Assembly (NCBI RefSeq): GCF_008520305.1
Contig: NZ_ML703264.1
Coordinates: 209,966-273,965 of the forward strand
Reading direction: 5' to 3'
Length of the DNA stretch: 64,000 bases
Source: Mesorhizobium sp. SARCC-RB16n
GTDB taxonomy: Bacteria; Pseudomonadota; Alphaproteobacteria; Rhizobiales; Rhizobiaceae
A program made the position numbers and the translations under genes. Shown in pieces: positions 1-64,000 of this stretch. The notes under the pieces were generated by a model that worked only from the letters and a program-made list of their open reading frames with translations, made no database searches and was not told the DNA's origin. Each line of letters begins with the position of its first letter. Position 1 is the stretch's first letter.

Positions 1-613
1 AGGGCTTGCCGTCCGGTTTCAGGAAGGCGGCGGCCGCCGCTGGGTCCTTCGCCAATCTTTCAGCGCTGCCGGCGAATGAGGCCGCATCGCCCTGGTTGAG
101 GACGAACCCGTCCTTGGCGTAGGCGATTGCCGGGGCCATCAGGTCCTGCCTGGACAAGGTGCCGTATTTCTCGCGTGCCATCTCGAAACCGGCCACGGAA
201 CCGGGTATGCCGACCGCCAGATAGCCGTCGAGGCTGGCGCCCTTCACCGGGTTGCCGTCCTTGTCGAGATACATGGTCTTGGTCGCGGCAAGCGGCGCTC
301 GCTCGCGGAAATCGAGGAAAATCGATTTGCCGTCCTTGAAGCGGATGGTCATGAAGCCGCCGCCGCCGATATTGCCGGCATTGGGGTAGACGACGGCCAA
401 GGCATAGCCGACGGCGACCGCGGCATCGACGGCGTTGCCACCCTTTTTCAGAACCTCTACGCCGACTTCAGAGGCCAGATGCTGGGCCGTGACGACCATA
501 CCGTTCTCGCCCTTAGCCGGTGCTGGAGAGGCAGCAAAAACGGCCGTCAGGGGCCCAAGGGCGAAGGTCAGCGAAAGGCTGGCGGCGATCAGTGTGCGAC
601 GGGTGAAATGCAT
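1..613 (-). CDS. ggt: Gamma-glutamyltransferase, N-terminal part (runs off the left edge)
   Basis: Reading leftward from an ATG at 613, an open frame of 204 codons continues past the window edge. It starts with two arginines and a hydrophobic stretch ending near AVFAASPAP, which is a signal peptide, so the enzyme should be periplasmic. The mature part carries the GGT-family signatures GMVVTAQHLASEVGVEVL, KGGNAVDAAVA and NIGGGGFM. The family cleaves gamma-glutamyl bonds of glutathione and related peptides; the autocatalytic Thr region lies beyond the window. GGAG sits 7 nt upstream of the ATG. It lies 115 bp downstream of rhaI on the same strand; nothing suggests it takes part in rhamnose use. 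Confidence 0.88.
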   Translation of the reverse strand, partial: MHFTRRTLIAASLSLTFALGPLTAVFAASPAPAKGENGMVVTAQHLASEVGVEVLKKGGNAVDAAVAVGYALAVVYPNAGNIGGGGFMTIRFKDGKSIFLDFRERAPLAATKTMYLDKDGNPVKGASLDGYLAVGIPGSVAGFEMAREKYGTLSRQDLMAPAIAYAKDGFVLNQGDAASFAGSAERLAKDPAAAAAFLKPDGKP

Positions 614-728
614 GGCAGGTCTCCGGGCGGGGACACCTAGAAAACCCTCTCGGAGAGACCGAGTCCATTCACAAAATGGGCTCCCACGAAGCACGTCGTG
701 AGGGGAACATCCTCAGTCGAAACCCGCC

Positions 729-2021
729 TCAGACAATCCCACCCGAGCCACCGGCAACCGCCGGCCGTTCCGCCGCGACCTTGGCCCGGTAGCCCGCCGC
801 CCGGTAGGCAGCGATCGGATCGATGGCGCCGCCGGTCTTGAGCCGCGCCATGGCCAGGATCGGCTCGACATCTGTGCGGTAAGCCGCCTTCAGCGCCTGC
901 GTCGCCATCAGCGCGTCATTGCCATCCTGAAAACCTTCGAGCGCCTTGCGGTCGACCAGCAGCGCCTGCGCATAGGCGCGCTGCACCTCGACCGCCGACA
1001 GCATCAGGCTTTCGATGGGGTCAGTGACGTTGTGGCTCTGGTCGAGCATATGGGCGGGATCAAAGCCCTCGGCGCCGGAAAGCTCGGCATCGACCAGCTC
1101 ATTGAAGACCAGGAACAGCCGGTAGGGGTCGATGGAGCCTGCGTCGAGGTCGTCGTCGCCATATTTCGAATCGTTGAAGTGGAAGCCGCCGAGCTTTTTG
1201 AACTGGATAAGCCGCGACACGATCATCTCGATGTTGACGTTGGGCGCGTGATGGCCGAGGTCGACGAGGCAGAACGCCTTGTCGCCGAGCTCCTTGGCGA
1301 TGATATAATTGGTGCCCCAGTCCTGGACGACTGTGGAATAGAAGGCGGGCTCGTACATCTTGTGTTCGGTGAAGAGCTTCCAGTCGTCCGGCAGCCCGGC
1401 ATAGACCTCCCGCATGGCGTCGAGATAGCGCTCGAATGCCTTGGCGAAATTGACCTGGCCGGGGAAGTTGGAGCCGTCGCCGATCCAGACCGTCAGCGCC
1501 CTGGAGCCCAGCGTCTTGCCGATTTCGATGCATTCGAGATTGTGCTCGATTGCCTGGCGACGCGTGCCGGCATCGGCATGCGACAGCGAGCCGAACTTGT
1601 AGGACAGCGTCTGGTCCTTCGCATCGGAGAAGGTATTGGAGTTCATCGCATCGAAACCGAGACCGAAGCGGGAGGCCGCCTGTTTCAGCCGGTTCGGATC
1701 GGCCTTGTCCCATGGAATGTGCAGCGAGACGGTCGGGGTCGCCTGCGTCAACTGCTTGATGACGGCGCAATCCTCGATCTTGTCGAAGATATCGCGCGGC
1801 TCGCCGGCGCCGGGAAAGCGCGCAAAGCGCGTACCGCCGGTGCCGACGCCCCAGGAGGGAATCGCGACGGCGAATTTCTCGACCTTGTCGCGGATGGCAT
1901 CGATGGCGATGCCGCGCCGGTCGAGGCGCTCGCCGAGTGAGGCGTAATCGCGCTCGAGGTTGGCTTTGTGCGCGGCGTTGTCCTTGTCGACGACGCCGGC
2001 GGAAATGATGGATTCGGACAC
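729..2021 (-). CDS. rhaI: L-rhamnose isomerase (rhizobial type)
   Basis: A 430-residue sugar isomerase of the xylose-isomerase-like TIM-barrel group that converts L-rhamnose to L-rhamnulose in the cytoplasm. Metal and substrate residues sit in LVDLGHHAPNVNIE and FHFNDSKYGDDDLDAGSIDP, and the N-terminal WGVGTGGTRFARFPG motif is typical of the rhizobial enzyme rather than E. coli RhaA. The start is taken as GTG at 2021 because GGGAGGA lies 6 nt upstream; an in-frame TTG at 2036 sits inside that ribosome-binding site. It is the second gene after rhaD, separated by a 108-bp gap holding a double-hairpin repeat that may affect its expression relative to rhaD. Confidence 0.93.
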   Translation of the reverse strand: MSESIISAGVVDKDNAAHKANLERDYASLGERLDRRGIAIDAIRDKVEKFAVAIPSWGVGTGGTRFARFPGAGEPRDIFDKIEDCAVIKQLTQATPTVSLHIPWDKADPNRLKQAASRFGLGFDAMNSNTFSDAKDQTLSYKFGSLSHADAGTRRQAIEHNLECIEIGKTLGSRALTVWIGDGSNFPGQVNFAKAFERYLDAMREVYAGLPDDWKLFTEHKMYEPAFYSTVVQDWGTNYIIAKELGDKAFCLVDLGHHAPNVNIEMIVSRLIQFKKLGGFHFNDSKYGDDDLDAGSIDPYRLFLVFNELVDAELSGAEGFDPAHMLDQSHNVTDPIESLMLSAVEVQRAYAQALLVDRKALEGFQDGNDALMATQALKAAYRTDVEPILAMARLKTGGAIDPIAAYRAAGYRAKVAAERPAVAGGSGGIV

Positions 2022-2050
2022 TGCTATTCCTCCCAAAATGCGTTCCGTCA

Positions 2051-2110
2051 GCGCTGCCCCTCATCCGGCCCTTCGGGCCACCTTCTCCCCGTATAGGGAC
2101 GGGGAGAAGG
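2051..2110. repeat. Double-hairpin intergenic repeat, copy 1
   Basis: A 60-bp element starting GCGCTGCCCCTCA. It holds a small hairpin (GGCCC-ttc-GGGCC) and a larger one with arms CCTTCTCCCCGT and ACGGGGAGAAGG. A second copy of 55 bp, same order and orientation, lies at 51211-51265. It sits in the gap between rhaD and rhaI. Short palindromic elements of this sort are dispersed in rhizobial genomes; here it may act as a transcript-stabilising or attenuating structure. Confidence 0.8.
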
Positions 2111-2129
2111 GAAGCGCTTCGACGTTAGC

Positions 2130-4232
2130 TCAGCGTGTAAAACTTTGCGCGTTGCCGGCGTCGACATTGATGATGTTGCCGGTCGACTTGGCCGACATGT
2201 CGGAGGCTAGGAAATAGATCGCCTCGGCGATGTCCTCCGGGAAGACCGAGCGCTTCAGCATCGAGCGCGAGCGATAATGCTCTTCGAGGTCGTCGGTCGA
2301 CATCTTGTAGGCGGCGGCGCGTTGTTCCTTCCACTCGCCGGTCCAGATTTTCGAGCCGCGCAGCACCGCGTCCGGGTTGACGACATTGACGCGGATCTGG
2401 GCTTCCGCGCCCTCCAGCGCGAGACAGCGCGCGAGATGGATCTCGGCCGCCTTGGCGGTGCAATAGGCAGCGGCGTTGGGTGACGCGGCGAGACCATTCT
2501 TGGAAGCGACGAAGACGACGTTGCCGCCGATCTTCTGCACCCGAAACAGCCGGAATGCTTCTCGCGAGACCAGGAAATAGCCGGTCGACAGGATGTCCAT
2601 GTTCTTGTTCCACAGCGCCAGCGTCGTCTCCTCGATCGGTGCCGAGGACGCGAGGCCGGCATTGGAGACCAGGATGTCGATGCCGCCGAACTCAACCGCC
2701 GTCTCGGCAAAGCCGGCGACGACCTGATCCTCGGAGGTGACGTTGATCAACACCGGCCGGACGAAATCCTTGCCATAGGCTTTTGCCAGTTCCTCATTGG
2801 CGCCGGCGAGAGCCGTCTCATCGATATCGGCCAGCACCACGCAGGCGCCCTCACGCAGCAGGCGGCTGGCTGTGGCCCGGCCGATGCCGCCGGCGCCGCC
2901 GGTGACCAGCGCGATCTGGCCGGCGAGAGACTTCGGCTTCGGCATGCGCTGCAGCTTCAGGTCCTCGAGCAGCCAGTACTCGATGTCGAAAGCCTCCTGT
3001 GGGGGCAGGCCGACATAGGACGAGACGGTGGACGCGCCGCGCATGACGTTGATGGCGTTGACGTAGAATTCGCCCGAAATGCGAGCCGTCGCCTTGTCGC
3101 CGGCGAAGGTGAACATGCCGACGCCGGGCATAAGGTAGACCACGGCATTGGGGTCGCGGATGGCCGGCGAATCCGCATGCTTGCAGCTGTCGTAATAGGC
3201 CTGGTAGCCGACGCGATATTCGGCAACATCATCAGCGAGCCGCGCGATGACGGCATCGACATCAGGCTTTGCCGGATCGAACTCAATGACCAGCGGCCGG
3301 ATCTTGGTGCGCAGAAAATGATCGGGGCACGAGGTGCCTAGTGCGGCCAGCAGCCGCAAATCCTTGGAGTTGACGAATTCGAGTACGGCGGCGGAGTCGT
3401 CGAAATGGCCGAGCTTGTGGCTCTTTTCCGAGATCAGGCCGCGAATCCTGGGCATCAGCTTGGCGGCGATCGCACGACGGGCAGTGGCGTCGAGCGACCT
3501 TACCACCTCGCCACCGAAGATCGCCACGCCTTCCGACCGGCGCTCGAACCATTCGATCGCCTGGTTGATCACAGAAATCGTCGTCTCGTAGCACTCCTTG
3601 GGGGTGTCACCCCAGGTGAACAGGCCGTGGCTTTCGAGGATGACGCCCTTCGCGGTGGGATGTTCGAGGCAGAATTTCTCCAGCCACAGGCCAAGTTCGA
3701 AGCCCGGCCGTTTCCATGGCAGCCAGCCAATGGCATCGCCGAAGATTTCATTGGTCAGCGCCCTGGAATCCTTCGCCGCGGCAATCGCGATGATGGCATC
3801 GGGATGCATGTGGTCGACGAAAGGCTTCGGCACATAGGCATGCAGCGGCGTGTCGATCGAGGCCGCGCGTGGATTGAGGTTGAAGGTGCAGTGGGGTAGA
3901 TAGCCCACCATCTCGTCCTCGTGCTCGACACCGCGATAAAGCCCCTTCAGCGCCCGCAGCTTGTCCATGTAGAGGGTGGCGAAGCCGTCAAGCTTGATCG
4001 AGGCGCTGTCGCCGCCCGAGCCTTTCACCCAAAGCACCTCCACATTCTCGCCGGTGAGCGGATCCTTCTGCCATATCTTCGAAGATGTGTTGCCGCCGCC
4101 ATAATTGGTGACGCGCTTGTCGGAGCCGAGCGTATTCGAGCGGTAGACCAGAAGTTCGGGCTCGCTCATCCCCTTCGCCTTCACATCATCCCACAGATTG
4201 GCGAGGCGCGAGCCGGAGCGCTTGTCGAGCAT
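2130..4232 (-). CDS. rhaD: Bifunctional rhamnulose-1-phosphate aldolase / short-chain dehydrogenase
   Basis: A 700-residue fusion. Residues about 15-330 are a class II aldolase/adducin domain with the metal-binding HMHPDAII motif and ESHGLFTWG. From about residue 430 there is a short-chain dehydrogenase with the nucleotide-binding TGGAGGIGRA, NAGLASS and catalytic YCTAKAAE. The aldolase half splits L-rhamnulose 1-phosphate into dihydroxyacetone phosphate and L-lactaldehyde; the dehydrogenase half is expected to oxidise the lactaldehyde. The start is ATG 4232, preceded by GGGAGGATTTACCT; an upstream in-frame extension to 4295 has no such site. It leads the leftward rhaD-rhaI transcript from the promoter region shared with rhaR. 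Confidence 0.95.
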   Translation of the reverse strand: MLDKRSGSRLANLWDDVKAKGMSEPELLVYRSNTLGSDKRVTNYGGGNTSSKIWQKDPLTGENVEVLWVKGSGGDSASIKLDGFATLYMDKLRALKGLYRGVEHEDEMVGYLPHCTFNLNPRAASIDTPLHAYVPKPFVDHMHPDAIIAIAAAKDSRALTNEIFGDAIGWLPWKRPGFELGLWLEKFCLEHPTAKGVILESHGLFTWGDTPKECYETTISVINQAIEWFERRSEGVAIFGGEVVRSLDATARRAIAAKLMPRIRGLISEKSHKLGHFDDSAAVLEFVNSKDLRLLAALGTSCPDHFLRTKIRPLVIEFDPAKPDVDAVIARLADDVAEYRVGYQAYYDSCKHADSPAIRDPNAVVYLMPGVGMFTFAGDKATARISGEFYVNAINVMRGASTVSSYVGLPPQEAFDIEYWLLEDLKLQRMPKPKSLAGQIALVTGGAGGIGRATASRLLREGACVVLADIDETALAGANEELAKAYGKDFVRPVLINVTSEDQVVAGFAETAVEFGGIDILVSNAGLASSAPIEETTLALWNKNMDILSTGYFLVSREAFRLFRVQKIGGNVVFVASKNGLAASPNAAAYCTAKAAEIHLARCLALEGAEAQIRVNVVNPDAVLRGSKIWTGEWKEQRAAAYKMSTDDLEEHYRSRSMLKRSVFPEDIAEAIYFLASDMSAKSTGNIINVDAGNAQSFTR

Positions 4233-4318
4233 AGGTAAATCCTCCCTTGGAGTGCGAACGATGCGCTCCTTTTTCGCCCGGGAATGTCTACGCAAGAAGC
4301 GAGCTTGTCAATCACAAA

Positions 4319-4401
4319 CGATCAAAATCAATCATATTGCACTGCACAATGAAATTATATGATCGGAAATGATTGACACTGCTCGTTTTGGGTGCCTAGA
4401 T
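4319..4401. promoter_or_regulatory. rhaR promoter with overlapping interrupted dyad (candidate RhaR operator)
   Basis: The 188-bp rhaD/rhaR divergent gap is AT-rich for this genome. Two 19-bp arms, CGATCAAAATCAATCATAT at 4319-4337 and its inverted partner at 4357-4375, match at 13 of 19 positions and are 19 bp apart. The right arm overlaps TTGACA at 4373-4378, which is 17 nt from CTAGAT at 4396-4401, close to the rhizobial sigma-70 consensus (CTTGAC-N17-CTATAT). ATCA-type repeats are usual in DeoR-family operators. Repression of both arms by RhaR is inferred. Confidence 0.6.
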
Positions 4402-4420
4402 GTTGAGGCAGGGAGGAACC

Positions 4421-5224
4421 ATGCACGAAAAAGAGCGCCACAGGATCATTCTGTCCGCCGTCCAGGAAAAACCTGTGGTGACGGTGCAGGAAATGGTCGA
4501 TCTGACGGAGTCCTCCGAGGCGACGATCCGGCGCGATATCGCGGCACTCCATGTCCAGAAACGTCTGCGCCGGGTGCGCGGCGGCGCCGAGGCCATCTCG
4601 CCGCCGCAGTTCATCGGGCTGGCCGGCCGCCCCTTCTCCGTCAACGAAACGCTCAATGCTTCGCAGAAGCGAGCGATCGCTCGCGAAGCGGTCGAACTGT
4701 GCAAGGACGGTGAGCCGATCATCATCAATGGCGGCACCACCACCTTCCAGATGGTGCATTTCCTGACCGGCCGCCGCATGCCGATCTTCACCAATTCGTT
4801 CCCGATCGCCGAGCACCTGCTCAAGCACTCGAAGAACACGGTGATGCTGTCGGGCGGCACGATCTATCGCGAGCAGAACATCATCCTGTCGCCCTTCGAC
4901 AATGACGTGACGCGCAATTTCTACGCGCGCCGCATGTTCATGGGCGCTCAAGGGTTGGGGCCGCTCGGCCTGATGGAGGGCGATCCGCTGCTGATCCAGG
5001 CGGAGCAGAAGCTGATCGACCAGGCCGACGAACTGGTGGTGCTGGTCGATTCCTCGAAATTCCGCAAACGCTCCAGCCTGATCTTGTGTGGTCTCTCGCG
5101 CATCGCCACCGTCATCACCGATGACGGCATCGAGGACCGCGAAGCCAAGATGCTGGAAACCGCGGGGGTGATGCTGATCGTCGCCCGCAAGTCGACAAAG
5201 GAAGAATCTTCACTGCAGGCCTGA
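4421..5224 (+). CDS. rhaR: DeoR-family transcriptional regulator of rhamnose genes
   Basis: A 267-residue DeoR-family regulator. The N-terminal winged helix-turn-helix reads VTVQEMVDLTESSEATIRRDIAAL and the C-terminal half is a sugar-phosphate sensor domain (IINGGTTTFQMV near residue 100, then VDSSKF near 220). Such proteins normally repress until a phosphorylated intermediate binds. Start ATG 4421 follows GGGAGGAACC directly; another in-frame ATG at 4400 has no ribosome-binding site. It is the first gene of the rightward rha cluster, 54 bp ahead of rhaS, the same order as the characterised Rhizobium leguminosarum locus, which supports the assignment. Confidence 0.93.
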   Translation: MHEKERHRIILSAVQEKPVVTVQEMVDLTESSEATIRRDIAALHVQKRLRRVRGGAEAISPPQFIGLAGRPFSVNETLNASQKRAIAREAVELCKDGEPIIINGGTTTFQMVHFLTGRRMPIFTNSFPIAEHLLKHSKNTVMLSGGTIYREQNIILSPFDNDVTRNFYARRMFMGAQGLGPLGLMEGDPLLIQAEQKLIDQADELVVLVDSSKFRKRSSLILCGLSRIATVITDDGIEDREAKMLETAGVMLIVARKSTKEESSLQA

Positions 5225-5278
5225 GACACCTCACGCCCGCAGCGGCGATGGAATGCAACACTCAAGGGAGGAAATTCG

Positions 5279-6274
5279 ATGAGCTTCTTGAAGAAATTGA
5301 TGGTGACGGCCGCGTTTTCGGCAGCCATGTTCGTGAATGCCGCCTACGCGGAAAACGTCAAGATCGCGCTGGTGGTGAAGTCGCTCGGCAACGGCTTCTT
5401 CGATGCCGCCAACAAGGGTGCCGAAGAGGCAGCCAAGGAACTCGGCGACGTCGACATCATCTACACCGGCCCGACCAAGGCGACCGCCGAGGCGCAGATC
5501 GAAGTGGTCAATTCGCTGATCGCGCAGAAGGTCAACGCCATCGCGATTTCCGCCAATGACGCCGACGCGCTGGTGCCGGTGCTGAAGAAGGCCATGGAGC
5601 GCGGCATCACCGTCATTTCCTGGGATTCGGGCGTCGCCAAGGAAGGCCGCCAGCTTCACCTCAACCCGTCCGACACCGGCCTGATCGGCGAGACCATCAT
5701 CAAGCTCGCCGCCGACTATCTGCCGGAAGGCGGCGACGTCGCCATCCTGTCGGCCTCCTCGACTGCGACCAACCAGAACGCCTGGATCGAAGCGGCCAAG
5801 AAGGTGCTGCCGGAGAAGTTCCCCAAGATCAAGCTCGTCGCCACCGTCTATGGCGATGACGACTCGGCCAAGAGCACCGATGAAGCCAAGGGCCTGCTGA
5901 AGTCCTATCCGAACCTGAAGGCGATTATCGCGCCGACCACCGTCGGCGTCGTCGCCGCGGCCCAGGTGGTCACCGACGAGAACCTGATCGGCAAGGTCAA
6001 CGTCACCGGCCTGGCGCTGCCGTCGGAATTCAAGAAGTTCATCGACAACGGCGCCAGCCAGGCGGTTGCGCTGTGGAACCCGATCGATCTCGGTTATTCC
6101 GCCGTCTACCTCGCCCATGACCTGGCGGTGAAAAAGGAAGAGGCCAAGCCGGGCGCGACGCTGTCGATCGGCCGTGTCGGCAAGGTGACGCTCGACGACA
6201 CCAATTCGGCCGCGATGGCTCCGCCCTTCAAGTTCGACAAGAGCAACATCGAGAAGTTCTCCAAGATCTATTGA
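5279..6274 (+). CDS. rhaS: Rhamnose ABC transporter, periplasmic binding protein
   Basis: 331 residues with a cleavable signal peptide (MSFLKKLMVTAAFSAAMF, processing near YA-EN), then a type I periplasmic binding fold of the ribose/rhamnose class: ALVVKSLGNGFFDAANKGA, INAIAISANDADAL-like segment and VISWDSGV. It delivers L-rhamnose to the RhaT/RhaP/RhaQ importer. GGGAGGA precedes the ATG by 7 nt. It is followed by a strong hairpin before rhaT, consistent with the usual excess of binding protein over membrane components. Confidence 0.94.
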   Translation: MSFLKKLMVTAAFSAAMFVNAAYAENVKIALVVKSLGNGFFDAANKGAEEAAKELGDVDIIYTGPTKATAEAQIEVVNSLIAQKVNAIAISANDADALVPVLKKAMERGITVISWDSGVAKEGRQLHLNPSDTGLIGETIIKLAADYLPEGGDVAILSASSTATNQNAWIEAAKKVLPEKFPKIKLVATVYGDDDSAKSTDEAKGLLKSYPNLKAIIAPTTVGVVAAAQVVTDENLIGKVNVTGLALPSEFKKFIDNGASQAVALWNPIDLGYSAVYLAHDLAVKKEEAKPGATLSIGRVGKVTLDDTNSAAMAPPFKFDKSNIEKFSKIY

Positions 6275-6296
6275 TCTCTGCGCCTTTCAAGCAGGC

Positions 6297-6320
6297 GCGG
6301 CGGGGCTTTGGTCCCGCCGC
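6297..6320 (+). terminator. Stem-loop in the rhaS-rhaT gap
   Basis: A perfect 8-bp GC stem, GCGGCGGG (6297-6304) with CCCGCCGC (6313-6320), loop of 8 nt, no T-run after it. It begins 22 nt after the rhaS stop. It looks more like an RNA-stabilising or partial-termination hairpin than a full terminator, since rhaT to rhaK must be transcribed through it. Confidence 0.65.
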
Positions 6321-6358
6321 GTCTTCAACGGAACCTGATTTCAGGGCTTGATACGGAT

Positions 6359-7900
6359 ATGGACACGACGGCCCAACACAGCAAGACGAAGGAGCGGCCT
6401 CCAGCTTCTGCTCCACGCCTGACGCTGTCCGGTATCTCCAAGAGCTTTCCCGGCGTGCGGGCGCTGCACAATGTCAGCCTGTCGTTGTATCCCGGCCAGG
6501 TGACCGCGCTGATCGGCGAGAATGGCGCCGGCAAGTCGACGCTGGTCAAGATCATGACCGGGATCTACCAGCCCGACGCGGGCACCATCAGCATTGACGG
6601 CCAGACCGTGACCTTGCCCAGCGCGCATGCCGCGTTCGGCCACGGCGTCACCGCCATCCATCAGGAAACGGTGCTGTTCGACGATCTCAGCGTCGCCGAA
6701 AACATCTTTCTCGGCCATGCGCCGCGCTCGCGCTTCGGCACAATCGACTGGCGCACGATGCGCAAGAATGCACGAGAAGTGCTCGACACCATGCATGCCG
6801 GCCATATCGACGCCGACGCCCGGCTCAGGGATCTCGGCATCGCCAACAAGCATCTCGTTGCCGTTGCCCGCGCCATGTCGATCGACTCCCAGATCGTCAT
6901 CATGGACGAGCCGACGGCCGCCCTTTCGATGAAGGAGATCGAGGAGCTTTTCCTTCTGATCGAATTCCTCAAGGAGCAGGGCAAGGCAATCCTGTTCATC
7001 AGTCACAAGTTCGACGAGATCTACCGCATCGCCGACCGCTACACGGTATTCCGCGACGGCGAGATGGTCGGCGAAGGCCTGATTAAGGATGCCGGCCAGA
7101 GCCAGATCGTGCGCATGATGGTGGGCCGTTCGGTCGACCACATCTTTCCGCAGCGCAAAGCCGAAATCGGCGCGCCGGTGCTCTCGGTCTCCGGCCTGTC
7201 GCACCCGACCGAATTCAACGACATCGGCTTTGAATTGCACAAGGGCGAAATCCTCGGCTTCTACGGCCTTGTCGGCGCCGGGCGCAGCGAGGTCATGCAG
7301 GCGATATCAGGCATCACCCGCACGTCGAGCGGCACGATCACGCTGGAGGGCAAGGCGATCGCGCCGAAATCGGCGGCTGAAACAATCGAGGCCGGCATCG
7401 TCTATGTGCCGGAGGAACGCGGCAAGCAAGGCGTGGTGATCGGCCTGCCGATCTTCCAGAACGTTTCCCTTCCGTCGCTCGCCCGCACCTCCAAATCCGG
7501 CATGCTTCGGCTGGCGGAGGAACTTTCGCTGGCCCGTTCCTACACCGAGCGGTTGGACCTGCGCGCCTCCTCTCTCAGCCAGGATGTCGGCACGCTCTCG
7601 GGCGGCAACCAGCAGAAGGTGGTCATCGCCAAATGGCTGGCGACCACGCCCAAGGTGATCATCCTGGACGAACCGACCAAAGGCATCGACATCGGCTCCA
7701 AGGCCGCCGTGCACGGTTTCATGGCCGAGCTTGTCGCACAGGGCCTGTCGGTGATCATGGTGTCGTCGGAACTGCCCGAAATCCTCGGCATGTCCGACCG
7801 TGTCGTCGTCATGCGCGAGGGTCTCGTCGCGGCGGTCTACGACAACAAGGGACTGGACGCCGAGACGCTGGTCAGGACGGCAGCGGGGATCGCGGCATGA
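6359..7900 (+). CDS. rhaT: Rhamnose ABC transporter, double ATP-binding subunit
   Basis: 513 residues with two ABC domains, as in CUT2 sugar importers. The first carries GENGAGKST (near residue 52) and the Walker B ILMDEP-type IVIMDEPTAALS; its signature is degenerate (LGIANKHLVAVARA). The second has a GLVGAGRSE P-loop variant, a full LSGGNQQK signature and VIILDEPTKGID. It energises the RhaP/RhaQ permeases at the inner membrane. Start ATG 6359 is chosen over an in-frame TTG at 6308 inside the upstream hairpin, although no good Shine-Dalgarno is seen. It overlaps rhaP by 4 nt (ATGA). Confidence 0.94.
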   Translation: MDTTAQHSKTKERPPASAPRLTLSGISKSFPGVRALHNVSLSLYPGQVTALIGENGAGKSTLVKIMTGIYQPDAGTISIDGQTVTLPSAHAAFGHGVTAIHQETVLFDDLSVAENIFLGHAPRSRFGTIDWRTMRKNAREVLDTMHAGHIDADARLRDLGIANKHLVAVARAMSIDSQIVIMDEPTAALSMKEIEELFLLIEFLKEQGKAILFISHKFDEIYRIADRYTVFRDGEMVGEGLIKDAGQSQIVRMMVGRSVDHIFPQRKAEIGAPVLSVSGLSHPTEFNDIGFELHKGEILGFYGLVGAGRSEVMQAISGITRTSSGTITLEGKAIAPKSAAETIEAGIVYVPEERGKQGVVIGLPIFQNVSLPSLARTSKSGMLRLAEELSLARSYTERLDLRASSLSQDVGTLSGGNQQKVVIAKWLATTPKVIILDEPTKGIDIGSKAAVHGFMAELVAQGLSVIMVSSELPEILGMSDRVVVMREGLVAAVYDNKGLDAETLVRTAAGIAA

Positions 7901-8877
7901 AGGCTTTCCTCAAATATCGTGAGATCTGGCTGCTTGCGGCAATCGTCGTGCTGATCGGGCTGATCTCGACGCGCTTTCCGGCCTTCGCCGACCCAGCCAA
8001 TCTGCGCCAGGTGTTCAACGACACCTCGATCCTGATGATCCTGGCGCTCGGCCAGATGGTGGTCATCCTGACGCGCTCGATCGACCTGTCGATGGCGTCC
8101 AATCTGTGCTTCACCGGCATGGTGGTGGCGATGCTGAACGCCGCCCATCCGGCGGTCCCGATCCCGCTGCTTATCGTCATCGCGCTGGCGGTCGGGCTGG
8201 TGCTCGGCGCCATCAACGGCCTGCTGGTATGGCGGCTCAACATCCCCTCGATCGTAGTGACGCTGGGCACGCTGACCATCTATCGCGGCGCCACCTTCGT
8301 CATCTCGGGCGGCGCCTGGGTCAATGCCGACAAGATGAGCCCAGATTTCATCGGCTTCCAGCGCGCTGCTTTCCTCGGCATTCCTGTGCTGTCCTGGATC
8401 GCCATCCTGGTCATTGCGCTGTTCTTCGTGCTGATGACGCGTACCGCGCTCGGCCGCTCGATCTATGCCATCGGCGTCAACCCGACGGCATCCGTCTATG
8501 CCGGCATCGATGTCGGGCGGACCAAATTCATCGTCTTCTGCATCTCCGGCATGATCGGCGGCCTTGCTGGCTACCTCTGGATTTCGCGCTATGTCATTGC
8601 CTCGGTCGAGGTCGCTAATGGCTATGAGCTGAACATCATCGCCGCATGCGTCATCGGCGGCATCTCGATCGCCGGCGGCATCGGCTCGGTCGGCGGTGCC
8701 GTGCTCGGCGCGCTGTTCCTCGGCATCATCTCCAACGCGCTGCCGGTCATCAACATCTCGCCTTTCTGGCAGATGGCGATTTCAGGCAGCGCCATCATCC
8801 TAGCCGTGGTGCTCAACGCACGCGGTGAACGCCAGCAGGGCCGCATCATCCTCAAGAAAGTGGAAGCGGTGACATGA
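7897..8877 (+). CDS. rhaP: Rhamnose ABC transporter permease
   Basis: 326-residue polytopic inner-membrane protein of the RbsC/CUT2 family, about 9-10 hydrophobic segments, with the conserved [15 protein letters not shown] and GINVGRTKF-type loop ([22 protein letters not shown]). With RhaQ it should form the heteromeric channel served by RhaT. It starts in the ATGA overlap with rhaT and ends in an ATGA overlap with rhaQ, so the three are translationally coupled. Confidence 0.93.
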
Positions 8878-9875
8878 CCGACGTCCCTGCCCCGCGCCAC
8901 ATTCCCGACCGGCTCGACAAGCCGTTCTCTTCGGCGATCTTTTCCTGGGAAGCGCTGCTGGTCGTGGTTGCTATCGCCATCTTCGCCATCAACAGTTTTG
9001 CTTCGCCCTATTTTCTCGATCCGTATTCGTTGTCCGACCTGACTTTCAATTTCACCGAGAAGGGTCTGATCGCCTTCGCCATGGCGCTGCTGATCATTTC
9101 CGGCGAGATCGACCTGTCGGTGGCCGCCATCATCGCGCTCGCCTCGACCATGATGGGCATGGCTGTGCAAGCCGGCGCCGACACGCCAGTGCTGGTCCTG
9201 ATCGGCATCGTCGTCGGGCTCGGCTGCGGCGCCTTCAACGGGCTGCTGGTCACGCGGCTTGGCCTGCCTTCCATCGTCGTCACCATCGGCACGATGAGCC
9301 TGTTTCGGGGCATCGCCTTCATCATCCTCGGCGACCAGGCCTACAAGGGTTATCCCGAAAGCTTCGCCTTCTTCGGCCAGGGTTACGTCTGGTGGGTGGT
9401 GTCGTTCGAACTGGTGCTCTTCCTCATCGCGGCCATCATCTACTGGTTTGTGCTGCATCGGACGAGTTTCGGCCGCCGTGTCTTCGCCATCGGCAACAAC
9501 CCGGTCGCGGCACAGTTTTCCGGCGTGCGCGTCGGCCGCATAAAATTCATCCTGTTCTGCCTCACAGGGCTGATGTCGGGCATTGCCTCGGCGTTGATCA
9601 CCTCCCGGCTCGGCTCGACGCGGCCGTCGATCGCGCAGGGCTACGAACTCGAGGTGATCACCATGGTGGTGCTCGGCGGCGTCAGCATCCTTGGCGGCGC
9701 CGGCAGCATCGTTGGTGTCGTGCTTGCCGCCTTGATCATGGGGCTGGTGACGTTCGGGCTCGGGCTGCTCAACGTGCCCGGCATCGTCATGTCGATCTTC
9801 ATCGGCCTTCTGCTGATCATCGTCATTGCGCTGCCGATCATCTGGCGGCGGTTGCGCGGGGGACGCCTGGCCTGA
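8874..9875 (+). CDS. rhaQ: Rhamnose ABC transporter permease
   Basis: 333-residue CUT2-family permease, the paralogous partner of RhaP. It has the typical [19 protein letters not shown] segment, the EAA-like loop [20 protein letters not shown] and the late [13 protein letters not shown] motif. The ATG lies in the 4-nt overlap with rhaP and the stop shares one base with the rhaU start (TGATG). Confidence 0.93.
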
Positions 9876-10189
9876 TGCCCGAGAAATACGCGTTCAAGAT
9901 GATGCTCAAACCCGGCATGAAGGCCGAGTACAAAAAGCGCCACGATGAAATCTGGCCATCGCTGGTCGCGTTGCTGAAGCAGGCCGGTGTGTCCGACTAC
10001 TCTATCCATCTCGACGAAGAGACCATCCTGTTCGGCGTGCTGTGGCGGCGCGATGGTCACGGCATGGACGACCTGCCCAAGCACCCGGTCATGCAGCGCT
10101 GGTGGGCTGAAATGGCCGACATCATGGAAACCAGGCCTGACAATGAACCGGTGGCGGTGCCCCTGGAAATAATGTTCCATATGGAATGA
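9875..10189 (+). CDS. rhaU: L-rhamnose mutarotase
   Basis: A 104-residue protein of the RhaU/YiiL dimeric ferredoxin-like family that interconverts alpha and beta rhamnose. Recognisable family features are the N-terminal [17 protein letters not shown], the [15 protein letters not shown] strand and [15 protein letters not shown] near the C-terminus. Length is normal for the family. The start is fixed by the TGATG junction with rhaQ, and the end overlaps rhaK by 4 nt. Confidence 0.93.
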
Positions 10190-11562
10190 GCGTGATCCGC
10201 CACATCGCCGTCATCGATATCGGCAAGACCAATGCCAAGGTGGCGCTGGTGGATCTCGCCACATTGAGCGAGGTGGCGCTGCGCCGCGTGGCGAACGCGC
10301 CAGCGCGGCGGGCGCCTTACCCGCATCACGATGTCGAAGCGCTGTGGGCGTTCATTCTCGAGAGCCTTGCCGGCCTCGATCGCGAACAGCGCATCGACGC
10401 CATTTCGATCACCACCCATGGCGCGACAGGCGCGCTGGTCGATGCCTCCGGCGAACTCGTGCTGCCGGTTCTCGACTATGAATTCGACGGGCCTGATGAG
10501 CTTGCGGAAGACTATGACGCAATCCGCCCGCCCTTCGCCGAGACCGGCACGCCACGCCTGCCGCTCGGCCTCAATCTCGGCGCGCAATTCTTCTGGCAGC
10601 AGCAAAGTTTCCCGACGGAGTTCGCGAACGCCGTCGCGATGCTGATGTACCCGCAATACTGGGCGTTGCGCCTGACCGGTGTCGCGGCCAACGAGGTTAC
10701 CTCGCTCGGCTGCCACACCGACCTGTGGAACCCCTGGACGGCGGATTTTTCCTCGTTGGTCGACCGCCTGGGCTGGCGCGACCTGATGGCGCCCGTGCGG
10801 CCGGCCAGAGATCGCCTAGGCCCGATCCTGCTCGCGCTTGCGGAGCGGACCGGGCTCTATCCACAAACGCCGGTCTTTTGCGGCCTGCACGATTCCAACG
10901 CCTCCCTGCTGCCGCATCTCCTGTCCGATGCGCCGCCCTTCTCGGTGGTCTCGACCGGCACCTGGGTGGTGTCGATGGCGGTCGCCGGCAGGACGGTGGC
11001 GCTAGATCCGGCAAGGGATACGCTCGTCAACGTCAATGCACTCGGCGAACCCGTGCCCTCCGCACGGTTCATGGGCGGCCGCGAATTCTCGCTGCTGACC
11101 GAAGGCTCGGCACAGAACTGGAACGATAGCGATGTCGCCGCGGTGCTGGCACGCAAGACGTTGCTTTTGCCTTCGATCCAGCAAGGCTCGGGGCCGTTTC
11201 CGCATCACACCGCAGCATGGCGCAAAGGAGAGGCGATCCCTCCCGGCCAGCGCTTTGCCGCCATCTCCTTCTACCTGGCGCTCATGACCGCCACCTGCCT
11301 CGACCTCATCGGCGGCGATGGTCCGACGACAGTCGAGGGACCTTTCGCGCGCAACCACTTGTTCACGCGGATGCTTGCCGCGAGCACCGGCCGCGCGGTC
11401 ATCGCATCGGAAGCCGCTACCGGCACCAGCATCGGGGCCGCGCTGCTGGCATCGGATCGGGGAACGGGGCACGGCAAGGGTCAGACACAAGATCCGCCGG
11501 CCGATCCTGCCTGGGCGGATTATGCAGGCGCGTGGCGGGCGGCGGTCGAGGCTATAGGCTGA
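10186..11562 (+). CDS. rhaK: Rhamnulokinase / FGGY-family carbohydrate kinase
   Basis: 458 residues of the FGGY kinase fold: the N-terminal phosphate-binding [15 protein letters not shown], a central [13 protein letters not shown] and [11 protein letters not shown], and the C-terminal [17 protein letters not shown] adenosine-binding region. It should phosphorylate L-rhamnulose; in R. leguminosarum RhaK is also needed for transport activity. It begins in the ATGA overlap with rhaU and closes the rha cluster. No terminator hairpin is obvious after it. Confidence 0.92.
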
Positions 11563-11640
11563 TCAAAGGATGCGCTTGCCGAAGGCCCGCGCGGTGCGCA
11601 CGATGTGGCCAAGGTCGATGGCGACTAGTGGTCCCGACAT
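11563..11640 (-). pseudogene. Possible C-terminal gene remnant, converging on rhaK
   Basis: On the reverse strand a 25-codon frame ends at 11563, directly against the rhaK stop. It reads like the tail of an ordinary GC-rich protein (VAIDLGHIVRTARAFGKRIL). A stop codon lies just upstream of its ATG at 11640, where the sequence turns abruptly AT-rich. This fits a gene truncated by a deletion or insertion at about 11629. I do not recognise the parent family, and a chance frame cannot be excluded. Confidence 0.25.
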
Positions 11641-11732
11641 TTTTTACTCTGAGTTTGTAGAACCTATCAGGCAGATGCATCTTCCGTACTGTTGTCCAAT
11701 CGGCGTTAAATATAGCGTAGTTGGTGGTCCCA

Positions 11733-11996
11733 ATGCCGGAAACCAGAGCTCTTGTATGTGGCCACGTCTTTCGCGCAGAGAGGCGTGTCGCATTGGTCGT
11801 TCGTCATTCCGATGGCGAGTGGCAATTGACGTGTGGCGAGCATGATCATCCCGCAAACTGTGGAGATTTTGAAGTCGTCGGTCTTAACCATTTGACCGAG
11901 CGCCAAGAAAATCTGGCAGAGATTGGCGTACTTGAGCCCGGCTGGCTCGCAGAATGGGTGCGAGACGAATGGACTCGATGTCGCCACGACGATTAG
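11733..11996 (+). CDS. Small conserved-looking protein of unknown function
   Basis: 87 codons (ATG 11733, no clear Shine-Dalgarno). The protein starts MPETRALVCGHVFRAERRVA and has a CGHVF and a CGEHDH motif, hinting at a possible metal site, then an acidic, Trp-rich tail (GWLAEWVRDEWTR). Codon use is less GC-rich than neighbours and the 5' flank (11641-11732) is AT-rich with no recognised function. It converges on the D-amino-acid dehydrogenase with a 7-bp gap. I do not recognise a named family; the motif-like look and frame favour a real gene. Confidence 0.55.
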   Translation: MPETRALVCGHVFRAERRVALVVRHSDGEWQLTCGEHDHPANCGDFEVVGLNHLTERQENLAEIGVLEPGWLAEWVRDEWTRCRHDD

Positions 11997-12003
11997 TTCT
12001 CGC

Positions 12004-13254
12004 TCAGCTCCTGTAGATCAATCCCTGGGGATCGATCTCCGGTTTACGGCCGGCGACGAGGTCGGCGAGGAATTTTCCCGAGCCGCAAGCCATGGTCCAG
12101 CCGACATGACCGTGGCCGGTATCGAGGTAAAGGTTGCGGTATTTCGCCTGGCCGATGACCGGCACCGAGTTGGGCATCATTGGCCGCAACCCCGCCCACA
12201 GCTCGGCCTTCTTCTCGTCGAAGGCACCGGGGAACAGGTCCTTGCCGGTTCTGAACATGGTTGCAAAGTCGCTGGGTTTGTGGGTGCGGTCGAAGCCGGT
12301 GAATTCCGCAGTCGAAGCCAACCGCAGTCGATTGCCAAGGCGCGAATAAGCCATCAGCTGATCCTCGTCGGCGCCGCCCATGGTCGGCCCCTTGCTCTCA
12401 TCCTCCAGCGGAATCGTCGCCGTATAGCCCTTCACCGGATAGACCGGCAGGTCGATGCCGTAGCGCCGGCCGAGCAGCCCGCTTTCGGGACCCATCGATA
12501 TGACGACGGCGTCACCGGTGACCGGTCCGGCCGAGGTCATCACCGCGCGGATCCGGTCACCCTCTATGTCGAGGCCCTCGACCGTGGTGCCGTAAAGAAA
12601 CCTCACGCCAAGCCTTTCGGCGGCATAGGCGGCCAAATTTTCGGCGAACTGCCGGGAATCGCCGGTCTGGTCGATCGGCGAGTAGACACCGCCGGCGATC
12701 TTTTCCTTCGCGCCGGCGAGACCTGGTTCAAGTTCGACCAGCCGGTCGCGGCCGACGATCTCGATCGGCAGGCCATGCTCGGCCAGATAGCGGTAATTGT
12801 CGGTGCCGGCGTCGAGACTGTGCTGCGAGCGGAAGAAGTAGAGAATGCCCTTCTTGCGCTCGTCGTAATGGATGCCGGTGTCGGCGGATATGGCGTTGAT
12901 GCAGTCGCGCGAATAGAGAGCCAGCCGCAGCTTGACCTGGCTGTTGGCACGCAGGCGGGCCACCGTGCACTGGCGCACGAAGCGCAGGCTCCAGGCAAGG
13001 AAATAGGGATCGAAGCGCAGCCGCACCTTGATGCCGAGATCATGATTGTAGAGCCCGCGCAGGAACGTCTTAAGTGCCGCCGGCGAGGCCCAGGCGGTGG
13101 CATCGCCAGGAGACACGAGCCCGGCATTCGACTGGCTAGTGCCCCGCGCCGGCGCCGGATGGCGCTCGATCACCGTGACCTCGTGACCGTCGGCGGCCAG
13201 GTAATAGGCGGCCGCCGTCCCGACGACGCCAGCTCCAAGCACCGTTATTTTCAT
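12004..13254 (-). CDS. dadA: D-amino-acid dehydrogenase / FAD-dependent oxidoreductase
   Basis: 416 residues. An N-terminal FAD Rossmann motif (VLGAGVVGTAAAYYLAADG, then VIERHPAPA) and the DadA/GlyOx signature SQSNAGLVSPGDATAWASP, with a C-terminal TGHGHVGWTMACGSGKFLADL. Members oxidise D-amino acids such as D-alanine and pass electrons to the respiratory chain. Start ATG 13254 follows GGGGAATGGC; a TTG 12 nt earlier lies inside that site. No alanine racemase partner is adjacent, so the exact substrate is open. Confidence 0.85.
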   Translation of the reverse strand: MKITVLGAGVVGTAAAYYLAADGHEVTVIERHPAPARGTSQSNAGLVSPGDATAWASPAALKTFLRGLYNHDLGIKVRLRFDPYFLAWSLRFVRQCTVARLRANSQVKLRLALYSRDCINAISADTGIHYDERKKGILYFFRSQHSLDAGTDNYRYLAEHGLPIEIVGRDRLVELEPGLAGAKEKIAGGVYSPIDQTGDSRQFAENLAAYAAERLGVRFLYGTTVEGLDIEGDRIRAVMTSAGPVTGDAVVISMGPESGLLGRRYGIDLPVYPVKGYTATIPLEDESKGPTMGGADEDQLMAYSRLGNRLRLASTAEFTGFDRTHKPSDFATMFRTGKDLFPGAFDEKKAELWAGLRPMMPNSVPVIGQAKYRNLYLDTGHGHVGWTMACGSGKFLADLVAGRKPEIDPQGLIYRS

Positions 13255-13370
13255 GCCATTCCCCAAAGCTCTCGCGGCACCGCGCCTCCACGCTGTGTCG
13301 CGAATGCTTCCATAGCGCGTCGCCGCGCGCCTTGCGAGCCCTGGGGCCTGTGAGCCCCTGGGAAAGCGCG

Positions 13371-14366
13371 TCAGCCCCGCGCGGAGTTCTTGCTGGTCAG
13401 GATGCGCTCCCAGGCGAGCGCGTCGTTGACGATCTGGTCGAGATCGTCGCGCTGCGGGGTCCAGCCGAGTTCCGACCGGGCGAGATCGGAATTCGCAACC
13501 ACCGCCGCGGCGTCGCCGGGACGCCGGTCCCCCATCCTGACCTCGAAATCATGGCCGAAGGCGCGGCGTACGCTGTCGATCACTTCGAGCACCGAATAAC
13601 CATGGCTGTAACCGCAATTGGCAACGAGGCTGGCGCCGCCGGCGCGCAGCCGCTGCAGGGCAAGGCGATGCGCGGCGGCCAGATCGCTAACATGGATATA
13701 GTCGCGCATGCAGGTGCCGTCAGGCGTCGGATAGTCGGTCCCGAACACCTGCATGAAGGGGCGCTTGCCGAGCGCGGTCTCGCAAGCGACCTTGATCAGA
13801 TGGGTGGCGCCCGGCGTCGACTGGCCGGTGCGGCCCTTCGGGTCGGCGCCGGCGACATTGAAATACCGCAGCGCCGTGTAGTGTAGGTCATGGGCCATTG
13901 CCGCATCGCGCAGCATCCATTCGCTCATCAGCTTGGACAGGCCATAGGGCGATTCCGGCGCCAGGCGGGCGTCCTCGCGCACCGGTTCCAGCCCGGCGCC
14001 GCCATAGACGGCGGCTGTCGAGGAGAAGATGAAATTCGGCACGCCTTCGCGCACCGCGGTTTCGATCAGCGTGCGTGTCTTCGAGGTGTTGTTCTCGTAA
14101 TAGGCGAGCGGGTCGGCGACCGATTCCGGGACCACGATCGAGCCGGCGAAATGGATAATCGCGTCGACCTTGTTCTCCCTGATGACCGAGCCCACCAATT
14201 CCTTGTCGGCGACATCGCCTACGACCAGTTTTGCTTCAGGCGCCACCGCCCATTCGAAACCGGTCGAAAGGCGGTCGAGAACGACCACGCTTTCGCCCGC
14301 ATCCAGCAATTCCCAGACCATGTGGCTACCGATATAGCCAGCGCCGCCTGTCACCAAAACCGTCAT
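13371..14366 (-). CDS. galE: UDP-glucose 4-epimerase
   Basis: 331 residues, extended short-chain dehydrogenase. NAD-binding VTGGAGYIGSHMVWELL at the N-terminus, catalytic SSTAAVYG and YGLSK pair, and the substrate-region NYSHG-like CGYSHGYSVLEVI. It interconverts UDP-glucose and UDP-galactose for exopolysaccharide and lipopolysaccharide (ExoB role in rhizobia). ATG 14366 is used because the Rossmann strand begins there; an in-frame start 7 codons upstream adds non-conserved residues. It stands alone, 116 bp upstream of the dadA-like gene. Confidence 0.92.
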   Translation of the reverse strand: MTVLVTGGAGYIGSHMVWELLDAGESVVVLDRLSTGFEWAVAPEAKLVVGDVADKELVGSVIRENKVDAIIHFAGSIVVPESVADPLAYYENNTSKTRTLIETAVREGVPNFIFSSTAAVYGGAGLEPVREDARLAPESPYGLSKLMSEWMLRDAAMAHDLHYTALRYFNVAGADPKGRTGQSTPGATHLIKVACETALGKRPFMQVFGTDYPTPDGTCMRDYIHVSDLAAAHRLALQRLRAGGASLVANCGYSHGYSVLEVIDSVRRAFGHDFEVRMGDRRPGDAAAVVANSDLARSELGWTPQRDDLDQIVNDALAWERILTSKNSARG

Positions 14367-14571
14367 CCCAAGTCCTCGCTTACCCAAGATTTATCGGAAA
14401 CTGTCTCAACGACCGCCTTACTGGAAAGCCTGGCGGATGGCCATTAGAACTCTTGGTAACCGGCGTTCACTTGATGTGGCATCGTGCTGAAACAAAAGTG
14501 ATCCATTGAGCGTGCCGTGAAGTGGGAATAGGCCACGATCCGCCAACGTTAGGAACAGGTGCGGGGCGTGG

Positions 14572-14587
14572 CATTTTGACCAAAATG
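14572..14587. promoter_or_regulatory. Palindrome upstream of hemA
   Basis: CATTTTG-AC-CAAAATG, two perfect 7-bp arms with a 2-bp spacer, 59 bp ahead of the hemA ATG, inside the 280-bp galE/hemA divergent gap. Its position suits an operator for hemA. It does not match the FNR/FixK (TTGAT-N4-ATCAA) or Irr boxes. The rest of the gap shows no other feature I can name. Confidence 0.4.
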
Positions 14588-14646
14588 GCCCGGTGGACGA
14601 CCAATAGGGCAATGATTATGATCCCGCGCAAAATTGGGAAGTCGAC

Positions 14647-15924
14647 ATGAATTACCAGCGGTTCTTCGAAGAAGCGATCGACCAGCTCCATGCCGAGCGT
14701 CGCTACCGCGTCTTCGCCGACCTCGAGCGCATCGCAGGCAAGTTTCCGCGCGCCATCTGGCGTTCCAATGGCCGCGCCGAGGAAATCACCGTCTGGTGCT
14801 CCAACGACTATCTCGGCATGGGCCAGCACCCTGATGTCATCGCCGCGTTCCAGAACGCGGCCGGCAAGATGGGCTCGGGCGCCGGCGGCACCCGCAACAT
14901 CTCCGGCACGTCCAACCCGCTGGTCGAGCTCGAGCAGGAGCTTGCCGACCTGCACGGCAAGGAAGCCGCCCTGGTCTTCACCTCCGGTTTCGTCTCCAAC
15001 GAAGCCTCGATTTCGACCATCGCCCGGCTTTTGCCCAATTGCCTGATCATCTCGGACGAACTGAACCATGCCTCGATGATCGAAGGCGTGCGGCGCTCGG
15101 GCGCCGAGAAGAAAATCTTCCGCCACAATGACGTCGCGCATCTGGAAAGCCTTTTGCAGGCGGCCGGGCGCGAACGCGCCAAGCTGATCGTATTCGAGAG
15201 CGTCTATTCGATGGATGGCGACATCGCGCCGGTGAAGGAGATCGTCGAGCTTGCCGAGCGCTACAACGCCATGACCTATATCGACGAGGTCCATGCGGTG
15301 GGCATGTACGGGCCGCGCGGCGGCGGCATCACCGAGCGCGAAGGCCTGGCCGACCGTATCGACATCATCGAAGGCACGCTCGCCAAGGCCTTCGGCACGC
15401 TTGGCGGCTACATCACCGGCACCAGTGCGGTGATCGACGCGGTGCGCTCCTATGCGCCGGGCTTCATCTTCACCACCGCGCTGCCGCCGGCGATCGCCGC
15501 CGCGGCCACAACATCGATCCGGCATCTGAAGCGCTCGCAGGCAGAGCGCGATGCCCAGCAGCAGCAGGCGAGCCGGACCAAGCAGATCCTGTCGGCGGCC
15601 GGCCTGCCGGTGATGGAATCCGCCACCCATATCGTACCGGTGCTGGTTGGCGATCCCGAACTCTGCAAGATGGCCAGCGACCGCCTGCTTGGCGTGCACG
15701 GCATCTATATCCAGCCGATCAACTACCCGACCGTACCGCGCGGCACCGAGCGGCTGCGCATCACGCCGACGCCGTTCCATTCCGATGCGCTGATCGCCGA
15801 ACTGCAGGATGCGCTGGTCGAAACCTGGGACGCGCTCGGCATTCCCTATGGCTCGGCCGGCCGGCCGGCCGTCGCGAAAAGCGACCGCATTATTCCCCTT
15901 CTGGTGCCAAAGTCAGGCGGCTGA
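14647..15924 (+). CDS. hemA: 5-aminolevulinate synthase
   Basis: 425 residues, the PLP enzyme that condenses glycine and succinyl-CoA, first step of the C4 haem pathway of alphaproteobacteria. Recognisable segments are [15 protein letters not shown], the glycine-rich [13 protein letters not shown], the PLP aspartate in [12 protein letters not shown] and the Schiff-base lysine in [14 protein letters not shown]. Length is slightly above the usual 405 because of a C-terminal tail. GGGAAG lies 7 nt before the ATG. It ends 2 bp before a bidirectional terminator. Confidence 0.96.
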
Positions 15925-15926
15925 AG

Positions 15927-15951
15927 GCAGGCGGCGGAAGCCGCCGCCTGC
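15927..15951. terminator. Bidirectional hairpin between hemA and the aminotransferase
   Basis: A perfect 11-bp stem GCAGGCGGCGG / CCGCCGCCTGC with a 3-nt loop, filling the 27-bp space between two converging stop codons. No long T-run on either side, but its location and stability point to shared termination. Confidence 0.8.
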
Positions 15952-17142
15952 TCAAACAGTCTTCATCCACCTTGCCAGCCGGTTTGCCGCTTCCTCGAGC
16001 TGGTCGAGGCGGCGGTGGAAGCACAGCCGCAGGAACGCCTCGCCACCGGGGCCGAATGCGGTGCCGGGCGCCAGGCCGACATTGGCCTTGTCGACAATGT
16101 CGAAGGCAGCGCTGCGTGAATCGGTGGTGCCGTCGACCGTGAAGAACAGATAGAACGCGCCCTGCGGCACGGTGAAGCGTGCCTTGCCGGTGGCGCCGAG
16201 AATGCCGCAGACCAGGTCGCGCGCTTTCCGAGCCCGCTCCACCTGTTCGGCGACGAAGGCATCGCCCTCGTCGAGCGCCGCGACCGCGCCGCGCTGCATG
16301 AACTGGGCGACGCCCGAGTTCGAATACTGGATCAGGTTCTCGAACACCTGCTGCAGGCTCGGATGCGTCTTGATCCAGCCGACGCGCCAGCCGGTCATCG
16401 CCCAGTTCTTGGAGAAACTGTTGACGAACAGGATGCGGTCTTCCGCCTCCGCGATATCGAGGAAGGACGGCGCGCGGCCATGACCATAGTGAAACAGCGA
16501 ATAAATCTCGTCGGCGATGATCCAAAGGTTTTTCGCACGCGCGAGATCGAGGATCGCCCGCAAGGTCTCATGGTCGGCGGTCCAGCCGGTCGGATTGGAC
16601 GGCGTGTTGATGAACAACGCCTTCGTGCGCGGCGTGACCGCCGCCGCGACCTTCTCGACGTCGCATGACCAGCCATTTCCGGAATGGTCGAGCGTGACCG
16701 GCACCGGCACGGCGCCCGCGATCGCGGCGGCGGCGTCGAAATTCGGCCAGGCAGGCGAAAGGTAGATCACTTCGTCGCCGGCTCCCGCAAGCGCATCGAG
16801 CGCCAGCTGGATGGCATGCATGCCTGAGCCGGTGACGATGAATTGCTCCTCGGGGAAGGTTTTGGCGAAATGCCTGGCGTAGTAGCGGGCAAGCGCCTGC
16901 CTGAGATCGGGGATGCCCCTCTGCCAGGTGTAGAACGTCTCGCCACCGGCCAGCGCCTTCGACGCGGCATCGGTGATGAAGGACGGCGTCGGCAGGTCGC
17001 CCTCGCCGGCCCAGAGCGGGATCAGGCCTTCGCGCAATCTGCCGTAGTTGACGACGGCGACGATACCGCTTTCAGGCGCGGCCAGGGCCTCGGGGCGCAG
17101 GGTCTGGATCAGGGTCATCGGCGGGTCCGTTGTCTCGGGCAT
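15952..17142 (-). CDS. Class I/II pyridoxal-phosphate aminotransferase
   Basis: 396 residues, fold type I aminotransferase of the aspartate aminotransferase superfamily. Seen are INTPSNPTGW, the PLP-contacting IADEIYSLFHYG and the lysine motif NSFSKNWAMTGWRVGW. Substrate cannot be set from sequence alone; MalY/PatA-like or aromatic aminotransferases share these features. Start ATG 17142 is ambiguous: neither it nor ATG 17118 has a good ribosome-binding site. A 15-bp perfect palindrome lies 2 bp upstream of 17142. Confidence 0.85.
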   Translation of the reverse strand: MPETTDPPMTLIQTLRPEALAAPESGIVAVVNYGRLREGLIPLWAGEGDLPTPSFITDAASKALAGGETFYTWQRGIPDLRQALARYYARHFAKTFPEEQFIVTGSGMHAIQLALDALAGAGDEVIYLSPAWPNFDAAAAIAGAVPVPVTLDHSGNGWSCDVEKVAAAVTPRTKALFINTPSNPTGWTADHETLRAILDLARAKNLWIIADEIYSLFHYGHGRAPSFLDIAEAEDRILFVNSFSKNWAMTGWRVGWIKTHPSLQQVFENLIQYSNSGVAQFMQRGAVAALDEGDAFVAEQVERARKARDLVCGILGATGKARFTVPQGAFYLFFTVDGTTDSRSAAFDIVDKANVGLAPGTAFGPGGEAFLRLCFHRRLDQLEEAANRLARWMKTV

Positions 17143-17144
17143 TC

Positions 17145-17159
17145 GTAAGCGCTGCTTAC
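17145..17159. promoter_or_regulatory. Palindrome abutting the aminotransferase start
   Basis: GTAAGC-GCT-GCTTAC, perfect 6-bp arms around a 3-bp centre, beginning 3 bp from the ATG at 17142. It could be an operator or an RNA hairpin that hides the start; if the true start is 17118 it would be in the leader. Confidence 0.4.
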
Positions 17160-17174
17160 CAGATACGAAAACAG

Positions 17175-17204
17175 AAAACCCCGGCCGCGAACGACCGGGG
17201 TTTT
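17175..17204. terminator. Intrinsic terminator after mscL
   Basis: AAAACCCCGG (17175-17184) pairs with CCGGGGTTTT (17195-17204), 10-nt loop, with T-runs in both directions. It lies 22 bp past the mscL stop on the reverse strand and upstream of the aminotransferase, insulating the two. Confidence 0.88.
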
Positions 17205-17226
17205 GGTCCAGAGGAACCCTATCCGT

Positions 17227-17649
17227 CTATCGCCTGGCCAGCAGATCGCGGATTTCGGTCAAAAGCTGTACGTCAGCAGGCGGAGGGGCTGCCGCTGGCG
17301 CGGGCTTTTCTGTTTCCAGGCGCCTGCGCATGTTATTTACGGCCTTGACCATCAGGAAGATGATGAAGGCGAGGATGATGAAATTCAGCACCACGGTGAT
17401 GAAGCTGCCATAGGCGAAAACTGCGCCTTGCTTTTTGGCGTCGGCCAATGTGGTGGCGTTGACGGCCGAGGAAAGCCCAAAGAAGTAGTTGTTGAAGTCC
17501 AACCCGCCGAAGATCGCGCCTACGATCGGCATGATGATGTCGTTGACCAGGGAATCGACGATCTTGCCGAACGCAGCGCCGATGATGACGCCGACGGCCA
17601 AGTCCATCACGTTGCCCTTGGAAATGAATTCCTGGAATTCTTTCAGCAT
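17227..17649 (-). CDS. mscL: Large-conductance mechanosensitive channel
   Basis: 140 residues. The N-terminal amphipathic helix and first transmembrane segment read [32 protein letters not shown], the hallmark of MscL, and the second membrane helix is [21 protein letters not shown]. The C-terminal helix follows a Pro/Ala linker. It forms a homopentameric inner-membrane pore that opens on hypo-osmotic shock. AAGGAGGG precedes ATG 17649; the longer frame upstream is not coding. Confidence 0.96.
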
Positions 17650-17900
17650 TCGACCCTCCTTATCGTAACCGGCCGTTCTGCCGCTCCCACCTCTCCGGCA
17701 CCGGCCCAAATCCAACATAACAAAAACCGGAAGTTGCAACATGGGCAAAAAGGAGAAAACAGCCGGTTTCTCCTTACCCTGCGTTACCTCTTTGAAATCA
17801 GACGCTTCATGCGCCCAAAGCGGTGATGGACTCGAACGCCAAGCTGTGATTGCGTCTGAGCGGACAGGTTAAAAATCGGCACAGGGAGGATCTTGCCGGC

Positions 17901-20900
17901 GTGCAGGGCTTGTTCATCGTCATCATCGCGATCGCCTACGTGACGCTGCTGTTTGCCATCGCCAGCCTGGGCGACCGCCGCTCGGCTTTGTCAGGCCCCG
18001 GTCGGGCGCGGCCCTTCATCTATGCGCTCAGCCTTGCCATTTACTGCACGTCCTGGACCTTCTTCGGCTCGGTCGGTCTCTCCTCCGAGCGCGGTCTCGA
18101 ATTCCTCGGCATCTACACCGGCCCGGTGCTGGTGTTCGTGTTCGGCTTTCCGCTGCTCAACCGCATCGTGCGGCTGGCCAAGACCGAGAAGATCACCTCG
18201 GTTGCCGACTTCCTCGGCGCGCGGTACGGCAAGAGCTTCACCGTGGCCGCGATCGCCACGCTGATCGCCACGATCGGCGCCGTGCCCTATATCGCGCTGC
18301 AATTGAAGGCGATATCCGGCTCGGTCAGCCTGATGGTCGAGCACTATACGGGCTCGCCGCCCTCCTTCGATCCCTTCGTCAGCGACATCTCGCTGGTCGT
18401 CGCCATGCTGCTTGCGTTGTTCGCGGTTCTGTTCGGCACACGCCATGCCGACGCCACCGAACACCAGGACGGGCTGGTGCTGGCGGTTGCGGTCGAGACC
18501 GTGGTCAAGCTCGCCGCGTTCCTGGCGATCGGCCTCATGGTCACCTTCCTGATCTTCGGCGGTCCCGGCGACACGTTCGACCGGCTGGCGGAGACTGGCC
18601 AGGTACGGCAGGCAATGGGCTATTCGACATCGCTCGCCACCTGGCTGGTGCTGACGTGCCTGAGCGGCTTCGCCATCATCCTCCTGCCGCGGCAGTTCTA
18701 TGTCACCATCGTCGAGAACCGCAGCGAGGCCGAACTGCGCACCGCGACATGGGTGTTCCCGCTCTACCTCGTGGCGATCAACCTGTTCGTGCTGCCGATC
18801 GCCTTTGCCGGCCTGACGCTCGTCGGCACAAGGACGAGCAGCGACCTTTATGTGCTGTCGCTGCCGTTGTTCAGCGGCCACGATTTCCTGGCCATGGCCG
18901 CCTTCATCGGCGGCCTGTCGGCGGCAACTGCCATGGTCATCGTCGAGAGCGTGGCGCTGTCGATCATGATCTCGAACGACCTGATCATCCCGCTGTTCGT
19001 GCGCCGGCTGTTGCGGACGACCACCTCCGAGAACGAGGATTGGTCGACGCTCATCCTCAATGTGCGGCGGGCATCGATCTTCATCCTTCTATTCATCGCC
19101 TTTCTCTACTATCGCGAGAGCACCAACAGCGCCCGGCTGTCCTCGATCGGCCTGATGTCCTTCGCGGCGATCGCGCAATTCGCGCCGGCCCTGATCGGCG
19201 GATTGATCTGGCGCGGCGCCAACGGCCGCGGCGCGGCACTCGGCATGGTCGCCGGCATCCTGGTCTGGGGTTACACGCTGCTGGTGCCGTCGCTCGTCGC
19301 GCCCGATACGGGCATCATCGTGCATGGACTGTTCGGCTTCGAGGCGCTGCGGCCGCAGGCGCTGTTCGGCACCGTGGCCGAACCGCTGAACCACGGCGTG
19401 CTGTGGAGCCTGTCGGTCAACGCGCTGTTCTTCGTCTTCGGGTCGCTATCGCGCGCGTCGGTGCCGCTGGAGCGCATCCAGGCATCGATCTTCGTGCCGC
19501 GCGAGGCCGGCCCGATGCCGAGCCTGCGCCGCTTCCGCACCGCCATCACCGTCAACGACCTCAAGGATACGATCGCACGCTATCTCGGTGTCGAACGCAC
19601 CGAGCGGTCCTTTCAATCCTTCGAGAAGAGCAACGGCACCTCGCTGCACGGCCACGAGCAGGCCAGCATGGACGTCATCCGCTTTTCCGAGCAGCTATTG
19701 GCCAGCGCCGTCGGCTCCTCCTCGGCGCGTCTGATCCTGTCGCTGCTGTTCCGCCGCCACGACCGCGAATCCCGCGACGCCTTCCGCCTGCTCGACGACG
19801 CCACGGAAGCGCTGCAGCACAACCGCGACCTGCTGCAGATCGCGCTCGACCAGATGGAACAAGGCATCACCGTCTTCGACCGCGATTTCCGGCTGATCTG
19901 CTGGAACCGCCAGTATCGGGCGCTGTTCGACCTGCCCGACGAAATGGGCCAGGTCGGCGTTTCGCTCGACCAGATCCTTCGCCATCTCGCCGAGCGCGGC
20001 GACATTCCAGGCGACCAGCGCGTGACGATGCTCAACCGGCTGACCAGCTTCGTCAGCCCATGGCAGATGGAGCTGAAGACCAGCGGCCGCATCCTGGAAC
20101 TGCGCTCCAACCCGATGCCGGACGGCGGCATCGTCGCCACCTATGCCGACATATCCGGACGCGTCGAGCAGGACCTGGCGCTGAAGCGCGCCAATGAATC
20201 GCTGGAGCAGCGCGTCAAGACCCGCACCATCGAACTGACTGGGGTCAACGAGGAATTGACCCGGGTCAACGAGGAACTGGCGCAGGCGCAGATGCTCGCC
20301 GAGGAGGCCAATCTCGGCAAGACACGCTTCCTCGCCGCCGCCGGTCACGACATCCTGCAACCTTTAAATGCCGCCCGGCTCTATTGCTCCTCGCTGATCG
20401 AGAAGGCCGGCAAGGGGCCGACCGGCAAGGCGGCCATCAACATCGAATCCTCGCTGGAATCGGTCGAGACTATTCTGGGCGCCGTGCTCGACATTTCGCG
20501 CCTCGATGCCGGCGCGATGAAGCCTGATGATACCGCCTTCCGCCTTGATGGCCTGCTGCGCCAGATCGGCAATGATTTTCGGCCACTGGCCGCGGAGAAA
20601 AAGCTTGGCCTGACGATCATGCCGTCGTCGCTTACGGTGACGACGGACCGCAACCTGTTGCGCCGCCTGATCCAGAATCTCGTTTCCAACGCCATCAAAT
20701 ACACCCGCCAGGGCCACATCCTTGTCGGTGTGCGGCGGCGCGGCGACCTGGCCGAGATCCAGGTCATCGACACCGGCATCGGCATTGCCGGCGACAAGCT
20801 GAACACCGTCTTTCATGAGTTCACCCGGCTGGATGAAGGTGCGCGCGAAGCCGAAGGTCTTGGCCTCGGCCTCTCCATCGTCGACCGCATCGCCCGGGTG

Positions 20901-21410
20901 CTCAGGCTCGAAATCCGCATCTTCTCCAACCCGGGCAAGGGCACGCGGTTTTCAGTCATCCTGCCGGTGGCAGCCGCACAGGAGCCGCGACGCGAGGTCG
21001 AGACCAGGGCGCCGGCCCGCGCGGCGGCTTCGCTGTCCGGGCTGCATGTGCTGTGCATCGACAACGACGTCCGTATCCTCGAGGGCATGCGGCTGCTGCT
21101 CGAAGGCTGGGGCTGCAATGTCGCCACGGTCACCGGTTCGGGGGATCTGGACAAGGCCGCGATCGACCGTACGGACATCGTGCTTGCCGACTACCATCTC
21201 GACCGCGAAACCGGTCTCGACATCATCATCAGGCTGCGCGCGACGCACGGCAACGACCTGCCGGCCGTGCTGGTGACGGCCGACCGCTCCAACGAGGTGC
21301 GAGCCGCCGCGGCAGGCCTCGACATCCCGATGATCAACAAACCGTTGAAACCGGCGGTCCTGCGTTCGATGATGGCCAGGTTCAGGCCGATGGTGCGGGC
21401 GGCGGAGTGA
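17901..21410 (+). CDS. Hybrid histidine kinase with a sodium/solute-symporter-like membrane domain
   Basis: About 1169 residues. Residues 1 to about 540 form a 13-helix domain of the Na+/solute symporter fold. Then comes a PAS domain (about 640-760, QMEQGITVFDRDFRLICWN), a coiled coil, a HisKA domain with His816 in AAAGHDILQPLN, an ATPase domain (NLVSNAIKYT, DTGIGIAG, GLGLGLSIV) and a C-terminal receiver whose acceptor is Asp1097 in LADYHLD. GTG 17901 is chosen because the first membrane helix starts at once; GGGAGGA is 11 nt upstream. It may sense a transported solute. The LuxR-type regulator converging on it (65-bp gap) is its likely partner. Confidence 0.9.
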   Translation: MQGLFIVIIAIAYVTLLFAIASLGDRRSALSGPGRARPFIYALSLAIYCTSWTFFGSVGLSSERGLEFLGIYTGPVLVFVFGFPLLNRIVRLAKTEKITSVADFLGARYGKSFTVAAIATLIATIGAVPYIALQLKAISGSVSLMVEHYTGSPPSFDPFVSDISLVVAMLLALFAVLFGTRHADATEHQDGLVLAVAVETVVKLAAFLAIGLMVTFLIFGGPGDTFDRLAETGQVRQAMGYSTSLATWLVLTCLSGFAIILLPRQFYVTIVENRSEAELRTATWVFPLYLVAINLFVLPIAFAGLTLVGTRTSSDLYVLSLPLFSGHDFLAMAAFIGGLSAATAMVIVESVALSIMISNDLIIPLFVRRLLRTTTSENEDWSTLILNVRRASIFILLFIAFLYYRESTNSARLSSIGLMSFAAIAQFAPALIGGLIWRGANGRGAALGMVAGILVWGYTLLVPSLVAPDTGIIVHGLFGFEALRPQALFGTVAEPLNHGVLWSLSVNALFFVFGSLSRASVPLERIQASIFVPREAGPMPSLRRFRTAITVNDLKDTIARYLGVERTERSFQSFEKSNGTSLHGHEQASMDVIRFSEQLLASAVGSSSARLILSLLFRRHDRESRDAFRLLDDATEALQHNRDLLQIALDQMEQGITVFDRDFRLICWNRQYRALFDLPDEMGQVGVSLDQILRHLAERGDIPGDQRVTMLNRLTSFVSPWQMELKTSGRILELRSNPMPDGGIVATYADISGRVEQDLALKRANESLEQRVKTRTIELTGVNEELTRVNEELAQAQMLAEEANLGKTRFLAAAGHDILQPLNAARLYCSSLIEKAGKGPTGKAAINIESSLESVETILGAVLDISRLDAGAMKPDDTAFRLDGLLRQIGNDFRPLAAEKKLGLTIMPSSLTVTTDRNLLRRLIQNLVSNAIKYTRQGHILVGVRRRGDLAEIQVIDTGIGIAGDKLNTVFHEFTRLDEGAREAEGLGLGLSIVDRIARVLRLEIRIFSNPGKGTRFSVILPVAAAQEPRREVETRAPARAAASLSGLHVLCIDNDVRILEGMRLLLEGWGCNVATVTGSGDLDKAAIDRTDIVLADYHLDRETGLDIIIRLRATHGNDLPAVLVTADRSNEVRAAAAGLDIPMINKPLKPAVLRSMMARFRPMVRAAE

Positions 21411-21475
21411 CGTCGAAGCGCCCAGGCCCATCGCCTGTCTCAGCGAGAATGGTCGCGAGCACCAGGCGCCGGCCT

Positions 21476-22135
21476 TCAGCCCGCGGGGTGCAACGGGTCG
21501 CTGCCGATCTTGGACAGCAAAATCACCGCCTGGGTGCGGCTGTCGACGCCGAGCTTCTGCAATATCGCCGAGACATGTGCCTTGATGGTGGCTTCGGAGA
21601 CGCCGAGCTCATAAGCGATCTGCTTGTTGAGCAGGCCTTCGGCCAGCATGCCGAGCACGCGTGTCTGCTGCGGGGTCAACGCCTGCAGCCGCTTGATCAG
21701 GTCCGATATTTCGGGATCGCGTTCGACGCCGAGGTCGACGCCGACAGGTGCCGCGATATCACCGGCAAGCACCGACTGCACGGCGCCGCGGATTTCTTCC
21801 ATGCTGGCCGACTTGGAGATGAAACCGGAGGCGCCGAGATCGAGAGCGCGCCGGATGGTCGCTGGATCGTCATGCGCCGACACCACGACCAGCGGCACCG
21901 CCGGATGGATGCCGCGCAGCGAGATCAGGCCGGAGAGGCCGCTAGCGCCAGGCATCGACAGGTCGAGCAGCACCAGATCGACATCTTCATTGGCCACGAC
22001 CAGCGCCTTGGCGCTTTCGAAATCGCCGGCCTCGTGAATGGCGCTGACATTGCCGATGCCGGCAAGCGCCTCACGCAGGGCTCCTCGAAACAGCGGGTGA
22101 TCGTCGGCGATGACGAAAGAATAGCCTGACGGCAA
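21476..22135 (-). CDS. NarL/FixJ-type response regulator
   Basis: 219 residues: a receiver domain with acidic pocket VIADDHPLF, phosphoacceptor in LVLLDLSMPG and lysine in GFISKSAS, then a LuxR-type helix-turn-helix (LTPQQTRVLGMLAEGLLNKQIAYELGVSEATIKAH). The start is taken as TTG 22135, 5 nt after GGGGAGGG; the open frame extends further upstream, but that part lacks conservation. It faces the hybrid kinase and is its most likely output partner, as is common for this kinase class. Confidence 0.85.
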   Translation of the reverse strand: MPSGYSFVIADDHPLFRGALREALAGIGNVSAIHEAGDFESAKALVVANEDVDLVLLDLSMPGASGLSGLISLRGIHPAVPLVVVSAHDDPATIRRALDLGASGFISKSASMEEIRGAVQSVLAGDIAAPVGVDLGVERDPEISDLIKRLQALTPQQTRVLGMLAEGLLNKQIAYELGVSEATIKAHVSAILQKLGVDSRTQAVILLSKIGSDPLHPAG

Positions 22136-22257
22136 ATGTCCCTCCCCGAATCCCCGATTTACTGCTTTTTGCGGGATCAGTCGGACGATTATGAGGGGCC
22201 GCGCGCTGTTTTCAAGCGGCAAAGCCAGCGCGGCGCGTTTTCCCTCGTCTATAGCGC

Positions 22258-22692
22258 TCAGGTCTTCTGCGAGTTGAGCTGGGCGCCGCCGTCGCTGTCC
22301 TTGTCCATATCCTTGACGATGCCCATGAACCCTTTCAGGAAGCGCTCCATGTAGCTCATCGTCTTGTTGAAATCCTCTTCGCTCGGCAGTTTCGATTCGA
22401 GGCGGGCGGAGAGCGAATTCTCAAGCCTCGTGACGCGCTCGTCCATTGCCTTCATCGAGGTCTGCAAGCGATCGACTTCGTCCTGGTAGGCGGCGCGTTC
22501 ATCGGCCGCCATCTTGCAGACGAGCTGGCCCGAACGCTCCTCGCAGATCGACATCGCGCCGGTTTGCGTATCCATGCGGATATAGCCGGTGGCCGACTTT
22601 TCCAGCCGGTAGCGGTCGGTTTCTTCAGAGTAAGCAGAGGCCGCGACCAGAGAAACGAGCGCGGCGGGGATCAAGATGTGCTGCAGACGCAT
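22258..22692 (-). CDS. Exported coiled-coil protein of unknown function
   Basis: 144 residues. A signal peptide (HILIPAALVSLVAASAYS) is followed by a short globular part with two cysteines (SICEERSGQLVCK) that may pair, and then a helical heptad-rich segment (YQDEVDRLQTSMKAMDERVTRLENSL). Periplasmic location is inferred. ATG 22692 has GGAGGA 4 nt upstream; an ATG four codons earlier lies in that site. I do not recognise a characterised family; similar small proteins are common in rhizobia. Confidence 0.75.
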   Translation of the reverse strand: MRLQHILIPAALVSLVAASAYSEETDRYRLEKSATGYIRMDTQTGAMSICEERSGQLVCKMAADERAAYQDEVDRLQTSMKAMDERVTRLENSLSARLESKLPSEEDFNKTMSYMERFLKGFMGIVKDMDKDSDGGAQLNSQKT

Positions 22693-22799
22693 GTTGTCCT
22701 CCATGGCCAAAGCCTGAAATATCGCATGTTTGCGCCGGAAATAGGGAAGACCGTTGGCGTGGCCTTCCCCGCGCGACTGGTTCGGATTATAGCGCAACC

Positions 22800-23150
22800 A
22801 TGTCACAGATTATCTACAAGATAACCCCGCAAGCGCCTTGGCGCGAGGCCGAAGCCAATGGCCGCTTCACCGGAGCGCCGATCGACATCGTCGACGGCTT
22901 CATTCATTTTTCGACGGCAGAGCAGGCCGAGGAGACCGCGGCAAAGCATTTCTCCGGACAGACCGACCTTCTGCTGGTCGCCATCGATGGTGCCAGCCTG
23001 GGTGATGCGCTGAAATTCGAGGTCTCGCGCGGCGGCGCGCTGTTTCCGCACCTCCATGGCGTGCTCGACCTGAAGGCGGTGCTCTGGGTCAAGCCGCTGC
23101 CGCTTGGGGCCGACGGTACCCACCAGTTCCCCGCCCTGGAGGGGCAATGA
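22800..23150 (+). CDS. DUF952 family protein
   Basis: 116 residues starting MSQIIYKITPQAPWREAEANG with the family's DGFIHFSTAEQ motif and a C-terminal FPHLHGVLDL. DUF952 proteins are small and fold like ADP-ribosyl-transferase-related enzymes, with no proven function. The stop overlaps the pyrD start by 4 nt (ATGA), so the two are co-translated, an arrangement I believe is frequent in rhizobia. Confidence 0.88.
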   Translation: MSQIIYKITPQAPWREAEANGRFTGAPIDIVDGFIHFSTAEQAEETAAKHFSGQTDLLLVAIDGASLGDALKFEVSRGGALFPHLHGVLDLKAVLWVKPLPLGADGTHQFPALEGQ

Positions 23151-24226
23151 GCGTGCTCGACCGGATCGGCCAGAAACTGCTGTTCACCTTCGATCCGGAA
23201 ACCGCGCACGGCCTGTCCATCGCGGCACTGCGCTGCGGCCTGCCGGTCGGCGCGCGCATGACGCCCGATGCACGGCTGAAAGTCGACCTTTGCGGTCTCG
23301 ATTTCCCTAATCCGCTCGGCATGGCGGCAGGCTATGACAAGAACGCCGAGGTGCCGGACGGGCTGCTCGGGTTGGGCTTCGGCTTCGCCGAGGTCGGCAC
23401 CATCACGCCGCTGCCGCAATCCGGCAACCCGAAGCCGCGCATATTCCGGCTGACATTGGATGAAGCCGTCATCAACCGGCTGGGCTTCAACAATGAAGGC
23501 CATGCGGCGGCCGAAAAACGCCTTGCGGCGCGCAAGGGGCGCGGCGGCATCGTCGGTGTCAACATCGGCGCGAACAAGGACAGCACGGACCGCGTCAGCG
23601 ACTATGAGCGAGGCGTCGCCCGCTTCGCGCCCCATGCCAGCTATCTCACCGTCAACATTTCCTCGCCCAATACGCCGGGCCTGCGCACCATGCAGGCACG
23701 CGAACAGCTTGGTGAACTCCTGTCGCGCGTCATGGCCGCGCGCGCCGCGGCATTGGCGCAGCCACCGGTTTTCCTCAAGATCGCGCCGGACCTGGTCGAG
23801 GCCGAGCTGGAGGATATCGCCGCCGAAGTCATGGAAAAGCGGATCGACGGCGTCATCGTTTCCAACACCACGATTTCACGGCCGGCGCTGCGCAGCGGCA
23901 ATGCCGCGCGGGAGACCGGCGGGCTTTCGGGAAAGCCGCTGTTCGAGCGTTCGACCATCGTGCTGGCCAGAATGCGCAAGCTGCTCGGGCCGGACATGGC
24001 CATCATCGGTGTCGGTGGCGTCAACTCAGCCGAAACCGCACTGGAAAAGATCCGCGCCGGCGCCGATCTCGTCCAGCTCTACACCGGCATGATCTATGCC
24101 GGACCGGCGCTGCCAGGCCGGATCGTCGCCGGGATGGCACGCTTTGCTGAAACAGAGAACCTCAGGTCGATGCGCGAATTGCGCGACAGTCACCTTGACC
24201 GATGGGCGTCGAAGCCGCTCAGTTGA
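23147..24226 (+). CDS. pyrD: Dihydroorotate dehydrogenase (quinone), class 2
   Basis: 359 residues. The N-terminal membrane-associating helix (ETAHGLSIAALRCGL) and FMN barrel motifs NPLGMAAGYDKNAEVPDG, GFGFAEVGTITPLPQ, NRLGFNNEG, the catalytic Ser in VNISSPNTPGLR and late IGVGGVNSAE mark the class 2 enzyme. It oxidises dihydroorotate to orotate in pyrimidine synthesis, passing electrons to quinone. It ends overlapping the MATE gene on the other strand by 8 bp. Confidence 0.96.
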   Translation: MSVLDRIGQKLLFTFDPETAHGLSIAALRCGLPVGARMTPDARLKVDLCGLDFPNPLGMAAGYDKNAEVPDGLLGLGFGFAEVGTITPLPQSGNPKPRIFRLTLDEAVINRLGFNNEGHAAAEKRLAARKGRGGIVGVNIGANKDSTDRVSDYERGVARFAPHASYLTVNISSPNTPGLRTMQAREQLGELLSRVMAARAAALAQPPVFLKIAPDLVEAELEDIAAEVMEKRIDGVIVSNTTISRPALRSGNAARETGGLSGKPLFERSTIVLARMRKLLGPDMAIIGVGGVNSAETALEKIRAGADLVQLYTGMIYAGPALPGRIVAGMARFAETENLRSMRELRDSHLDRWASKPLS

Positions 24227-25610
24227 ACGCGGTTTGCATCCGCAGCCGCAAGATCGTCAGTAGGCTCAATCCCCGCACCAGCAGGAAAACGTGCAAAGCG
24301 GCCCACAGGCCGTGATTGCCGAAGGCGGGCGCCAGCGTGATCAGTGCGGCGGCAAAGACGAGGAACGACAAGAGCATCATGTTGCGCATGTCGCGTGACC
24401 ATGTCGCGCCGATGAAAACGCCATCCATCTGGAACGCCAGCACGCCGCTCAGCGCGGTGAACGCCGCCCAGGGCAGGTAGGTATCAGCTACGGCGCGGAC
24501 CTCTTGCGATGTCGTGACGACGGCGACCAGATTGGCGCCCGCCAGCAACAGCACCAATGTCGCGCCACCGGCCAAGCCGAAGCCCCAGAACAGGGTCAGG
24601 CGGACCGCCTGCCGGAAGGGTTGCGACGCACGTGCGCCGATGGCGCGGCCGGCGAGTTGTTCGGCGGCGGTGGCGAAACCGTCGAGGAAATAGCCGGCGA
24701 CGAGAAAGAAGTTCATCAGCACCGCATTGGCGGCGAGCGTCACCGTGCCGAACTGCGCGCCCTGGCGGGCGAACAGCGCGAAGGCGGCAAGCAGTGAGAA
24801 CGAACGGATCATGATGTCGCGGTTGAGCGACAGCATCCGCAGGAAGGCGCCCATGTCGAGCAAGCGGTGGCGAGGCAAGGGCGGACTGGACCGGAACCGG
24901 CGCACCACGATCGCGAGACCAAGCAGCATGGCGAGGAATTCGCCGGTGACGGTTGCCCAGGCGACGCCGGAAACGCCCCAGCCAAGTTCAAGGCCGAGCA
25001 GGAAGCAGAGCGCGATGTTGATGCCGTTGAGCACCAGTTGCAGGACAAGCCCGAGCCCGCCCTCGCCGCGCCCCAGCACATAACCGAGGACTGCGTAGTT
25101 GATCAGCGAGAACGGGGCGGCGAGCAGCCTGATCCTGACATAGACGCCCATCGCCTCGCTGACGCGTGGTCCGGCGTCCATGAACCACTGGCCGCCAACG
25201 GCGATGAGCGGCGAAAGCGCTGCCAGCACGACGCCGGCAACGACCGCGATCAGCACGGCGCGCCAGAACACCGCCTGTTCCTCGAGAGCGTCTCCACGCC
25301 CGAAAGCCTGAGCGACGAGGCCGGTGGTGCCCGAACGCAGAAAATTGAAAGTGGTGAAGACGACGTCGAAAGCCAGCGCGCCGGCCGCCAGGCCGCCAAG
25401 CAAGGCGGCATCCCCGAACTGGCCGACCACAGCCGTATCTACGAGGCCAAGCAGCGGCGTCGTCAGATAGGCGAGCGTCATCGGCACGGCGATGGCAAGC
25501 ACCGAGCGGTTGGTGACGGAAAAGGCCCTGGCGTCGGTCGGGATGGCACCCTTGTCCAAGGATTGCTGCCTTGCTGATTGCGGCTTGATCGGGGAACCGA
25601 TGTGCCCCAT
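24219..25610 (-). CDS. MATE-family efflux transporter (DinF-like)
   Basis: 463 residues with 12 predicted membrane helices in two similar halves; typical MATE segments are AIAVPMTLAYLTTPLLGLVDTAVVG and FLVAGYFLDGFATAAEQLAGRAIGA. The family exports cationic drugs or metabolites by Na+ or H+ antiport. The start is uncertain: ATG 25610 is used, but a later TTG near the first helix is possible. It is divergent from the deacetylase-fold gene, 78 bp apart with this start. Confidence 0.88.
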   Translation of the reverse strand: MGHIGSPIKPQSARQQSLDKGAIPTDARAFSVTNRSVLAIAVPMTLAYLTTPLLGLVDTAVVGQFGDAALLGGLAAGALAFDVVFTTFNFLRSGTTGLVAQAFGRGDALEEQAVFWRAVLIAVVAGVVLAALSPLIAVGGQWFMDAGPRVSEAMGVYVRIRLLAAPFSLINYAVLGYVLGRGEGGLGLVLQLVLNGINIALCFLLGLELGWGVSGVAWATVTGEFLAMLLGLAIVVRRFRSSPPLPRHRLLDMGAFLRMLSLNRDIMIRSFSLLAAFALFARQGAQFGTVTLAANAVLMNFFLVAGYFLDGFATAAEQLAGRAIGARASQPFRQAVRLTLFWGFGLAGGATLVLLLAGANLVAVVTTSQEVRAVADTYLPWAAFTALSGVLAFQMDGVFIGATWSRDMRNMMLLSFLVFAAALITLAPAFGNHGLWAALHVFLLVRGLSLLTILRLRMQTAFN

Positions 25611-25688
25611 TTTCCGGCCACCGCGCAATCGCTCTTCCGCGACGGCCAACCGAAATCCCGCTCTGGCGCGAGCCGCCGGACCAGTCTC

Positions 25689-26591
25689 ATGCCCCTGCAG
25701 ATCGTCCATCATCCCGACTACGACGCCGGCTTCGCGACCAACCATCGCTTTCCGATGAGCAAATATCCCCTGCTGATGGAGGCCTTGCGAGCACGCGGCC
25801 TGGCCGAACCCAATGCGCTCAACATAGCCGAACGCGCGCCGGCATCATGGCTGAAGCTCGCCCATGCGGCCGCCTATGTCGACCAGGTCCTCTCCTGCTC
25901 CGTGCCGGAAAAAATCGAGCGAGAGATCGGCTTCCCGGTCGGCCCGCGCGTCTCGCTGCGCGCACAGCTTGCCACCGGCGGCACGGTGGCGGCGGCGCGG
26001 CTTGCCTTGCGCCATGGCATCGCCTGCAACGCCGCCGGCGGCAGCCATCATGCGCGGCGCGCGCAAGGCGCCGGCTTCTGCACCTTCAACGACGTCGCCG
26101 TCGCCTCGCTGGTTCTGCTTGAAGAGGGCGCCGCACAGAACGTCCTGGTGGCCGACCTCGACGTGCATCAGGGCGACGGCACGGCGGACGTTCTGAGCGA
26201 TGAGCCGCGCGCCTTCACCTTTTCCATGCATGGCGAGCGCAATTACCCCGTGCGCAAGATCGCCTCGGACCTCGATGTCGCGCTGCCCGACGGCACGGGC
26301 GACGACGCCTATATCGAAAGGCTGGCCGCCGTCTTGCCGGAGCTGTCGGCCAGGGCGCATTGGGACATCGTCTTCTACAATGCCGGCGTCGACGTCCATG
26401 CCGGGGATCGGCTCGGCAGGCTGGCGCTTTCCGACAGCGGCTTGCGCGCCCGCGACGAAATGGTCATCGGCCATTTTCGGGCGCTTGGCATTCCTGTCTG
26501 CGGTGTCATCGGCGGCGGATATTCCACCGATGTGCCCGCACTTGCCCAGCGTCACGCCATCCTGTTCGAGGTGGCGTCGGGCTATGCCTGA
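25689..26591 (+). CDS. Histone-deacetylase-fold hydrolase
   Basis: 300 residues of the HDAC/AcuC/acetylpolyamine amidohydrolase superfamily. Visible are the catalytic His pair in GGSHHARRAQGAGFC, the zinc ligands in DLDVHQGDGT, and the C-terminal GGGYSTDV. Bacterial members deacetylate acetylated metabolites such as polyamines or act on acetylated proteins; the substrate is not evident here. ATG 25689 fits the family's N-terminus (IVHHPDYDAGF). Confidence 0.88.
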   Translation: MPLQIVHHPDYDAGFATNHRFPMSKYPLLMEALRARGLAEPNALNIAERAPASWLKLAHAAAYVDQVLSCSVPEKIEREIGFPVGPRVSLRAQLATGGTVAAARLALRHGIACNAAGGSHHARRAQGAGFCTFNDVAVASLVLLEEGAAQNVLVADLDVHQGDGTADVLSDEPRAFTFSMHGERNYPVRKIASDLDVALPDGTGDDAYIERLAAVLPELSARAHWDIVFYNAGVDVHAGDRLGRLALSDSGLRARDEMVIGHFRALGIPVCGVIGGGYSTDVPALAQRHAILFEVASGYA

Positions 26592-26594
26592 AAG

Positions 26595-26858
26595 TCACTT
26601 CCGGTAGTTGGCGATCCTGAGCAGGATGAAAGCCGGCACCACGATCGCGGCGCCAAGCAGGATGTAGCCGAGGAAGCGGTCGATGGCGTGGAAGCCGAGA
26701 TTCCAGAGATCGATGAAGAATTTCTGGATGCCGTAAAACACATCCATCGGCGACCAGCCGAAGGCGTTCATGACCAGGCCGACGAGAAAGGATACCACCA
26801 GCAGCTTCAGGACAACCCTGAGCGGCGAGTCGCCGAGAAAGCGCGTCAGTGCGGACAA
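26595..26858 (-). CDS. Small membrane protein, DUF6460-like
   Basis: 87 residues from TTG 26858, which has GGGAGA 5 nt upstream; an ATG at 26924 would add 22 poorly conserved-looking residues. The protein has the pattern RFLGDSPLRVVLKLLVVSFLVGLVMNAFGWSP and a second hydrophobic helix GYILLGAAIVVPAFILLRIA, matching small two-helix inner-membrane proteins of Rhizobiales that I recall as DUF6460. Function is unknown. It converges on the deacetylase gene with a 3-bp gap. Confidence 0.75.
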   Translation of the reverse strand: MSALTRFLGDSPLRVVLKLLVVSFLVGLVMNAFGWSPMDVFYGIQKFFIDLWNLGFHAIDRFLGYILLGAAIVVPAFILLRIANYRK

Positions 26859-26955
26859 GGCCGTCTCCCGATTGAGATGCCCGGACTCATGGGCACGGCC
26901 CAGAGATACGTGCTTGGCGGCCATCCATCAAGCCAGCGCGCGCCAAGGAGCGTTG

Positions 26956-27798
26956 CTAGCTTCCGACTGCCACTGAAAGCCCGCAACGCTCAAGCATCTG
27001 CGCCAGAGGCGACCCCTGTGGAACGGCGCGGTCCATCATCCAATGGCGGAGCGTATGGTCGAACAGATGAATGCACAGAGTGCGCGTCGTGCCGATATCC
27101 GAAAGCGAAAGGTCCGGATCGAGCAACATTGCGACCTGATGGTGACTGAGCGGATAGAAGACGTCGATGGGCACCGCGTGACCGATGTCGCCGGCCCTGC
27201 TGGCGAAATAGGTGAGCGCCTCAGGGCCTAGCCGGCCCCAACTGTAATTGGAAATGTGGATTGGCAGGCCGATGAATTTGCGCAACCTGTAGCGCATCAG
27301 CTTGGAGCGGTTGAGCCACGGCACGATGTAGTACGGATCTTCCGCGAATTTCAGCATCTCAAGCAGTGTCCGGCTGCCGGCGGGCAATTTCAGCACGGCG
27401 CCGTTAAGTTGGTCGCTCGACTGGTAGCCGAAGATATAGTCCTGTTTCGGGATGGGCTTGAGGCAAAACACGTCGCAATCGACGTACAGCCCGAGCCCTG
27501 CTTCCAGGATCTTCAAGCGGTAGAGATTGGAAAAGAGAGACGGACTTCCGTTCGACCTGTAGTGGACAATCCGGTCCTTTGCCATCAGGTTCGAGGCGTC
27601 GACGGTTTCGACACCTGGCGGAACATTGCGCGGGATGTCGTAACAATGAAGATGCACCCGGTGGCCCGCCAGCACGAAGGAACGCAGGCACGCGGCATGC
27701 AGGTCGTCCAGGGCTGCTCCGATCCAAACGGCATTGACGACAGGTTCGATGGCGCCATCCGGCGCTGCCTCCGGACGTTGCCTGTCCATGCCGGTCAC
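26956..27798 (-). CDS. Glycosyltransferase of the DXD sugar-binding (GT32-like) type
   Basis: 280 residues. NAVWIGAALDDLHAACLRSFVLAGH at the start and YRLKILEAGLGLYVDCDVFCLKP, whose DCD is the metal-binding DXD, point to the Gly_transf_sug / capsular transferase group. It likely adds a sugar to a surface glycan. GTG 27798 lies in a GTGA overlap with the upstream gene and has GAGGG before it; an ATG three codons in is an alternative. Donor and acceptor are unknown. Confidence 0.7.
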   Translation of the reverse strand: MTGMDRQRPEAAPDGAIEPVVNAVWIGAALDDLHAACLRSFVLAGHRVHLHCYDIPRNVPPGVETVDASNLMAKDRIVHYRSNGSPSLFSNLYRLKILEAGLGLYVDCDVFCLKPIPKQDYIFGYQSSDQLNGAVLKLPAGSRTLLEMLKFAEDPYYIVPWLNRSKLMRYRLRKFIGLPIHISNYSWGRLGPEALTYFASRAGDIGHAVPIDVFYPLSHHQVAMLLDPDLSLSDIGTTRTLCIHLFDHTLRHWMMDRAVPQGSPLAQMLERCGLSVAVGS

Positions 27799-28850
27799 TG
27801 GCCCTCGATGCTCCTGACCTCTGCAGTGAAATCGCTGATGATCCTGGCAGGCGACCGCAGTTCACGCATGGCTGCCCTGTATCCGGTCGCCCGTTCCTCG
27901 AGTCCCCGCATGGGCTGGCAGAGGTCCCTCAGGAGATCGACCCCATGGCCGCCATATGGGCGAAAATACCGCCCGGCCGCCGCATCCAGCGAACCTGCCG
28001 GCAACCCGACTGGCACGCAGCCGGCATAGGCACATTCAATATATTTCATCAGCTCGACATTGTAGCGTGTCCCGCAAAGGAAGAAGTGGGTGAATTGCGC
28101 CGCAAGACCGACATAGCGCGCATGGGTGATGTCATGACGCGGCGGCTTTCCATGTTCGGGATATCCCGGATGCTTCAGGTCGAAGATAAGCAGTCGCAGC
28201 CAAGGAAATCGCGAACGCCGGCGACGCAAGGCGTAGCGCACCGGGTATAAGGTTTTGGAATTGCTGCCCGACAGGAAGACCCTGCGGCGACGGATCGCCA
28301 AGGGGATCTCGACCTCCCGCGAGGAATCGTAGGGATAGGGCAAATGGACCACGCGAGAGACTTTCAGCATCTTTACGAATGCCAGGAATGGTCCCTCGGG
28401 ATCATAGGTCGTGGCATAGTGAACGCCGGCATGGTCGCCGCAATCGAAGATGAACCTGACACAGGGGTTGGTTGTCTCCGGCATGTCCGAATCGCTGACC
28501 CGGAAAAAGAGCGTGGGCCTATCGCTTGCGGGGAGTGCCAGTTGCATTTTCAGCACCTCGACGTCGCCGGGCTCCAGGCGATTGTCGACGACGGCGATCT
28601 CGCAATCGCCCCGGCCCATCTGGCTGATTGGTCGGATTTCCCATGACAACGGGCTGGCGAAGGCCGGGCCCACGCCTGGGTAGATTGCCTTGTCATACGG
28701 ATGCGTGTCCGAATGGAAATAGATGATCCGCAAAGCAGTTCCCCCGAATTGCCCTGGTACCAGCGAACTGAGGCCCCACTCTGAGGGCCGATTGCCGTCA
28801 GGTTTTGTAGGCTCCCGCGCGTCAGGCGGGCAACCGGGAAGCCTGTTCAT
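27795..28850 (-). CDS. Unknown protein resembling an exostosin-type glycosyltransferase
   Basis: 351 residues from ATG 28850; a TTG at 28733 after GGGGGAA is an alternative that drops a low-complexity front. No signal peptide. The C-terminal third, FFLCGTRYNVELMKYIECAYAG followed by CVPVGLP, resembles the donor-binding end of exostosin/GT47-like enzymes. The central part holds a basic stretch RYALRRRRSRF. Translational coupling to the DXD glycosyltransferase supports a glycan role. I do not recognise a characterised homologue. Confidence 0.6.
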   Translation of the reverse strand: MNRLPGCPPDAREPTKPDGNRPSEWGLSSLVPGQFGGTALRIIYFHSDTHPYDKAIYPGVGPAFASPLSWEIRPISQMGRGDCEIAVVDNRLEPGDVEVLKMQLALPASDRPTLFFRVSDSDMPETTNPCVRFIFDCGDHAGVHYATTYDPEGPFLAFVKMLKVSRVVHLPYPYDSSREVEIPLAIRRRRVFLSGSNSKTLYPVRYALRRRRSRFPWLRLLIFDLKHPGYPEHGKPPRHDITHARYVGLAAQFTHFFLCGTRYNVELMKYIECAYAGCVPVGLPAGSLDAAAGRYFRPYGGHGVDLLRDLCQPMRGLEERATGYRAAMRELRSPARIISDFTAEVRSIEGQ

Positions 28851-28896
28851 CTCGAACAAGTGATCGAGTTTCCCGGCTCCCCGAGGTCCACAATTC

Positions 28897-28923
28897 TTAA
28901 AATGAGGAACGAATTCATTTTAA
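28897..28923. promoter_or_regulatory. AT-rich inverted repeat in the glycosyltransferase / outer-membrane protein gap
   Basis: TTAAAATGA (28897-28905) and TCATTTTAA (28915-28923) are perfect 9-bp arms with a 9-bp spacer. They lie in the AT-rich left half of the 336-bp divergent gap (28851-29186), which otherwise shows only promoter-like AT tracts and a GC-rich leader before the barrel gene. It could be an operator for the leftward glycosyltransferase pair. Confidence 0.4.
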
Positions 28924-29186
28924 TTTATTGAAAATAAAGCACAAAATCGTCGATTTCCAGTTTTGCGCAATGTGCGTGCAATTTTCACTTGCGAGATATC
29001 AGACGTCTTTCAGGTGACGGACCGCGCGGCGCTCTGCCCCCTACCACCGCCGGCGAAAGCCGGTCCCCAGAACCGGGCGACCATCCCTGAAAGACACTCA
29101 TCGGAGCTGACCGCCTCAACGGTCAGGCTCCTCAGCAATTAACCAGCGTATCGGGTGCGGATACGCGTTTGTGTTGGAGTAATGCA

Positions 29187-29804
29187 TTGTCCCCTCAAGC
29201 AAAGATCGTCCTGACGGCGAGTGCCCTCGCCCTGTGCTTTCTCGGGCCGGCGATGGCCGCCGACCTATCCCCCGCCTACAATGATCCTCCTGCCTTCCAG
29301 TGGAGCGGCGCCTATGTCGGCATCCATGGCGGCACAGCGTTCACCGGGATGCCGAACCCGTTCGCCGGCCGAAACGGCTTCAGCGGCGGCGTCCAGGCCG
29401 GCTACAACCAGCAGATGGGTCCGGCGGTGCTCGGCGCCGAGATCGAAGGTTCCTATCTGGGTGGCGCCGAACACGATGTCCGGGGCGGCAAGATCAAGGA
29501 AAAATGGCGCGGCGCGGCAAAGGCGAAGGCCGGCGTGAGCTTCGACCAGACGTTGCTGTTCGGAACCGGCGGCGTGGCCATGACCAGGTTCGACAAGGGC
29601 GACGGCGTGAGGAGCAGCGACGGATGGAAGGTCGGTTACCTCGTCGGTGCCGGCATCGAGCAGGGCTTCGCCGGCGGCCTCTCGGCCAAGGTCGAGTACG
29701 ACTATGTCCGCACCCCCGGCGTGGAAACGACATCGGCCCTTGGCAGATCCAAGGAGACGATCGGCAGCCATGAGTTGAAAGCCGGCATCAACTACCGGTT
29801 CTAG
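29187..29804 (+). CDS. Outer-membrane beta-barrel protein (Omp25/porin-like)
   Basis: 205 residues. A signal peptide ends at GPAMA-AD, followed by the short SPAYNDPPAFQWSGAYVGIHGG typical of rhizobial Omp25-like barrels; alternating strands include AGVSFDQTLLFGTGGVAMT and VEYDYVRTPGV, and the last residues NYRF end in the aromatic C-terminus that the BAM machinery recognises. The start is TTG 29187 with GGAG 8 nt upstream; another TTG lies at 29169. Followed by a strong terminator. Confidence 0.85.
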   Translation: MSPQAKIVLTASALALCFLGPAMAADLSPAYNDPPAFQWSGAYVGIHGGTAFTGMPNPFAGRNGFSGGVQAGYNQQMGPAVLGAEIEGSYLGGAEHDVRGGKIKEKWRGAAKAKAGVSFDQTLLFGTGGVAMTRFDKGDGVRSSDGWKVGYLVGAGIEQGFAGGLSAKVEYDYVRTPGVETTSALGRSKETIGSHELKAGINYRF

Positions 29805-29825
29805 AAGCAGCCGATGACCGACCTC

Positions 29826-29859
29826 GATCGCGCGATGGCCGCAACGGCATCGCGCGATC
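29826..29859 (+). terminator. Terminator after the outer-membrane protein gene
   Basis: GATCGCGCGATG (29826-29837) pairs perfectly with CATCGCGCGATC (29848-29859), 10-nt loop, followed by TTGTTGTTT. It begins 22 bp past the stop. Confidence 0.88.
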
Positions 29860-29991
29860 TTGTTGTTTGATGCATTGACGCCCGGACGCGGACGTCTGCT
29901 CGAGGCAAAGAGCATTCCGTGCTTGTCGCAATGTCGATGTAATCTTCGCAATCTAGGTCCCTTGCGTGAATTTTCACCATGGGAATCAGCA

Positions 29992-30378
29992 ATGTCCACG
30001 CATCGCCCCGGCCAGCGGACGTCCAAGCTATTGCCCATTGCGACCGCGCTCGCATTGGCCGGGTGCGCGTCCGACATCATGAAGAACTATGTCGGACAAC
30101 CGGTCGAATCGGTCGTTCTGGATTACGGGCCGCCAACGGCGATCGTCGACCTCGGCCAGGGAGAGCGCGCCTATCAGTGGCGCCAGGTCTCGACGTCAGC
30201 GGTTTCCGGGACATCCAGCGGCGAAGGTCGCCACACAAGACACGGAACCGTCTATGAAGAGACCGAAACGCGCGGCTATATCGAGCGTCAGGAATGCTTC
30301 TACACATTTTACGCCCGTGGTTCCGGCGGCCGCTGGTTCATCACCAATTTCCGCCGGCCGAAGCTGGAATGCGAATGA
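29992..30378 (+). CDS. Small lipoprotein
   Basis: 128 residues. A lipobox LALAGC (Cys23) follows a short signal peptide, so the protein should be lipid-anchored. The mature part starts with MKNYVGQPVESVVLDYGPP, a pattern of small envelope lipoproteins of the SmpA/BamE-like or related type, and ends RRPKLECE; two more cysteines may pair. ATG 29992 is used since the signal peptide starts there. It is 46 bp ahead of the response regulator and might be cotranscribed. Confidence 0.8.
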   Translation: MSTHRPGQRTSKLLPIATALALAGCASDIMKNYVGQPVESVVLDYGPPTAIVDLGQGERAYQWRQVSTSAVSGTSSGEGRHTRHGTVYEETETRGYIERQECFYTFYARGSGGRWFITNFRRPKLECE

Positions 30379-30424
30379 ACCGCCGCACCGCAAATCCGGC
30401 GGCCGCGGGTGAAGGAGAACGCCA

Positions 30425-31099
30425 ATGCGCGTCCTGCTGATCGAGGACGAACCGGAAATGGCCTCCGTCCTGAAGGCCGCTCTGGAGCGTCTGGACATCA
30501 TCGTCGACCACGCCGCGACCTTGGCCGACGCAGAGGCGGTGGCTCGTCTGGGCCATCACGACGCCGTGGTGCTGGACCGTCGGCTGCCGGATGGCGACGG
30601 CCTCAGCCTGATCCCGCGCCTGCGCGCCTTGCATCTGGATGTGCCTGTCATCGCGCTGACGGCGATGAGCGGGTTGGACGACCGGGTTGCCGGGCTCGAT
30701 GCCGGCGCCGACGACTACATGGTCAAGCCTTTCGCCACGGTGGAACTCGTCGCGCGGCTGCACGCCCTGCACCGCCGCTCGTTCACCTCGCGCGCCAACC
30801 AGACGATGGTCGGCCGCCTGACCTATGATTTCCGCCATCGCGAGGCGCTGATCGAGGATCAGGCGCTCGATTTGCCGCGACGTGAAAGGCTGGTGCTCGA
30901 AACGCTCATCCGCCGGCCGGGCCGGACCATCATGCGCGGCGCTCTCGAGGAGGCCGTCTACGCCCTGGACGACGAGATCGGCTCGAATGCGCCCGACGCG
31001 CATGTCTCGCGGCTGCGCCGCAAGCTCGACGATGTCGCCGCCGGCATCGAGATCCGAGCGATCCGCAATCTTGGCTATCTCCTGCGGGCAGCCTCGTGA
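30425..31099 (+). CDS. OmpR-family response regulator
   Basis: 224 residues. Receiver domain with LLIEDEPEM, phosphoacceptor Asp in VVLDRRLPDGDG and Lys in MVKPFA; C-terminal winged helix of the OmpR/PhoB type ending HVSRLRRKLDDVAAG...IRNLGYLL. The first strand starts at the ATG. It overlaps the sensor kinase by 4 nt (GTGA), forming a two-gene system. The signal is unknown; the adjoining outer-membrane protein and lipoprotein are possible targets. Confidence 0.92.
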   Translation: MRVLLIEDEPEMASVLKAALERLDIIVDHAATLADAEAVARLGHHDAVVLDRRLPDGDGLSLIPRLRALHLDVPVIALTAMSGLDDRVAGLDAGADDYMVKPFATVELVARLHALHRRSFTSRANQTMVGRLTYDFRHREALIEDQALDLPRRERLVLETLIRRPGRTIMRGALEEAVYALDDEIGSNAPDAHVSRLRRKLDDVAAGIEIRAIRNLGYLLRAAS

Positions 31100-32526
31100 A
31101 GAAAGTGCGCACGCGCTCGCTGCAATGGATCCTGGTCCGCCGGCTGATCCTGCTGCAGGCGGCGACGCTGCTCCTCTTCATCGTGCTGTGCGCGGCGGCC
31201 CTTTGGATCGCCAATCCGAGCCTGCTTATCGACAACGAGGCTGCCGTGGCGGCCGTCAAGGATGCCGTCGGCCGGGACAAGGACGGCAGGCTGATTGTCC
31301 GTGAAACGGAAGACCTCGCCGCGTTTCGCCAGAGCTTCCCCAATGTCTGGTACATCGTTCGCGACGATAGCGGGCAAAGCGTCCGTTCGGGCACGATACC
31401 GGATGTCTACACCAGGGACTTCGGTGGCCTGCTCGGCGAAGCAGACCACGCCACTATCGGATTCTCCGACAAGGACATGCGGCCGGAAGCCTATATGGAA
31501 AACGCCTCGACCAAAGCCGGCGCAGTCCAGATCATCGCCGCGACACAGTCGTCGCGCCAGGAGACCGACGGGCTCGAGATCAACATTTCGGCCACGGTGG
31601 AGGTCGCCCGTTATCCGGACGGCAGCAGGAACTGGGAGCGCGCGCTGCCGGCGCTTGCGCTCGTCATCGCGGTCCTGCTGCTGCCCATCGTCCTGGTCAT
31701 GGGCGCCACCACGCTGGTGACGACGCCGGCCGTGGTCCGCCGCTCCTTCGCCGGCCTTGTCGAAACCGTCCGCCAGGCTGCCCGCATCGATATCGGTACC
31801 CGCGCGATGCAGTTGCCGGTCAAACACGTGCCGCAGGAGATCGCGCCGCTGGTGCATGCCTTCAACGAGGCTTTGGCCCGCCTCGCGCAGGGATACGACC
31901 GGCACAACCGTTTCCTCACCGACGCGGCCCACGAATTGCGAACGCCGATCGCCATCCTGCGCACACGCGCCGAGTTGCTGCGGCAGGAGCCGCAAAGTGT
32001 GCGGCTGCTGCATGATATCGAGCGCCTGTCGCACCTCGCACAGCAACTGCTCGACCATCAATTGCTCGACCGTCCATCCGACCAGCGCGAGATCGTCGAT
32101 CTCGACGATCTGGTCAGCCGGGTGGCGGCCGACTTCGCGCCGCTCGCCATAGAAGCCGGCTACGACCTTGCCTTCGAGCCTTCGCCCGACAAGACACGCG
32201 TCGAGGTCAACGTGTTGCAGATCGAGCGAGCGCTCGCCAACCTCGTGCGCAACGCCATCGAGCATGGCGGCGGCGGCGGTACCATCACGATTGCGATCGA
32301 CAGGACGGGTGGCATCGAAGTGCGAGACGAAGGCCCGGGCATTCCCGTGGAAGAGTGCGAGAATGTCTTCGAGCCGTTCTATCGCCTGCAGCCGCAGTCG
32401 CGCGGGGCGGGGTTGGGGCTGAACCTCGCTCGACAGATCGCATTGCTGCACGAGGGAACGATCCGGATCCTGTCGGGCTCATGGCGCGGCGCCCGCATCC
32501 GCATGGAACTGCCGATTCGTTCGTGA
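31096..32526 (+). CDS. Membrane sensor histidine kinase
   Basis: 476 residues. Two membrane helices (near residues 13-35 and about 182-205) bound a periplasmic sensor of about 145 residues; then a HAMP-like linker, HisKA with FLTDAAHELRTPIAILRTRAELL, and an ATPase domain with NLVRNAIEHG, DEGPGIP and GAGLGLNLA. GTG 31096 is fixed by the GTGA overlap with the regulator. The periplasmic domain resembles none I recognise. Confidence 0.92.
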   Translation: MKKVRTRSLQWILVRRLILLQAATLLLFIVLCAAALWIANPSLLIDNEAAVAAVKDAVGRDKDGRLIVRETEDLAAFRQSFPNVWYIVRDDSGQSVRSGTIPDVYTRDFGGLLGEADHATIGFSDKDMRPEAYMENASTKAGAVQIIAATQSSRQETDGLEINISATVEVARYPDGSRNWERALPALALVIAVLLLPIVLVMGATTLVTTPAVVRRSFAGLVETVRQAARIDIGTRAMQLPVKHVPQEIAPLVHAFNEALARLAQGYDRHNRFLTDAAHELRTPIAILRTRAELLRQEPQSVRLLHDIERLSHLAQQLLDHQLLDRPSDQREIVDLDDLVSRVAADFAPLAIEAGYDLAFEPSPDKTRVEVNVLQIERALANLVRNAIEHGGGGGTITIAIDRTGGIEVRDEGPGIPVEECENVFEPFYRLQPQSRGAGLGLNLARQIALLHEGTIRILSGSWRGARIRMELPIRS

Positions 32527-32648
32527 CGCGGGCCGTTTACGCCGCCAAACGCATGGCGGCCGGGCCAGCCAGTGGCCGCGCCGATCCCTGACTTATCTGT
32601 TTTCTAACCAATTGCCGCTATTGCCATGTCCAAAGCGGGAGCCAGGCT

Positions 32649-33677
32649 TTGGTGGGAACGGGAAAAATCGGCACGCACCGGGCACCCATGTTGTCGGTCG
32701 TCGTGCCTTGCTACAATGAACGCGACGGCGTGGCGGAGCTTCATCGACGCGTCAGCGCGGTATGCCTCGAGCAAAGCCTCCCCTACGAGGTCGTGCTCGT
32801 CATCGACGGGGCAACCGACGGCACCCGCGAGGCCATTTTCGAACTGGCCGAAAAGGACGACCATGTGGTCGCTATCGATCTTGCACGCAATTACGGCCAC
32901 CAGATCGCCTTGAGCGCCGGGCTGGAATTCTGTCGCGGCCAGCGCATTCTCATTCTCGACGCCGATCTCCAGGATCCGCCCGAACTGCTGGGTGGGATGA
33001 TGGCGAAGATGGACGAAGGCTTCGACGTCGTCTACGGCCAAAGGGTGAAACGCGACGGCGAGAGCTGGTTCAAGCTGGCCTCCGCCTCGATGTTCTACCG
33101 TCTGCTCGGCAGGATGGTCGATGTCGAGATCGCGCCGGACTCCGGAGATTTCCGGTTGATGAGCCGCCGTGCGCTGGACCATCTGATCGCAATGCCCGAA
33201 CGCTACAGGTTCATTCGCGGCATGGTGAGCTGGATCGGGCTGAGGCAGGTCGCCTTCCCTTATGAACGGCACCGGCGCTTTGCAGGCACCACCCACTACC
33301 CGCTGAAGAGGATGGTTCTTCTGGCGATCGACGCTATGACCAGCTTTTCGATCGTGCCTTTGCGCTTTGCCTCGCTGCTGGGGATGATGTCCGGCCTGCT
33401 CGGCCTGCTCGTGCTTGGCTATACGCTGTTGGAATGGTCTGTCGGCAATGTTCTGCCCGGCTGGACGAGCCTTGCCGCGATCATGCTCATCCTAGGCAGC
33501 GTCCAGCTTCTGGTGCTGGGCATCTTCGGCGAGTATCTCGGCCGCATGTACATGGAGACGAAGCGGCGGCCGCTCTATTTCGTCAACGAGATCGTTTCGC
33601 GTGGCCAGTCGGCCAAGGACAGCGATCTCCCGGTCCATCGCCTGCAGGAGATGGCAAAGAGAGCCGCCCGTGCTTGA
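32649..33677 (+). CDS. Polyprenyl-phosphate-type GT2 glycosyltransferase
   Basis: 342 residues of the GtrB/DPM1 group: SVVVPCYNERDGVAELH, VIDGATDGT, the metal site DADLQDPPELL and GDFRLMSRRAL, followed by two C-terminal membrane helices (about 245-310). Such enzymes load a sugar on undecaprenyl phosphate for flipping and addition to surface polymers. The start is TTG 32649 (GGGAG 7 nt upstream) or GTG three bases on. The downstream methyltransferase overlaps its end by 8 bp. Confidence 0.87.
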   Translation: MVGTGKIGTHRAPMLSVVVPCYNERDGVAELHRRVSAVCLEQSLPYEVVLVIDGATDGTREAIFELAEKDDHVVAIDLARNYGHQIALSAGLEFCRGQRILILDADLQDPPELLGGMMAKMDEGFDVVYGQRVKRDGESWFKLASASMFYRLLGRMVDVEIAPDSGDFRLMSRRALDHLIAMPERYRFIRGMVSWIGLRQVAFPYERHRRFAGTTHYPLKRMVLLAIDAMTSFSIVPLRFASLLGMMSGLLGLLVLGYTLLEWSVGNVLPGWTSLAAIMLILGSVQLLVLGIFGEYLGRMYMETKRRPLYFVNEIVSRGQSAKDSDLPVHRLQEMAKRAARA

Positions 33678-34371
33678 GGCCGAATTCGACCAGTTTGCGC
33701 GCGAGTACCAGGAGCAGCATGCCGCGAGCATAAGGCTTAGTGGCGAGACACCGGAGTTCTTCGCGAAATACAAGATCGACGACGTCGCTGCGACACTGGG
33801 ACGGGCCGGCGTGAAACCCAGGCGCATACTCGACTTCGGCGCCGGCGTCGGCAATTCGCTCGGCTACATGCGCGCAGCGTTTCCCGACAGCGAGATCGTC
33901 CTGCTCGATCCTTCGCGGGAATCGCTCGACATCGCCAGCAAGCGCTTCCCCGATCAGGCCGCGTTCACGCATTTCGACGGCCAGACAATCCCCTTCGCCG
34001 ACCATAGCTTCGACCTTGCCTTCGCGGCCTGCGTCTTCCATCACATCCCCGAGAATCTCCAGATCGGATTGTTCGCCGAGATCGGCAGGGTGCTGGCCGA
34101 TGGCGGCAGTTTCTTTGTCTTCGAGCACAATCCGTGGAATCCACTGACCACCCACGCGGTAAGGAATTGCGCCTTCGACGAGAACGCGGTCCTGATAAGC
34201 TCGCCTGAGATGCGCAGGCGAATGGCCGCGGCGGGTCTTTCCGGCACTCGGATCGTCTATCGGATTTTCTTTCCCAGACCGCTTGCAAGGCTGCGGCCGT
34301 TCGAGCGTTTCCTGACCAAGATACCTGTTGGAGCCCAATATTTTGCGCATGTGGTCAAGCCGCTCGTTTGA
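33670..34371 (+). CDS. SAM-dependent methyltransferase
   Basis: 233 residues, class I fold: ILDFGAGVGNSLGYMR is the SAM-binding loop, IVLLDPSRESLDIA the acidic loop, and FDGQTIPFADHSFDLAFAACVFHHI the following motifs. GTG 33670 lies 8 bp before the preceding stop and has AGAGAG upstream. Coupled translation with the GT2 gene suggests it methylates a sugar or lipid intermediate of the same pathway. Confidence 0.85.
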   Translation: MLEAEFDQFAREYQEQHAASIRLSGETPEFFAKYKIDDVAATLGRAGVKPRRILDFGAGVGNSLGYMRAAFPDSEIVLLDPSRESLDIASKRFPDQAAFTHFDGQTIPFADHSFDLAFAACVFHHIPENLQIGLFAEIGRVLADGGSFFVFEHNPWNPLTTHAVRNCAFDENAVLISSPEMRRRMAAAGLSGTRIVYRIFFPRPLARLRPFERFLTKIPVGAQYFAHVVKPLV

Positions 34372-34488
34372 CTGTCCAAGGATGCTGCTATCTGGCGCCG
34401 TCGGCCTGTTTAACACGACGTTCGGCGGCGGCGCGGATGCCCCCCGATCGGTCGACAAGAATAGAGGCGAAATGGCCTGGAGCGCGAC

Positions 34489-35979
34489 ATGAACCAGGCT
34501 GAGGCAATCGTTCCGACCACGTCGCGGCTTGGGGATGCACAGCGCATCAGGCTGATATTCTGCCTCTTCGCGGCCTCCATTACAGCTGCTGCATTGGCAC
34601 CATCCGCAGGCTCGGTCCTCAAGGATCCCGACAGTTGGTGGCAAGTGAAAGTCGGGCTGGATTTCCTGGTAAACCGGGCATTTCCAACGGTCGATTCCTA
34701 TTCCTACACTTTTGCCGGGCATCCGTGGATCGCGAAGGAATGGCTGGGGCAGGTCTTTCTGGGCCTTGCCTACCGTACCGCCGGCTGGAATGGTGTCGCC
34801 ACGCTGATCATTGCGGCGATAGGGCTGACAGTCTTCGTGACGGCATGGTTCCTCAGCGCGTCGCTGAAGCCGATAGTGGCGGTAGCGCTGACATTCACCC
34901 TGGCCTTTCTGATCGCACCTATCTATACGGCGCGCCCCCATGTCTTCACCCTGCCGATCATTGTCATCTGGACGGCGGTGTTGTTTCGTGCGTCGGCAGA
35001 GGAGCGGGCTCCGCCGTGGTGGCTGCTCGCGCTGGTTGTGCTCTGGGCCAACCTGCACGCTACCTTCACTTTGAGCTTCGTCATCGCCGCCTTCGCCGGT
35101 CTCGATCTCCTGACGCGCACCGGCCTGTCGAAACCCGCTCTTTTGGCGAAGTGGGTGGCGTTTGGCTTGCTCTGTCCGCTGGTCTGCCTGATCCATCCCT
35201 ATGGTGTGCAAGCCATCCTGGCCACCTTCACCGTCGCCCATGGCAATGAAGCGGTGCCGCTGATCGTCGAGTGGCGGCCGTTCAATGCCCAGGAACAGGC
35301 TCCCCAGGAAGCCGCGATACTGGTGGCGTTTTTCGGGCTTCTGACGTCAAGGCTGCGGATCGGCTGGGCCAAGGCGTTGTTCATCGTCTTCACCTTGCAT
35401 GTCTACCTGTCGCATCTGCGCTTCGTCTATCTGTTTTTCCTGCTTGTTCCCCTGGTGGTGGCGGTCGAAGTCGCGCGCCAGTATCCCGCCCTGTCGGCAA
35501 GCGCCTGGCTGAGCGAAAAGCGTGATGGGCTGGAAAAATTCTTCGCCGGCCAATTCCATCTGCTCTGCGGCGCGACGTCGGTGTTGCTGGTCGGCGCGAT
35601 CCTTACGCTCAATAACGCCTACCAGGTCGCGCCGAGCCCGACCACATCCGCCGGCGGTGCCCTTGCATTCGCCAGCGATCACCGCCTGTCCGGCAATGTG
35701 CTGAATTCCTACAATTTCGGCGGCACGCTGATTTTCCACGACATCAAGACCTATATCGATGGCAGGACGGACCAACTGTTCCTGGGCGGGTTCACGAAAA
35801 CGGATGAGGCGACAGGGCAAACCGGCGGAAAGCCGCTGCTCGAGGCCCAGTTGAAGAAATACGCCATCGGCTGGGCGCTCCTTACTGCCGATGACACCCG
35901 CATCCCCTTCTTCAATGAGCTGGGCTGGAAGCGAGCCTATGCCGACGATTATTCCGTGATCTACCTACCCAACAGCTGA
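34489..35979 (+). CDS. Polytopic membrane protein, possible GT-C-type glycosyltransferase
   Basis: 496 residues with about 10 hydrophobic helices. An acidic loop near residue 45 (LKDPDSWWQVKVGLDFL) lies between the first helices, where GT-C enzymes such as ArnT carry their catalytic acid. The last 130 residues are soluble and include SYNFGGTLIFHDIKTYIDGR. I recognise the pattern as common in Mesorhizobium but not a named family. Start ATG 34489 has GGAG 7 nt upstream. Its neighbours argue for surface-glycan work. Confidence 0.72.
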   Translation: MNQAEAIVPTTSRLGDAQRIRLIFCLFAASITAAALAPSAGSVLKDPDSWWQVKVGLDFLVNRAFPTVDSYSYTFAGHPWIAKEWLGQVFLGLAYRTAGWNGVATLIIAAIGLTVFVTAWFLSASLKPIVAVALTFTLAFLIAPIYTARPHVFTLPIIVIWTAVLFRASAEERAPPWWLLALVVLWANLHATFTLSFVIAAFAGLDLLTRTGLSKPALLAKWVAFGLLCPLVCLIHPYGVQAILATFTVAHGNEAVPLIVEWRPFNAQEQAPQEAAILVAFFGLLTSRLRIGWAKALFIVFTLHVYLSHLRFVYLFFLLVPLVVAVEVARQYPALSASAWLSEKRDGLEKFFAGQFHLLCGATSVLLVGAILTLNNAYQVAPSPTTSAGGALAFASDHRLSGNVLNSYNFGGTLIFHDIKTYIDGRTDQLFLGGFTKTDEATGQTGGKPLLEAQLKKYAIGWALLTADDTRIPFFNELGWKRAYADDYSVIYLPNS

Positions 35980-36190
35980 TTCACCCGATCCCGCAAAACC
36001 GGCGTCGCCGGCGTTCGAAGGCCTGGCATTCACCTTGACAGGGATGTTGCAGTGCAGCAAAATTATGCTGCAGAGCACGGTCCGTGAGACCTATGAGCCA
36101 AGGTTTTTCGCACAATGGGGATCGCCGTATGAAGAGCATGTCAAGCGCCGTCGCACGGCCTTCGCAGGCCACGGCAAACGAACCGGTCAA

Positions 36191-38122
36191 ATGAACTACA
36201 GGCGCGACATCGATGGCCTGCGGGCCGTTGCGGTGCTGCCAGTGGTGCTTTTCCATTTCGGCGTGTCCGCCATTCCCGGGGGCTTCACCGGCGTCGATAT
36301 TTTCTTTGTGATATCGGGCTATCTGATCAGCGGCAGCCTGCTGGATGATCTCGAGCGCGGCCAGTTCTCGATCGGACGTTTCTACTGGCGTCGCGCAAAG
36401 CGCATCCTGCCGGCGCTGACCTTCGTCATCCTGCTTGCAAGCATTGCGGCCTGGTTCATCCTGCTGCCATCGGACCTGCACGAATTCAGCCTCAGCGTGA
36501 TCGCCGCCTCGACCTTCTGGTCGAACATCTATTTCTGGAAGACGACGAACTATTTTTCGATCGACGCCGAATTGCGGCCGCTGCTGCACACATGGTCGCT
36601 TTCGGTCGAGGAGCAGTATTACATCTTCGCGCCGATCCTTATGTATCTGATCTACCGGTATGCCTCGAAGCGCTGGCTGGTGGTACTTCTGCCGATCGCC
36701 ATCGGCAGTTTTGCCCTGGCGGTCATGGCGACCACGCTGGCGCCGACGGCCGGCTTCTACCTCTTGCCGACACGCATCTGGGAACTGGCGCTGGGCGCCA
36801 TGCTGATGCTGAAAAGGCCACCGCCGCTCGCCAGCCGGGCGGCAACGGAACTGGTCGGCCTGGCCGGCTTTGCCCTGCTCGCATTCGGCTTCCTGACGAT
36901 TTCGGAGAGCGATCCATTTCCCGGCTACAATGCCCTGTTTCCCTGCATCGGAACCGCCTTGCTCATTTACGCAGGGCAGAATCACGCGGACCGGCCCGTG
37001 CCTGTCGCCACGCGTGTGCTTCAATTCGCTCCGATGGTCTGGGTGGGGCTCATCTCCTATTCGCTCTACCTTGTTCACTGGCCGATCAATTCCTTCGTCC
37101 ATTACCTCTCGCTGAAAGCGATCTCGGTGCCGACGATCGTCGCGATGACGGCGGCCAGCTTCGCCCTGGCGACCTTCTCGTGGAAATATGTCGAGCAGCC
37201 TTTCCGACAGAAGCGGGCCTTCACCGCGCCCCTGCCGATCTTCGCCTTTTCGGCGACGGCGATCGCCCTGCTGTGCGTCGGCGGTCTGGCCGGTGCGGTC
37301 GGCAACGGGTTCCCGCAGCGGTTTCCCGATTTCTCGACGCAACGGATCCTGGTGGGCGACTGGCGCAACGGTGTCTGCTTCAACGAAGGCGAGAGCCGGA
37401 TCGAGAACTGGAATCTAGCCGCCTGCACGCGCACGCATGGCTTTGCCACCAATGTGCTGCTGTGGGGCGATTCCTTCGCGGCTCACTACGTTTCGGGCCT
37501 GGAGGCCAACGCGCAGAAAATCCAGGCCAACGTCATCCAATATACCTATGCCGGCTGCCCTCCCAACCTGTCCTACTTTTCCTATGCCAGGCCGAACTGC
37601 ACCCGCTTCAACGAACGGGCGCTGTCGATCATCCGCGATGCCAACATCCAGGCGGTGATCCTGAGCGGTCGGTGGACGGACTACCAGGCCAGGGGCTTCG
37701 ACGGACTGCAGACGACGATCGACCGGCTGCGCGACATGGGTGTCAAGGTCTATGTCATCGGCCAGTCTCCGGAGTTCATCGCCGACGTCCAGAAGATCGC
37801 TTTCTTTGCAAAACACGAGGGCGCCGCAAACACATCCTGGCCGATGGCCATGGATCCCGACATCAACAAGCAGGTACAACTCTTCGCCAAGGGCGCGACC
37901 TTCGTCGATCCGCTCACCTATCTGTGCGACGCCGCCGGCTGTTCCTACGCGGATGCCGCCAGCAAGCAGTTTCTCTATTTCGACTATGGCCATTTTTCTT
38001 CCGCCGGCGCGACGCTGGCCATCTCGAAATACTGGCCGAGCTTCGCCGCAGGCGGCGAAGTCGCAAAGGCCAGGGAACAGGCGCCGACCGTCACCGGTGA
38101 GCTGGCGAAGCCCGCATTGTGA
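36191..38122 (+). CDS. OafA/YrhL-type acyltransferase with C-terminal SGNH domain
   Basis: 643 residues. The N-terminal half is an acyltransferase-3 membrane domain: YRRDIDGLRAVAVLPVVLFHF and FFVISGYLISGSLL, plus the RRAKRILPALTF loop, about 10 helices. After residue 380 a periplasmic SGNH hydrolase-like domain follows, with the Ser motif LLWGDSFAAHY and the late Asp/His pair FDYGHFSS. These proteins O-acetylate surface polysaccharides. ATG 36191 is chosen since conserved sequence starts there; the frame upstream to 36035 is not family-like. Confidence 0.9.
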   Translation: MNYRRDIDGLRAVAVLPVVLFHFGVSAIPGGFTGVDIFFVISGYLISGSLLDDLERGQFSIGRFYWRRAKRILPALTFVILLASIAAWFILLPSDLHEFSLSVIAASTFWSNIYFWKTTNYFSIDAELRPLLHTWSLSVEEQYYIFAPILMYLIYRYASKRWLVVLLPIAIGSFALAVMATTLAPTAGFYLLPTRIWELALGAMLMLKRPPPLASRAATELVGLAGFALLAFGFLTISESDPFPGYNALFPCIGTALLIYAGQNHADRPVPVATRVLQFAPMVWVGLISYSLYLVHWPINSFVHYLSLKAISVPTIVAMTAASFALATFSWKYVEQPFRQKRAFTAPLPIFAFSATAIALLCVGGLAGAVGNGFPQRFPDFSTQRILVGDWRNGVCFNEGESRIENWNLAACTRTHGFATNVLLWGDSFAAHYVSGLEANAQKIQANVIQYTYAGCPPNLSYFSYARPNCTRFNERALSIIRDANIQAVILSGRWTDYQARGFDGLQTTIDRLRDMGVKVYVIGQSPEFIADVQKIAFFAKHEGAANTSWPMAMDPDINKQVQLFAKGATFVDPLTYLCDAAGCSYADAASKQFLYFDYGHFSSAGATLAISKYWPSFAAGGEVAKAREQAPTVTGELAKPAL

Positions 38123-38174
38123 GACCGGTTTGCGATTGCCCGAAGCCATGCCGTCATGATAACGAGGCTGCAGC

Positions 38175-38248
38175 GCGGGTATGATGTAATGGTAGCCTGT
38201 CAGCTTCCCAAGCTGAACGCGCGGGTTCGATTCCCGCTACCCGCTCCA
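38175..38248 (+). tRNA. tRNA-Gly (anticodon CCC)
   Basis: A full cloverleaf: acceptor arms GCGGGTA and TACCCGC, D-arm with AATGGTAGC, anticodon stem TCAGC/GCTGA around loop TTCCCAA (anticodon CCC), and T-arm GCGGGTTCGATTCCCGC. Discriminator T is followed by an encoded CCA. It lies between the acyltransferase and the sulfotransferase gene; 38249-38306 holds nothing else. Confidence 0.97.
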
Positions 38249-38306
38249 GCCTGAGGCCGAAAAGTCTGTTGGCCTACACTGGAACCTGCCCGGCTGTCGG
38301 GAATGC

Positions 38307-39068
38307 CTAGGCCTGGGCAGTTCGCATCTGCTTCTTGAGCAGGAACCGGGCGAGGTTGTTGATATTCCGCGGCGCCACCTTCTTGGGCAGATGCGCCAGC
38401 AGACCTTCCGATTTGACGTCGTTGCGGAACCGCTCCGCCCAGTCTTCGGTGAGGCTGTCCCGCTGCAGGCGCAAATTCGTCTCGAACTCTCCGTCCGGCA
38501 TTTCCATCGACAACTGCCGGGCCACCGACGCGACGTACGGACGAGGATTGTCCAACAGATCCTCGTAATAAAAGTGATCGTAGTGCAGATCGGCCAGTCG
38601 CAGGTAAGCTTCCCAGAAGGCATAGCTTTGCTCGATCAGGAAATAGGCCTGACAGATGCCGGCAAAGTCGTATTGCGGAACCAGATCCGCGCCGTCCATC
38701 GTGCTTCTCCAATGGCCTGACGCCTTTGCCCGACAATAGGAAATCGCTTGGCGAAGACGGTCCCGCCGCTCCAGCAGGACCAAACCCATGGCATGGCGCC
38801 GACCACATTCCGCCAGGAAGTCGACTCCATATTTGGCCTGCGACCAGTGAAGGTGCCGGGGAAACAGCTTCACGGCGAACGCGCCGTTTGCGGTCCCGCC
38901 GTGGTCGATCACGGCGGACAGCAGATCATCGAAGGATTTCGGCTTGCACCCCAGATTGGTCGTGTCGAGCCACTCGGCCGACTTGCCGAACAACCCCGTG
39001 CTGTTTGTGAGGCTGCCAAGCCATTCAGAACCGCTGCGGGCTTCGGTCAGTATCGCCACGCCCTTCAT
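38307..39068 (-). CDS. Stf0-like sulfotransferase
   Basis: 253 residues. The N-terminal AILTEARSGSEWLGSLTNSTG matches the PAPS 5'-phosphosulfate loop of Stf0-type sulfotransferases, and the later LLERRDRLRQAISYCRA supplies the 3'-phosphate-binding pattern. The family sulfates trehalose in mycobacteria and various glycans elsewhere; here a surface carbohydrate is likely. ATG 39068 is used, though no strong ribosome-binding site is seen; the frame stays open to 39176. Base composition is somewhat lower in GC, a hint of transfer. Confidence 0.8.
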   Translation of the reverse strand: MKGVAILTEARSGSEWLGSLTNSTGLFGKSAEWLDTTNLGCKPKSFDDLLSAVIDHGGTANGAFAVKLFPRHLHWSQAKYGVDFLAECGRRHAMGLVLLERRDRLRQAISYCRAKASGHWRSTMDGADLVPQYDFAGICQAYFLIEQSYAFWEAYLRLADLHYDHFYYEDLLDNPRPYVASVARQLSMEMPDGEFETNLRLQRDSLTEDWAERFRNDVKSEGLLAHLPKKVAPRNINNLARFLLKKQMRTAQA

Positions 39069-39292
39069 GTGTGCCGATAGTCCGCAGCCCGAGCGATGTC
39101 GATTGCAGAATGCCGTTCTTCTTGATGGTCCCCCGGCATGGTCAAAGCTCCACTTAAACAGCGCCTCAACGGACAAAGGCTTATATGTTCCGTCGATTCG
39201 ATCTTAGGATAAGCTAAAATGCGGCCCCAAACACGTTACAGTTGGTTAATCAACGCCACGCCTTGGGCTCGAAGAGCCTGAACATGTGCGCA

Positions 39293-39324
39293 AAGGCCGG
39301 CCACGCAGCGGATGGCCGGTCCTT
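39293..39324. terminator. Stem-loop downstream of the Arg/His-rich gene
   Basis: AAGGCCGGCCA (39293-39303) pairs with TGGCCGGTCCTT (39313-39324) with one bulged T and a 9-nt loop, 18 bp past the stop at 39342 on the reverse strand, followed by TTTG. A likely terminator. The remainder of 39069-39341 shows no gene I can support. Confidence 0.6.
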
Positions 39325-39341
39325 GCCTCAGCCAGAAGCGG

Positions 39342-39692
39342 TTACAGCCAGGCCCCAGCCCATACACGCTCGCGCCAGCAGCGGACATGGCGGCGACCGT
39401 GGCGCCAGTAGCGGCGGCAAACCCTGCGCCAGACGCGGCGGCGACCGTGGCGACGACGCCAGTGGCCATAGTGGCCACGATGATGCCAGCGATGCCCGTG
39501 GCGATGGGAGACCTGCTCCAGCTCTGCTCCGTCATCCCCTTCGAAGAGGGCCGGATCCGGCTTGTCAAGTTGATCGAGAATTCCGTTGCCCTGGGGAATA
39601 CCGGCAACCGCGCGGCCGGGTCTGGCCACGCCCGCAAACACCACCGCCCCCGCAAGGCCAAGCATTCCAGTAAGAAACAACCGACGTTCCAT
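39342..39692 (-). CDS. Tat-signal protein with an Arg/His/Trp-rich tail
   Basis: 116 residues. It opens MERRLFLTGMLGLAG, with the twin-arginine RRxFL pattern and a hydrophobic core, cleavage likely after GRAVA. A short acidic middle (DQLDKPDPALFEGDDGAELEQ) precedes a 54-residue tail with 19 Arg, 10 His and 7 Trp and two Cys. Such proteins recur in Rhizobiales and are sometimes auto-named protamine-like; no function is established. ATG 39692 follows CGGAGGG by 4 nt. It could bind nucleic acid, metal or the anionic envelope. Confidence 0.75.
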   Translation of the reverse strand: MERRLFLTGMLGLAGAVVFAGVARPGRAVAGIPQGNGILDQLDKPDPALFEGDDGAELEQVSHRHGHRWHHRGHYGHWRRRHGRRRVWRRVCRRYWRHGRRHVRCWRERVWAGAWL

Positions 39693-39798
39693 AAAACCCT
39701 CCGAGTTGTTGACCATCGACACCTCGTTCCCTCGCCCGAAACAGGCTCCAGCGCGCATGCCGATCGGTTTGAACGCGCCGCGGCGGGTTCTCGTTCCA

Positions 39799-40788
39799 TC
39801 ACCCCACTTCGCGCAGGATGAAATCATGCAGCATCTTGGCCGCCGGCGACAGGACGCGATTCCTGACCGTGATCAGGCTGTAGGGTCTCACCTCGATGTC
39901 GAATTCGGTCTGGACGACATCGATTGCGCCGGCAAGGCCGTCCGGGTTCTGGATGAACTTCGCCACCTGCACCGAGACCGGCGCTATGGCATCGGATTGC
40001 GCGACCATGACCAGCGTGAGCAGCAGTGAGCTGGTATTCAGGATCCGGTCCGGCAGCGCGATGTTGCGGTTCAGGAAGTTGCTCTCCATCGCCTGGCGCA
40101 AGGGCGAACCGCCCGACTGGAAGACCCAGTCAAAGGCAGCGGTGTCTTCCAGCCGCACCACATTACCCCTCGCGAGCGGGTGGCCGCGGCGCACGATCAG
40201 GCAGGCCTTCTCGACGCCGATCACACGGGATTCGAACAGCCGCGGATTGAGGTCGTCGGGAATGCGGGCGATGATGAAGTCGTGGCGCGAGGCGATCAGC
40301 TCGCGGGCGAGCACATTGGAGGTTTCGACCTGCATGGTGATCTCGATGCGCGGGTAGATGCGGCGGATCTCGCGAATCGCCGGCACGGCCAGTTCGATCG
40401 CCGGCGCGGTCACGGCGCCGAGGAACACCGAGCCGCCCTTGCCGGCCTTGAGCTCGGCAATCTCGCGGTCGGCTTCGCGCATCTCGAGCAGGATCGAGCG
40501 GGCCCGCCTGGCAAGCGCCTGGCCATAGGGGGTGAGGGTCACGCCGCGCGGCAGCCGTTCGCACAGCTTCACGTCGAGCACCGCCTCCATCTCGGCGATC
40601 ATGCGCGAGGCGGCCGGCTGGGAGATGTTCATGACCTGGGCAGCGGCGCTCACCCGTCCGTGATCGTCGAGGGCGGCGATCATGCGCATGTGGCGCAAGC
40701 TCAAGCCACTGCGCAGGAGTATCTCCCCGTCTGCCGGGAGCTTCTCATAACTTACTGGAATCGCATCGGGATCGCGCAATGCCGCCAT
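39799..40788 (-). CDS. gbpR: LysR-family regulator of the chvE locus
   Basis: 329 residues. The N-terminal helix-turn-helix LSLRHMRMIAALDDHGRVSAAAQVMNISQPAASRMIAEME and the LysR effector domain are complete. It is divergent from a chvE-gguABC set, the position of gbpR, the galactose-binding-protein regulator of Agrobacterium, hence the name. ATG 40788 has GGAAG 5 nt upstream. It likely activates chvE when inducing sugars are present. Confidence 0.85.
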   Translation of the reverse strand: MAALRDPDAIPVSYEKLPADGEILLRSGLSLRHMRMIAALDDHGRVSAAAQVMNISQPAASRMIAEMEAVLDVKLCERLPRGVTLTPYGQALARRARSILLEMREADREIAELKAGKGGSVFLGAVTAPAIELAVPAIREIRRIYPRIEITMQVETSNVLARELIASRHDFIIARIPDDLNPRLFESRVIGVEKACLIVRRGHPLARGNVVRLEDTAAFDWVFQSGGSPLRQAMESNFLNRNIALPDRILNTSSLLLTLVMVAQSDAIAPVSVQVAKFIQNPDGLAGAIDVVQTEFDIEVRPYSLITVRNRVLSPAAKMLHDFILREVG

Positions 40789-40830
40789 GATCTTCCAGCC
40801 TTTCCGCCGGTCCTTTCCGCATGCTAGATC

Positions 40831-40846
40831 ATACCGGTTTCGGTAT
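40831..40846. promoter_or_regulatory. Dyad in the gbpR-chvE gap (candidate GbpR site)
   Basis: ATACCG-GTTT-CGGTAT, perfect 6-bp arms, 43 bp upstream of the gbpR start and 234 bp before chvE, inside the 291-bp divergent gap. It resembles the ATAC-N7-GTAT class of LysR boxes but with an 8-bp spacer. A TTGACA at 40868-40873 nearby may be a promoter element; no good -10 was seen. Confidence 0.45.
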
Positions 40847-41079
40847 AGCAACCACCAAAGATCGCATTTGACAGTTATGGCAAAGGGACCCACCCTTCGC
40901 GCGTTCCGAGGTGCAAGGGTCGGTAACGACAAAAATCGTATCGATTGAAACTGCGTCGCGGAGCCGATTGGGAGGATACCGGAGATCGATAAAGCCGACA
41001 GCGGCGCGTTTGCGCTCCTGTCTGGCTGCGCGGCCCGCGAAGCCCCGAGGTGTCGCGTCCATCAACCAGGGAGAGTAAT

Positions 41080-42150
41080 GTGAAGATCATCAAGACGCTG
41101 GCCGCCGTCGCGGCCCTTGGCATCGCTGCCATGAGCTATCAGGCGCATGCGGCCGACAAGGGTCTTGTCGGCGTGCTAATGCCGACCAAGACCTCGCAGC
41201 GCTGGATCAATGACGGCGACGCCGTCAAATCCCAGCTCGAGGCTCTCGGCTACACCGTCGACCTGCAGTATGCGCAGGACGACATCCCCAACCAGCTCAG
41301 CCAGCTGGAAAACGAAATCACCAAGGGTCCGAAGGCGCTGATCATCGCCTCGATCGACGGCACCACTTTGTCGGATGCGCTGCAGAAGGCCGCTGACGCT
41401 GGCGTCGTCGTCGTCGCCTATGACCGCCTGATCAAGAAGACCGCCAATGTCGACTATTACACCACCTTCGACAATTTCGGCGTCGGCGTGATCCAGGCGA
41501 ATTCCCTGGTCAAGGGCCTCAAGGAGCGCTTCCCGAACACCAAGCCGTGGAATGTCGAACTGTTCGGCGGCTCGCCAGACGACAACAATGCCTTCTTCTT
41601 CTACAATGGTGCGATTTCGGTCCTGCAGCCGTTGATCGACGACGGCTCGATCAAGATCAAGTCCGGCCAGATGGGCATGGACAAGGTCGGCACGCTGCGC
41701 TGGCTGGCGGCAACCGCCCAGGCCCGCATGGACAACCTGCTCTCGGCCAACTACTCGGACGGCAGCCGCGTCGATGGCGTTCTGTCGCCCTATGACGGCC
41801 TGTCGCGCGGTATCACCGCATCGCTGCGCGCAGTGGGCTACGGCACGGCCGCTCAGCCTTGGCCGATCGTGACCGGCCAGGACGCCGAGACCGCCTCGGT
41901 GAAGCTGATCATCTCGGGCGAGCAGTACTCGACCGTGTTCAAGGACACCCGCGAACTGGCCAAAGCCACTGTCGGTCTGGTCGACAAGGTGCTCTCGGGC
42001 GGCAAGCCCGAGGGCCTCGACACCAAGACCTACAACAACGACGTCAAGGTCGTTCCCTCGATCCTGTTGACGCCGCACGAAGTCGACAAGTCGAACTACC
42101 AGAAGCTGGTCGTCGACTCCGGCTACATCAAGGCCGAAGATCTGAAGTAA
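41080..42150 (+). CDS. chvE: Multiple-sugar-binding periplasmic protein ChvE
   Basis: 356 residues with a signal peptide ([22 protein letters not shown]) and the ChvE pattern [40 protein letters not shown] and [10 protein letters not shown]. It binds aldoses such as glucose, galactose, arabinose and xylose; in Agrobacterium it also signals to VirA. GTG 41080 is the start: AGGGAGAG lies 6 nt upstream, and the ATG two bases earlier meets a stop at once. A terminator-like hairpin follows, so gguAB is probably expressed at a lower level. Confidence 0.93.
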
Positions 42151-42167
42151 TCTTGGCTATAAAGTCA

Positions 42168-42196
42168 GGGGTCCTGCGCGACGCAGGGCCCCTTTT
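42168..42196 (+). terminator. Terminator-like hairpin after chvE
   Basis: GGGGTCCTGCG (42168-42178) pairs with CGCAGGGCCCC (42182-42192), one T-G wobble, 3-nt loop, followed by TTTT. It starts 17 bp past the chvE stop and probably stops most transcripts before gguA. Confidence 0.85.
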
Positions 42197-42236
42197 CGTT
42201 CACAAGCGACCCCGGTATTGTTTCTGCCGGCCTAGA

Positions 42237-42280
42237 GCAATTCCAGGAAAAGTGCGTAGCGGTTTTCCGTCAGGAATTGC
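42237..42280. repeat. Palindromic intergenic repeat of rhizobial type
   Basis: Nested arms: GCAATTCC (42237-42244) with GGAATTGC (42273-42280) and GGAAAA (42246-42251) with TTTTCC (42263-42268). I recognise this AGCAATTCCAGGAAAA pattern as a very common dispersed palindrome in Mesorhizobium and Brucella relatives. It sits 36 bp before gguA, so it lies in the gguA leader or promoter. Confidence 0.7.
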
Positions 42281-42315
42281 GTAAAAACAAGAAAGTCTAG
42301 GAGGAGCTTGCCCTG

Positions 42316-43848
42316 ATGACCTCGACGATTTTGGAGATGCGCGACATCACCAAGACGTTCCCCGGCGTGAAGGCGCTGTCGAACGTCAACCTCAGCGTAG
42401 AGGAAGGCGAGATCCACGCCGTGGTCGGCGAGAACGGCGCCGGCAAGTCGACACTGATGAAAGTGCTGTCGGGCGTCTATCCCGCAGGCACCTATGACGG
42501 CCAGATCATTTTTCAGGGCCAGGAATGCCAGTTCAAAGGCATTCATGACAGCGAACACAAGGGCATCGTCATCATCCACCAGGAGCTTGCTCTGGTGCCG
42601 ATGCTGTCGATCGCCGAAAACATTTTCCTCGGCAACGAACACGCCAGCTACGGCGTCATCGACTGGGACGCCAACGAGGCGCGCACTAGCGCCCTGTTGA
42701 AGAAAGTGGGCCTCAGGGAGGACCCCAAGACCCTGATCACCAATATCGGCGTCGGCAAGCAGCAACTGGTCGAGATCGCCAAGGCGCTGAGCAAGGAAGT
42801 CAAGCTGCTGATCCTCGACGAGCCGACCGCGTCGCTCAGCGAAAAGGACAGCCAGGCGCTGCTCGACCTGCTGCTCGAATTCAAGCGGCAAGGCATGACC
42901 TCGATCCTCATCTCGCACAAGCTCAACGAGGTGAACCGGGTCGCCGACAAGGTTACCGTCATCCGTGACGGGCGCACTATCGAGACGTTGGCCAAGCAGG
43001 ACATTTCAGAGGACCGCATCATCACCTCGATGGTCGGCCGCTCGCTCGACGACCGCTATCCGCCGCGCGAGCCTGACATCGGCGACGTCGTGTTCGAGGT
43101 GAAGAACTGGTCGGTCTATCACCCGATCCATGCCGAGCGGCAGGTGATCAAGGGCATCAACATCAACGTGCGCAAGGGCGAGGTGGTGGGCATTGCCGGG
43201 CTGATGGGCGCCGGTCGCACCGAATTCGCCATGAGCCTATTCGGCCGCTCCTATGGCCGACGCATCACCGGCGAGGTGCTGCTTAAGGGCAAGCCGGTCG
43301 ATGTCTCCTCGGTGAGCAAGGCGGTCCAACACGGCATCGCTTACGTGACCGAGGACCGCAAGACCTATGGTCTCAACCTTATCGACCATATCAAGCATAA
43401 CATCACGCTGGCCAATCTCGGCGGCGTCTCGCGCCACAGCGTGATCGACGACATGCGCGAGCTCGCAGTTGCCAACGACTATCGCAAGAAGACCAATATC
43501 CGCGCCTCCAGCGTCTACCAGATGACCGGCAATCTTTCCGGCGGCAACCAGCAGAAGGTGGTGCTGTCGAAATGGCTGTTCGCCGATCCGGAAGTTCTGA
43601 TCCTCGACGAGCCGACGCGCGGCATCGATGTCGGCGCCAAGTACGAGATCTACACGATCATCGCGCGCCTCGCCGCCGAGGGTAAGGCGATCGTGGTCAT
43701 CTCGTCGGAAATGCCGGAATTGCTCGGCATCACCGACCGTATCTATGTCATGAACGAAGGGCGTATCGTGGGCGAAATGCCCGCAGCGGACGCGAGCCAG
43801 GAAAAAATAATGCGCGCCATCGTTCGGGGAGAAGGAAAAGCAGCATGA
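42316..43848 (+). CDS. gguA: Sugar ABC transporter, double ATP-binding protein GguA
   Basis: 510 residues, two ABC domains of the CUT2 type: Walker [10 protein letters not shown] near residue 38, [13 protein letters not shown], then in the second half [15 protein letters not shown] and [15 protein letters not shown]. It powers uptake of ChvE-bound sugars. AGGAGGAG lies 10 nt before ATG 42316. It overlaps gguB by 4 nt (ATGA). Confidence 0.93.
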
Positions 43849-45131
43849 GCACCGAAAGCGCACCCGCCCCGCAAGGCAACGTCGCCGAAGAACAGCGTCC
43901 ACGCATCGCCGTCTCGGCGCTGACGACGAACCTGCGCGAATACGGCCTGATTATTGCGCTGATCGTCATCATGCTGTTCTTCCAGTTCACCACATCGGGA
44001 ACGCTGTTCAAGCCGGTCAACCTCAGCAACTTGGTACAGCAGAACTCGTTCATCATCGTGATGGCGCTGGGCATGCTGCTGGTCATCGTTTCCGGCTATA
44101 TTGACCTCAGCGTCGGATCGGTCGCCGGCTTCATCGGCGCGCTGGCCGCGAACATGATGGTCATCTGGCAGCTCGGACCGCTCAGCAATCCGCTGGTGGT
44201 TTCGATCGTCTGCCTGATCGTGGGCGGCCTGATCGGCGCGGCGCAAGGCTATTGGATCGCCTATCACCGGATACCGAGCTTCATCGTCACGCTGGCGGGC
44301 ATGCTGATCTTCCGCGGCATCTGCCAGGCGCTGCTGGGCGGCGGATCCTCGGTGGGGCCGCTTCCAGACGGCTTCAAGGCGCTGAGTTCCGGATTCATCC
44401 CGGATGTCATCGGTCCGCTGACGCTGATCCCGCCGACGGTGAACGCGGCCGGCAAGACCATCCTGGGAAGCGGCCTGACGTTGCACATGACGACGGTGGT
44501 GCTCGGCCTTATCGCCGTGCTGGCCTATGCCTATTTCGGGGTCAGGACGCGACGCAAGCGCGAACGCCACGGCTATGAGGCCGAGCCGTTCCCCTTGTTC
44601 GTCATCAAGACGCTGGTCGCCAGCGCGCTGGCGCTGTTCCTGGTCTATGAATTCGCCAGCTACAGGGGCCTGCCGGTGGTGCTGCTCGTCATGGGCGTGC
44701 TGATCTCGCTGTTCGTCTTCGTTACCAAGCGTATGACCATTGGCCGCCGCATCTACGCGATGGGCGGTAACCCCAAGGCCGCGCAATTGTCGGGCATCAA
44801 CACCGAGCGGCTGACGCTTCTGGTGTTCATCAATATGGGCGTGTTGTCGGCGCTCGGCGGCCTGATCATCGCCGCGCGTCTCGGCCAGGCCGTGCCGGCC
44901 GCGGGCCTCGGCAGCGAACTCGACGTGATCGCGGCAGTCTTCATCGGCGGCGCCTCGGCCATGGGCGGCGTCGGCCAGGTGATCGGCGCGGTGGTCGGCG
45001 GCTTCATCATGGGCGTGATGAACAACGGCATGTCGATCATGGGCGTCAATGTCGACTGGCAGCAGGTGGTCAAGGGACTGGTGCTGCTCGGCGCCGTCAT
45101 CTTCGACGTCTACAACAAAAACAAGGCTTGA
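43845..45131 (+). CDS. gguB: Sugar ABC transporter permease GguB
   Basis: 428 residues, longer than ordinary CUT2 permeases (about 330) because of an inserted segment between helices (about residues 180-270), as in XylH/GguB proteins. Family marks are [21 protein letters not shown] and [19 protein letters not shown]. About 12 hydrophobic segments. It forms the membrane channel with GguA. The ATG is in the 4-nt overlap with gguA. The following 202 bp to gguC show no clear terminator. Confidence 0.92.
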
Positions 45132-45333
45132 GGCCGGGGGCGAGGACTAGGAGGCATACGGGTTCTAGATCGCGAAGCTGCCGGCAGCCCGTCGGCACCA
45201 AGAAGTCCGGGGAAGGACCAGGCTCGCGAACGCAATCCGGACGAAGCGTTTCAACCGTGGCGCGTTCCCGCGCCGCGCCGGCAAGGTTTTGCCCATTGGC
45301 AGCCGGATACAGATGAATGAGAGAGGACTGATC

Positions 45334-46326
45334 ATGCTGATCTCGCAGATTCTCGACGACGCCGAGACGATCCGTGTCGTTGCCCGCAGCGGCGGGAAGA
45401 CCCGGATCATCAACGGCGCGCGCAGCGTTTATTCGCTGGCGATGGAGGCCGCCCGCACCGGCGTTGGACTCGCCACCCTGATCGAGCGCAAGGGGCTTGG
45501 CGAGACGGTCGATCTCGACGCCGCCTACAAGAAGGGGCGGCTCTTGTCGCCGATCAATCACCCCGATCCGGCGCATCTGCATCTCACCGGCACCGGTCTG
45601 ACGCATCTCGGCTCGGCGGCGACGCGCGATTCCATGCACAAGAAGCTCAGCACCGACGGAGAGGAACAGCTCACCGATTCCATGAAGATGTTCCGTATGG
45701 GGCTGGAAGGCGGCAAACCCGCGAAAGGCCAGATCGGCGTGCAGCCGGAATGGTTCTACAAGGGCAACGGCACCATGGCGGTCGCGCCTGGCGCGGCGCT
45801 TATTTCACCGGCCTTTGCCAAGGATGCCGGCGAGGAGCCCGAGGTTGCCGGGATCTATGTCATCGGCGACGACGGCGCGCCGTTCCGCGTCGGCTTCACG
45901 CTGTCGAACGAATTCTCCGACCATGTGACGGAGCGCGTGAACTATCTCTTCCTCGCCCACTCCAAGCTGCGCAATGCCTCCTTCGGGCCGGAGATCCTGA
46001 TCGGCGACCTGCCTTCCGACATCCGGGGCACGTCGCGCATCATGCGCGACGGCAATACGCTGTGGGAAAAGCCGTTCCTGTCGGGCGAAGCGAACATGTC
46101 GCACACCATCGCCAATCTCGAACATCATCATTTCAAATATTCGGCGTTCCGCCAGCCGGGCGACGTGCATGTACATATGTTCGGCACCGCGACGCTATCT
46201 TTCGCCGACGGCATCAAGACCGAGGCCGGCGACGTCTTCGAGATCGAGGCCGGGGATTTCGGACTGCCGCTGCGCAATCCGCTGGAAATCGAAAAGCCGG
46301 TGAAGGTGGTGGTGAAGGCGCTGTGA
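45334..46326 (+). CDS. gguC: GguC / AraD1-family protein (fumarylacetoacetate hydrolase superfamily)
   Basis: 330 residues. The C-terminal part carries FAH-fold features: VGFTLSNEFSDHVTERVNYLFL, SHTIANLEHHHFKYSAF and GDVHVHMFGTATLSF. GguC follows gguAB in Agrobacterium; related proteins are called AraD1 and are placed in non-phosphorylated pentose breakdown, acting on keto-deoxy sugar acids. ATG 45334 is chosen for the GAGAGGA 6 nt upstream; ATG 45313 is an alternative. Confidence 0.87.
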   Translation: MLISQILDDAETIRVVARSGGKTRIINGARSVYSLAMEAARTGVGLATLIERKGLGETVDLDAAYKKGRLLSPINHPDPAHLHLTGTGLTHLGSAATRDSMHKKLSTDGEEQLTDSMKMFRMGLEGGKPAKGQIGVQPEWFYKGNGTMAVAPGAALISPAFAKDAGEEPEVAGIYVIGDDGAPFRVGFTLSNEFSDHVTERVNYLFLAHSKLRNASFGPEILIGDLPSDIRGTSRIMRDGNTLWEKPFLSGEANMSHTIANLEHHHFKYSAFRQPGDVHVHMFGTATLSFADGIKTEAGDVFEIEAGDFGLPLRNPLEIEKPVKVVVKAL

Positions 46327-46376
46327 AGCGCCAGACGTCAATACGTCATCGATGGTCCTATGACAGGCTTTGACAT

Positions 46377-46829
46377 ATGGTCTTAAGTTATTTGCCTGGC
46401 GCCGTACGAAGCCTTGGCTTCGCGCTCTTGCTCGCGCACGTGTCATCCGTCGCTTATGGAGCCGCGCAGTGCAGTCCCAAATCCTATGGCGAAGCACTCG
46501 GACTTATGAAGAACCGGCTTATGACGTCCGGTTACTCAAGCCCTCAGGTCGAATTTCTGATGCAAAACGCCGACCGGCGAATGTCCACGCTTAGCCGTGC
46601 GCAACTGAACGAGGCTGCCAAGCCATGCGGGATAGACTCAGCCCGAGCCCATGTCCTCGGCTGCCTGGACAAAATCCTGTTCCCCTTGCAAGGATCAAAG
46701 GCTTCGCTCGACGCTGCAAGGCAGACACGCATCTGGGGTAAAACGCAACTCGCACGGCGCGAACTGCTTTTCATCGGCAGCTTCAATGCATGTCTCGGCA
46801 TTGCGAAAAAGCGCATGTTTCACGGCTAG
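46377..46829 (+). CDS. Small exported cysteine-containing protein
   Basis: 150 residues. A signal peptide (SLGFALLLAHVSSVAYG) is followed by a helical domain with four cysteines (residues 32, about 83, 94 and 138) that could form two disulfides in the periplasm. GC is lower than in neighbours and the ribosome-binding site is weak. I do not recognise a family. It stands alone between gguC and the convergent deaminase gene. Confidence 0.55.
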   Translation: MVLSYLPGAVRSLGFALLLAHVSSVAYGAAQCSPKSYGEALGLMKNRLMTSGYSSPQVEFLMQNADRRMSTLSRAQLNEAAKPCGIDSARAHVLGCLDKILFPLQGSKASLDAARQTRIWGKTQLARRELLFIGSFNACLGIAKKRMFHG

Positions 46830-46891
46830 TCAAAGTCGATCGAGCCTGGAGAGGTCAGCTAAAAGTTCTGCATGGCCTCATGGTGCCAGGA

Positions 46892-47986
46892 TCAGCGCAC
46901 GGCGCGAAAATGCTTGGATAGTTTCAGGCCTTGCGCCTGGTAGTTCGACCCGAGATCGGTTCCGTAGAGCGCTTGCGGCCGCTTCAGCATGTGCTCGTAG
47001 ACCAGCCGGCCGACGATCTGGCCATGGTCGAGGATGAAGGGAACTTCGTGGCTGCGCACTTCGAGCACCGCCCGGCTGCCGGTGCCGCCGGCCGCCGAAT
47101 GGCCGAAACCCGGATCGAAGAAGCCGGCATAGTGGACACGGAACTCGCCGACTAGCGGATCGAAGGGCGTCATCTCGGCTGCGTAGAGCGGCGGCACATG
47201 CACCGCCTCCTGGCTGACGAGGATGTAGAACTCGTCTGGATCGAGCACCAGTTCGCCGGCGCCGCTCTTGTGGATCGGCTCCCAGAAGTCGAGGACATCC
47301 TGGGTGGCACGCTTGTCGACATCGACCAGCCCGGTGTGATGCTTGCCGCGATAACCGACCAGCCCATCCTTGTCGCCGTTGAGGTCGATCGACAGGGCGA
47401 TGCCGCCGCCGGAAATGTTCGGCGGTTCGGTGGCGACCAGCATCTCGGCGCGGTGCAGTTCATGCAGTTCGGCTTCCGATAGCAGCGCGTTGCCGGTGCG
47501 AAAACGGATTTGAGACAGGCGCGAACCGGTGCGCGCAATGATCGGGAAGGTGCGCGGGCTGACTTCGAGATAAAGCGGCCCATGATAGCCAGCGGCGATC
47601 TTGTCGAACTCGTGGCCCCGGTCGGTCATGACGCGGGTGAAGATGTCGAGGCGCCCGGTCGAACTCTTCGGATTGGCCGAGGCCGAAATGTCAGCCGGCA
47701 GGGCCAGACCTTCGAGCAGCGGCACAATGTAGACGCAGCCGGTTTCGAGAACCGCGCCTTCGGTCAGATTGATCTCGTGCAGTTGCAGCCGATCGAGCTT
47801 TTCCGAAACCTTGTGGTTGGGACCTGGCAGGAACGAGGCGCGCACGCGCCAGGCCTTTTCGCCCAATCTGAGGTCAAGGCTGGCAGGCTGTATCTGGTCG
47901 GCATCGAGCGCACGCGGCGACTTCAGCGCGCCGGACTGGAAGAGCGCCGAAATGTCCTGATCGGGAAGAATGCCTGTCTGCCGCAA
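46892..47986 (-). CDS. dcd: 2'-deoxycytidine 5'-triphosphate deaminase (long form)
   Basis: 364 residues, the long, duplicated-fold form found in alphaproteobacteria rather than the 190-residue Dcd. Motifs: IQPASLDLRLGEKAWRVRASFLP, SSTGRLDIFTRVMTD, GYHGPLYLEV and the C-terminal VEHYAGF-like FRVHYAGFFDPGFGH. It deaminates dCTP to dUTP for dTTP supply. TTG 47986 is chosen since AGGAG lies 8 nt upstream and the length then fits the family; the frame runs on to 48043. It is divergent from metZ. Confidence 0.88.
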   Translation of the reverse strand: MRQTGILPDQDISALFQSGALKSPRALDADQIQPASLDLRLGEKAWRVRASFLPGPNHKVSEKLDRLQLHEINLTEGAVLETGCVYIVPLLEGLALPADISASANPKSSTGRLDIFTRVMTDRGHEFDKIAAGYHGPLYLEVSPRTFPIIARTGSRLSQIRFRTGNALLSEAELHELHRAEMLVATEPPNISGGGIALSIDLNGDKDGLVGYRGKHHTGLVDVDKRATQDVLDFWEPIHKSGAGELVLDPDEFYILVSQEAVHVPPLYAAEMTPFDPLVGEFRVHYAGFFDPGFGHSAAGGTGSRAVLEVRSHEVPFILDHGQIVGRLVYEHMLKRPQALYGTDLGSNYQAQGLKLSKHFRAVR

Positions 47987-48033
47987 AGTCTGGCTCCTGG
48001 GCCGTTGGTACAAACCTCTTAATGAAGCCGGCA

Positions 48034-48062
48034 ATTGACGCAAGCGTGACGCGGGTCTAAAG
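48034..48062 (+). promoter_or_regulatory. Promoter for the metZ riboswitch leader
   Basis: ATTGAC (48034-48039) and CTAAAG (48057-48062) are 17 nt apart, close to the rhizobial consensus CTTGAC-N17-CTATAT. Transcription would start near 48069, just 5' of the aptamer, which supports both calls. Confidence 0.55.
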
Positions 48063-48071
48063 GGTCGTTAT

Positions 48072-48125
48072 CCCGTGGTGATTTGGCCGGTCGGCTTGCA
48101 GCCACGTTAAACAAGTCGCTAAAGG
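48072..48125 (+). ncRNA. SAM-II riboswitch
   Basis: The conserved SAM-II core is present in order: P1 arm CGTGG (48074-48078), GTGATTTGGCCGG, CGGCTTGCAG, P1 partner CCACG (48102-48106), then GTTAAACAAGTCGCTAAA forming the pseudoknot. S-adenosylmethionine binding lowers expression of methionine genes in alphaproteobacteria. An intrinsic terminator follows 25 nt on, giving a plausible expression platform for metZ. Confidence 0.93.
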
Positions 48126-48150
48126 ACCGTCGGGCCGCAAGGCCGTATGG

Positions 48151-48182
48151 ACCGGTTGCGACTTTTCGCGGCCGGTTTTTTT
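48151..48182 (+). terminator. Intrinsic terminator in the metZ leader (riboswitch expression platform)
   Basis: ACCGGTTGCGA (48151-48161) pairs with TCGCGGCCGGT (48166-48176), two T-G wobbles, 4-nt loop, run of 7 T. It ends 17 nt before the metZ ATG, so read-through is needed for metZ expression. Confidence 0.85.
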
Positions 48183-48199
48183 GTGTCTGGAACAAAGCG

Positions 48200-49390
48200 A
48201 TGAGCACCAAGAAGCGCAACTGGAAACCTCAGACGGCACTCGTGCATGGCGGAACCCTGCGTTCCGGCTTCGGCGAAACCTCCGAGGCGATGTACCTGAC
48301 CCAGGGCTATGTCTACAAGACCGCCCAGGCGGCGGAAGCCCGCTTCAAGGGCGAAGAGCCCGGCTTCATCTATTCGCGTTACGCCAACCCGACAGTCGAC
48401 ATGTTCGAAAAGCGCATGTGCGCTCTCGAAGGCGCCGAGGACGCGCGCGCCACGGCGTCGGGCATGGCCGCGGTGACGGCGGCCCTTCTGTGCAGCGTCA
48501 AGGCCGGCGACCATATCGTGGCGGCGCGCGCGCTGTTCGGCTCCTGTCGCTGGGTGGTCGAGACGCTGGCGCCGCGCTATGGCATCGAGGCGACTTTGGT
48601 CGACGGTACCGATATCGCCAATTGGGAAAAAGCGGTCAGGCCGAACACCAAGCTGTTCTTCCTGGAAAGCCCGACCAATCCGACGCTGGAAGTCGTCGAC
48701 ATAGCAGCCGTCGCCTCGCTTGCCAATTCGATCGGCGCGCGGCTTGTCGTCGACAATGTCTTCGCCACGCCGCTGCAGCAGAAGCCCTTGCAGCTTGGTG
48801 CGCACATCGTCGTCTATTCGGCCACCAAGCACATCGACGGCCAGGGCCGCTGTCTGGGCGGTGTCATCCTGTCGGACAAGAAGTGGATCGACGAAAACCT
48901 GCACGACTATTTTCGCCACACCGGCCCCAGTCTGTCGCCGTTCAATGCCTGGACCTTGCTGAAGGGCCTGGAGACGCTGCCGCTGCGCGTACGTCAGCAG
49001 ACGGAAAGCGCCGGCAGGATCGCCGACTTCCTCGCCGAGCAGCCGCAGATCGCCCGCGTCATCTATCCCGGCCGCGCCGACCACCCGCAAGCCGCCGTCG
49101 TCAAGAAGCAGATGTCGGGCGGCTCGACGCTGATCTGCCTCGACGTCAAGGGCGGCAAGCCGGCGGCCTTCGCCCTGCAGAACGCCCTCGACATCGTGCT
49201 GATCTCGAACAATCTCGGCGATGCCAAGAGCCTGATCACCCATCCGGCGACGACGACGCACAAGAACCTGAGCGACGAGGCCCGCGCCGAACTCGGCATC
49301 GGGCCAGGTACGCTCAGGCTATCGGTCGGCCTGGAGGACGCCGACGATCTGCTGGAAGACATTGCACAGGCGCTGAAGGCCGCCAAATAG
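48200..49390 (+). CDS. metZ: O-succinylhomoserine sulfhydrylase
   Basis: 396 residues of the Cys/Met-metabolism PLP family: YSRYANPTVDMFEKRMCALEGAEDA, ASGMAAVTAALL, the PLP aspartate LVVDNVFATPL and the Schiff-base lysine VVYSATKHIDGQGRCLGG. It joins O-succinylhomoserine and sulfide to homocysteine in the direct route to methionine. ATG 48200 is supported by the family N-terminus, although the ribosome-binding site is weak (GGAACAAAGCG). Controlled by the SAM-II riboswitch upstream. Confidence 0.94.
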   Translation: MSTKKRNWKPQTALVHGGTLRSGFGETSEAMYLTQGYVYKTAQAAEARFKGEEPGFIYSRYANPTVDMFEKRMCALEGAEDARATASGMAAVTAALLCSVKAGDHIVAARALFGSCRWVVETLAPRYGIEATLVDGTDIANWEKAVRPNTKLFFLESPTNPTLEVVDIAAVASLANSIGARLVVDNVFATPLQQKPLQLGAHIVVYSATKHIDGQGRCLGGVILSDKKWIDENLHDYFRHTGPSLSPFNAWTLLKGLETLPLRVRQQTESAGRIADFLAEQPQIARVIYPGRADHPQAAVVKKQMSGGSTLICLDVKGGKPAAFALQNALDIVLISNNLGDAKSLITHPATTTHKNLSDEARAELGIGPGTLRLSVGLEDADDLLEDIAQALKAAK

Positions 49391-49417
49391 GCTGTTTAGG
49401 GGCGTCGTCCGCAGCGA

Positions 49418-50569
49418 TCAGGCGCGCGACGGCGTCTCTTCCAGTTCGGCGGCCTTGGTGCCGATGGTCATCGCGTTGCCGCGCCAGTCGACAGCGCCGC
49501 CAAGCCAGCCACGCGTCCACATCGCCGGCAGGATCAGGTCGCGCGCCATTATGGCCGCGATCATGCGCGACGACAGGTACCAGCCCTTGGACCAGGCCAG
49601 GGCACATTCCGGAAGGTAGAAGGCGGCCAACACGACGATGGCCGTGAGCGGCAGGCTGAAGCCGGCGCTTGCCGCCGCAACCAGCGCCAGGACCAGCGGC
49701 ACCACCGCGCCGGTCAGGATCTCAGGCGCGAAGAACAGCGGGAAGGTGACGCGACGCAGGCGCGCCCAGCGGGCCTGGCGCGACCAGATCTCGCCAAGCG
49801 TACGCTGGCCGAGCGGCTGCTCGAAGGGCGCGGCAACGAGATTGACGCGCAGGCCGAGGCCGTTGACGAGCTTGGTCGCGGCGGCGTCCTCGGCGATCTC
49901 GGCGGCCAGCGCGCGGATGCCGCCATTGGCATCCAGCATCGACTTGTTCCACAGCATGCTCTTGCCTTGGGCAAAGCCAAGGCCGAGCGCCTCGCCGGCA
50001 TACTGCCAGCGCGCCTGCAGCGTGTTGAGGAAGGCGCATTCGACCTCGGCCCAGAAGCCGTCCGGCCGCGAACCGATCGGTGTCGAGCAGACAAGGCCGG
50101 TGTCGGGCCGCCATGCCGCCATCATGTGCTCGACATAGTCCCTCGGCATCAGCACGTTGGAATCGGCAAGAATGACCCAGTTGTGGCGCGCCGCTTCCCA
50201 GCCCTTGACGCAATTGTTGAGCTTTGGATTGGCGCTGACACGGTCATCGCCGATCAGCAGCCGGGCTGGAACCTTTGGAAAGCGGCCAATGGCCGCGCGG
50301 ATCAGCTTGACCACCGGATCGTCGGCATGGGCGACGCAGAAGATCAACTCATAGCGCGGCCAGTCGAGCGCAAAGGCGCGTTCCAGCGTCTCATGCGTGA
50401 ACGGCTCGGCGCCACGCGAAGGGACCACGATCGACACCGGTTGCGACTTGCCGGCTGGCGGGGCGATCGTGGTGCGCCGTTTCAGCTGTGAGGCGGCGAG
50501 CAAAATACTGGCGGCGTTTGAAAGAATGAGTGCGGTCGAAAGCGAGGCGGCTATGAAGGTGAGTTCCAT
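49418..50569 (-). CDS. Ceramide-glucosyltransferase-like (GT21) membrane glycosyltransferase
   Basis: 383 residues. One N-terminal membrane helix, then a GT2/GT21 catalytic domain with VSIVVPSRGAEPF, VILADSNVLMPRDY, DVSANPKLNNC-type segment, the EDAAATKLV acid and the acceptor-side RQARWARLRR, then three C-terminal helices. In rhizobia such enzymes glycosylate diacylglycerol or ceramide, in some cases under phosphate limitation. ATG 50569 precedes the first helix; the frame extends upstream to 50662. Confidence 0.83.
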   Translation of the reverse strand: MELTFIAASLSTALILSNAASILLAASQLKRRTTIAPPAGKSQPVSIVVPSRGAEPFTHETLERAFALDWPRYELIFCVAHADDPVVKLIRAAIGRFPKVPARLLIGDDRVSANPKLNNCVKGWEAARHNWVILADSNVLMPRDYVEHMMAAWRPDTGLVCSTPIGSRPDGFWAEVECAFLNTLQARWQYAGEALGLGFAQGKSMLWNKSMLDANGGIRALAAEIAEDAAATKLVNGLGLRVNLVAAPFEQPLGQRTLGEIWSRQARWARLRRVTFPLFFAPEILTGAVVPLVLALVAAASAGFSLPLTAIVVLAAFYLPECALAWSKGWYLSSRMIAAIMARDLILPAMWTRGWLGGAVDWRGNAMTIGTKAAELEETPSRA

Positions 50570-50669
50570 CGAGATCTGGTCACTCCGGAAAGGCGGCCCG
50601 CACGTGGCCGTTTTCAACAGTTCGACAGAGCGCCGAGTCGCCCGGTTCGTGCACACCACCATTGTCGTG

Positions 50670-50685
50670 TGTCACTTAAATGACA
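50670..50685. promoter_or_regulatory. Palindrome in the glycosyltransferase-apaG gap
   Basis: TGTCA-CTTAAA-TGACA, perfect 5-bp arms, about 100 bp from either divergent start (219-bp gap). TGTCA resembles one half of a Pho box, but the halves are inverted, not direct. Possibly an operator for the lipid glycosyltransferase. Confidence 0.35.
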
Positions 50686-50788
50686 TTCTTTGCCGGCACC
50701 TGCGGTTCAAGGTCAGGCGCGACAAGACGCGCACGTTGACCTGCTCGCCGGGAGCGTCGAAACTCGTCGGATTGTTTTGGAGCCGCTC

Positions 50789-51181
50789 ATGTACCGCGCC
50801 GTGACGCGCAACATCGAAGTGCAGGTCAGGCCGTTCTATCTCGAGGACCGTTCGGATCCCTCGGAGAACCGCTATGTCTGGGGCTATCAGATAACGATCG
50901 ACAACCAGTCGGACGAGTTCGTGCAGCTTCTGTCGCGCTATTGGCACATCACCGACGGCACTGGCCGTGTCGAGGAAGTGCGCGGCCCGGGCGTCGTCGG
51001 CGACCAGCCGGAACTCAATCCCGGCGACAGCTATCAGTACACGTCCGGTTGCCCGCTTTCGACACCGTCCGGGATCATGGTCGGACGCTACACGATGCGC
51101 AACAAGCGGGGTGAGACGTTCGACATCGCCATTCCCGCCTTCTCGCTCGATCTGCCGGGGACAAGGCGCACCGTGAACTGA
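50789..51181 (+). CDS. apaG: ApaG / Co2+-Mg2+ efflux-associated protein
   Basis: 130 residues, single ApaG (FN3-like beta) domain: [44 protein letters not shown] and the C-terminal [13 protein letters not shown]. ApaG mutants show altered cation resistance in enterobacteria; the molecular role is unsettled. ATG 50789 has GGAG 6 nt upstream. It is followed by a double-hairpin repeat before the convergent hslO gene. Confidence 0.93.
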
Positions 51182-51210
51182 GCGTCGGACGCAGCTATTC
51201 GCCGAAGTTA

Positions 51211-51265
51211 GCGCTGCCCCTCAACCGCCCTTCGGGCACCTTCTCCCCGTAGAACGGGGAGAAGG
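51211..51265. repeat. Double-hairpin intergenic repeat, copy 2
   Basis: Same element as at 2051-2110, 55 bp: small hairpin GCCC-ttc-GGGC and large hairpin with arms CCTTCTCCCCGT and ACGGGGAGAAGG. It fills the space between the converging apaG and hslO stops, where it can act as a terminator in both directions. Confidence 0.85.
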
Positions 51266-51272
51266 AAGGACC

Positions 51273-52280
51273 TTACTGAGCTGCAAACTCTGCCGGATCG
51301 AAGTCGTACTGGGTCGAGCAGAACTCGCAGGCGACGTGGATGCCGCCATCCTCGGTGCTGTCCTTGATCTCCTGTGCGGAGAAGCCCTCGAGAATGCCGC
51401 GGATCTTGTCCCTGGAGCAGGAGCACCGATCGGTGACGGGAACGCCGCCGAAGACGCGCACGCCATGCTCGTGGAACAAGCGATAGAGCAGCCGCTCGGC
51501 GCCGATGGTCGGGTCGATCAGTTCGGTCGGCTCGATGGTGCCGAGCAAGGCCAGCAACTCCTGCCAGGAATTGTCTGTGGGATCATGGATCTCCTCGCGC
51601 GGATCGCCATCGCCACCCGGCAGCTCCGGAATGCGCATGCGCTCGGGCGATTGCGGCAGGAACTGCGCCAGGATACCACCGGCGCGCCACTGCTCGCGCG
51701 CACCGCCGACACCGGGGGTCAGCAGCTTGGCGACCGAGAGCCTGATATCAGTCGGGATCTGTTCCGACTGGCGGAAATAGGTGCGCGCCGCGTCTTCCAG
51801 CGTTTCGCCGTCGAGTTGGACGATGCCCTGATAGCGCTGCGTATGGGCGCCCTGGTCGATGGTCAGCGCCAGCACGCCGCTGCCAAGCAGCATTTGCTGC
51901 GAGGTCTCTCCGGCCGCAATCAGGGCCTCCAGCCGGTCGGCGTCGAAACGCGCATAGGCGCGCAGCGCCGACGGCGTGGAAAAGTCCGCGACCAGCATGT
52001 CGACAGGCCCGTCGGTACGGGTCTGCAGGATGAACTTGCCTTCGAATTTGAGCGAGGTACCGAGCAGCACCGTCAGCACACAGGCTTCCGCCAGCAGGCG
52101 GGCGACCGGCTCGGGATAGTCGTGGCGGCCGAGGATGGCGTCGAGCATCGGCCCGAGCTGCACCGTGCGGCCACGCACGTCGAGCGGACCGACCTCGAAG
52201 GGAACGACGTGATCGTCGCCGGCGTAGCCGAACTCGCCGAGTTTGGGGTGATGTTCAGTCACTTGATGGCTTTCCAACAT
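51273..52280 (-). CDS. hslO: Redox-regulated chaperone Hsp33
   Basis: 335 residues. The C-terminal zinc switch has its four cysteines in CSCSRDK and CEFC, and the N-terminal domain shows VGPLDVRGRTVQLGPMLDAILGRHDYP and QTRTDGPVDMLVADF. Oxidation releases zinc and activates holdase function in the cytoplasm. ATG 52280 has TGGAG 7 nt upstream. It is the last gene of an argD-argF-hslO series on the reverse strand; the 170-bp gap to argF holds a tandem repeat. Confidence 0.94.
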   Translation of the reverse strand: MLESHQVTEHHPKLGEFGYAGDDHVVPFEVGPLDVRGRTVQLGPMLDAILGRHDYPEPVARLLAEACVLTVLLGTSLKFEGKFILQTRTDGPVDMLVADFSTPSALRAYARFDADRLEALIAAGETSQQMLLGSGVLALTIDQGAHTQRYQGIVQLDGETLEDAARTYFRQSEQIPTDIRLSVAKLLTPGVGGAREQWRAGGILAQFLPQSPERMRIPELPGGDGDPREEIHDPTDNSWQELLALLGTIEPTELIDPTIGAERLLYRLFHEHGVRVFGGVPVTDRCSCSRDKIRGILEGFSAQEIKDSTEDGGIHVACEFCSTQYDFDPAEFAAQ

Positions 52281-52382
52281 GACAAAGCTCCAGGGCGCGG
52301 CCATGCGGCCCTGGTGGGCACATGCGTCCAAACGCGCTTGATTTGCGTGATGCGGCGCAGATAGGCATCGCGCCCCCGCAGA

Positions 52383-52465
52383 TCAAGCGCCCAGGCATTT
52401 CAGACGCCCACGCATTTCAGGCGCCCAGACACATCAAGCACCAAGGCACATCAAGCACCGAGGCA
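52383..52465. repeat. 17-bp tandem repeat overlapping the argF stop codon, 5 copies
   Basis: On the reverse strand the unit TGCCTNGGNGCTTGA recurs with an exact 17-bp period at 52451, 52434, 52417, 52400 and 52383 (left ends). The first copy is the argF terminus itself (Cys-Leu-Gly-Ala-stop). Divergence grows leftward, and a degenerate sixth copy is visible at 52366-52380. The TGA is kept in every full copy. Confidence 0.85.
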
Positions 52466-53362
52466 CCAGGCAAGCACGGCCTTCTGGGCATGGAGCCGGT
52501 TCTCGGCCTCGTCGAACACCACCGAATGCGGCCCGTCGATGACCTCGTCGGTCACCTCCTCGCCACGATGGGCCGGCAGGCAATGCATGAACAGGGCGTC
52601 GGGCTTGGCCCTGGCCATCAGCGCCGCGTTCACCTGATAGGGAGAGAAGACATTGTGGCCGCGGGCACGGTGTTCCTGCCCCATCGACACCCAGCAGTCG
52701 GTGACGATGCAGTCGGCCTGATCGACGGCTTCCTCGGGCGAGCGGGTGAAATGCAGCTTTCCGCCATGCGCCTTGGACCAATCGATGTGCTTCTGGGCCG
52801 GTTCGCTGCCTTCGGGGACGGCGACGTTGAGATTGAAGCGGAACCGTGCCGAGGCCTCGAGCAGCGAGTGCAGCACATTGTTGCCGTCGCCGGTCCAGGC
52901 AATCGTCTTGCCGGCAACCGGCCCGCGATGCTCCTCGAAAGTCATGATGTCGGCCATCAGCTGGCAAGGGTGGGTGTCGTCGGTCAGCCCGTTGATCACC
53001 GGAACGGTGGCATTCTCGGTCAGCTCCAGCAAACGCTCGTGCGAGGTGGTGCGGATCATGATCGCGTCGACATAGCGCGACAGTACCTTGGCGGTGTCGG
53101 CGATGGTTTCGGAGCGGCCGAGCTGCATCTCGGTGCCGGTCAACATGATGGTCTCGCCGCCAAGCTGGCGCATGCCGACGTCGAAAGAAACGCGCGTGCG
53201 CGTCGACGGCTTGTCGAAGATCATCGCCAGCACCTTGCCTTCGAGCGGCCTGGTCCGCTCGCCGGCCTTGAGACGCGCCTTTCGCGTCACCGCGTCATCC
53301 AGCATGAAGCGCAAATCGCCTTCGGAAACGGTGGAAAGATCAGTGAAATGGCGAACTGACAT
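52451..53362 (-). CDS. argF: Ornithine carbamoyltransferase
   Basis: 303 residues. Carbamoyl-phosphate loop [14 protein letters not shown], ornithine site [11 protein letters not shown] and GDGNNVLHS, and the catalytic cysteine in [12 protein letters not shown]. It makes citrulline in arginine synthesis. ATG 53362 lies 16 bp after the argD stop, so the two are one operon. The C-terminal codons and stop form the first unit of a 17-bp tandem repeat. Confidence 0.95.
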
Positions 53363-53378
53363 CAGGAATGGTTCCGGA

Positions 53379-54578
53379 TTACTTCGCGGCGGCGGCGGCA
53401 ATGGCCTCCGACAGGCCCTTGGCGCCAGCACGGATGCGGTTGAGCGCTTCGTGGACCTCGGCATCGGTGACGGTGAGCGGTGGCAGCAGACGAATGACGT
53501 TGTCACCGGCCGGAACCGCCAGCAAATGCTGGTCGCGCAGCGCCATGTTCACCTTGCCGTTGGGCATCGCGCATTTGAGGCCAAGCATGAGCCCGGTGCC
53601 CCTGATGTCCTCGACAATTTCGGGGAACTCGTCGGCTATTGACGCAAGCCCCTGCTTCATCTGCAGCGCCTTGCGCTGGACATCCTCCAGGAAGCCGTCT
53701 TCCAGCACGACGTCGAGGACGGCGTTGCCGACCGCCATCGCCAGCGGATTGCCGCCGAATGTGGTCCCGTGCACGCCGGCGGTCATGCCGACGGCCGCCT
53801 CGTCGGTGGCAAGGCAGGCGCCCATCGGGAAGCCGCCGCCAATGCCCTTGGCGATTGCCATGATGTCGGGCGTCACGCCCGACCACTCATGCGCGAACAG
53901 CTTGCCGGTACGGCCAATGCCGCACTGGACCTCATCGTAGATCAGAAGCAGACCATGCTGCTCGCAGAGCTGCCGCAGCCGCTTCAACGACTGTGTCGGT
54001 ACCGGGCGGATGCCGCCCTCGCCTTGCACCGGCTCGATCAGGATCGCGGCGGTCTCGGGCGTGATCGCCTTCTCAGCCGCGTCGATGTCGTCGAAGCCGA
54101 CCTGGTCGAAGCCTTCGACCTTGGGTCCGAAGCCTTCGAGATATTTGTACTGCCCGCCGGCCGCGATGGTCGCAAGCGTGCGGCCATGGAAGGCGCCTTC
54201 GAAGGTGATGATGCGGAAGCGCTCGGGATGCCCCTTGACGAAGTGGTAGCGCCGCGCCGTCTTGATCGCGCATTCCAGTGCCTCGGCGCCGGAGTTGGTG
54301 AAGAACACCTTGTCGGCGAAGGTGGCATTGGCCAGCCGCACGCCAAGCCGGCTCTGGCCAGGGATCTCATAGAGATTGGAGACGTGCCAGAGTTTCGCCG
54401 CCTGCTCGGTAAGGGCCGCGACCAGATGCGGATGGCTGTGGCCCAGCGAATTGACGGCGATGCCGCCCGCGAAATCGAGATATCGCTCGCCCTTGTCGGT
54501 AATCAGCCAGGTGCCCTCCCCACGATCGAAGGCCAGGGGTGCGCGAGCAAAGGTCTCGTAAAGCGCCGAACCGCTCAT
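53379..54578 (-). CDS. argD: Acetylornithine aminotransferase
   Basis: 399 residues, class III aminotransferase: [44 protein letters not shown], the PLP aspartate [15 protein letters not shown] and the lysine [14 protein letters not shown]. It forms N-acetylornithine in arginine synthesis. ATG 54578 follows GGAG by 9 nt. Its leader holds an intrinsic terminator and an Arg-codon-rich small ORF, suggesting attenuation. Confidence 0.95.
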
Positions 54579-54605
54579 TATATGCGTCTCCGGTACCGGA
54601 AAATC

Positions 54606-54628
54606 AAAAAAGCCGCCAAAGCGGCGGC
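54606..54628 (-). terminator. Intrinsic terminator in the argD leader
   Basis: Read on the reverse strand: GCCGCC - 5-nt loop - GGCGGC followed by six T, ending 27 nt before the argD start. The T-run exists only in this direction. Because no gene on that strand lies between here and gcrA, it can only act on the argD transcript. An upstream AAGCCGC (54634-54640) could pair with the same 3' arm as an alternative fold. Confidence 0.75.
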
Positions 54629-54654
54629 CTTCTGCGGCTTATCGTGTTTTTCGG

Positions 54655-54720
54655 TCACGAAGTCAACGAAAACGTCGCGTAGTTGCGCGCGGCAAGCCCC
54701 CTGACGCAACGCCGGCTCAT
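54655..54720 (-). CDS. Possible Arg-rich leader peptide ahead of argD
   Basis: A 21-codon frame from ATG 54720 to TGA at 54655, starting MSRRCVRGLAARNY, with four Arg codons in the first 12. It ends 26 nt before the terminator hairpin, the spacing expected of ribosome-controlled attenuation. No Shine-Dalgarno is visible upstream, and Arg codons are common in chance GC-rich frames, so this is a candidate only. Confidence 0.3.
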   Translation of the reverse strand: MSRRCVRGLAARNYATFSLTS

Positions 54721-54756
54721 GAGCGACCGGGCAAGTTGGGGAAAACCGAAAAAACC

Positions 54757-54903
54757 GATTCGTGTTGCACTTGGGACTCTTGTCACCGAGTCAGCGCATA
54801 GAGTAGTTGTAGACGAGAAATAACTAGATTTCGTGCGGCGGACCTAATCACCAGATATATGTGGTGTCTGCCCCAGCAGTGGTGCTGGGTCGGGAATGGA
54901 TTC
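54757..54903. promoter_or_regulatory. GANTC (CcrM methylation) cluster upstream of gcrA
   Basis: Four GANTC sites lie at 54757-54761, 54775-54779, 54788-54792 and 54899-54903, three of them within 36 bp. The rest of the 356-bp argD/gcrA gap (54579-54934) holds the argD leader on the left and an AT-rich stretch near 54800-54870. GcrA and CcrM act together at such sites in alphaproteobacteria, so methylation-dependent control of gcrA is likely. Confidence 0.6.
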
Positions 54904-54934
54904 TGATTGCCGCACGCTTATGAGGAGCGCGGTC

Positions 54935-55453
54935 ATGAACTGGACTGACGAGCGGGTAGAACTCTTGAGAAAACTGTGGTCGGAGGGTCTGAGCGCAAGC
55001 CAGATTGCTGCGCAGCTTGGAGGGGTCAGCCGCAACGCGGTCATCGGCAAGGTGCACCGGCTGAAGTTGTCGGGCCGCGGTCGTGCGACGGCGACGCCGG
55101 CACGCCAGAAGAAGGCATCGCAGGGATCGACTGTCCAGAAGTCGGTGGCGCGCGCAGCGAGCACGGCACGCCATGTCACGACTTCGATCGGCGCGACGGC
55201 CCTTCAGACGCAATTCGATGCCGAACCCGTGGCAAGACACTACATCCGCCCGGTCGAGAACGTCGTGGTACCGATCTCACGGCATTTGCAGCTCGTCGAA
55301 CTGACCGAGCGCACCTGCAAATGGCCTAACGGCGATCCGCTTTCGGAAGACTTCAACTTCTGCGGCAACGAAGCCGCCGAAACCGGTCCCTACTGCAAAT
55401 ATCACGCCCGCGTGGCGTTCCAGCCAGCGGCGGAACGGCGCAGGAGCCGATAG
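54935..55453 (+). CDS. gcrA: Cell-cycle regulator GcrA
   Basis: 172 residues. The N-terminal helix-turn-helix MNWTDERVELLRKLWSEGLS and SRNAVIGKVHRLKLSGR, and the C-terminal zinc-like CKWPNGDP...FCGN...PYCKYH, are the GcrA signature. GcrA binds sigma-70 RNA polymerase and activates promoters bearing methylated GANTC in alphaproteobacteria. ATG 54935 has GAGGAG 8 nt upstream. A heptanucleotide tandem repeat begins directly after the stop. Confidence 0.95.
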   Translation: MNWTDERVELLRKLWSEGLSASQIAAQLGGVSRNAVIGKVHRLKLSGRGRATATPARQKKASQGSTVQKSVARAASTARHVTTSIGATALQTQFDAEPVARHYIRPVENVVVPISRHLQLVELTERTCKWPNGDPLSEDFNFCGNEAAETGPYCKYHARVAFQPAAERRRSR

Positions 55454-55520
55454 GCGAATAGCGAATAGCGAATAGCGAATAGCGAATAGCGAATAGCGAA
55501 TAGCGAATAGCGAATAGCGA
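55454..55520. repeat. Heptanucleotide tandem repeat, nine copies
   Basis: GCGAATA repeated nine times without error (55454-55516) plus a partial GCGA, starting at the base after the gcrA stop. A degenerate inverted partner, CGCTATTCCCTATTCCC, lies at about 55565-55581, so the two could fold into a long hairpin between the converging gcrA and corA genes. Confidence 0.95.
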
Positions 55521-55588
55521 CGGGTTGCATTGTCCGACAGGAAGCAAGCAGTTTTTGCCCTACTCGCTATTCCCTATTCCCTTCTTTT

Positions 55589-56596
55589 TCACAGCCAACC
55601 GTTCTTCCTGAACCGCCAATACAGGAAGCAGCAGATCAGCGCGATGATGGTCAGCACCATCGGGTAGCCGTATTCCATTTTCAGCTCCGGCATGTCGGTA
55701 AAGTTCATGCCGTAGATGCCGGCGAATGCGGTTGGCACCGCCAGGATGGCCGCCCATGAGGCGAGTTTCTTCGAGATCGCCGTTTCCTGGCTTTGACCGA
55801 CCAGAAGACTGGCCTCGAAGGCGAAGGCCAGCACCTCGCGCAGGCTGTCGACCTTCTCCTGGACGGTACGGATATGATCCGTCACGTCGCGGAACAGCGG
55901 GTGCATGGCCGAATGGATCTGCGGCAGATCGGCGCTGGTCAGGCGGCGGCAGACTTCCACCAGTGGCAATGCCGCGTTGCGCAGGCGCAGGAGGTCGCGG
56001 CGCAGCATGTAGAGGCGTTCAATGTCGGGGCCGGTCATCGGCTTCAGCAAGACCTGGTCCTCGATCGCCTCGACCTCGTCCTCGATCTGCTCGAGCACGG
56101 GCATGTAGTTGTCGACGATGAAATCGAGAATGGCGTAGAGGACGAAATCCTCGCCCTTGGCCAGCGAATGCGGGCAGCTTTCCCAGTGCTGGCGCACGGC
56201 GGCATAGGAGGTCGACGGGCCGTGCCTGACGCTGACGATGTAGCCTGAGCCGACAAACAGATGTGTCTCGCCGAAGGTGACGCGCCCATCGATCAACTGC
56301 GCCGTGCGGGCGACGATGAACAGCGCGTCGCCATATTGTTCGATCTTCGGCCGCTGATGCGGGTGCTCGGCATCCTCGATCGCCAGCTCATGCAGATGAA
56401 ACTGCGCCTTGACGCGCAACAGAAGTTCGCGGTCGGGTTCAAGCAGCCCGATCCAGACGACGTGTCCCGACTTCTTGGCCCATTCGCCGGCTTCCTCGAT
56501 CGGAATATCGGCGATACGGCGCCCGGCGGTATAGACACCGCAGGCGATGATGCCCGACGTCGGCGGCGAGGGCTTGAACTCCCGGACATATTCCAC
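55589..56596 (-). CDS. corA: CorA-family magnesium/cobalt transporter
   Basis: 335 residues. A large cytoplasmic helical domain (EVEAIEDQVLLKPMTGPDIERLYMLRRDLL) leads to two C-terminal membrane helices with the CorA filter motif YGMNFTDMPEL between them. It forms a homopentameric Mg2+ channel. GTG 56596 is chosen for GGGAGG 5 nt upstream; the frame runs open to 56638. It lies 92 bp downstream of phoU on the same strand. Confidence 0.92.
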   Translation of the reverse strand: MEYVREFKPSPPTSGIIACGVYTAGRRIADIPIEEAGEWAKKSGHVVWIGLLEPDRELLLRVKAQFHLHELAIEDAEHPHQRPKIEQYGDALFIVARTAQLIDGRVTFGETHLFVGSGYIVSVRHGPSTSYAAVRQHWESCPHSLAKGEDFVLYAILDFIVDNYMPVLEQIEDEVEAIEDQVLLKPMTGPDIERLYMLRRDLLRLRNAALPLVEVCRRLTSADLPQIHSAMHPLFRDVTDHIRTVQEKVDSLREVLAFAFEASLLVGQSQETAISKKLASWAAILAVPTAFAGIYGMNFTDMPELKMEYGYPMVLTIIALICCFLYWRFRKNGWL

Positions 56597-56688
56597 CGCA
56601 GCCTCCCGAAAGCATTGCCTTCCCTGGGGAACCAGCAAGCCCGGGATAGCTTAGCGCAATATGATCAAGCGTTCGAGAGGACGTGCGT

Positions 56689-57414
56689 TCACTTCACCGG
56701 TAGCGCCGTGGGGAGGCCGATCTTATCCGTCTTGTCGCTCTTTGGCCGCTCGGCCGGCATCTGGTCGCCGGTGACGATGTAGTAGATGGTCTCGGCGATG
56801 TTGGTGGCGTGATCGCCGATACGCTCGATGTTCTTGGCGCAGAACAGCAGATGTGTACAGGGCGTGATGTTGCGCGGATCTTCCATCATGTAGGTCAGCA
56901 ATTCGCGAAACAGCGACGTGTACATGGCATCGATCTGGTCGTCGCGGTCGCGCACGAAGCCGATCTTGTCGACCGAACGGGACGCGTAGACGTCGAGAAC
57001 TTCCTTCAGCTGGGTCAGCGCCAGGTTGGCCAGGGCCTCCAGGCCGCGGAAAAGGCTGGTCGGCTGACGGCCGTCGATGACGGCGACCACTCGCTTGGCG
57101 ACGTTTTTGCCGAGGTCGCCGACCCGCTCGAGGTCGGCCGAAATGCGGATGGCGCCGACGATCTCGCGCAGGTCCGTCGCCATCGGCTGGCGCTTGGCGA
57201 TGATGACGATCGCCTTGTCGTCGATCTCACGCTGCCCCTCATCGAGCACGAGGTCATCGCGAATGACCTTCTGGGCCAATCCCGGATCGGCATTGACCAA
57301 GGCGGCGACCGCCTGCTCGACCATGCGCTCGGCATGGCCGCCCATCGCGGCGATGCGCTTGGAGAGATATTTCAGTTCCTCGTCAAAGGCGCTCATTGTG
57401 TGAACGGACTGCAT
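56689..57414 (-). CDS. phoU: Phosphate-signalling protein PhoU
   Basis: 241 residues, two three-helix PhoU repeats, with the metal-binding patterns in DLREIVGAIRISADLERVGDLGKNVAKR and HLLFCAKNIERIGDHATNIAE. It links the Pst transporter to PhoR and dampens Pho responses. ATG 57414 has GGGAAGG 10 nt upstream; ATG 57396 is an alternative. It follows phoR after 116 bp without the usual pst genes between. Confidence 0.95.
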   Translation of the reverse strand: MQSVHTMSAFDEELKYLSKRIAAMGGHAERMVEQAVAALVNADPGLAQKVIRDDLVLDEGQREIDDKAIVIIAKRQPMATDLREIVGAIRISADLERVGDLGKNVAKRVVAVIDGRQPTSLFRGLEALANLALTQLKEVLDVYASRSVDKIGFVRDRDDQIDAMYTSLFRELLTYMMEDPRNITPCTHLLFCAKNIERIGDHATNIAETIYYIVTGDQMPAERPKSDKTDKIGLPTALPVK

Positions 57415-57530
57415 GGACGAAATGCCTTCCCGCGGGGTGTCTTGATTTTGAGTCGTTTCCTCGAATCCCCGCTGATACGCTAACCGGATGACAGAAAAAA
57501 GAAACGGTGCCGTGGAAAACTAGGGCAACA

Positions 57531-58796
57531 TCAGTGCGCCGGCAAATGGACCGAGAAGGCGGCGCCCTTGCCGACCTCGGACCTGATCGTCAGCCTGGCG
57601 TTGTGACGCGTCAGGATGTGCTTGACGATCGACAGGCCAAGTCCCGTACCTTTCTGGGTCCGGCTGGTCTCGACATCGATACGATAGAAGCGCTCGGTAA
57701 TGCGCGGGATATGTTCTTCGGGAATGCCGGGGCCAAAATCCCTGATCGTCACGTCGATGCCTGGTTCGGAACCATCTTCGCCGCGCGCGATCGACACCAC
57801 GACGCGCCCGCCCGACTGGCCGTATTTGCAGGCATTTTCCAAAAGGTTCTCGAAGACCTGGAACAGCTCGTCGCGATCGCCCGGCACATCGAGCGGCCCC
57901 TTGGCGAAATCGCGCTCGATGGCGACATTGTTTTCCCGGGCGAGCGGCCCGAGCGAATCGATGACGCTGTCGACGGTCTGGCGCAGATCGACCTCGGTTC
58001 CCGGCTTCAGATAGGGCTTCATCTCCAGCCGCGACAGCGACAGCAGGTCATCGATCAGGCGCGCCATGCGGCCGGTCTGGTTCTGCATGATCTGGAGGAA
58101 CTGCTCGCGCGCCGCCGGATCGTTGCGGGCCGGTCCGCGCAGTGTTTCTATGAAGCCTGCGATCGAGGCCAGCGGGGTGCGCAACTCGTGACTGGCATTG
58201 GCGATGAAGTCGGCGCGCATGCGGTCTATGCGCCTTGCCTCGCTCTGGTCCTTGAAGACCAGCACATAAAGGTCGGTCCCATGCCCGACCGAGGACGCGC
58301 TGACCCGGTAGGCTCGTTCGACAGGCAGTTTCTCGGTGTAGTCGACCACATCCGAAGCGACAGTGCCCGACAGAACACTGTCCAGCAGCGCCTGCATTTC
58401 AGGCGCTCGGAATTTCAGCGGCAGCGATATGTCGGGCGCGATGCCGCCAAAGGCGGCAAAGGCGGCGGCGTTGGCGTGGACGATGGTGGCGGCCTGGTCG
58501 AAGATGATGAGCGGATCGGCGACGGCGGCCGCGAGATATTCGCCCGACAGGCGCTGCAAGCCCATCGCCTCGATTGCCCCGGCGCTCTCGGCGGAATGGC
58601 GCGCACCGCCCTCCGGCAATATTGCCGCCGCCAGCAGCAGGAGCAGCGCCGGTACCAGCACATAGGCGGAAATACCCGCGAAGCCATAGGCGATCAGAAC
58701 CGCCACGACCCCGGCCGCGAGCAGCCAGCGGCGGTTCCACAGCCGGGCGGCGATCGCTTGCCCCGTGCCTTTCTGTTCTGCGCCCAGGTCGGTCAT
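57531..58796 (-). CDS. phoR: Phosphate-regulon sensor kinase PhoR
   Basis: 421 residues. Two close membrane helices near residues 25-65 with almost no periplasmic loop, a PAS domain (ADPLIIFDQAATIVHANAA), HisKA with FIANASHELRTPLASIAG, and ATPase motifs NLLENACKYG, DFGPGIP and GTGLGLSIVKHIL. This order is typical of PhoR. ATG 58796 has GGAGG 11 nt upstream. Neighbouring phoU and ppk2 support the phosphate role; phoB is not in the window. Confidence 0.92.
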   Translation of the reverse strand: MTDLGAEQKGTGQAIAARLWNRRWLLAAGVVAVLIAYGFAGISAYVLVPALLLLLAAAILPEGGARHSAESAGAIEAMGLQRLSGEYLAAAVADPLIIFDQAATIVHANAAAFAAFGGIAPDISLPLKFRAPEMQALLDSVLSGTVASDVVDYTEKLPVERAYRVSASSVGHGTDLYVLVFKDQSEARRIDRMRADFIANASHELRTPLASIAGFIETLRGPARNDPAAREQFLQIMQNQTGRMARLIDDLLSLSRLEMKPYLKPGTEVDLRQTVDSVIDSLGPLARENNVAIERDFAKGPLDVPGDRDELFQVFENLLENACKYGQSGGRVVVSIARGEDGSEPGIDVTIRDFGPGIPEEHIPRITERFYRIDVETSRTQKGTGLGLSIVKHILTRHNARLTIRSEVGKGAAFSVHLPAH

Positions 58797-58901
58797 TCGC
58801 GCGCCCAGCCTCCACCGGTCACACGGCGACGGAAACTTCCGCTGGACCGCTCCGGAGGCTCCCAATAGCATGAGTCCGGATGCTGGAAAGGGTTCGTCTG
58901 C

Positions 58902-59813
58902 ATGAATAATAAGGCCAAGGAAAATTCCGTCACACCAACTTCAGGTCCGCTAAAAGTCAGGATCGGCGGTAAGGAACGGGAGTTCGATATCGAGAATCCC
59001 GTGCTTCCGGACTGGGTCGAAGAGAACAAGCTGGCCGCGGGCGGGTATCCTTACGACAAGAAGATGAAAAGCGAGGAGTATGACGAGACGCTCGAGCATT
59101 TGCAGATCGAGCTGGTCAAGGCGCAAGCATGGCTGCAGGCGACCGGCAAGCGGGCGATGGCGCTGTTCGAGGGGCGTGATGCCGCCGGCAAGGGCGGCAC
59201 GATCTTCGTGCTGCGCCAGTACCTCAATCCGCGCACGGCGCGCAACGTTGCGCTGACCAAGCCGACCCCGACGGAGCTGGGGCAATGGTATTACCAGCGC
59301 TATGCCGACCATTTCCCGACGTCGGGTGAATTCGTCACCTTCGACCGCTCCTGGTACAACCGTGCCGGCGTCGAGCCGGTGATGGGTTTTTGCACCCCCG
59401 AACAGCACGAGAAATTTCTCGACGAGACGCCGCATTTCGAACGAATGATCGTCAACGACGGCATCCATTTCTTCAAATTCTGGCTGAACATCGGCCAGGA
59501 AACGCAGCTCGAGCGCTTTCACGATCGCCGCTACAGCCCCCTGAAGAACTGGAAGTTCTCGCCGATCGACATTGCCGGCATCACCAAGTGGGACGATTAC
59601 ACCAAGGCGCGCGACAGCATGTTCGAGCGCACCCACAAGGAGTTCGCGCCATGGATCATCGTACGGGCCAACGACAAGCGCCGCGCGCGGCTGGCGGTGA
59701 TGCGTCGCATCCTCCTGTCGCTGCCCTATGAGGGGCGCGATCTCGATATTGTCGGCAAGGAAGACAAGAAGATCATCGGCGAAGGCCCATCATTCCTGGG
59801 CAAGCAGGACTGA
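58902..59813 (+). CDS. ppk2: Polyphosphate kinase 2
   Basis: 303 residues, one PPK2 domain: Walker [24 protein letters not shown], Walker [18 protein letters not shown], and the lid [16 protein letters not shown]. Single-domain class I enzymes phosphorylate nucleoside diphosphates with polyphosphate. ATG 58902 is the first start, with a weak ribosome-binding site. It is divergent from phoR (105-bp gap), fitting shared phosphate control, though no clear Pho box was found. Confidence 0.94.
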
Positions 59814-59820
59814 CGCTTCT

Positions 59821-59853
59821 TGGCGCCGCGCAGCCAAAGGCAGCGCGGCGCCA
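59821..59853. terminator. Terminator between ppk2 and the crotonase gene
   Basis: TGGCGCCGCGC (59821-59831) and GCGCGGCGCCA (59843-59853) form a perfect 11-bp stem with an 11-nt loop, followed by TTTA on the ppk2 side. It serves both converging genes. Confidence 0.88.
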
Positions 59854-59877
59854 TTTATGAGCGCCCTTGATCCGGCT

Positions 59878-60627
59878 CTAGGCCGCCAGGCGCGCGATCC
59901 GCTGCAACCGTCGCAGCGTGGCGTCGTCCTGCAGCGCCTGCTGGAACAGCGATATCTCCTCATCGATGCGCTCGCAAAGTGCCGTGGTGTTGCCCTTGAG
60001 CAGGCCGCGCGTCTGCAGCAACGCAGCAACCGGCTTTTTGGCGAGTTGCCTGGCCCGGCCGAGCGTCGCCTCCTCGACGCCGCCTTCCGGGACGATCTCG
60101 GCGACGAGGCCGAGCGCCCTGGCGTCCTCGGCACGAAGCGTGTCGCCGAGGCAGAAGAAGCGGAAAGCTCCGGCATAGCCGAGCTTCTGCGGTGCCAGGA
60201 TGCTGGTCGCCGCGTCCGGCACCAGGCCGAAATCGACGAACGGCACCCGGAACGTGCTTTTTTCCGACGCGATCACCATGTCGCAATGGAACAGGATGGT
60301 GCAGCCGACGCCGACGGCATCGCCGTCGACACAGGCCAGGATGGGCTTTGGAAACGTCGCCAGCATGCGGAACATGTCGGTGACGGCGGCGATCAGCTTC
60401 TGATGCTTGGTGGCATCCAGGAATTCGGAAAAATCGCCGCCAAGGCAGAAGCAGCCCGCCAGGCCGCGCAGCACGACGACCCGCACCTCATCGTTCTCGG
60501 CGGCTTCGTGGAACGTCCTGGCAAGGCTCTCATAGGCCCTCCTGTCGAGCACCGGCCGGCCGTCATTCGACGATACGGTGACGATCAGCGCGTGGTTGCG
60601 CAGTTCGGGTTGCGGGTGCGCGTTCAT
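59878..60627 (-). CDS. Enoyl-CoA hydratase/isomerase (crotonase) in a quorum-sensing operon
   Basis: 249 residues with a crotonase core: VVLRGLAGCFCLGGDFSEF and ILACVDGDAVGVGCTILFHCD form the oxyanion hole region. Where hydratases carry two catalytic glutamates, this protein reads FRVPFVDFGLVPDAATS: the first Glu is missing and the second is Asp, as in PaaG-type enoyl-CoA isomerases. AGGAGGG is 4 nt before ATG 60627, which overlaps the luxI stop by 4 nt. It probably isomerises an unsaturated acyl chain used by the LuxI enzyme. Confidence 0.85.
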   Translation of the reverse strand: MNAHPQPELRNHALIVTVSSNDGRPVLDRRAYESLARTFHEAAENDEVRVVVLRGLAGCFCLGGDFSEFLDATKHQKLIAAVTDMFRMLATFPKPILACVDGDAVGVGCTILFHCDMVIASEKSTFRVPFVDFGLVPDAATSILAPQKLGYAGAFRFFCLGDTLRAEDARALGLVAEIVPEGGVEEATLGRARQLAKKPVAALLQTRGLLKGNTTALCERIDEEISLFQQALQDDATLRRLQRIARLAA

Positions 60628-61262
60628 GACGCCCTCCTTTGGCCGAACATGTCGGGATATCCCCTGGCCAGTACGGGTGCATGATGATTGCGGCGCGAAC
60701 GCACCACGTCCAGCGTGTGCTCGTTGAAGGTGAGCAGCGTCGCCACGACCTGCTGGTTGCCATAGGTGCGCTGATAGCCCAGCGGCGTCGCCAGGAAGTG
60801 CAGCTGCAATGCGCGCAGCACCCACATCGGCTCGAATTCGATGATCACCTTGTCGACGCCGCGCTTCAGACCCCACTCGACGAAACCGGCTATCAATTCC
60901 GTGCCGACGGTCGAGACGCCGCGCCGGCCATCGCGAAAACCCGGAGCCACCGCATAGCGGGTCAACTCCCAGATGTTGGGGCCCGCCGGCGGCGTTCCTT
61001 CGGAGAGATCGGTCAACACCTCGGTCAACAGATGCGGCCGTGTAGTTGGCAACATCCGCTGATAGCCCGCGACTTCATTGCCCCTGATGACGATCTGATG
61101 CACCGCCTCGTCATGATCGAACTGGTCGACCTCAAACCCGTCGGGGCGACGCAGGTCCTCCCATCCCATTTCCTCGACGAATATCCGATAGCGCAGCCGA
61201 TGGACGGCTTCCCAGAGGTCGGGGCGTTCCATCAATTCTTTGGTCGAAAGACAAAAAAGCAT
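60624..61262 (-). CDS. Acyl-homoserine-lactone synthase (LuxI family)
   Basis: 212 residues. The invariant LuxI residues are present: Arg24, Phe28 and Trp34 in RLRYRIFVEEMGWE, Asp46 and Asp49 in FEVDQFDHD, Arg69 in GYQRML, and Glu99/Arg102 in WELTRYAV. It makes an acyl-homoserine lactone from SAM and an acyl donor. AGGAGA lies 7 nt before ATG 61262. It is the middle gene of luxR-luxI-crotonase. Confidence 0.93.
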   Translation of the reverse strand: MLFCLSTKELMERPDLWEAVHRLRYRIFVEEMGWEDLRRPDGFEVDQFDHDEAVHQIVIRGNEVAGYQRMLPTTRPHLLTEVLTDLSEGTPPAGPNIWELTRYAVAPGFRDGRRGVSTVGTELIAGFVEWGLKRGVDKVIIEFEPMWVLRALQLHFLATPLGYQRTYGNQQVVATLLTFNEHTLDVVRSRRNHHAPVLARGYPDMFGQRRAS

Positions 61263-61315
61263 GCCGTAGTCTCCTGTGTTTCAGGGGAAGATACGGCCGT
61301 GCTTCGGTGCGAAAA

Positions 61316-61331
61316 TTGCGTGATCACGTAG
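61316..61331. promoter_or_regulatory. Dyad between luxR and luxI (candidate lux-type box)
   Basis: Centred on the perfect palindrome CGTGATCACG (61319-61328), extended by partly matching flanks (TTG / TAG). It lies about 55-70 bp upstream of the luxI ATG, where a LuxR-type activator would bind. Confidence 0.45.
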
Positions 61332-61360
61332 GCGAGAAGTTCTAGGCCGGCACGGCCGAC

Positions 61361-62092
61361 CTAGCTAATGTAGCCGCGCCTTATCGCCTCGGCGACTGCC
61401 TGCACCCGGTTGACGGCACCGAGTTTGCTTTTGGCGTTAAGAAGATGTTTCTCCGACGTGTGTTCGGAGATGCCGAGGATTTGCGAAATCTCCCATTCGG
61501 ACTTGCCGACCGCGGCCCATTGCAGGCATTCGCGTTCGCGTGGCGTCAGCTCGATATGGTCGATGGTCTTGGTCGGCATGGTGTGAAGCTGCATGGCGCG
61601 GCCAACAGCATAGGTCGAAACCAGCGAGACCAGGCCGAACTCGGCTGCCGACAGCTCCACAGCCTCGCCCCCCAGGGACACCATGACGATTTCGCCGTCG
61701 AGCGTGATCAGCGGGAAGGCGAGCCCGTCACGCAGCTTGAAGGCGCCGGCATCGCCCATCACTTCGCCACTGCTCTTGTCGATGCGAAGGCCCTGGGCGG
61801 CTTCTCGCCATTGGAACGGCGCCTGCAGCTGTTTCATGTGACTGACGACGGGATCGTGATCGACATAGTTGCGCGTCACATAGCGCTCGAGCCATTCGAC
61901 CGGCCAGTCGCAAAGCAGCACATGCTGCTTTTGCTGACCCGTCGGCGTGCCCGGCTGCGGAACGGTTCCGGCCATGAGTGCGGTCAGGCCGAACTCCGAT
62001 GTTACGCCCAACAGTTTCTCGCAGACCGCGGCCGCCGTTGCGGCGTGCTGTAGCTGGTCTATGTATTCCAGCGTCCGATCGAACTGACTCAT
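61361..62092 (-). CDS. LuxR-family quorum-sensing regulator
   Basis: 243 residues. The N-terminal autoinducer-binding domain keeps the key Trp, Tyr, Asp and second Trp in WLERYVTRNYVDHDPVVSH and FQWREA; the C-terminal helix-turn-helix reads LTPRERECLQWAAVGKSEWEISQILGISEHT. It should respond to the signal of the luxI product downstream. ATG 62092 is chosen by the MSQFDRTLEYID family start; an ATG ten codons upstream is possible. Confidence 0.9.
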   Translation of the reverse strand: MSQFDRTLEYIDQLQHAATAAAVCEKLLGVTSEFGLTALMAGTVPQPGTPTGQQKQHVLLCDWPVEWLERYVTRNYVDHDPVVSHMKQLQAPFQWREAAQGLRIDKSSGEVMGDAGAFKLRDGLAFPLITLDGEIVMVSLGGEAVELSAAEFGLVSLVSTYAVGRAMQLHTMPTKTIDHIELTPRERECLQWAAVGKSEWEISQILGISEHTSEKHLLNAKSKLGAVNRVQAVAEAIRRGYIS

Positions 62093-62204
62093 CGCAACAC
62101 AACCCCATGTTGCCTCATGCATTGAAGTCCATGGTCCACGCCTTGCCGGCACTTCGCCACCGACCACGAATTGCAAAGCGCCCGCTTCCGGTTGTGGTTC
62201 TCGA

Positions 62205-62224
62205 CCCTGGTACCCCCACCAGGG
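62205..62224. promoter_or_regulatory. 20-bp dyad upstream of luxR (candidate lux box)
   Basis: CCCTGG and CCAGGG arms separated by 8 bp give a 20-bp element of the form NNCT-N12-AGNN, the length and pattern of LuxR/RhlR-type boxes. It is 113 bp upstream of luxR and 128 bp before the divergent binding-protein gene, so it may control either. The rest of the 259-bp gap has an AT-rich run near 62280-62320. Confidence 0.5.
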
Positions 62225-62351
62225 CAGCCACCGCTGTTTGCAAATCCAGCAAACCATATCCTGAAATCGACGCGTTGAAATCAAAAAGCATTGTGCCTGT
62301 ACCATTTTCATTCCAGAACCGACGCAAGCACGAGTGCGGCGGAGTTCTATC

Positions 62352-63203
62352 GTGGGGTTCCAATGGAGGTTCCAGGTCCTGGCAGCGGTGCTCATCGCGG
62401 CACTGGCTTGGGTTCCCGGAGCAAGCGCGGCTGAGCCGCAGGTACCGGTGCTGTGGGACGCCAAGGAGCGGCTGCCCAAGCCGGATCTTTCGGCACTGCC
62501 GCGGCTGCGGTTCCTGACGACCACAGATTTTCCGCCCTTCAATTTCCTCGACGGCGCGGGAAAGCTGTCCGGTTTCCATATCGACCTGGCGCGCGCCATC
62601 TGCGCGGAACTCGGCATCGTCGACAAGTGCCAGATCCAGGCCTTGCCCTGGGCGGAGCTTCAAGGCGCGCTCGAGAAAGGTGAAGGCGAAGCGATCATCG
62701 CCGGCATTGCCGCAACACAGCAGTCGCGCCAGACATACGCCTTCTCGCGCGCCTACCTGCAGTTCCCGGCGCGCTTCATCATGCCGAAGAACAAGGCGCT
62801 GGCGGAACCGATCTTCGACAAATTGCACGGCAAGCGCGTCGGCGTGATATCAGGCTCGGCGCATGAACGCATGCTGCGTGACTATTTCAGCACGGTCCAG
62901 GTCGTGCCCTTCGACGGACCGGAAGCCCTCTACGGCGATCTCAAGGCCGGCAAGATCGACGCGGCCTTCGGCGACGGCATGCGCTTCGCCTTCTGGCTCG
63001 GCGGCTCCGATGCCGCCGGCTGCTGCCGCTTTGCCGGCGGCCCCTACCTGGCGCCCGAATATCTGGGCACCGGCATGGCGATCGCCACGCGTGCGGACAA
63101 TCCGGCGCTGGCCGCGGCACTCGACTACGCATTGCAGGAGATTTCGATGAAGGGCACATTCGCCGAATTCTACCTGCGCTATTTCCCGGTCAGCTTTTTC
63201 TGA
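62352..63203 (+). CDS. Family 3 periplasmic solute-binding protein
   Basis: 283 residues. A signal peptide (VLAAVLIAALAWVPGASA-AE) precedes a type II binding fold with FLTTTDFPPFNFLDGAGKLSGFHIDLARAI, IIAGIAATQQSRQTY and VGVISGSAHERML. Such proteins bind polar amino acids or similar solutes. GTG 62352 is preferred, with GGAG 7 nt upstream; GTG 62334 is an alternative. No permease or ATPase is adjacent, so it may feed a remote transporter or act as a sensor. Confidence 0.85.
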   Translation: MGFQWRFQVLAAVLIAALAWVPGASAAEPQVPVLWDAKERLPKPDLSALPRLRFLTTTDFPPFNFLDGAGKLSGFHIDLARAICAELGIVDKCQIQALPWAELQGALEKGEGEAIIAGIAATQQSRQTYAFSRAYLQFPARFIMPKNKALAEPIFDKLHGKRVGVISGSAHERMLRDYFSTVQVVPFDGPEALYGDLKAGKIDAAFGDGMRFAFWLGGSDAAGCCRFAGGPYLAPEYLGTGMAIATRADNPALAAALDYALQEISMKGTFAEFYLRYFPVSFF

Positions 63204-63212
63204 TCCGGCGTA

Positions 63213-63234
63213 ACGCTCGCCTTCAGGTGAGCGT
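63213..63234. terminator. Hairpin between the binding-protein gene and terB
   Basis: ACGCTCGCC (63213-63221) pairs with GGTGAGCGT (63226-63234) with one G-T wobble and a 4-nt loop. It spans the stop codon of the TerB-like gene and lies 10 bp past the converging stop. Confidence 0.6.
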
Positions 63235-63636
63235 GCGAAGCCGCGCCTTGGCCGCACGGCCGATGGCCGCCACTGTCAGCGTGTCGAGATCGAGCTGGCG
63301 GCGGATCAACTGCAGCACCCGCACTTCCTCCATGCGCATTTCGAGATCGACGGCGGCCACTTCGAAGGCCGCCGCATAGGCCGTGTCGCGCAATCGCTCC
63401 GGCAGCGCCTCCGCAACCTGGGTGAGGACACCCTCCAGGCCATCCTTTTCATGCAACAGCTTCTGACAAGCCTGAGCCACGGCAACCAGCCGGTCCTGCT
63501 TGAAATCCTCGAACACCGGCCATGAACGAACTACGTCGCCGATCCTGGCCAGTTCGACGTCGGTCATGTCCCGGTCGGAGGCCGAGGTGATGACCATCAG
63601 GTAGATCAGGGCTTCATGTGGGGTCGGCGACGGCAT
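63223..63636 (-). CDS. TerB-like tellurite-resistance-family protein
   Basis: 137 residues, all-helical TerB-type domain: EALIYLMVITSASDRDMTDVELARI and the second acidic helix AAFEVAAVDLEMRMEEVRVLQLIR hold the Asp/Glu positions typical of TerB. Function of single-domain members is unclear; the family name derives from tellurite resistance loci, none of which is present here. ATG 63636 follows AAGGAG by 6 nt. Confidence 0.85.
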   Translation of the reverse strand: MPSPTPHEALIYLMVITSASDRDMTDVELARIGDVVRSWPVFEDFKQDRLVAVAQACQKLLHEKDGLEGVLTQVAEALPERLRDTAYAAAFEVAAVDLEMRMEEVRVLQLIRRQLDLDTLTVAAIGRAAKARLRTLT

Positions 63637-63794
63637 TCTTCACTCCTTGAGCGGGCTCCGAAGGTAGGAAGGGGAGCCTGAGGCCGCAAGGAAAAAGCGC
63701 CCCACGCGTTGACGCTCCGGCCACGCGCGCCTAGAGACCGGTTGAAAATCGACACTTGCAGCCAGAGCGGCGAATAATTTTGGAAAACAGAACC

Positions 63795-64000
63795 ATGGCG
63801 GGATCAAACATCATCGATCTCAATCCCGAACTGCTGACGGCGGCGGCCGAGAGCAAGGCATGGCCGTTCGAGGAAGCCAAAAAGATCATCGAGCGCTACA
63901 AGGGCGCCGACTTTCCCGAAACGATCCTGTTCGAGACCGGCTATGGGCCGTCGGGCCTGCCGCATATCGGCACGTTCGGCGAAGTGGCGCGCACCTCGAT
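63795..64000 (+). CDS. lysS: Lysyl-tRNA synthetase, class I, N-terminal part (runs off the right edge)
   Basis: From ATG 63795 an open frame of 68 codons continues past the window. It reads [23 protein letters not shown], then [26 protein letters not shown], the HIGH-type nucleotide-binding motif of class I LysRS, the archaeal-like enzyme used by many alphaproteobacteria in place of class II. The KMSKS motif lies outside the window. Confidence 0.9.

Follow-up and report, generated by a model that had tools for sequence, protein, structure and literature searches.

Genes and regulatory features at the luxR-luxI-crotonase locus

Three adjacent genes in the order luxR, luxI and crotonase were found on the minus strand of the window, a 64,000-nucleotide stretch of the Mesorhizobium sp. 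SARCC-RB16n genome. The order was read from the list of open reading frames and the sequence of the window, and Pfam matches supported all three families, confirming that the cluster put forward in the original prediction is present. The luxR gene (61361-62092, minus strand) is 732 bp long and encodes a protein of 243 aa with an autoinducer-binding domain (Autoind_bind, 9e-23) and a helix-turn-helix domain (GerE, 3.5e-16). The luxI gene (60624-61262, minus strand) encodes an AHL synthase of 212 aa (Autoind_synth, 6e-18), and the third gene (59878-60627, minus strand) encodes a crotonase-fold protein of 249 aa (ECH_1, 1e-37), which is predicted here to be an acyl-CoA isomerase. The interval first given for the cluster, 59878 to 62224, was right at the crotonase end, but position 62224 lies about 130 bp past the likely luxR start.

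The crotonase ATG (60627-60625) overlaps the luxI TGA (60626-60624), and the 4-nt overlap that had been predicted between the two genes was found as ATGA at 60624-60627 on the minus strand. This overlap is a minority form. Among 84 loci, the aligned start codon gave it in L001, L003, L005, L081 and L082, where L081 is probably the same record as L001 and L081-L084 may repeat named genomes, and the luxI-crotonase gaps called by the script were 8-16 nt in 76 of the 84. A spacing of -4 was returned by the script for 7/84 loci, which are not seven overlaps because an upstream start had been picked in L002 and L012.

A perfect 10-bp palindrome, CGTGATCACG (61319-61328), lies upstream of luxI with its centre 61.5 bp from the start codon and is a candidate LuxR1 binding site. 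The inverted repeat of M. japonicum MAFF 303099 is likewise centred 61.5 bp upstream of I1 (PMC10470506), a likeness of position. In a dyad scan of the window another dyad, at -90.5, ranked above CGTGATCACG, and the palindrome site was variable over 89 aligned upstream regions, reading for example CGCGATCGCG, and was imperfect in L022, L040 and L072.

Beside the crotonase gene, the region at 55589-59813 carries CorA, PhoU and histidine-kinase genes on the minus strand and a PPK2 gene on the plus strand; a PhoR-type role of this histidine kinase would be a guess from its position. Outside the window, G001 has a row of four genes (L154, 8243-14830) some 7 kb upstream of luxR, on the strand of the quorum-sensing genes. 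The row includes FadJ-like and acyl-CoA-dehydrogenase-like genes, both under the NCBIfam cut-offs, and a thiolase gene over its cut-off. The fourth gene looks by its sequence like a further acyl-CoA dehydrogenase, with no NCBIfam match at 1e-50.

Correspondence to the published R1-I1-mlr5639 circuit

A three-gene circuit, R1-I1-mlr5639, has been described in M. japonicum MAFF 303099, where the I1 product is 2E,4E-C12:2-HSL, and NZP 2213 was shown to make the same signal (PMC10470506). As reported in that paper, deleting mlr5639, the crotonase gene, in frame left little signal, which a plasmid copy restored, and R1 together with the signal activated an I1 reporter. Of nearly 500 Mesorhizobium genomes, about 90% had R1-I1 homologs, and Nitratireductor and Methylopila were also found to carry the trio (PMC10470506). 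The link between mesorhizobial LuxI-crotonase pairs and unsaturated acyl-HSLs, which the original prediction had raised, is thus real, with 2E,4E-C12:2-HSL being dependent on mlr5639.

The window proteins were 92.6% (LuxR), 94.3% (LuxI) and 92.8% (crotonase) identical to those of L022, M. loti DSM 2626, presumably type strain NZP 2213. Judged by such identities, the window trio is orthologous to the R1-I1-mlr5639 circuit; MAFF 303099 was itself absent from the listed loci. The two systems share the linked trio, the common direction of luxI and the crotonase gene, the luxR length (R1 is 732 bp), the palindrome distance and a LuxI of the CoA type, LuxI1 having been classed as acyl-CoA type, and they differ in that luxI and the crotonase gene are separated by 8 bp in MAFF 303099 and overlap by 4 nt here (PMC10470506).

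A search of solved structures returned 5w8a as the best match of the window LuxI (2e-30), together with 6wn0 (4-coumaroyl-HSL synthase, 4e-26), 6wns (4e-24) and 3p2f (1e-18), with LasI at 1e-13 and EsaI at 0.054. The 5w8 synthase structure is presumably BjaI, and by these matches the window LuxI appears closer to the acyl-CoA-using synthases of the BjaI/RpaI type than to the acyl-ACP types.

Among the matches listed in our literature search, PMC10470506 was the sole paper recognised on a LuxI-linked crotonase, and no later biochemistry of mlr5639 was found among them. The system is already published and the finding itself is known; what is added here is the descent of the crotonase, its fixed Asp, its natural losses and a testable reaction.

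Active-site residues of the crotonase

The catalytic pair of enoyl-CoA hydratase is E144/E164. Alignment with an enoyl-CoA hydratase from the nearest genome (L144) showed that the two hydratase Glu columns hold T110 and F130 in the window crotonase, and that the hydratase glycine column holds D138. An identity as enoyl-CoA hydratase was ruled out by T110 and F130 standing in place of the two catalytic Glu. The crotonase was correctly predicted to lack the hydratase Glu pair and to carry Asp at the PaaG column, and D138 is its single candidate catalytic acid. PaaG (1,2-epoxyphenylacetyl-CoA isomerase) shares both the single Asp at this catalytic column, found in 3/3 PaaG rows, and the absence of the Glu pair. 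PaaG D136 has been described as a proton relay (PMC9493321), although a review names the single PaaG acid a glutamate (PMC4498308), against the Asp in the former paper and in the rows here.

The acids of human dienoyl-CoA isomerase are given as D177, E197 and D205 (PMC10709515), and the spacing of residues 110, 130 and 138 (20 and 8 residues) is the same. With the columns set by this spacing and by the hydratase alignment, the Asp-Glu-Asp triad of dienoyl-CoA isomerase was not found in the window crotonase, which has T-F-D: T110 and F130 replace the equivalents of D177 and E197, and the D205 equivalent alone is kept. What the crotonase shares with ECH1/DCI (delta3,5-delta2,4-dienoyl-CoA isomerase) is this Asp and the expected product class, a 2,4-dienoyl-CoA. 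An AlphaFold model of the crotonase, made with an alignment of close relatives only (pLDDT 57.5, pTM 0.41), did not reach the quality needed to locate the acid.

The D138 column was Asp in 85/85 rows (the window and L001-L084) and in L085. It was Glu in 8/8 other LuxI-linked crotonases, of which L086 and L088 are near-copies, in the five best solved relatives of the window crotonase, and in 15/15 unlinked paralogs examined, which were drawn from 33 unlinked matches and are not a random sample. Since four other families keep Glu, the Asp is not needed in every LuxI-crotonase pair.

Descent of the crotonase from ECI-like isomerases

A phylogeny of the crotonase against PaaG had been proposed along with the original prediction. 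In a 33-row tree, the 14 LuxI-linked crotonases used formed one branch (100/100). This branch lay inside a 22-row branch (99/98) shared only with paralogs of the order (PRK06023/NF004681) that we presume from their residues to be ECI-like, and PaaG stood apart. A 34-row tree agreed: its 11 Asp-bearing rows formed a single clade (100/100) with a long stem (0.92 changes per site), and its 8 Glu-bearing rows grouped weakly (71/29), with long branches leaving the inner order of the Glu set unsure. The window crotonase scored 100 bits on the PaaG model TIGR02280, not passing the cut-off of 345, and 193 bits on NF004681 (PRK06023), the nearest NCBIfam model, whose cut-off is 282.

PaaG ancestry of the crotonase was ruled out by the separate PaaG branch in the 33-row tree. 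The claim of a PaaG-type Asp was upheld for the position of the residue but not for its descent. The nearest enzymes by tree and active-site columns are the ECI-like paralogs, in which T and F likewise occupy the two hydratase Glu columns, and which differ from the window crotonase in carrying Glu instead of Asp and in having been found as unlinked matches. These placements indicate that the crotonase descends from single-acid, ECI-like isomerases and not from PaaG. The PaaG-like Asp is most simply read as convergent and derived (Glu to Asp), and linkage to luxI is most simply read as older than this change.

With such kin, the crotonase could be an ordinary delta3,delta2-enoyl-CoA isomerase that would turn a 2E,5Z- into a 3,5-dienoyl-CoA, leaving a second cellular isomerase to finish the 2E,4E-dienoyl-CoA. 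The same product is reached by the classical two steps, ECI and then dienoyl-CoA isomerase, and PaaG too catalyses delta3 to delta2 shifts. The Glu at the acid column of both the closest kin in the genomes examined and the five best solved relatives speaks for this explanation. The fixation of Asp in the Mesorhizobium clade on so long a stem suggests instead a changed job, and a second, unlinked crotonase, present in 20/20 circuit genomes and Glu-bearing in the 4 examined, could do the plain ECI work. We regard the ordinary isomerase as possible but doubtful, and prefer an isomerase whose single Asp moves the double bond in one step.

Distribution of luxI and the crotonase gene

The trio was present in the same order at 80/80 loci (the best 80 of 128 LuxI relatives), with luxR truncated at the edge of the contig in L006, and this constancy shows that the gene order is not due to chance. 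Across 146 genomes of the genus, searched with cut-offs of E <= 1e-80 for LuxI and E <= 1e-70 for the crotonase, luxI was present in 130 and the crotonase gene in 127; three genomes (G009, G423 and G461) had luxI without the crotonase gene, 16 had neither, and none had the crotonase gene without luxI at these cut-offs. The dN/dS of the crotonase gene was 0.09-0.15 between the window and five loci.

Order-wide, LuxI was found at E <= 1e-30 in 40 of 397 genomes, at 46 places, of which 39 were taken (seven R1-I1 rows of the genus were left out) together with the G009 locus. A crotonase gene lay beside luxI in 9/39 places (L085, L086, L088, L090, L091, L092, L093, L095 and L099), and the linkage recurs in four other families with the same gene order. 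No crotonase gene was found beside luxI in the remaining 30/39 places by tblastn at E <= 1e-4 within about 4 kb on each side, a stretch that was sometimes cut by the contig; these places include L096, L098, L087 and L089. A quick tree of 54 LuxI rows placed the pairs in one 28-row branch (SH-aLRT 93), which also holds four rows without a crotonase and the three Mesorhizobium losses. The four crotonase-less LuxIs inside this crotonase-linked branch, L089 (61%), L087, L102 and L111, were counted against our main reading.

L096 and L098 represent a second Mesorhizobium LuxI, 47-51% identical and without a crotonase, which is followed by a gene that reads as LysR-like. G052, from another family, carries two near-identical LuxI genes, L088 with a linked crotonase and L087 without one in the stretch searched.

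The crotonase might also act only in fatty-acid degradation and affect the signal indirectly through the acyl-CoA supply. Enzymes of beta-oxidation often have the crotonase fold, and beta-oxidation-type genes lie upstream of luxR in G001. This explanation is very improbable given that the gene never occurred without luxI in the 146 genomes, that the hydratase Glu pair is absent, and that the linkage to LuxI recurs beyond the genus in an unchanged order.

Natural losses of the crotonase gene

Three related Mesorhizobium species lack an intact crotonase gene. An internal stretch and the frame are lost in G423 (L140), a C-terminal remnant alone is left in G009 (L104), and no crotonase was found at the locus of G461 (L141). 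As read from the loci, the N-terminus missing in L104 is still there in L140, and L104 retains a few codons absent from L140; the deletions in L140 and L104 are thus separate, and the gene was lost by at least two different deletions. Both luxR and luxI are retained at all three loci, as are the PPK2 and solute-binding-protein genes on the flanks. In L104 and L141 the luxR C-terminus (about residues 216-243) is also present a second time, as a short stretch between luxR and luxI.

The LuxIs of the three species formed one clade (SH-aLRT 99 in the 54-row quick tree), and their luxI genes still appeared constrained, with dN/dS of 0.08-0.16. This clade had 6 changes in LuxI and 9 in LuxR at otherwise invariant sites, the most among 84 LuxI and 80 LuxR clusters, and the sister pair L079 and L085 had 3 such changes in LuxI and 3 in LuxR. 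Upstream of luxI, the palindrome was altered in all three species, but it was altered as well in L072, where the crotonase is retained. The pattern is suggestive of a crotonase loss around a change of signal, and long isolation of the clade on its own stem could also explain it. These species are natural knock-outs, with luxR1-luxI1 intact and the crotonase gene decayed or missing, and their signal should differ.

A proposed route to the signal precursor

We consider it likely that the three genes form an R1-I1-crotonase quorum-sensing circuit in which the crotonase has an isomerase role. This reading is supported by the orthology, by the close co-occurrence of the genes, and by the low dN/dS and the single-acid active site, derived from ECI-like enzymes, of the crotonase. 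The earlier suggestion that the crotonase may move or set a double bond in the acyl donor gains support from the published mlr5639 genetics and the isomerase-type active site. The authors of the circuit study hypothesised that the mlr5639 crotonase makes the CoA substrate and called for further biochemistry (PMC10470506).

In the route that we propose, three rounds of beta-oxidation would shorten cis-vaccenate (18:1 11Z) to 5Z-C12:1, and one dehydrogenation would give 2E,5Z-dodecadienoyl-CoA. We name this compound as the exact crotonase substrate only tentatively, with confidence a little short of even. The crotonase would shift its 5Z bond into conjugation to yield 2E,4E-dodecadienoyl-CoA: D138 would take the doubly allylic C4 proton and return a proton at C6, one acid on that side could suffice, and an acid at C2 would not be required since the 2E bond stays. 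LuxI1 would join S-adenosylmethionine to 2E,4E-dodecadienoyl-CoA, and LuxR1 with the product would activate the luxI promoter, the crotonase gene being presumably co-transcribed. D138 and the proposed reaction offer a definite, testable answer to the step left open in the published description of the circuit (PMC10470506).

Several published observations touch on this route. C18:1 w7c/w6c was reported as the main fatty acid of M. koreense, at 49.2% (PMC11473501). Roseobacters make 2E,5Z-C12:2-HSL, for which the usual omega-7 position was noted, and the discoverers of this signal considered a conjugation shift to 2E,4E (PMC6356624). Other signals given for Alphaproteobacteria are 2E,7Z-C14:2 and 2E,11Z-C18:2 (PMC10470506), which by our own reasoning would be 2E-intermediates of earlier rounds for which no isomerase is needed. 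No proposal of a vaccenate or beta-oxidation origin for the Mesorhizobium signal was found among the matches listed in a search that had subscription journals and preprints outside its reach.

5Z-C12 intermediates arise in fatty-acid synthesis as well, and the precursor could therefore have a source other than beta-oxidation. The donor could then be 2E,5Z-C12:2 on ACP or a product of its transfer to CoA, with the crotonase step unchanged. Elongation by the FabA/FabB route normally includes a 5Z-C12 intermediate, which favours such a donor, as does 3R-OH-5Z-C12:1-HSL, made by Methylobacterium (PMC10790750). The acyl-CoA class assigned to LuxI1 (PMC10470506) and the acyl-CoA type of the nearest solved relatives of the window LuxI argue against it, and we consider an origin in synthesis fairly improbable.

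Returning to the route from vaccenate, we can extend it to a scenario for the whole clade, which is possible but in our view rather unlikely to hold. The change from Glu to Asp on the Mesorhizobium stem would have converted the proton shuttle from C2/C4 to C4/C6, creating a one-step 2E,5Z to 2E,4E isomerase, and the signal would report the turnover of vaccenate lipids. In one clade, LuxI1 and LuxR1 would have shifted to a different signal that probably lacks the conjugated diene, and at least two different deletions would have removed the enzyme in the course of this shift. If the scenario is true, the identity of the signal in these rhizobia would be set by an isomerase that was gained, retuned and lost beside luxI.
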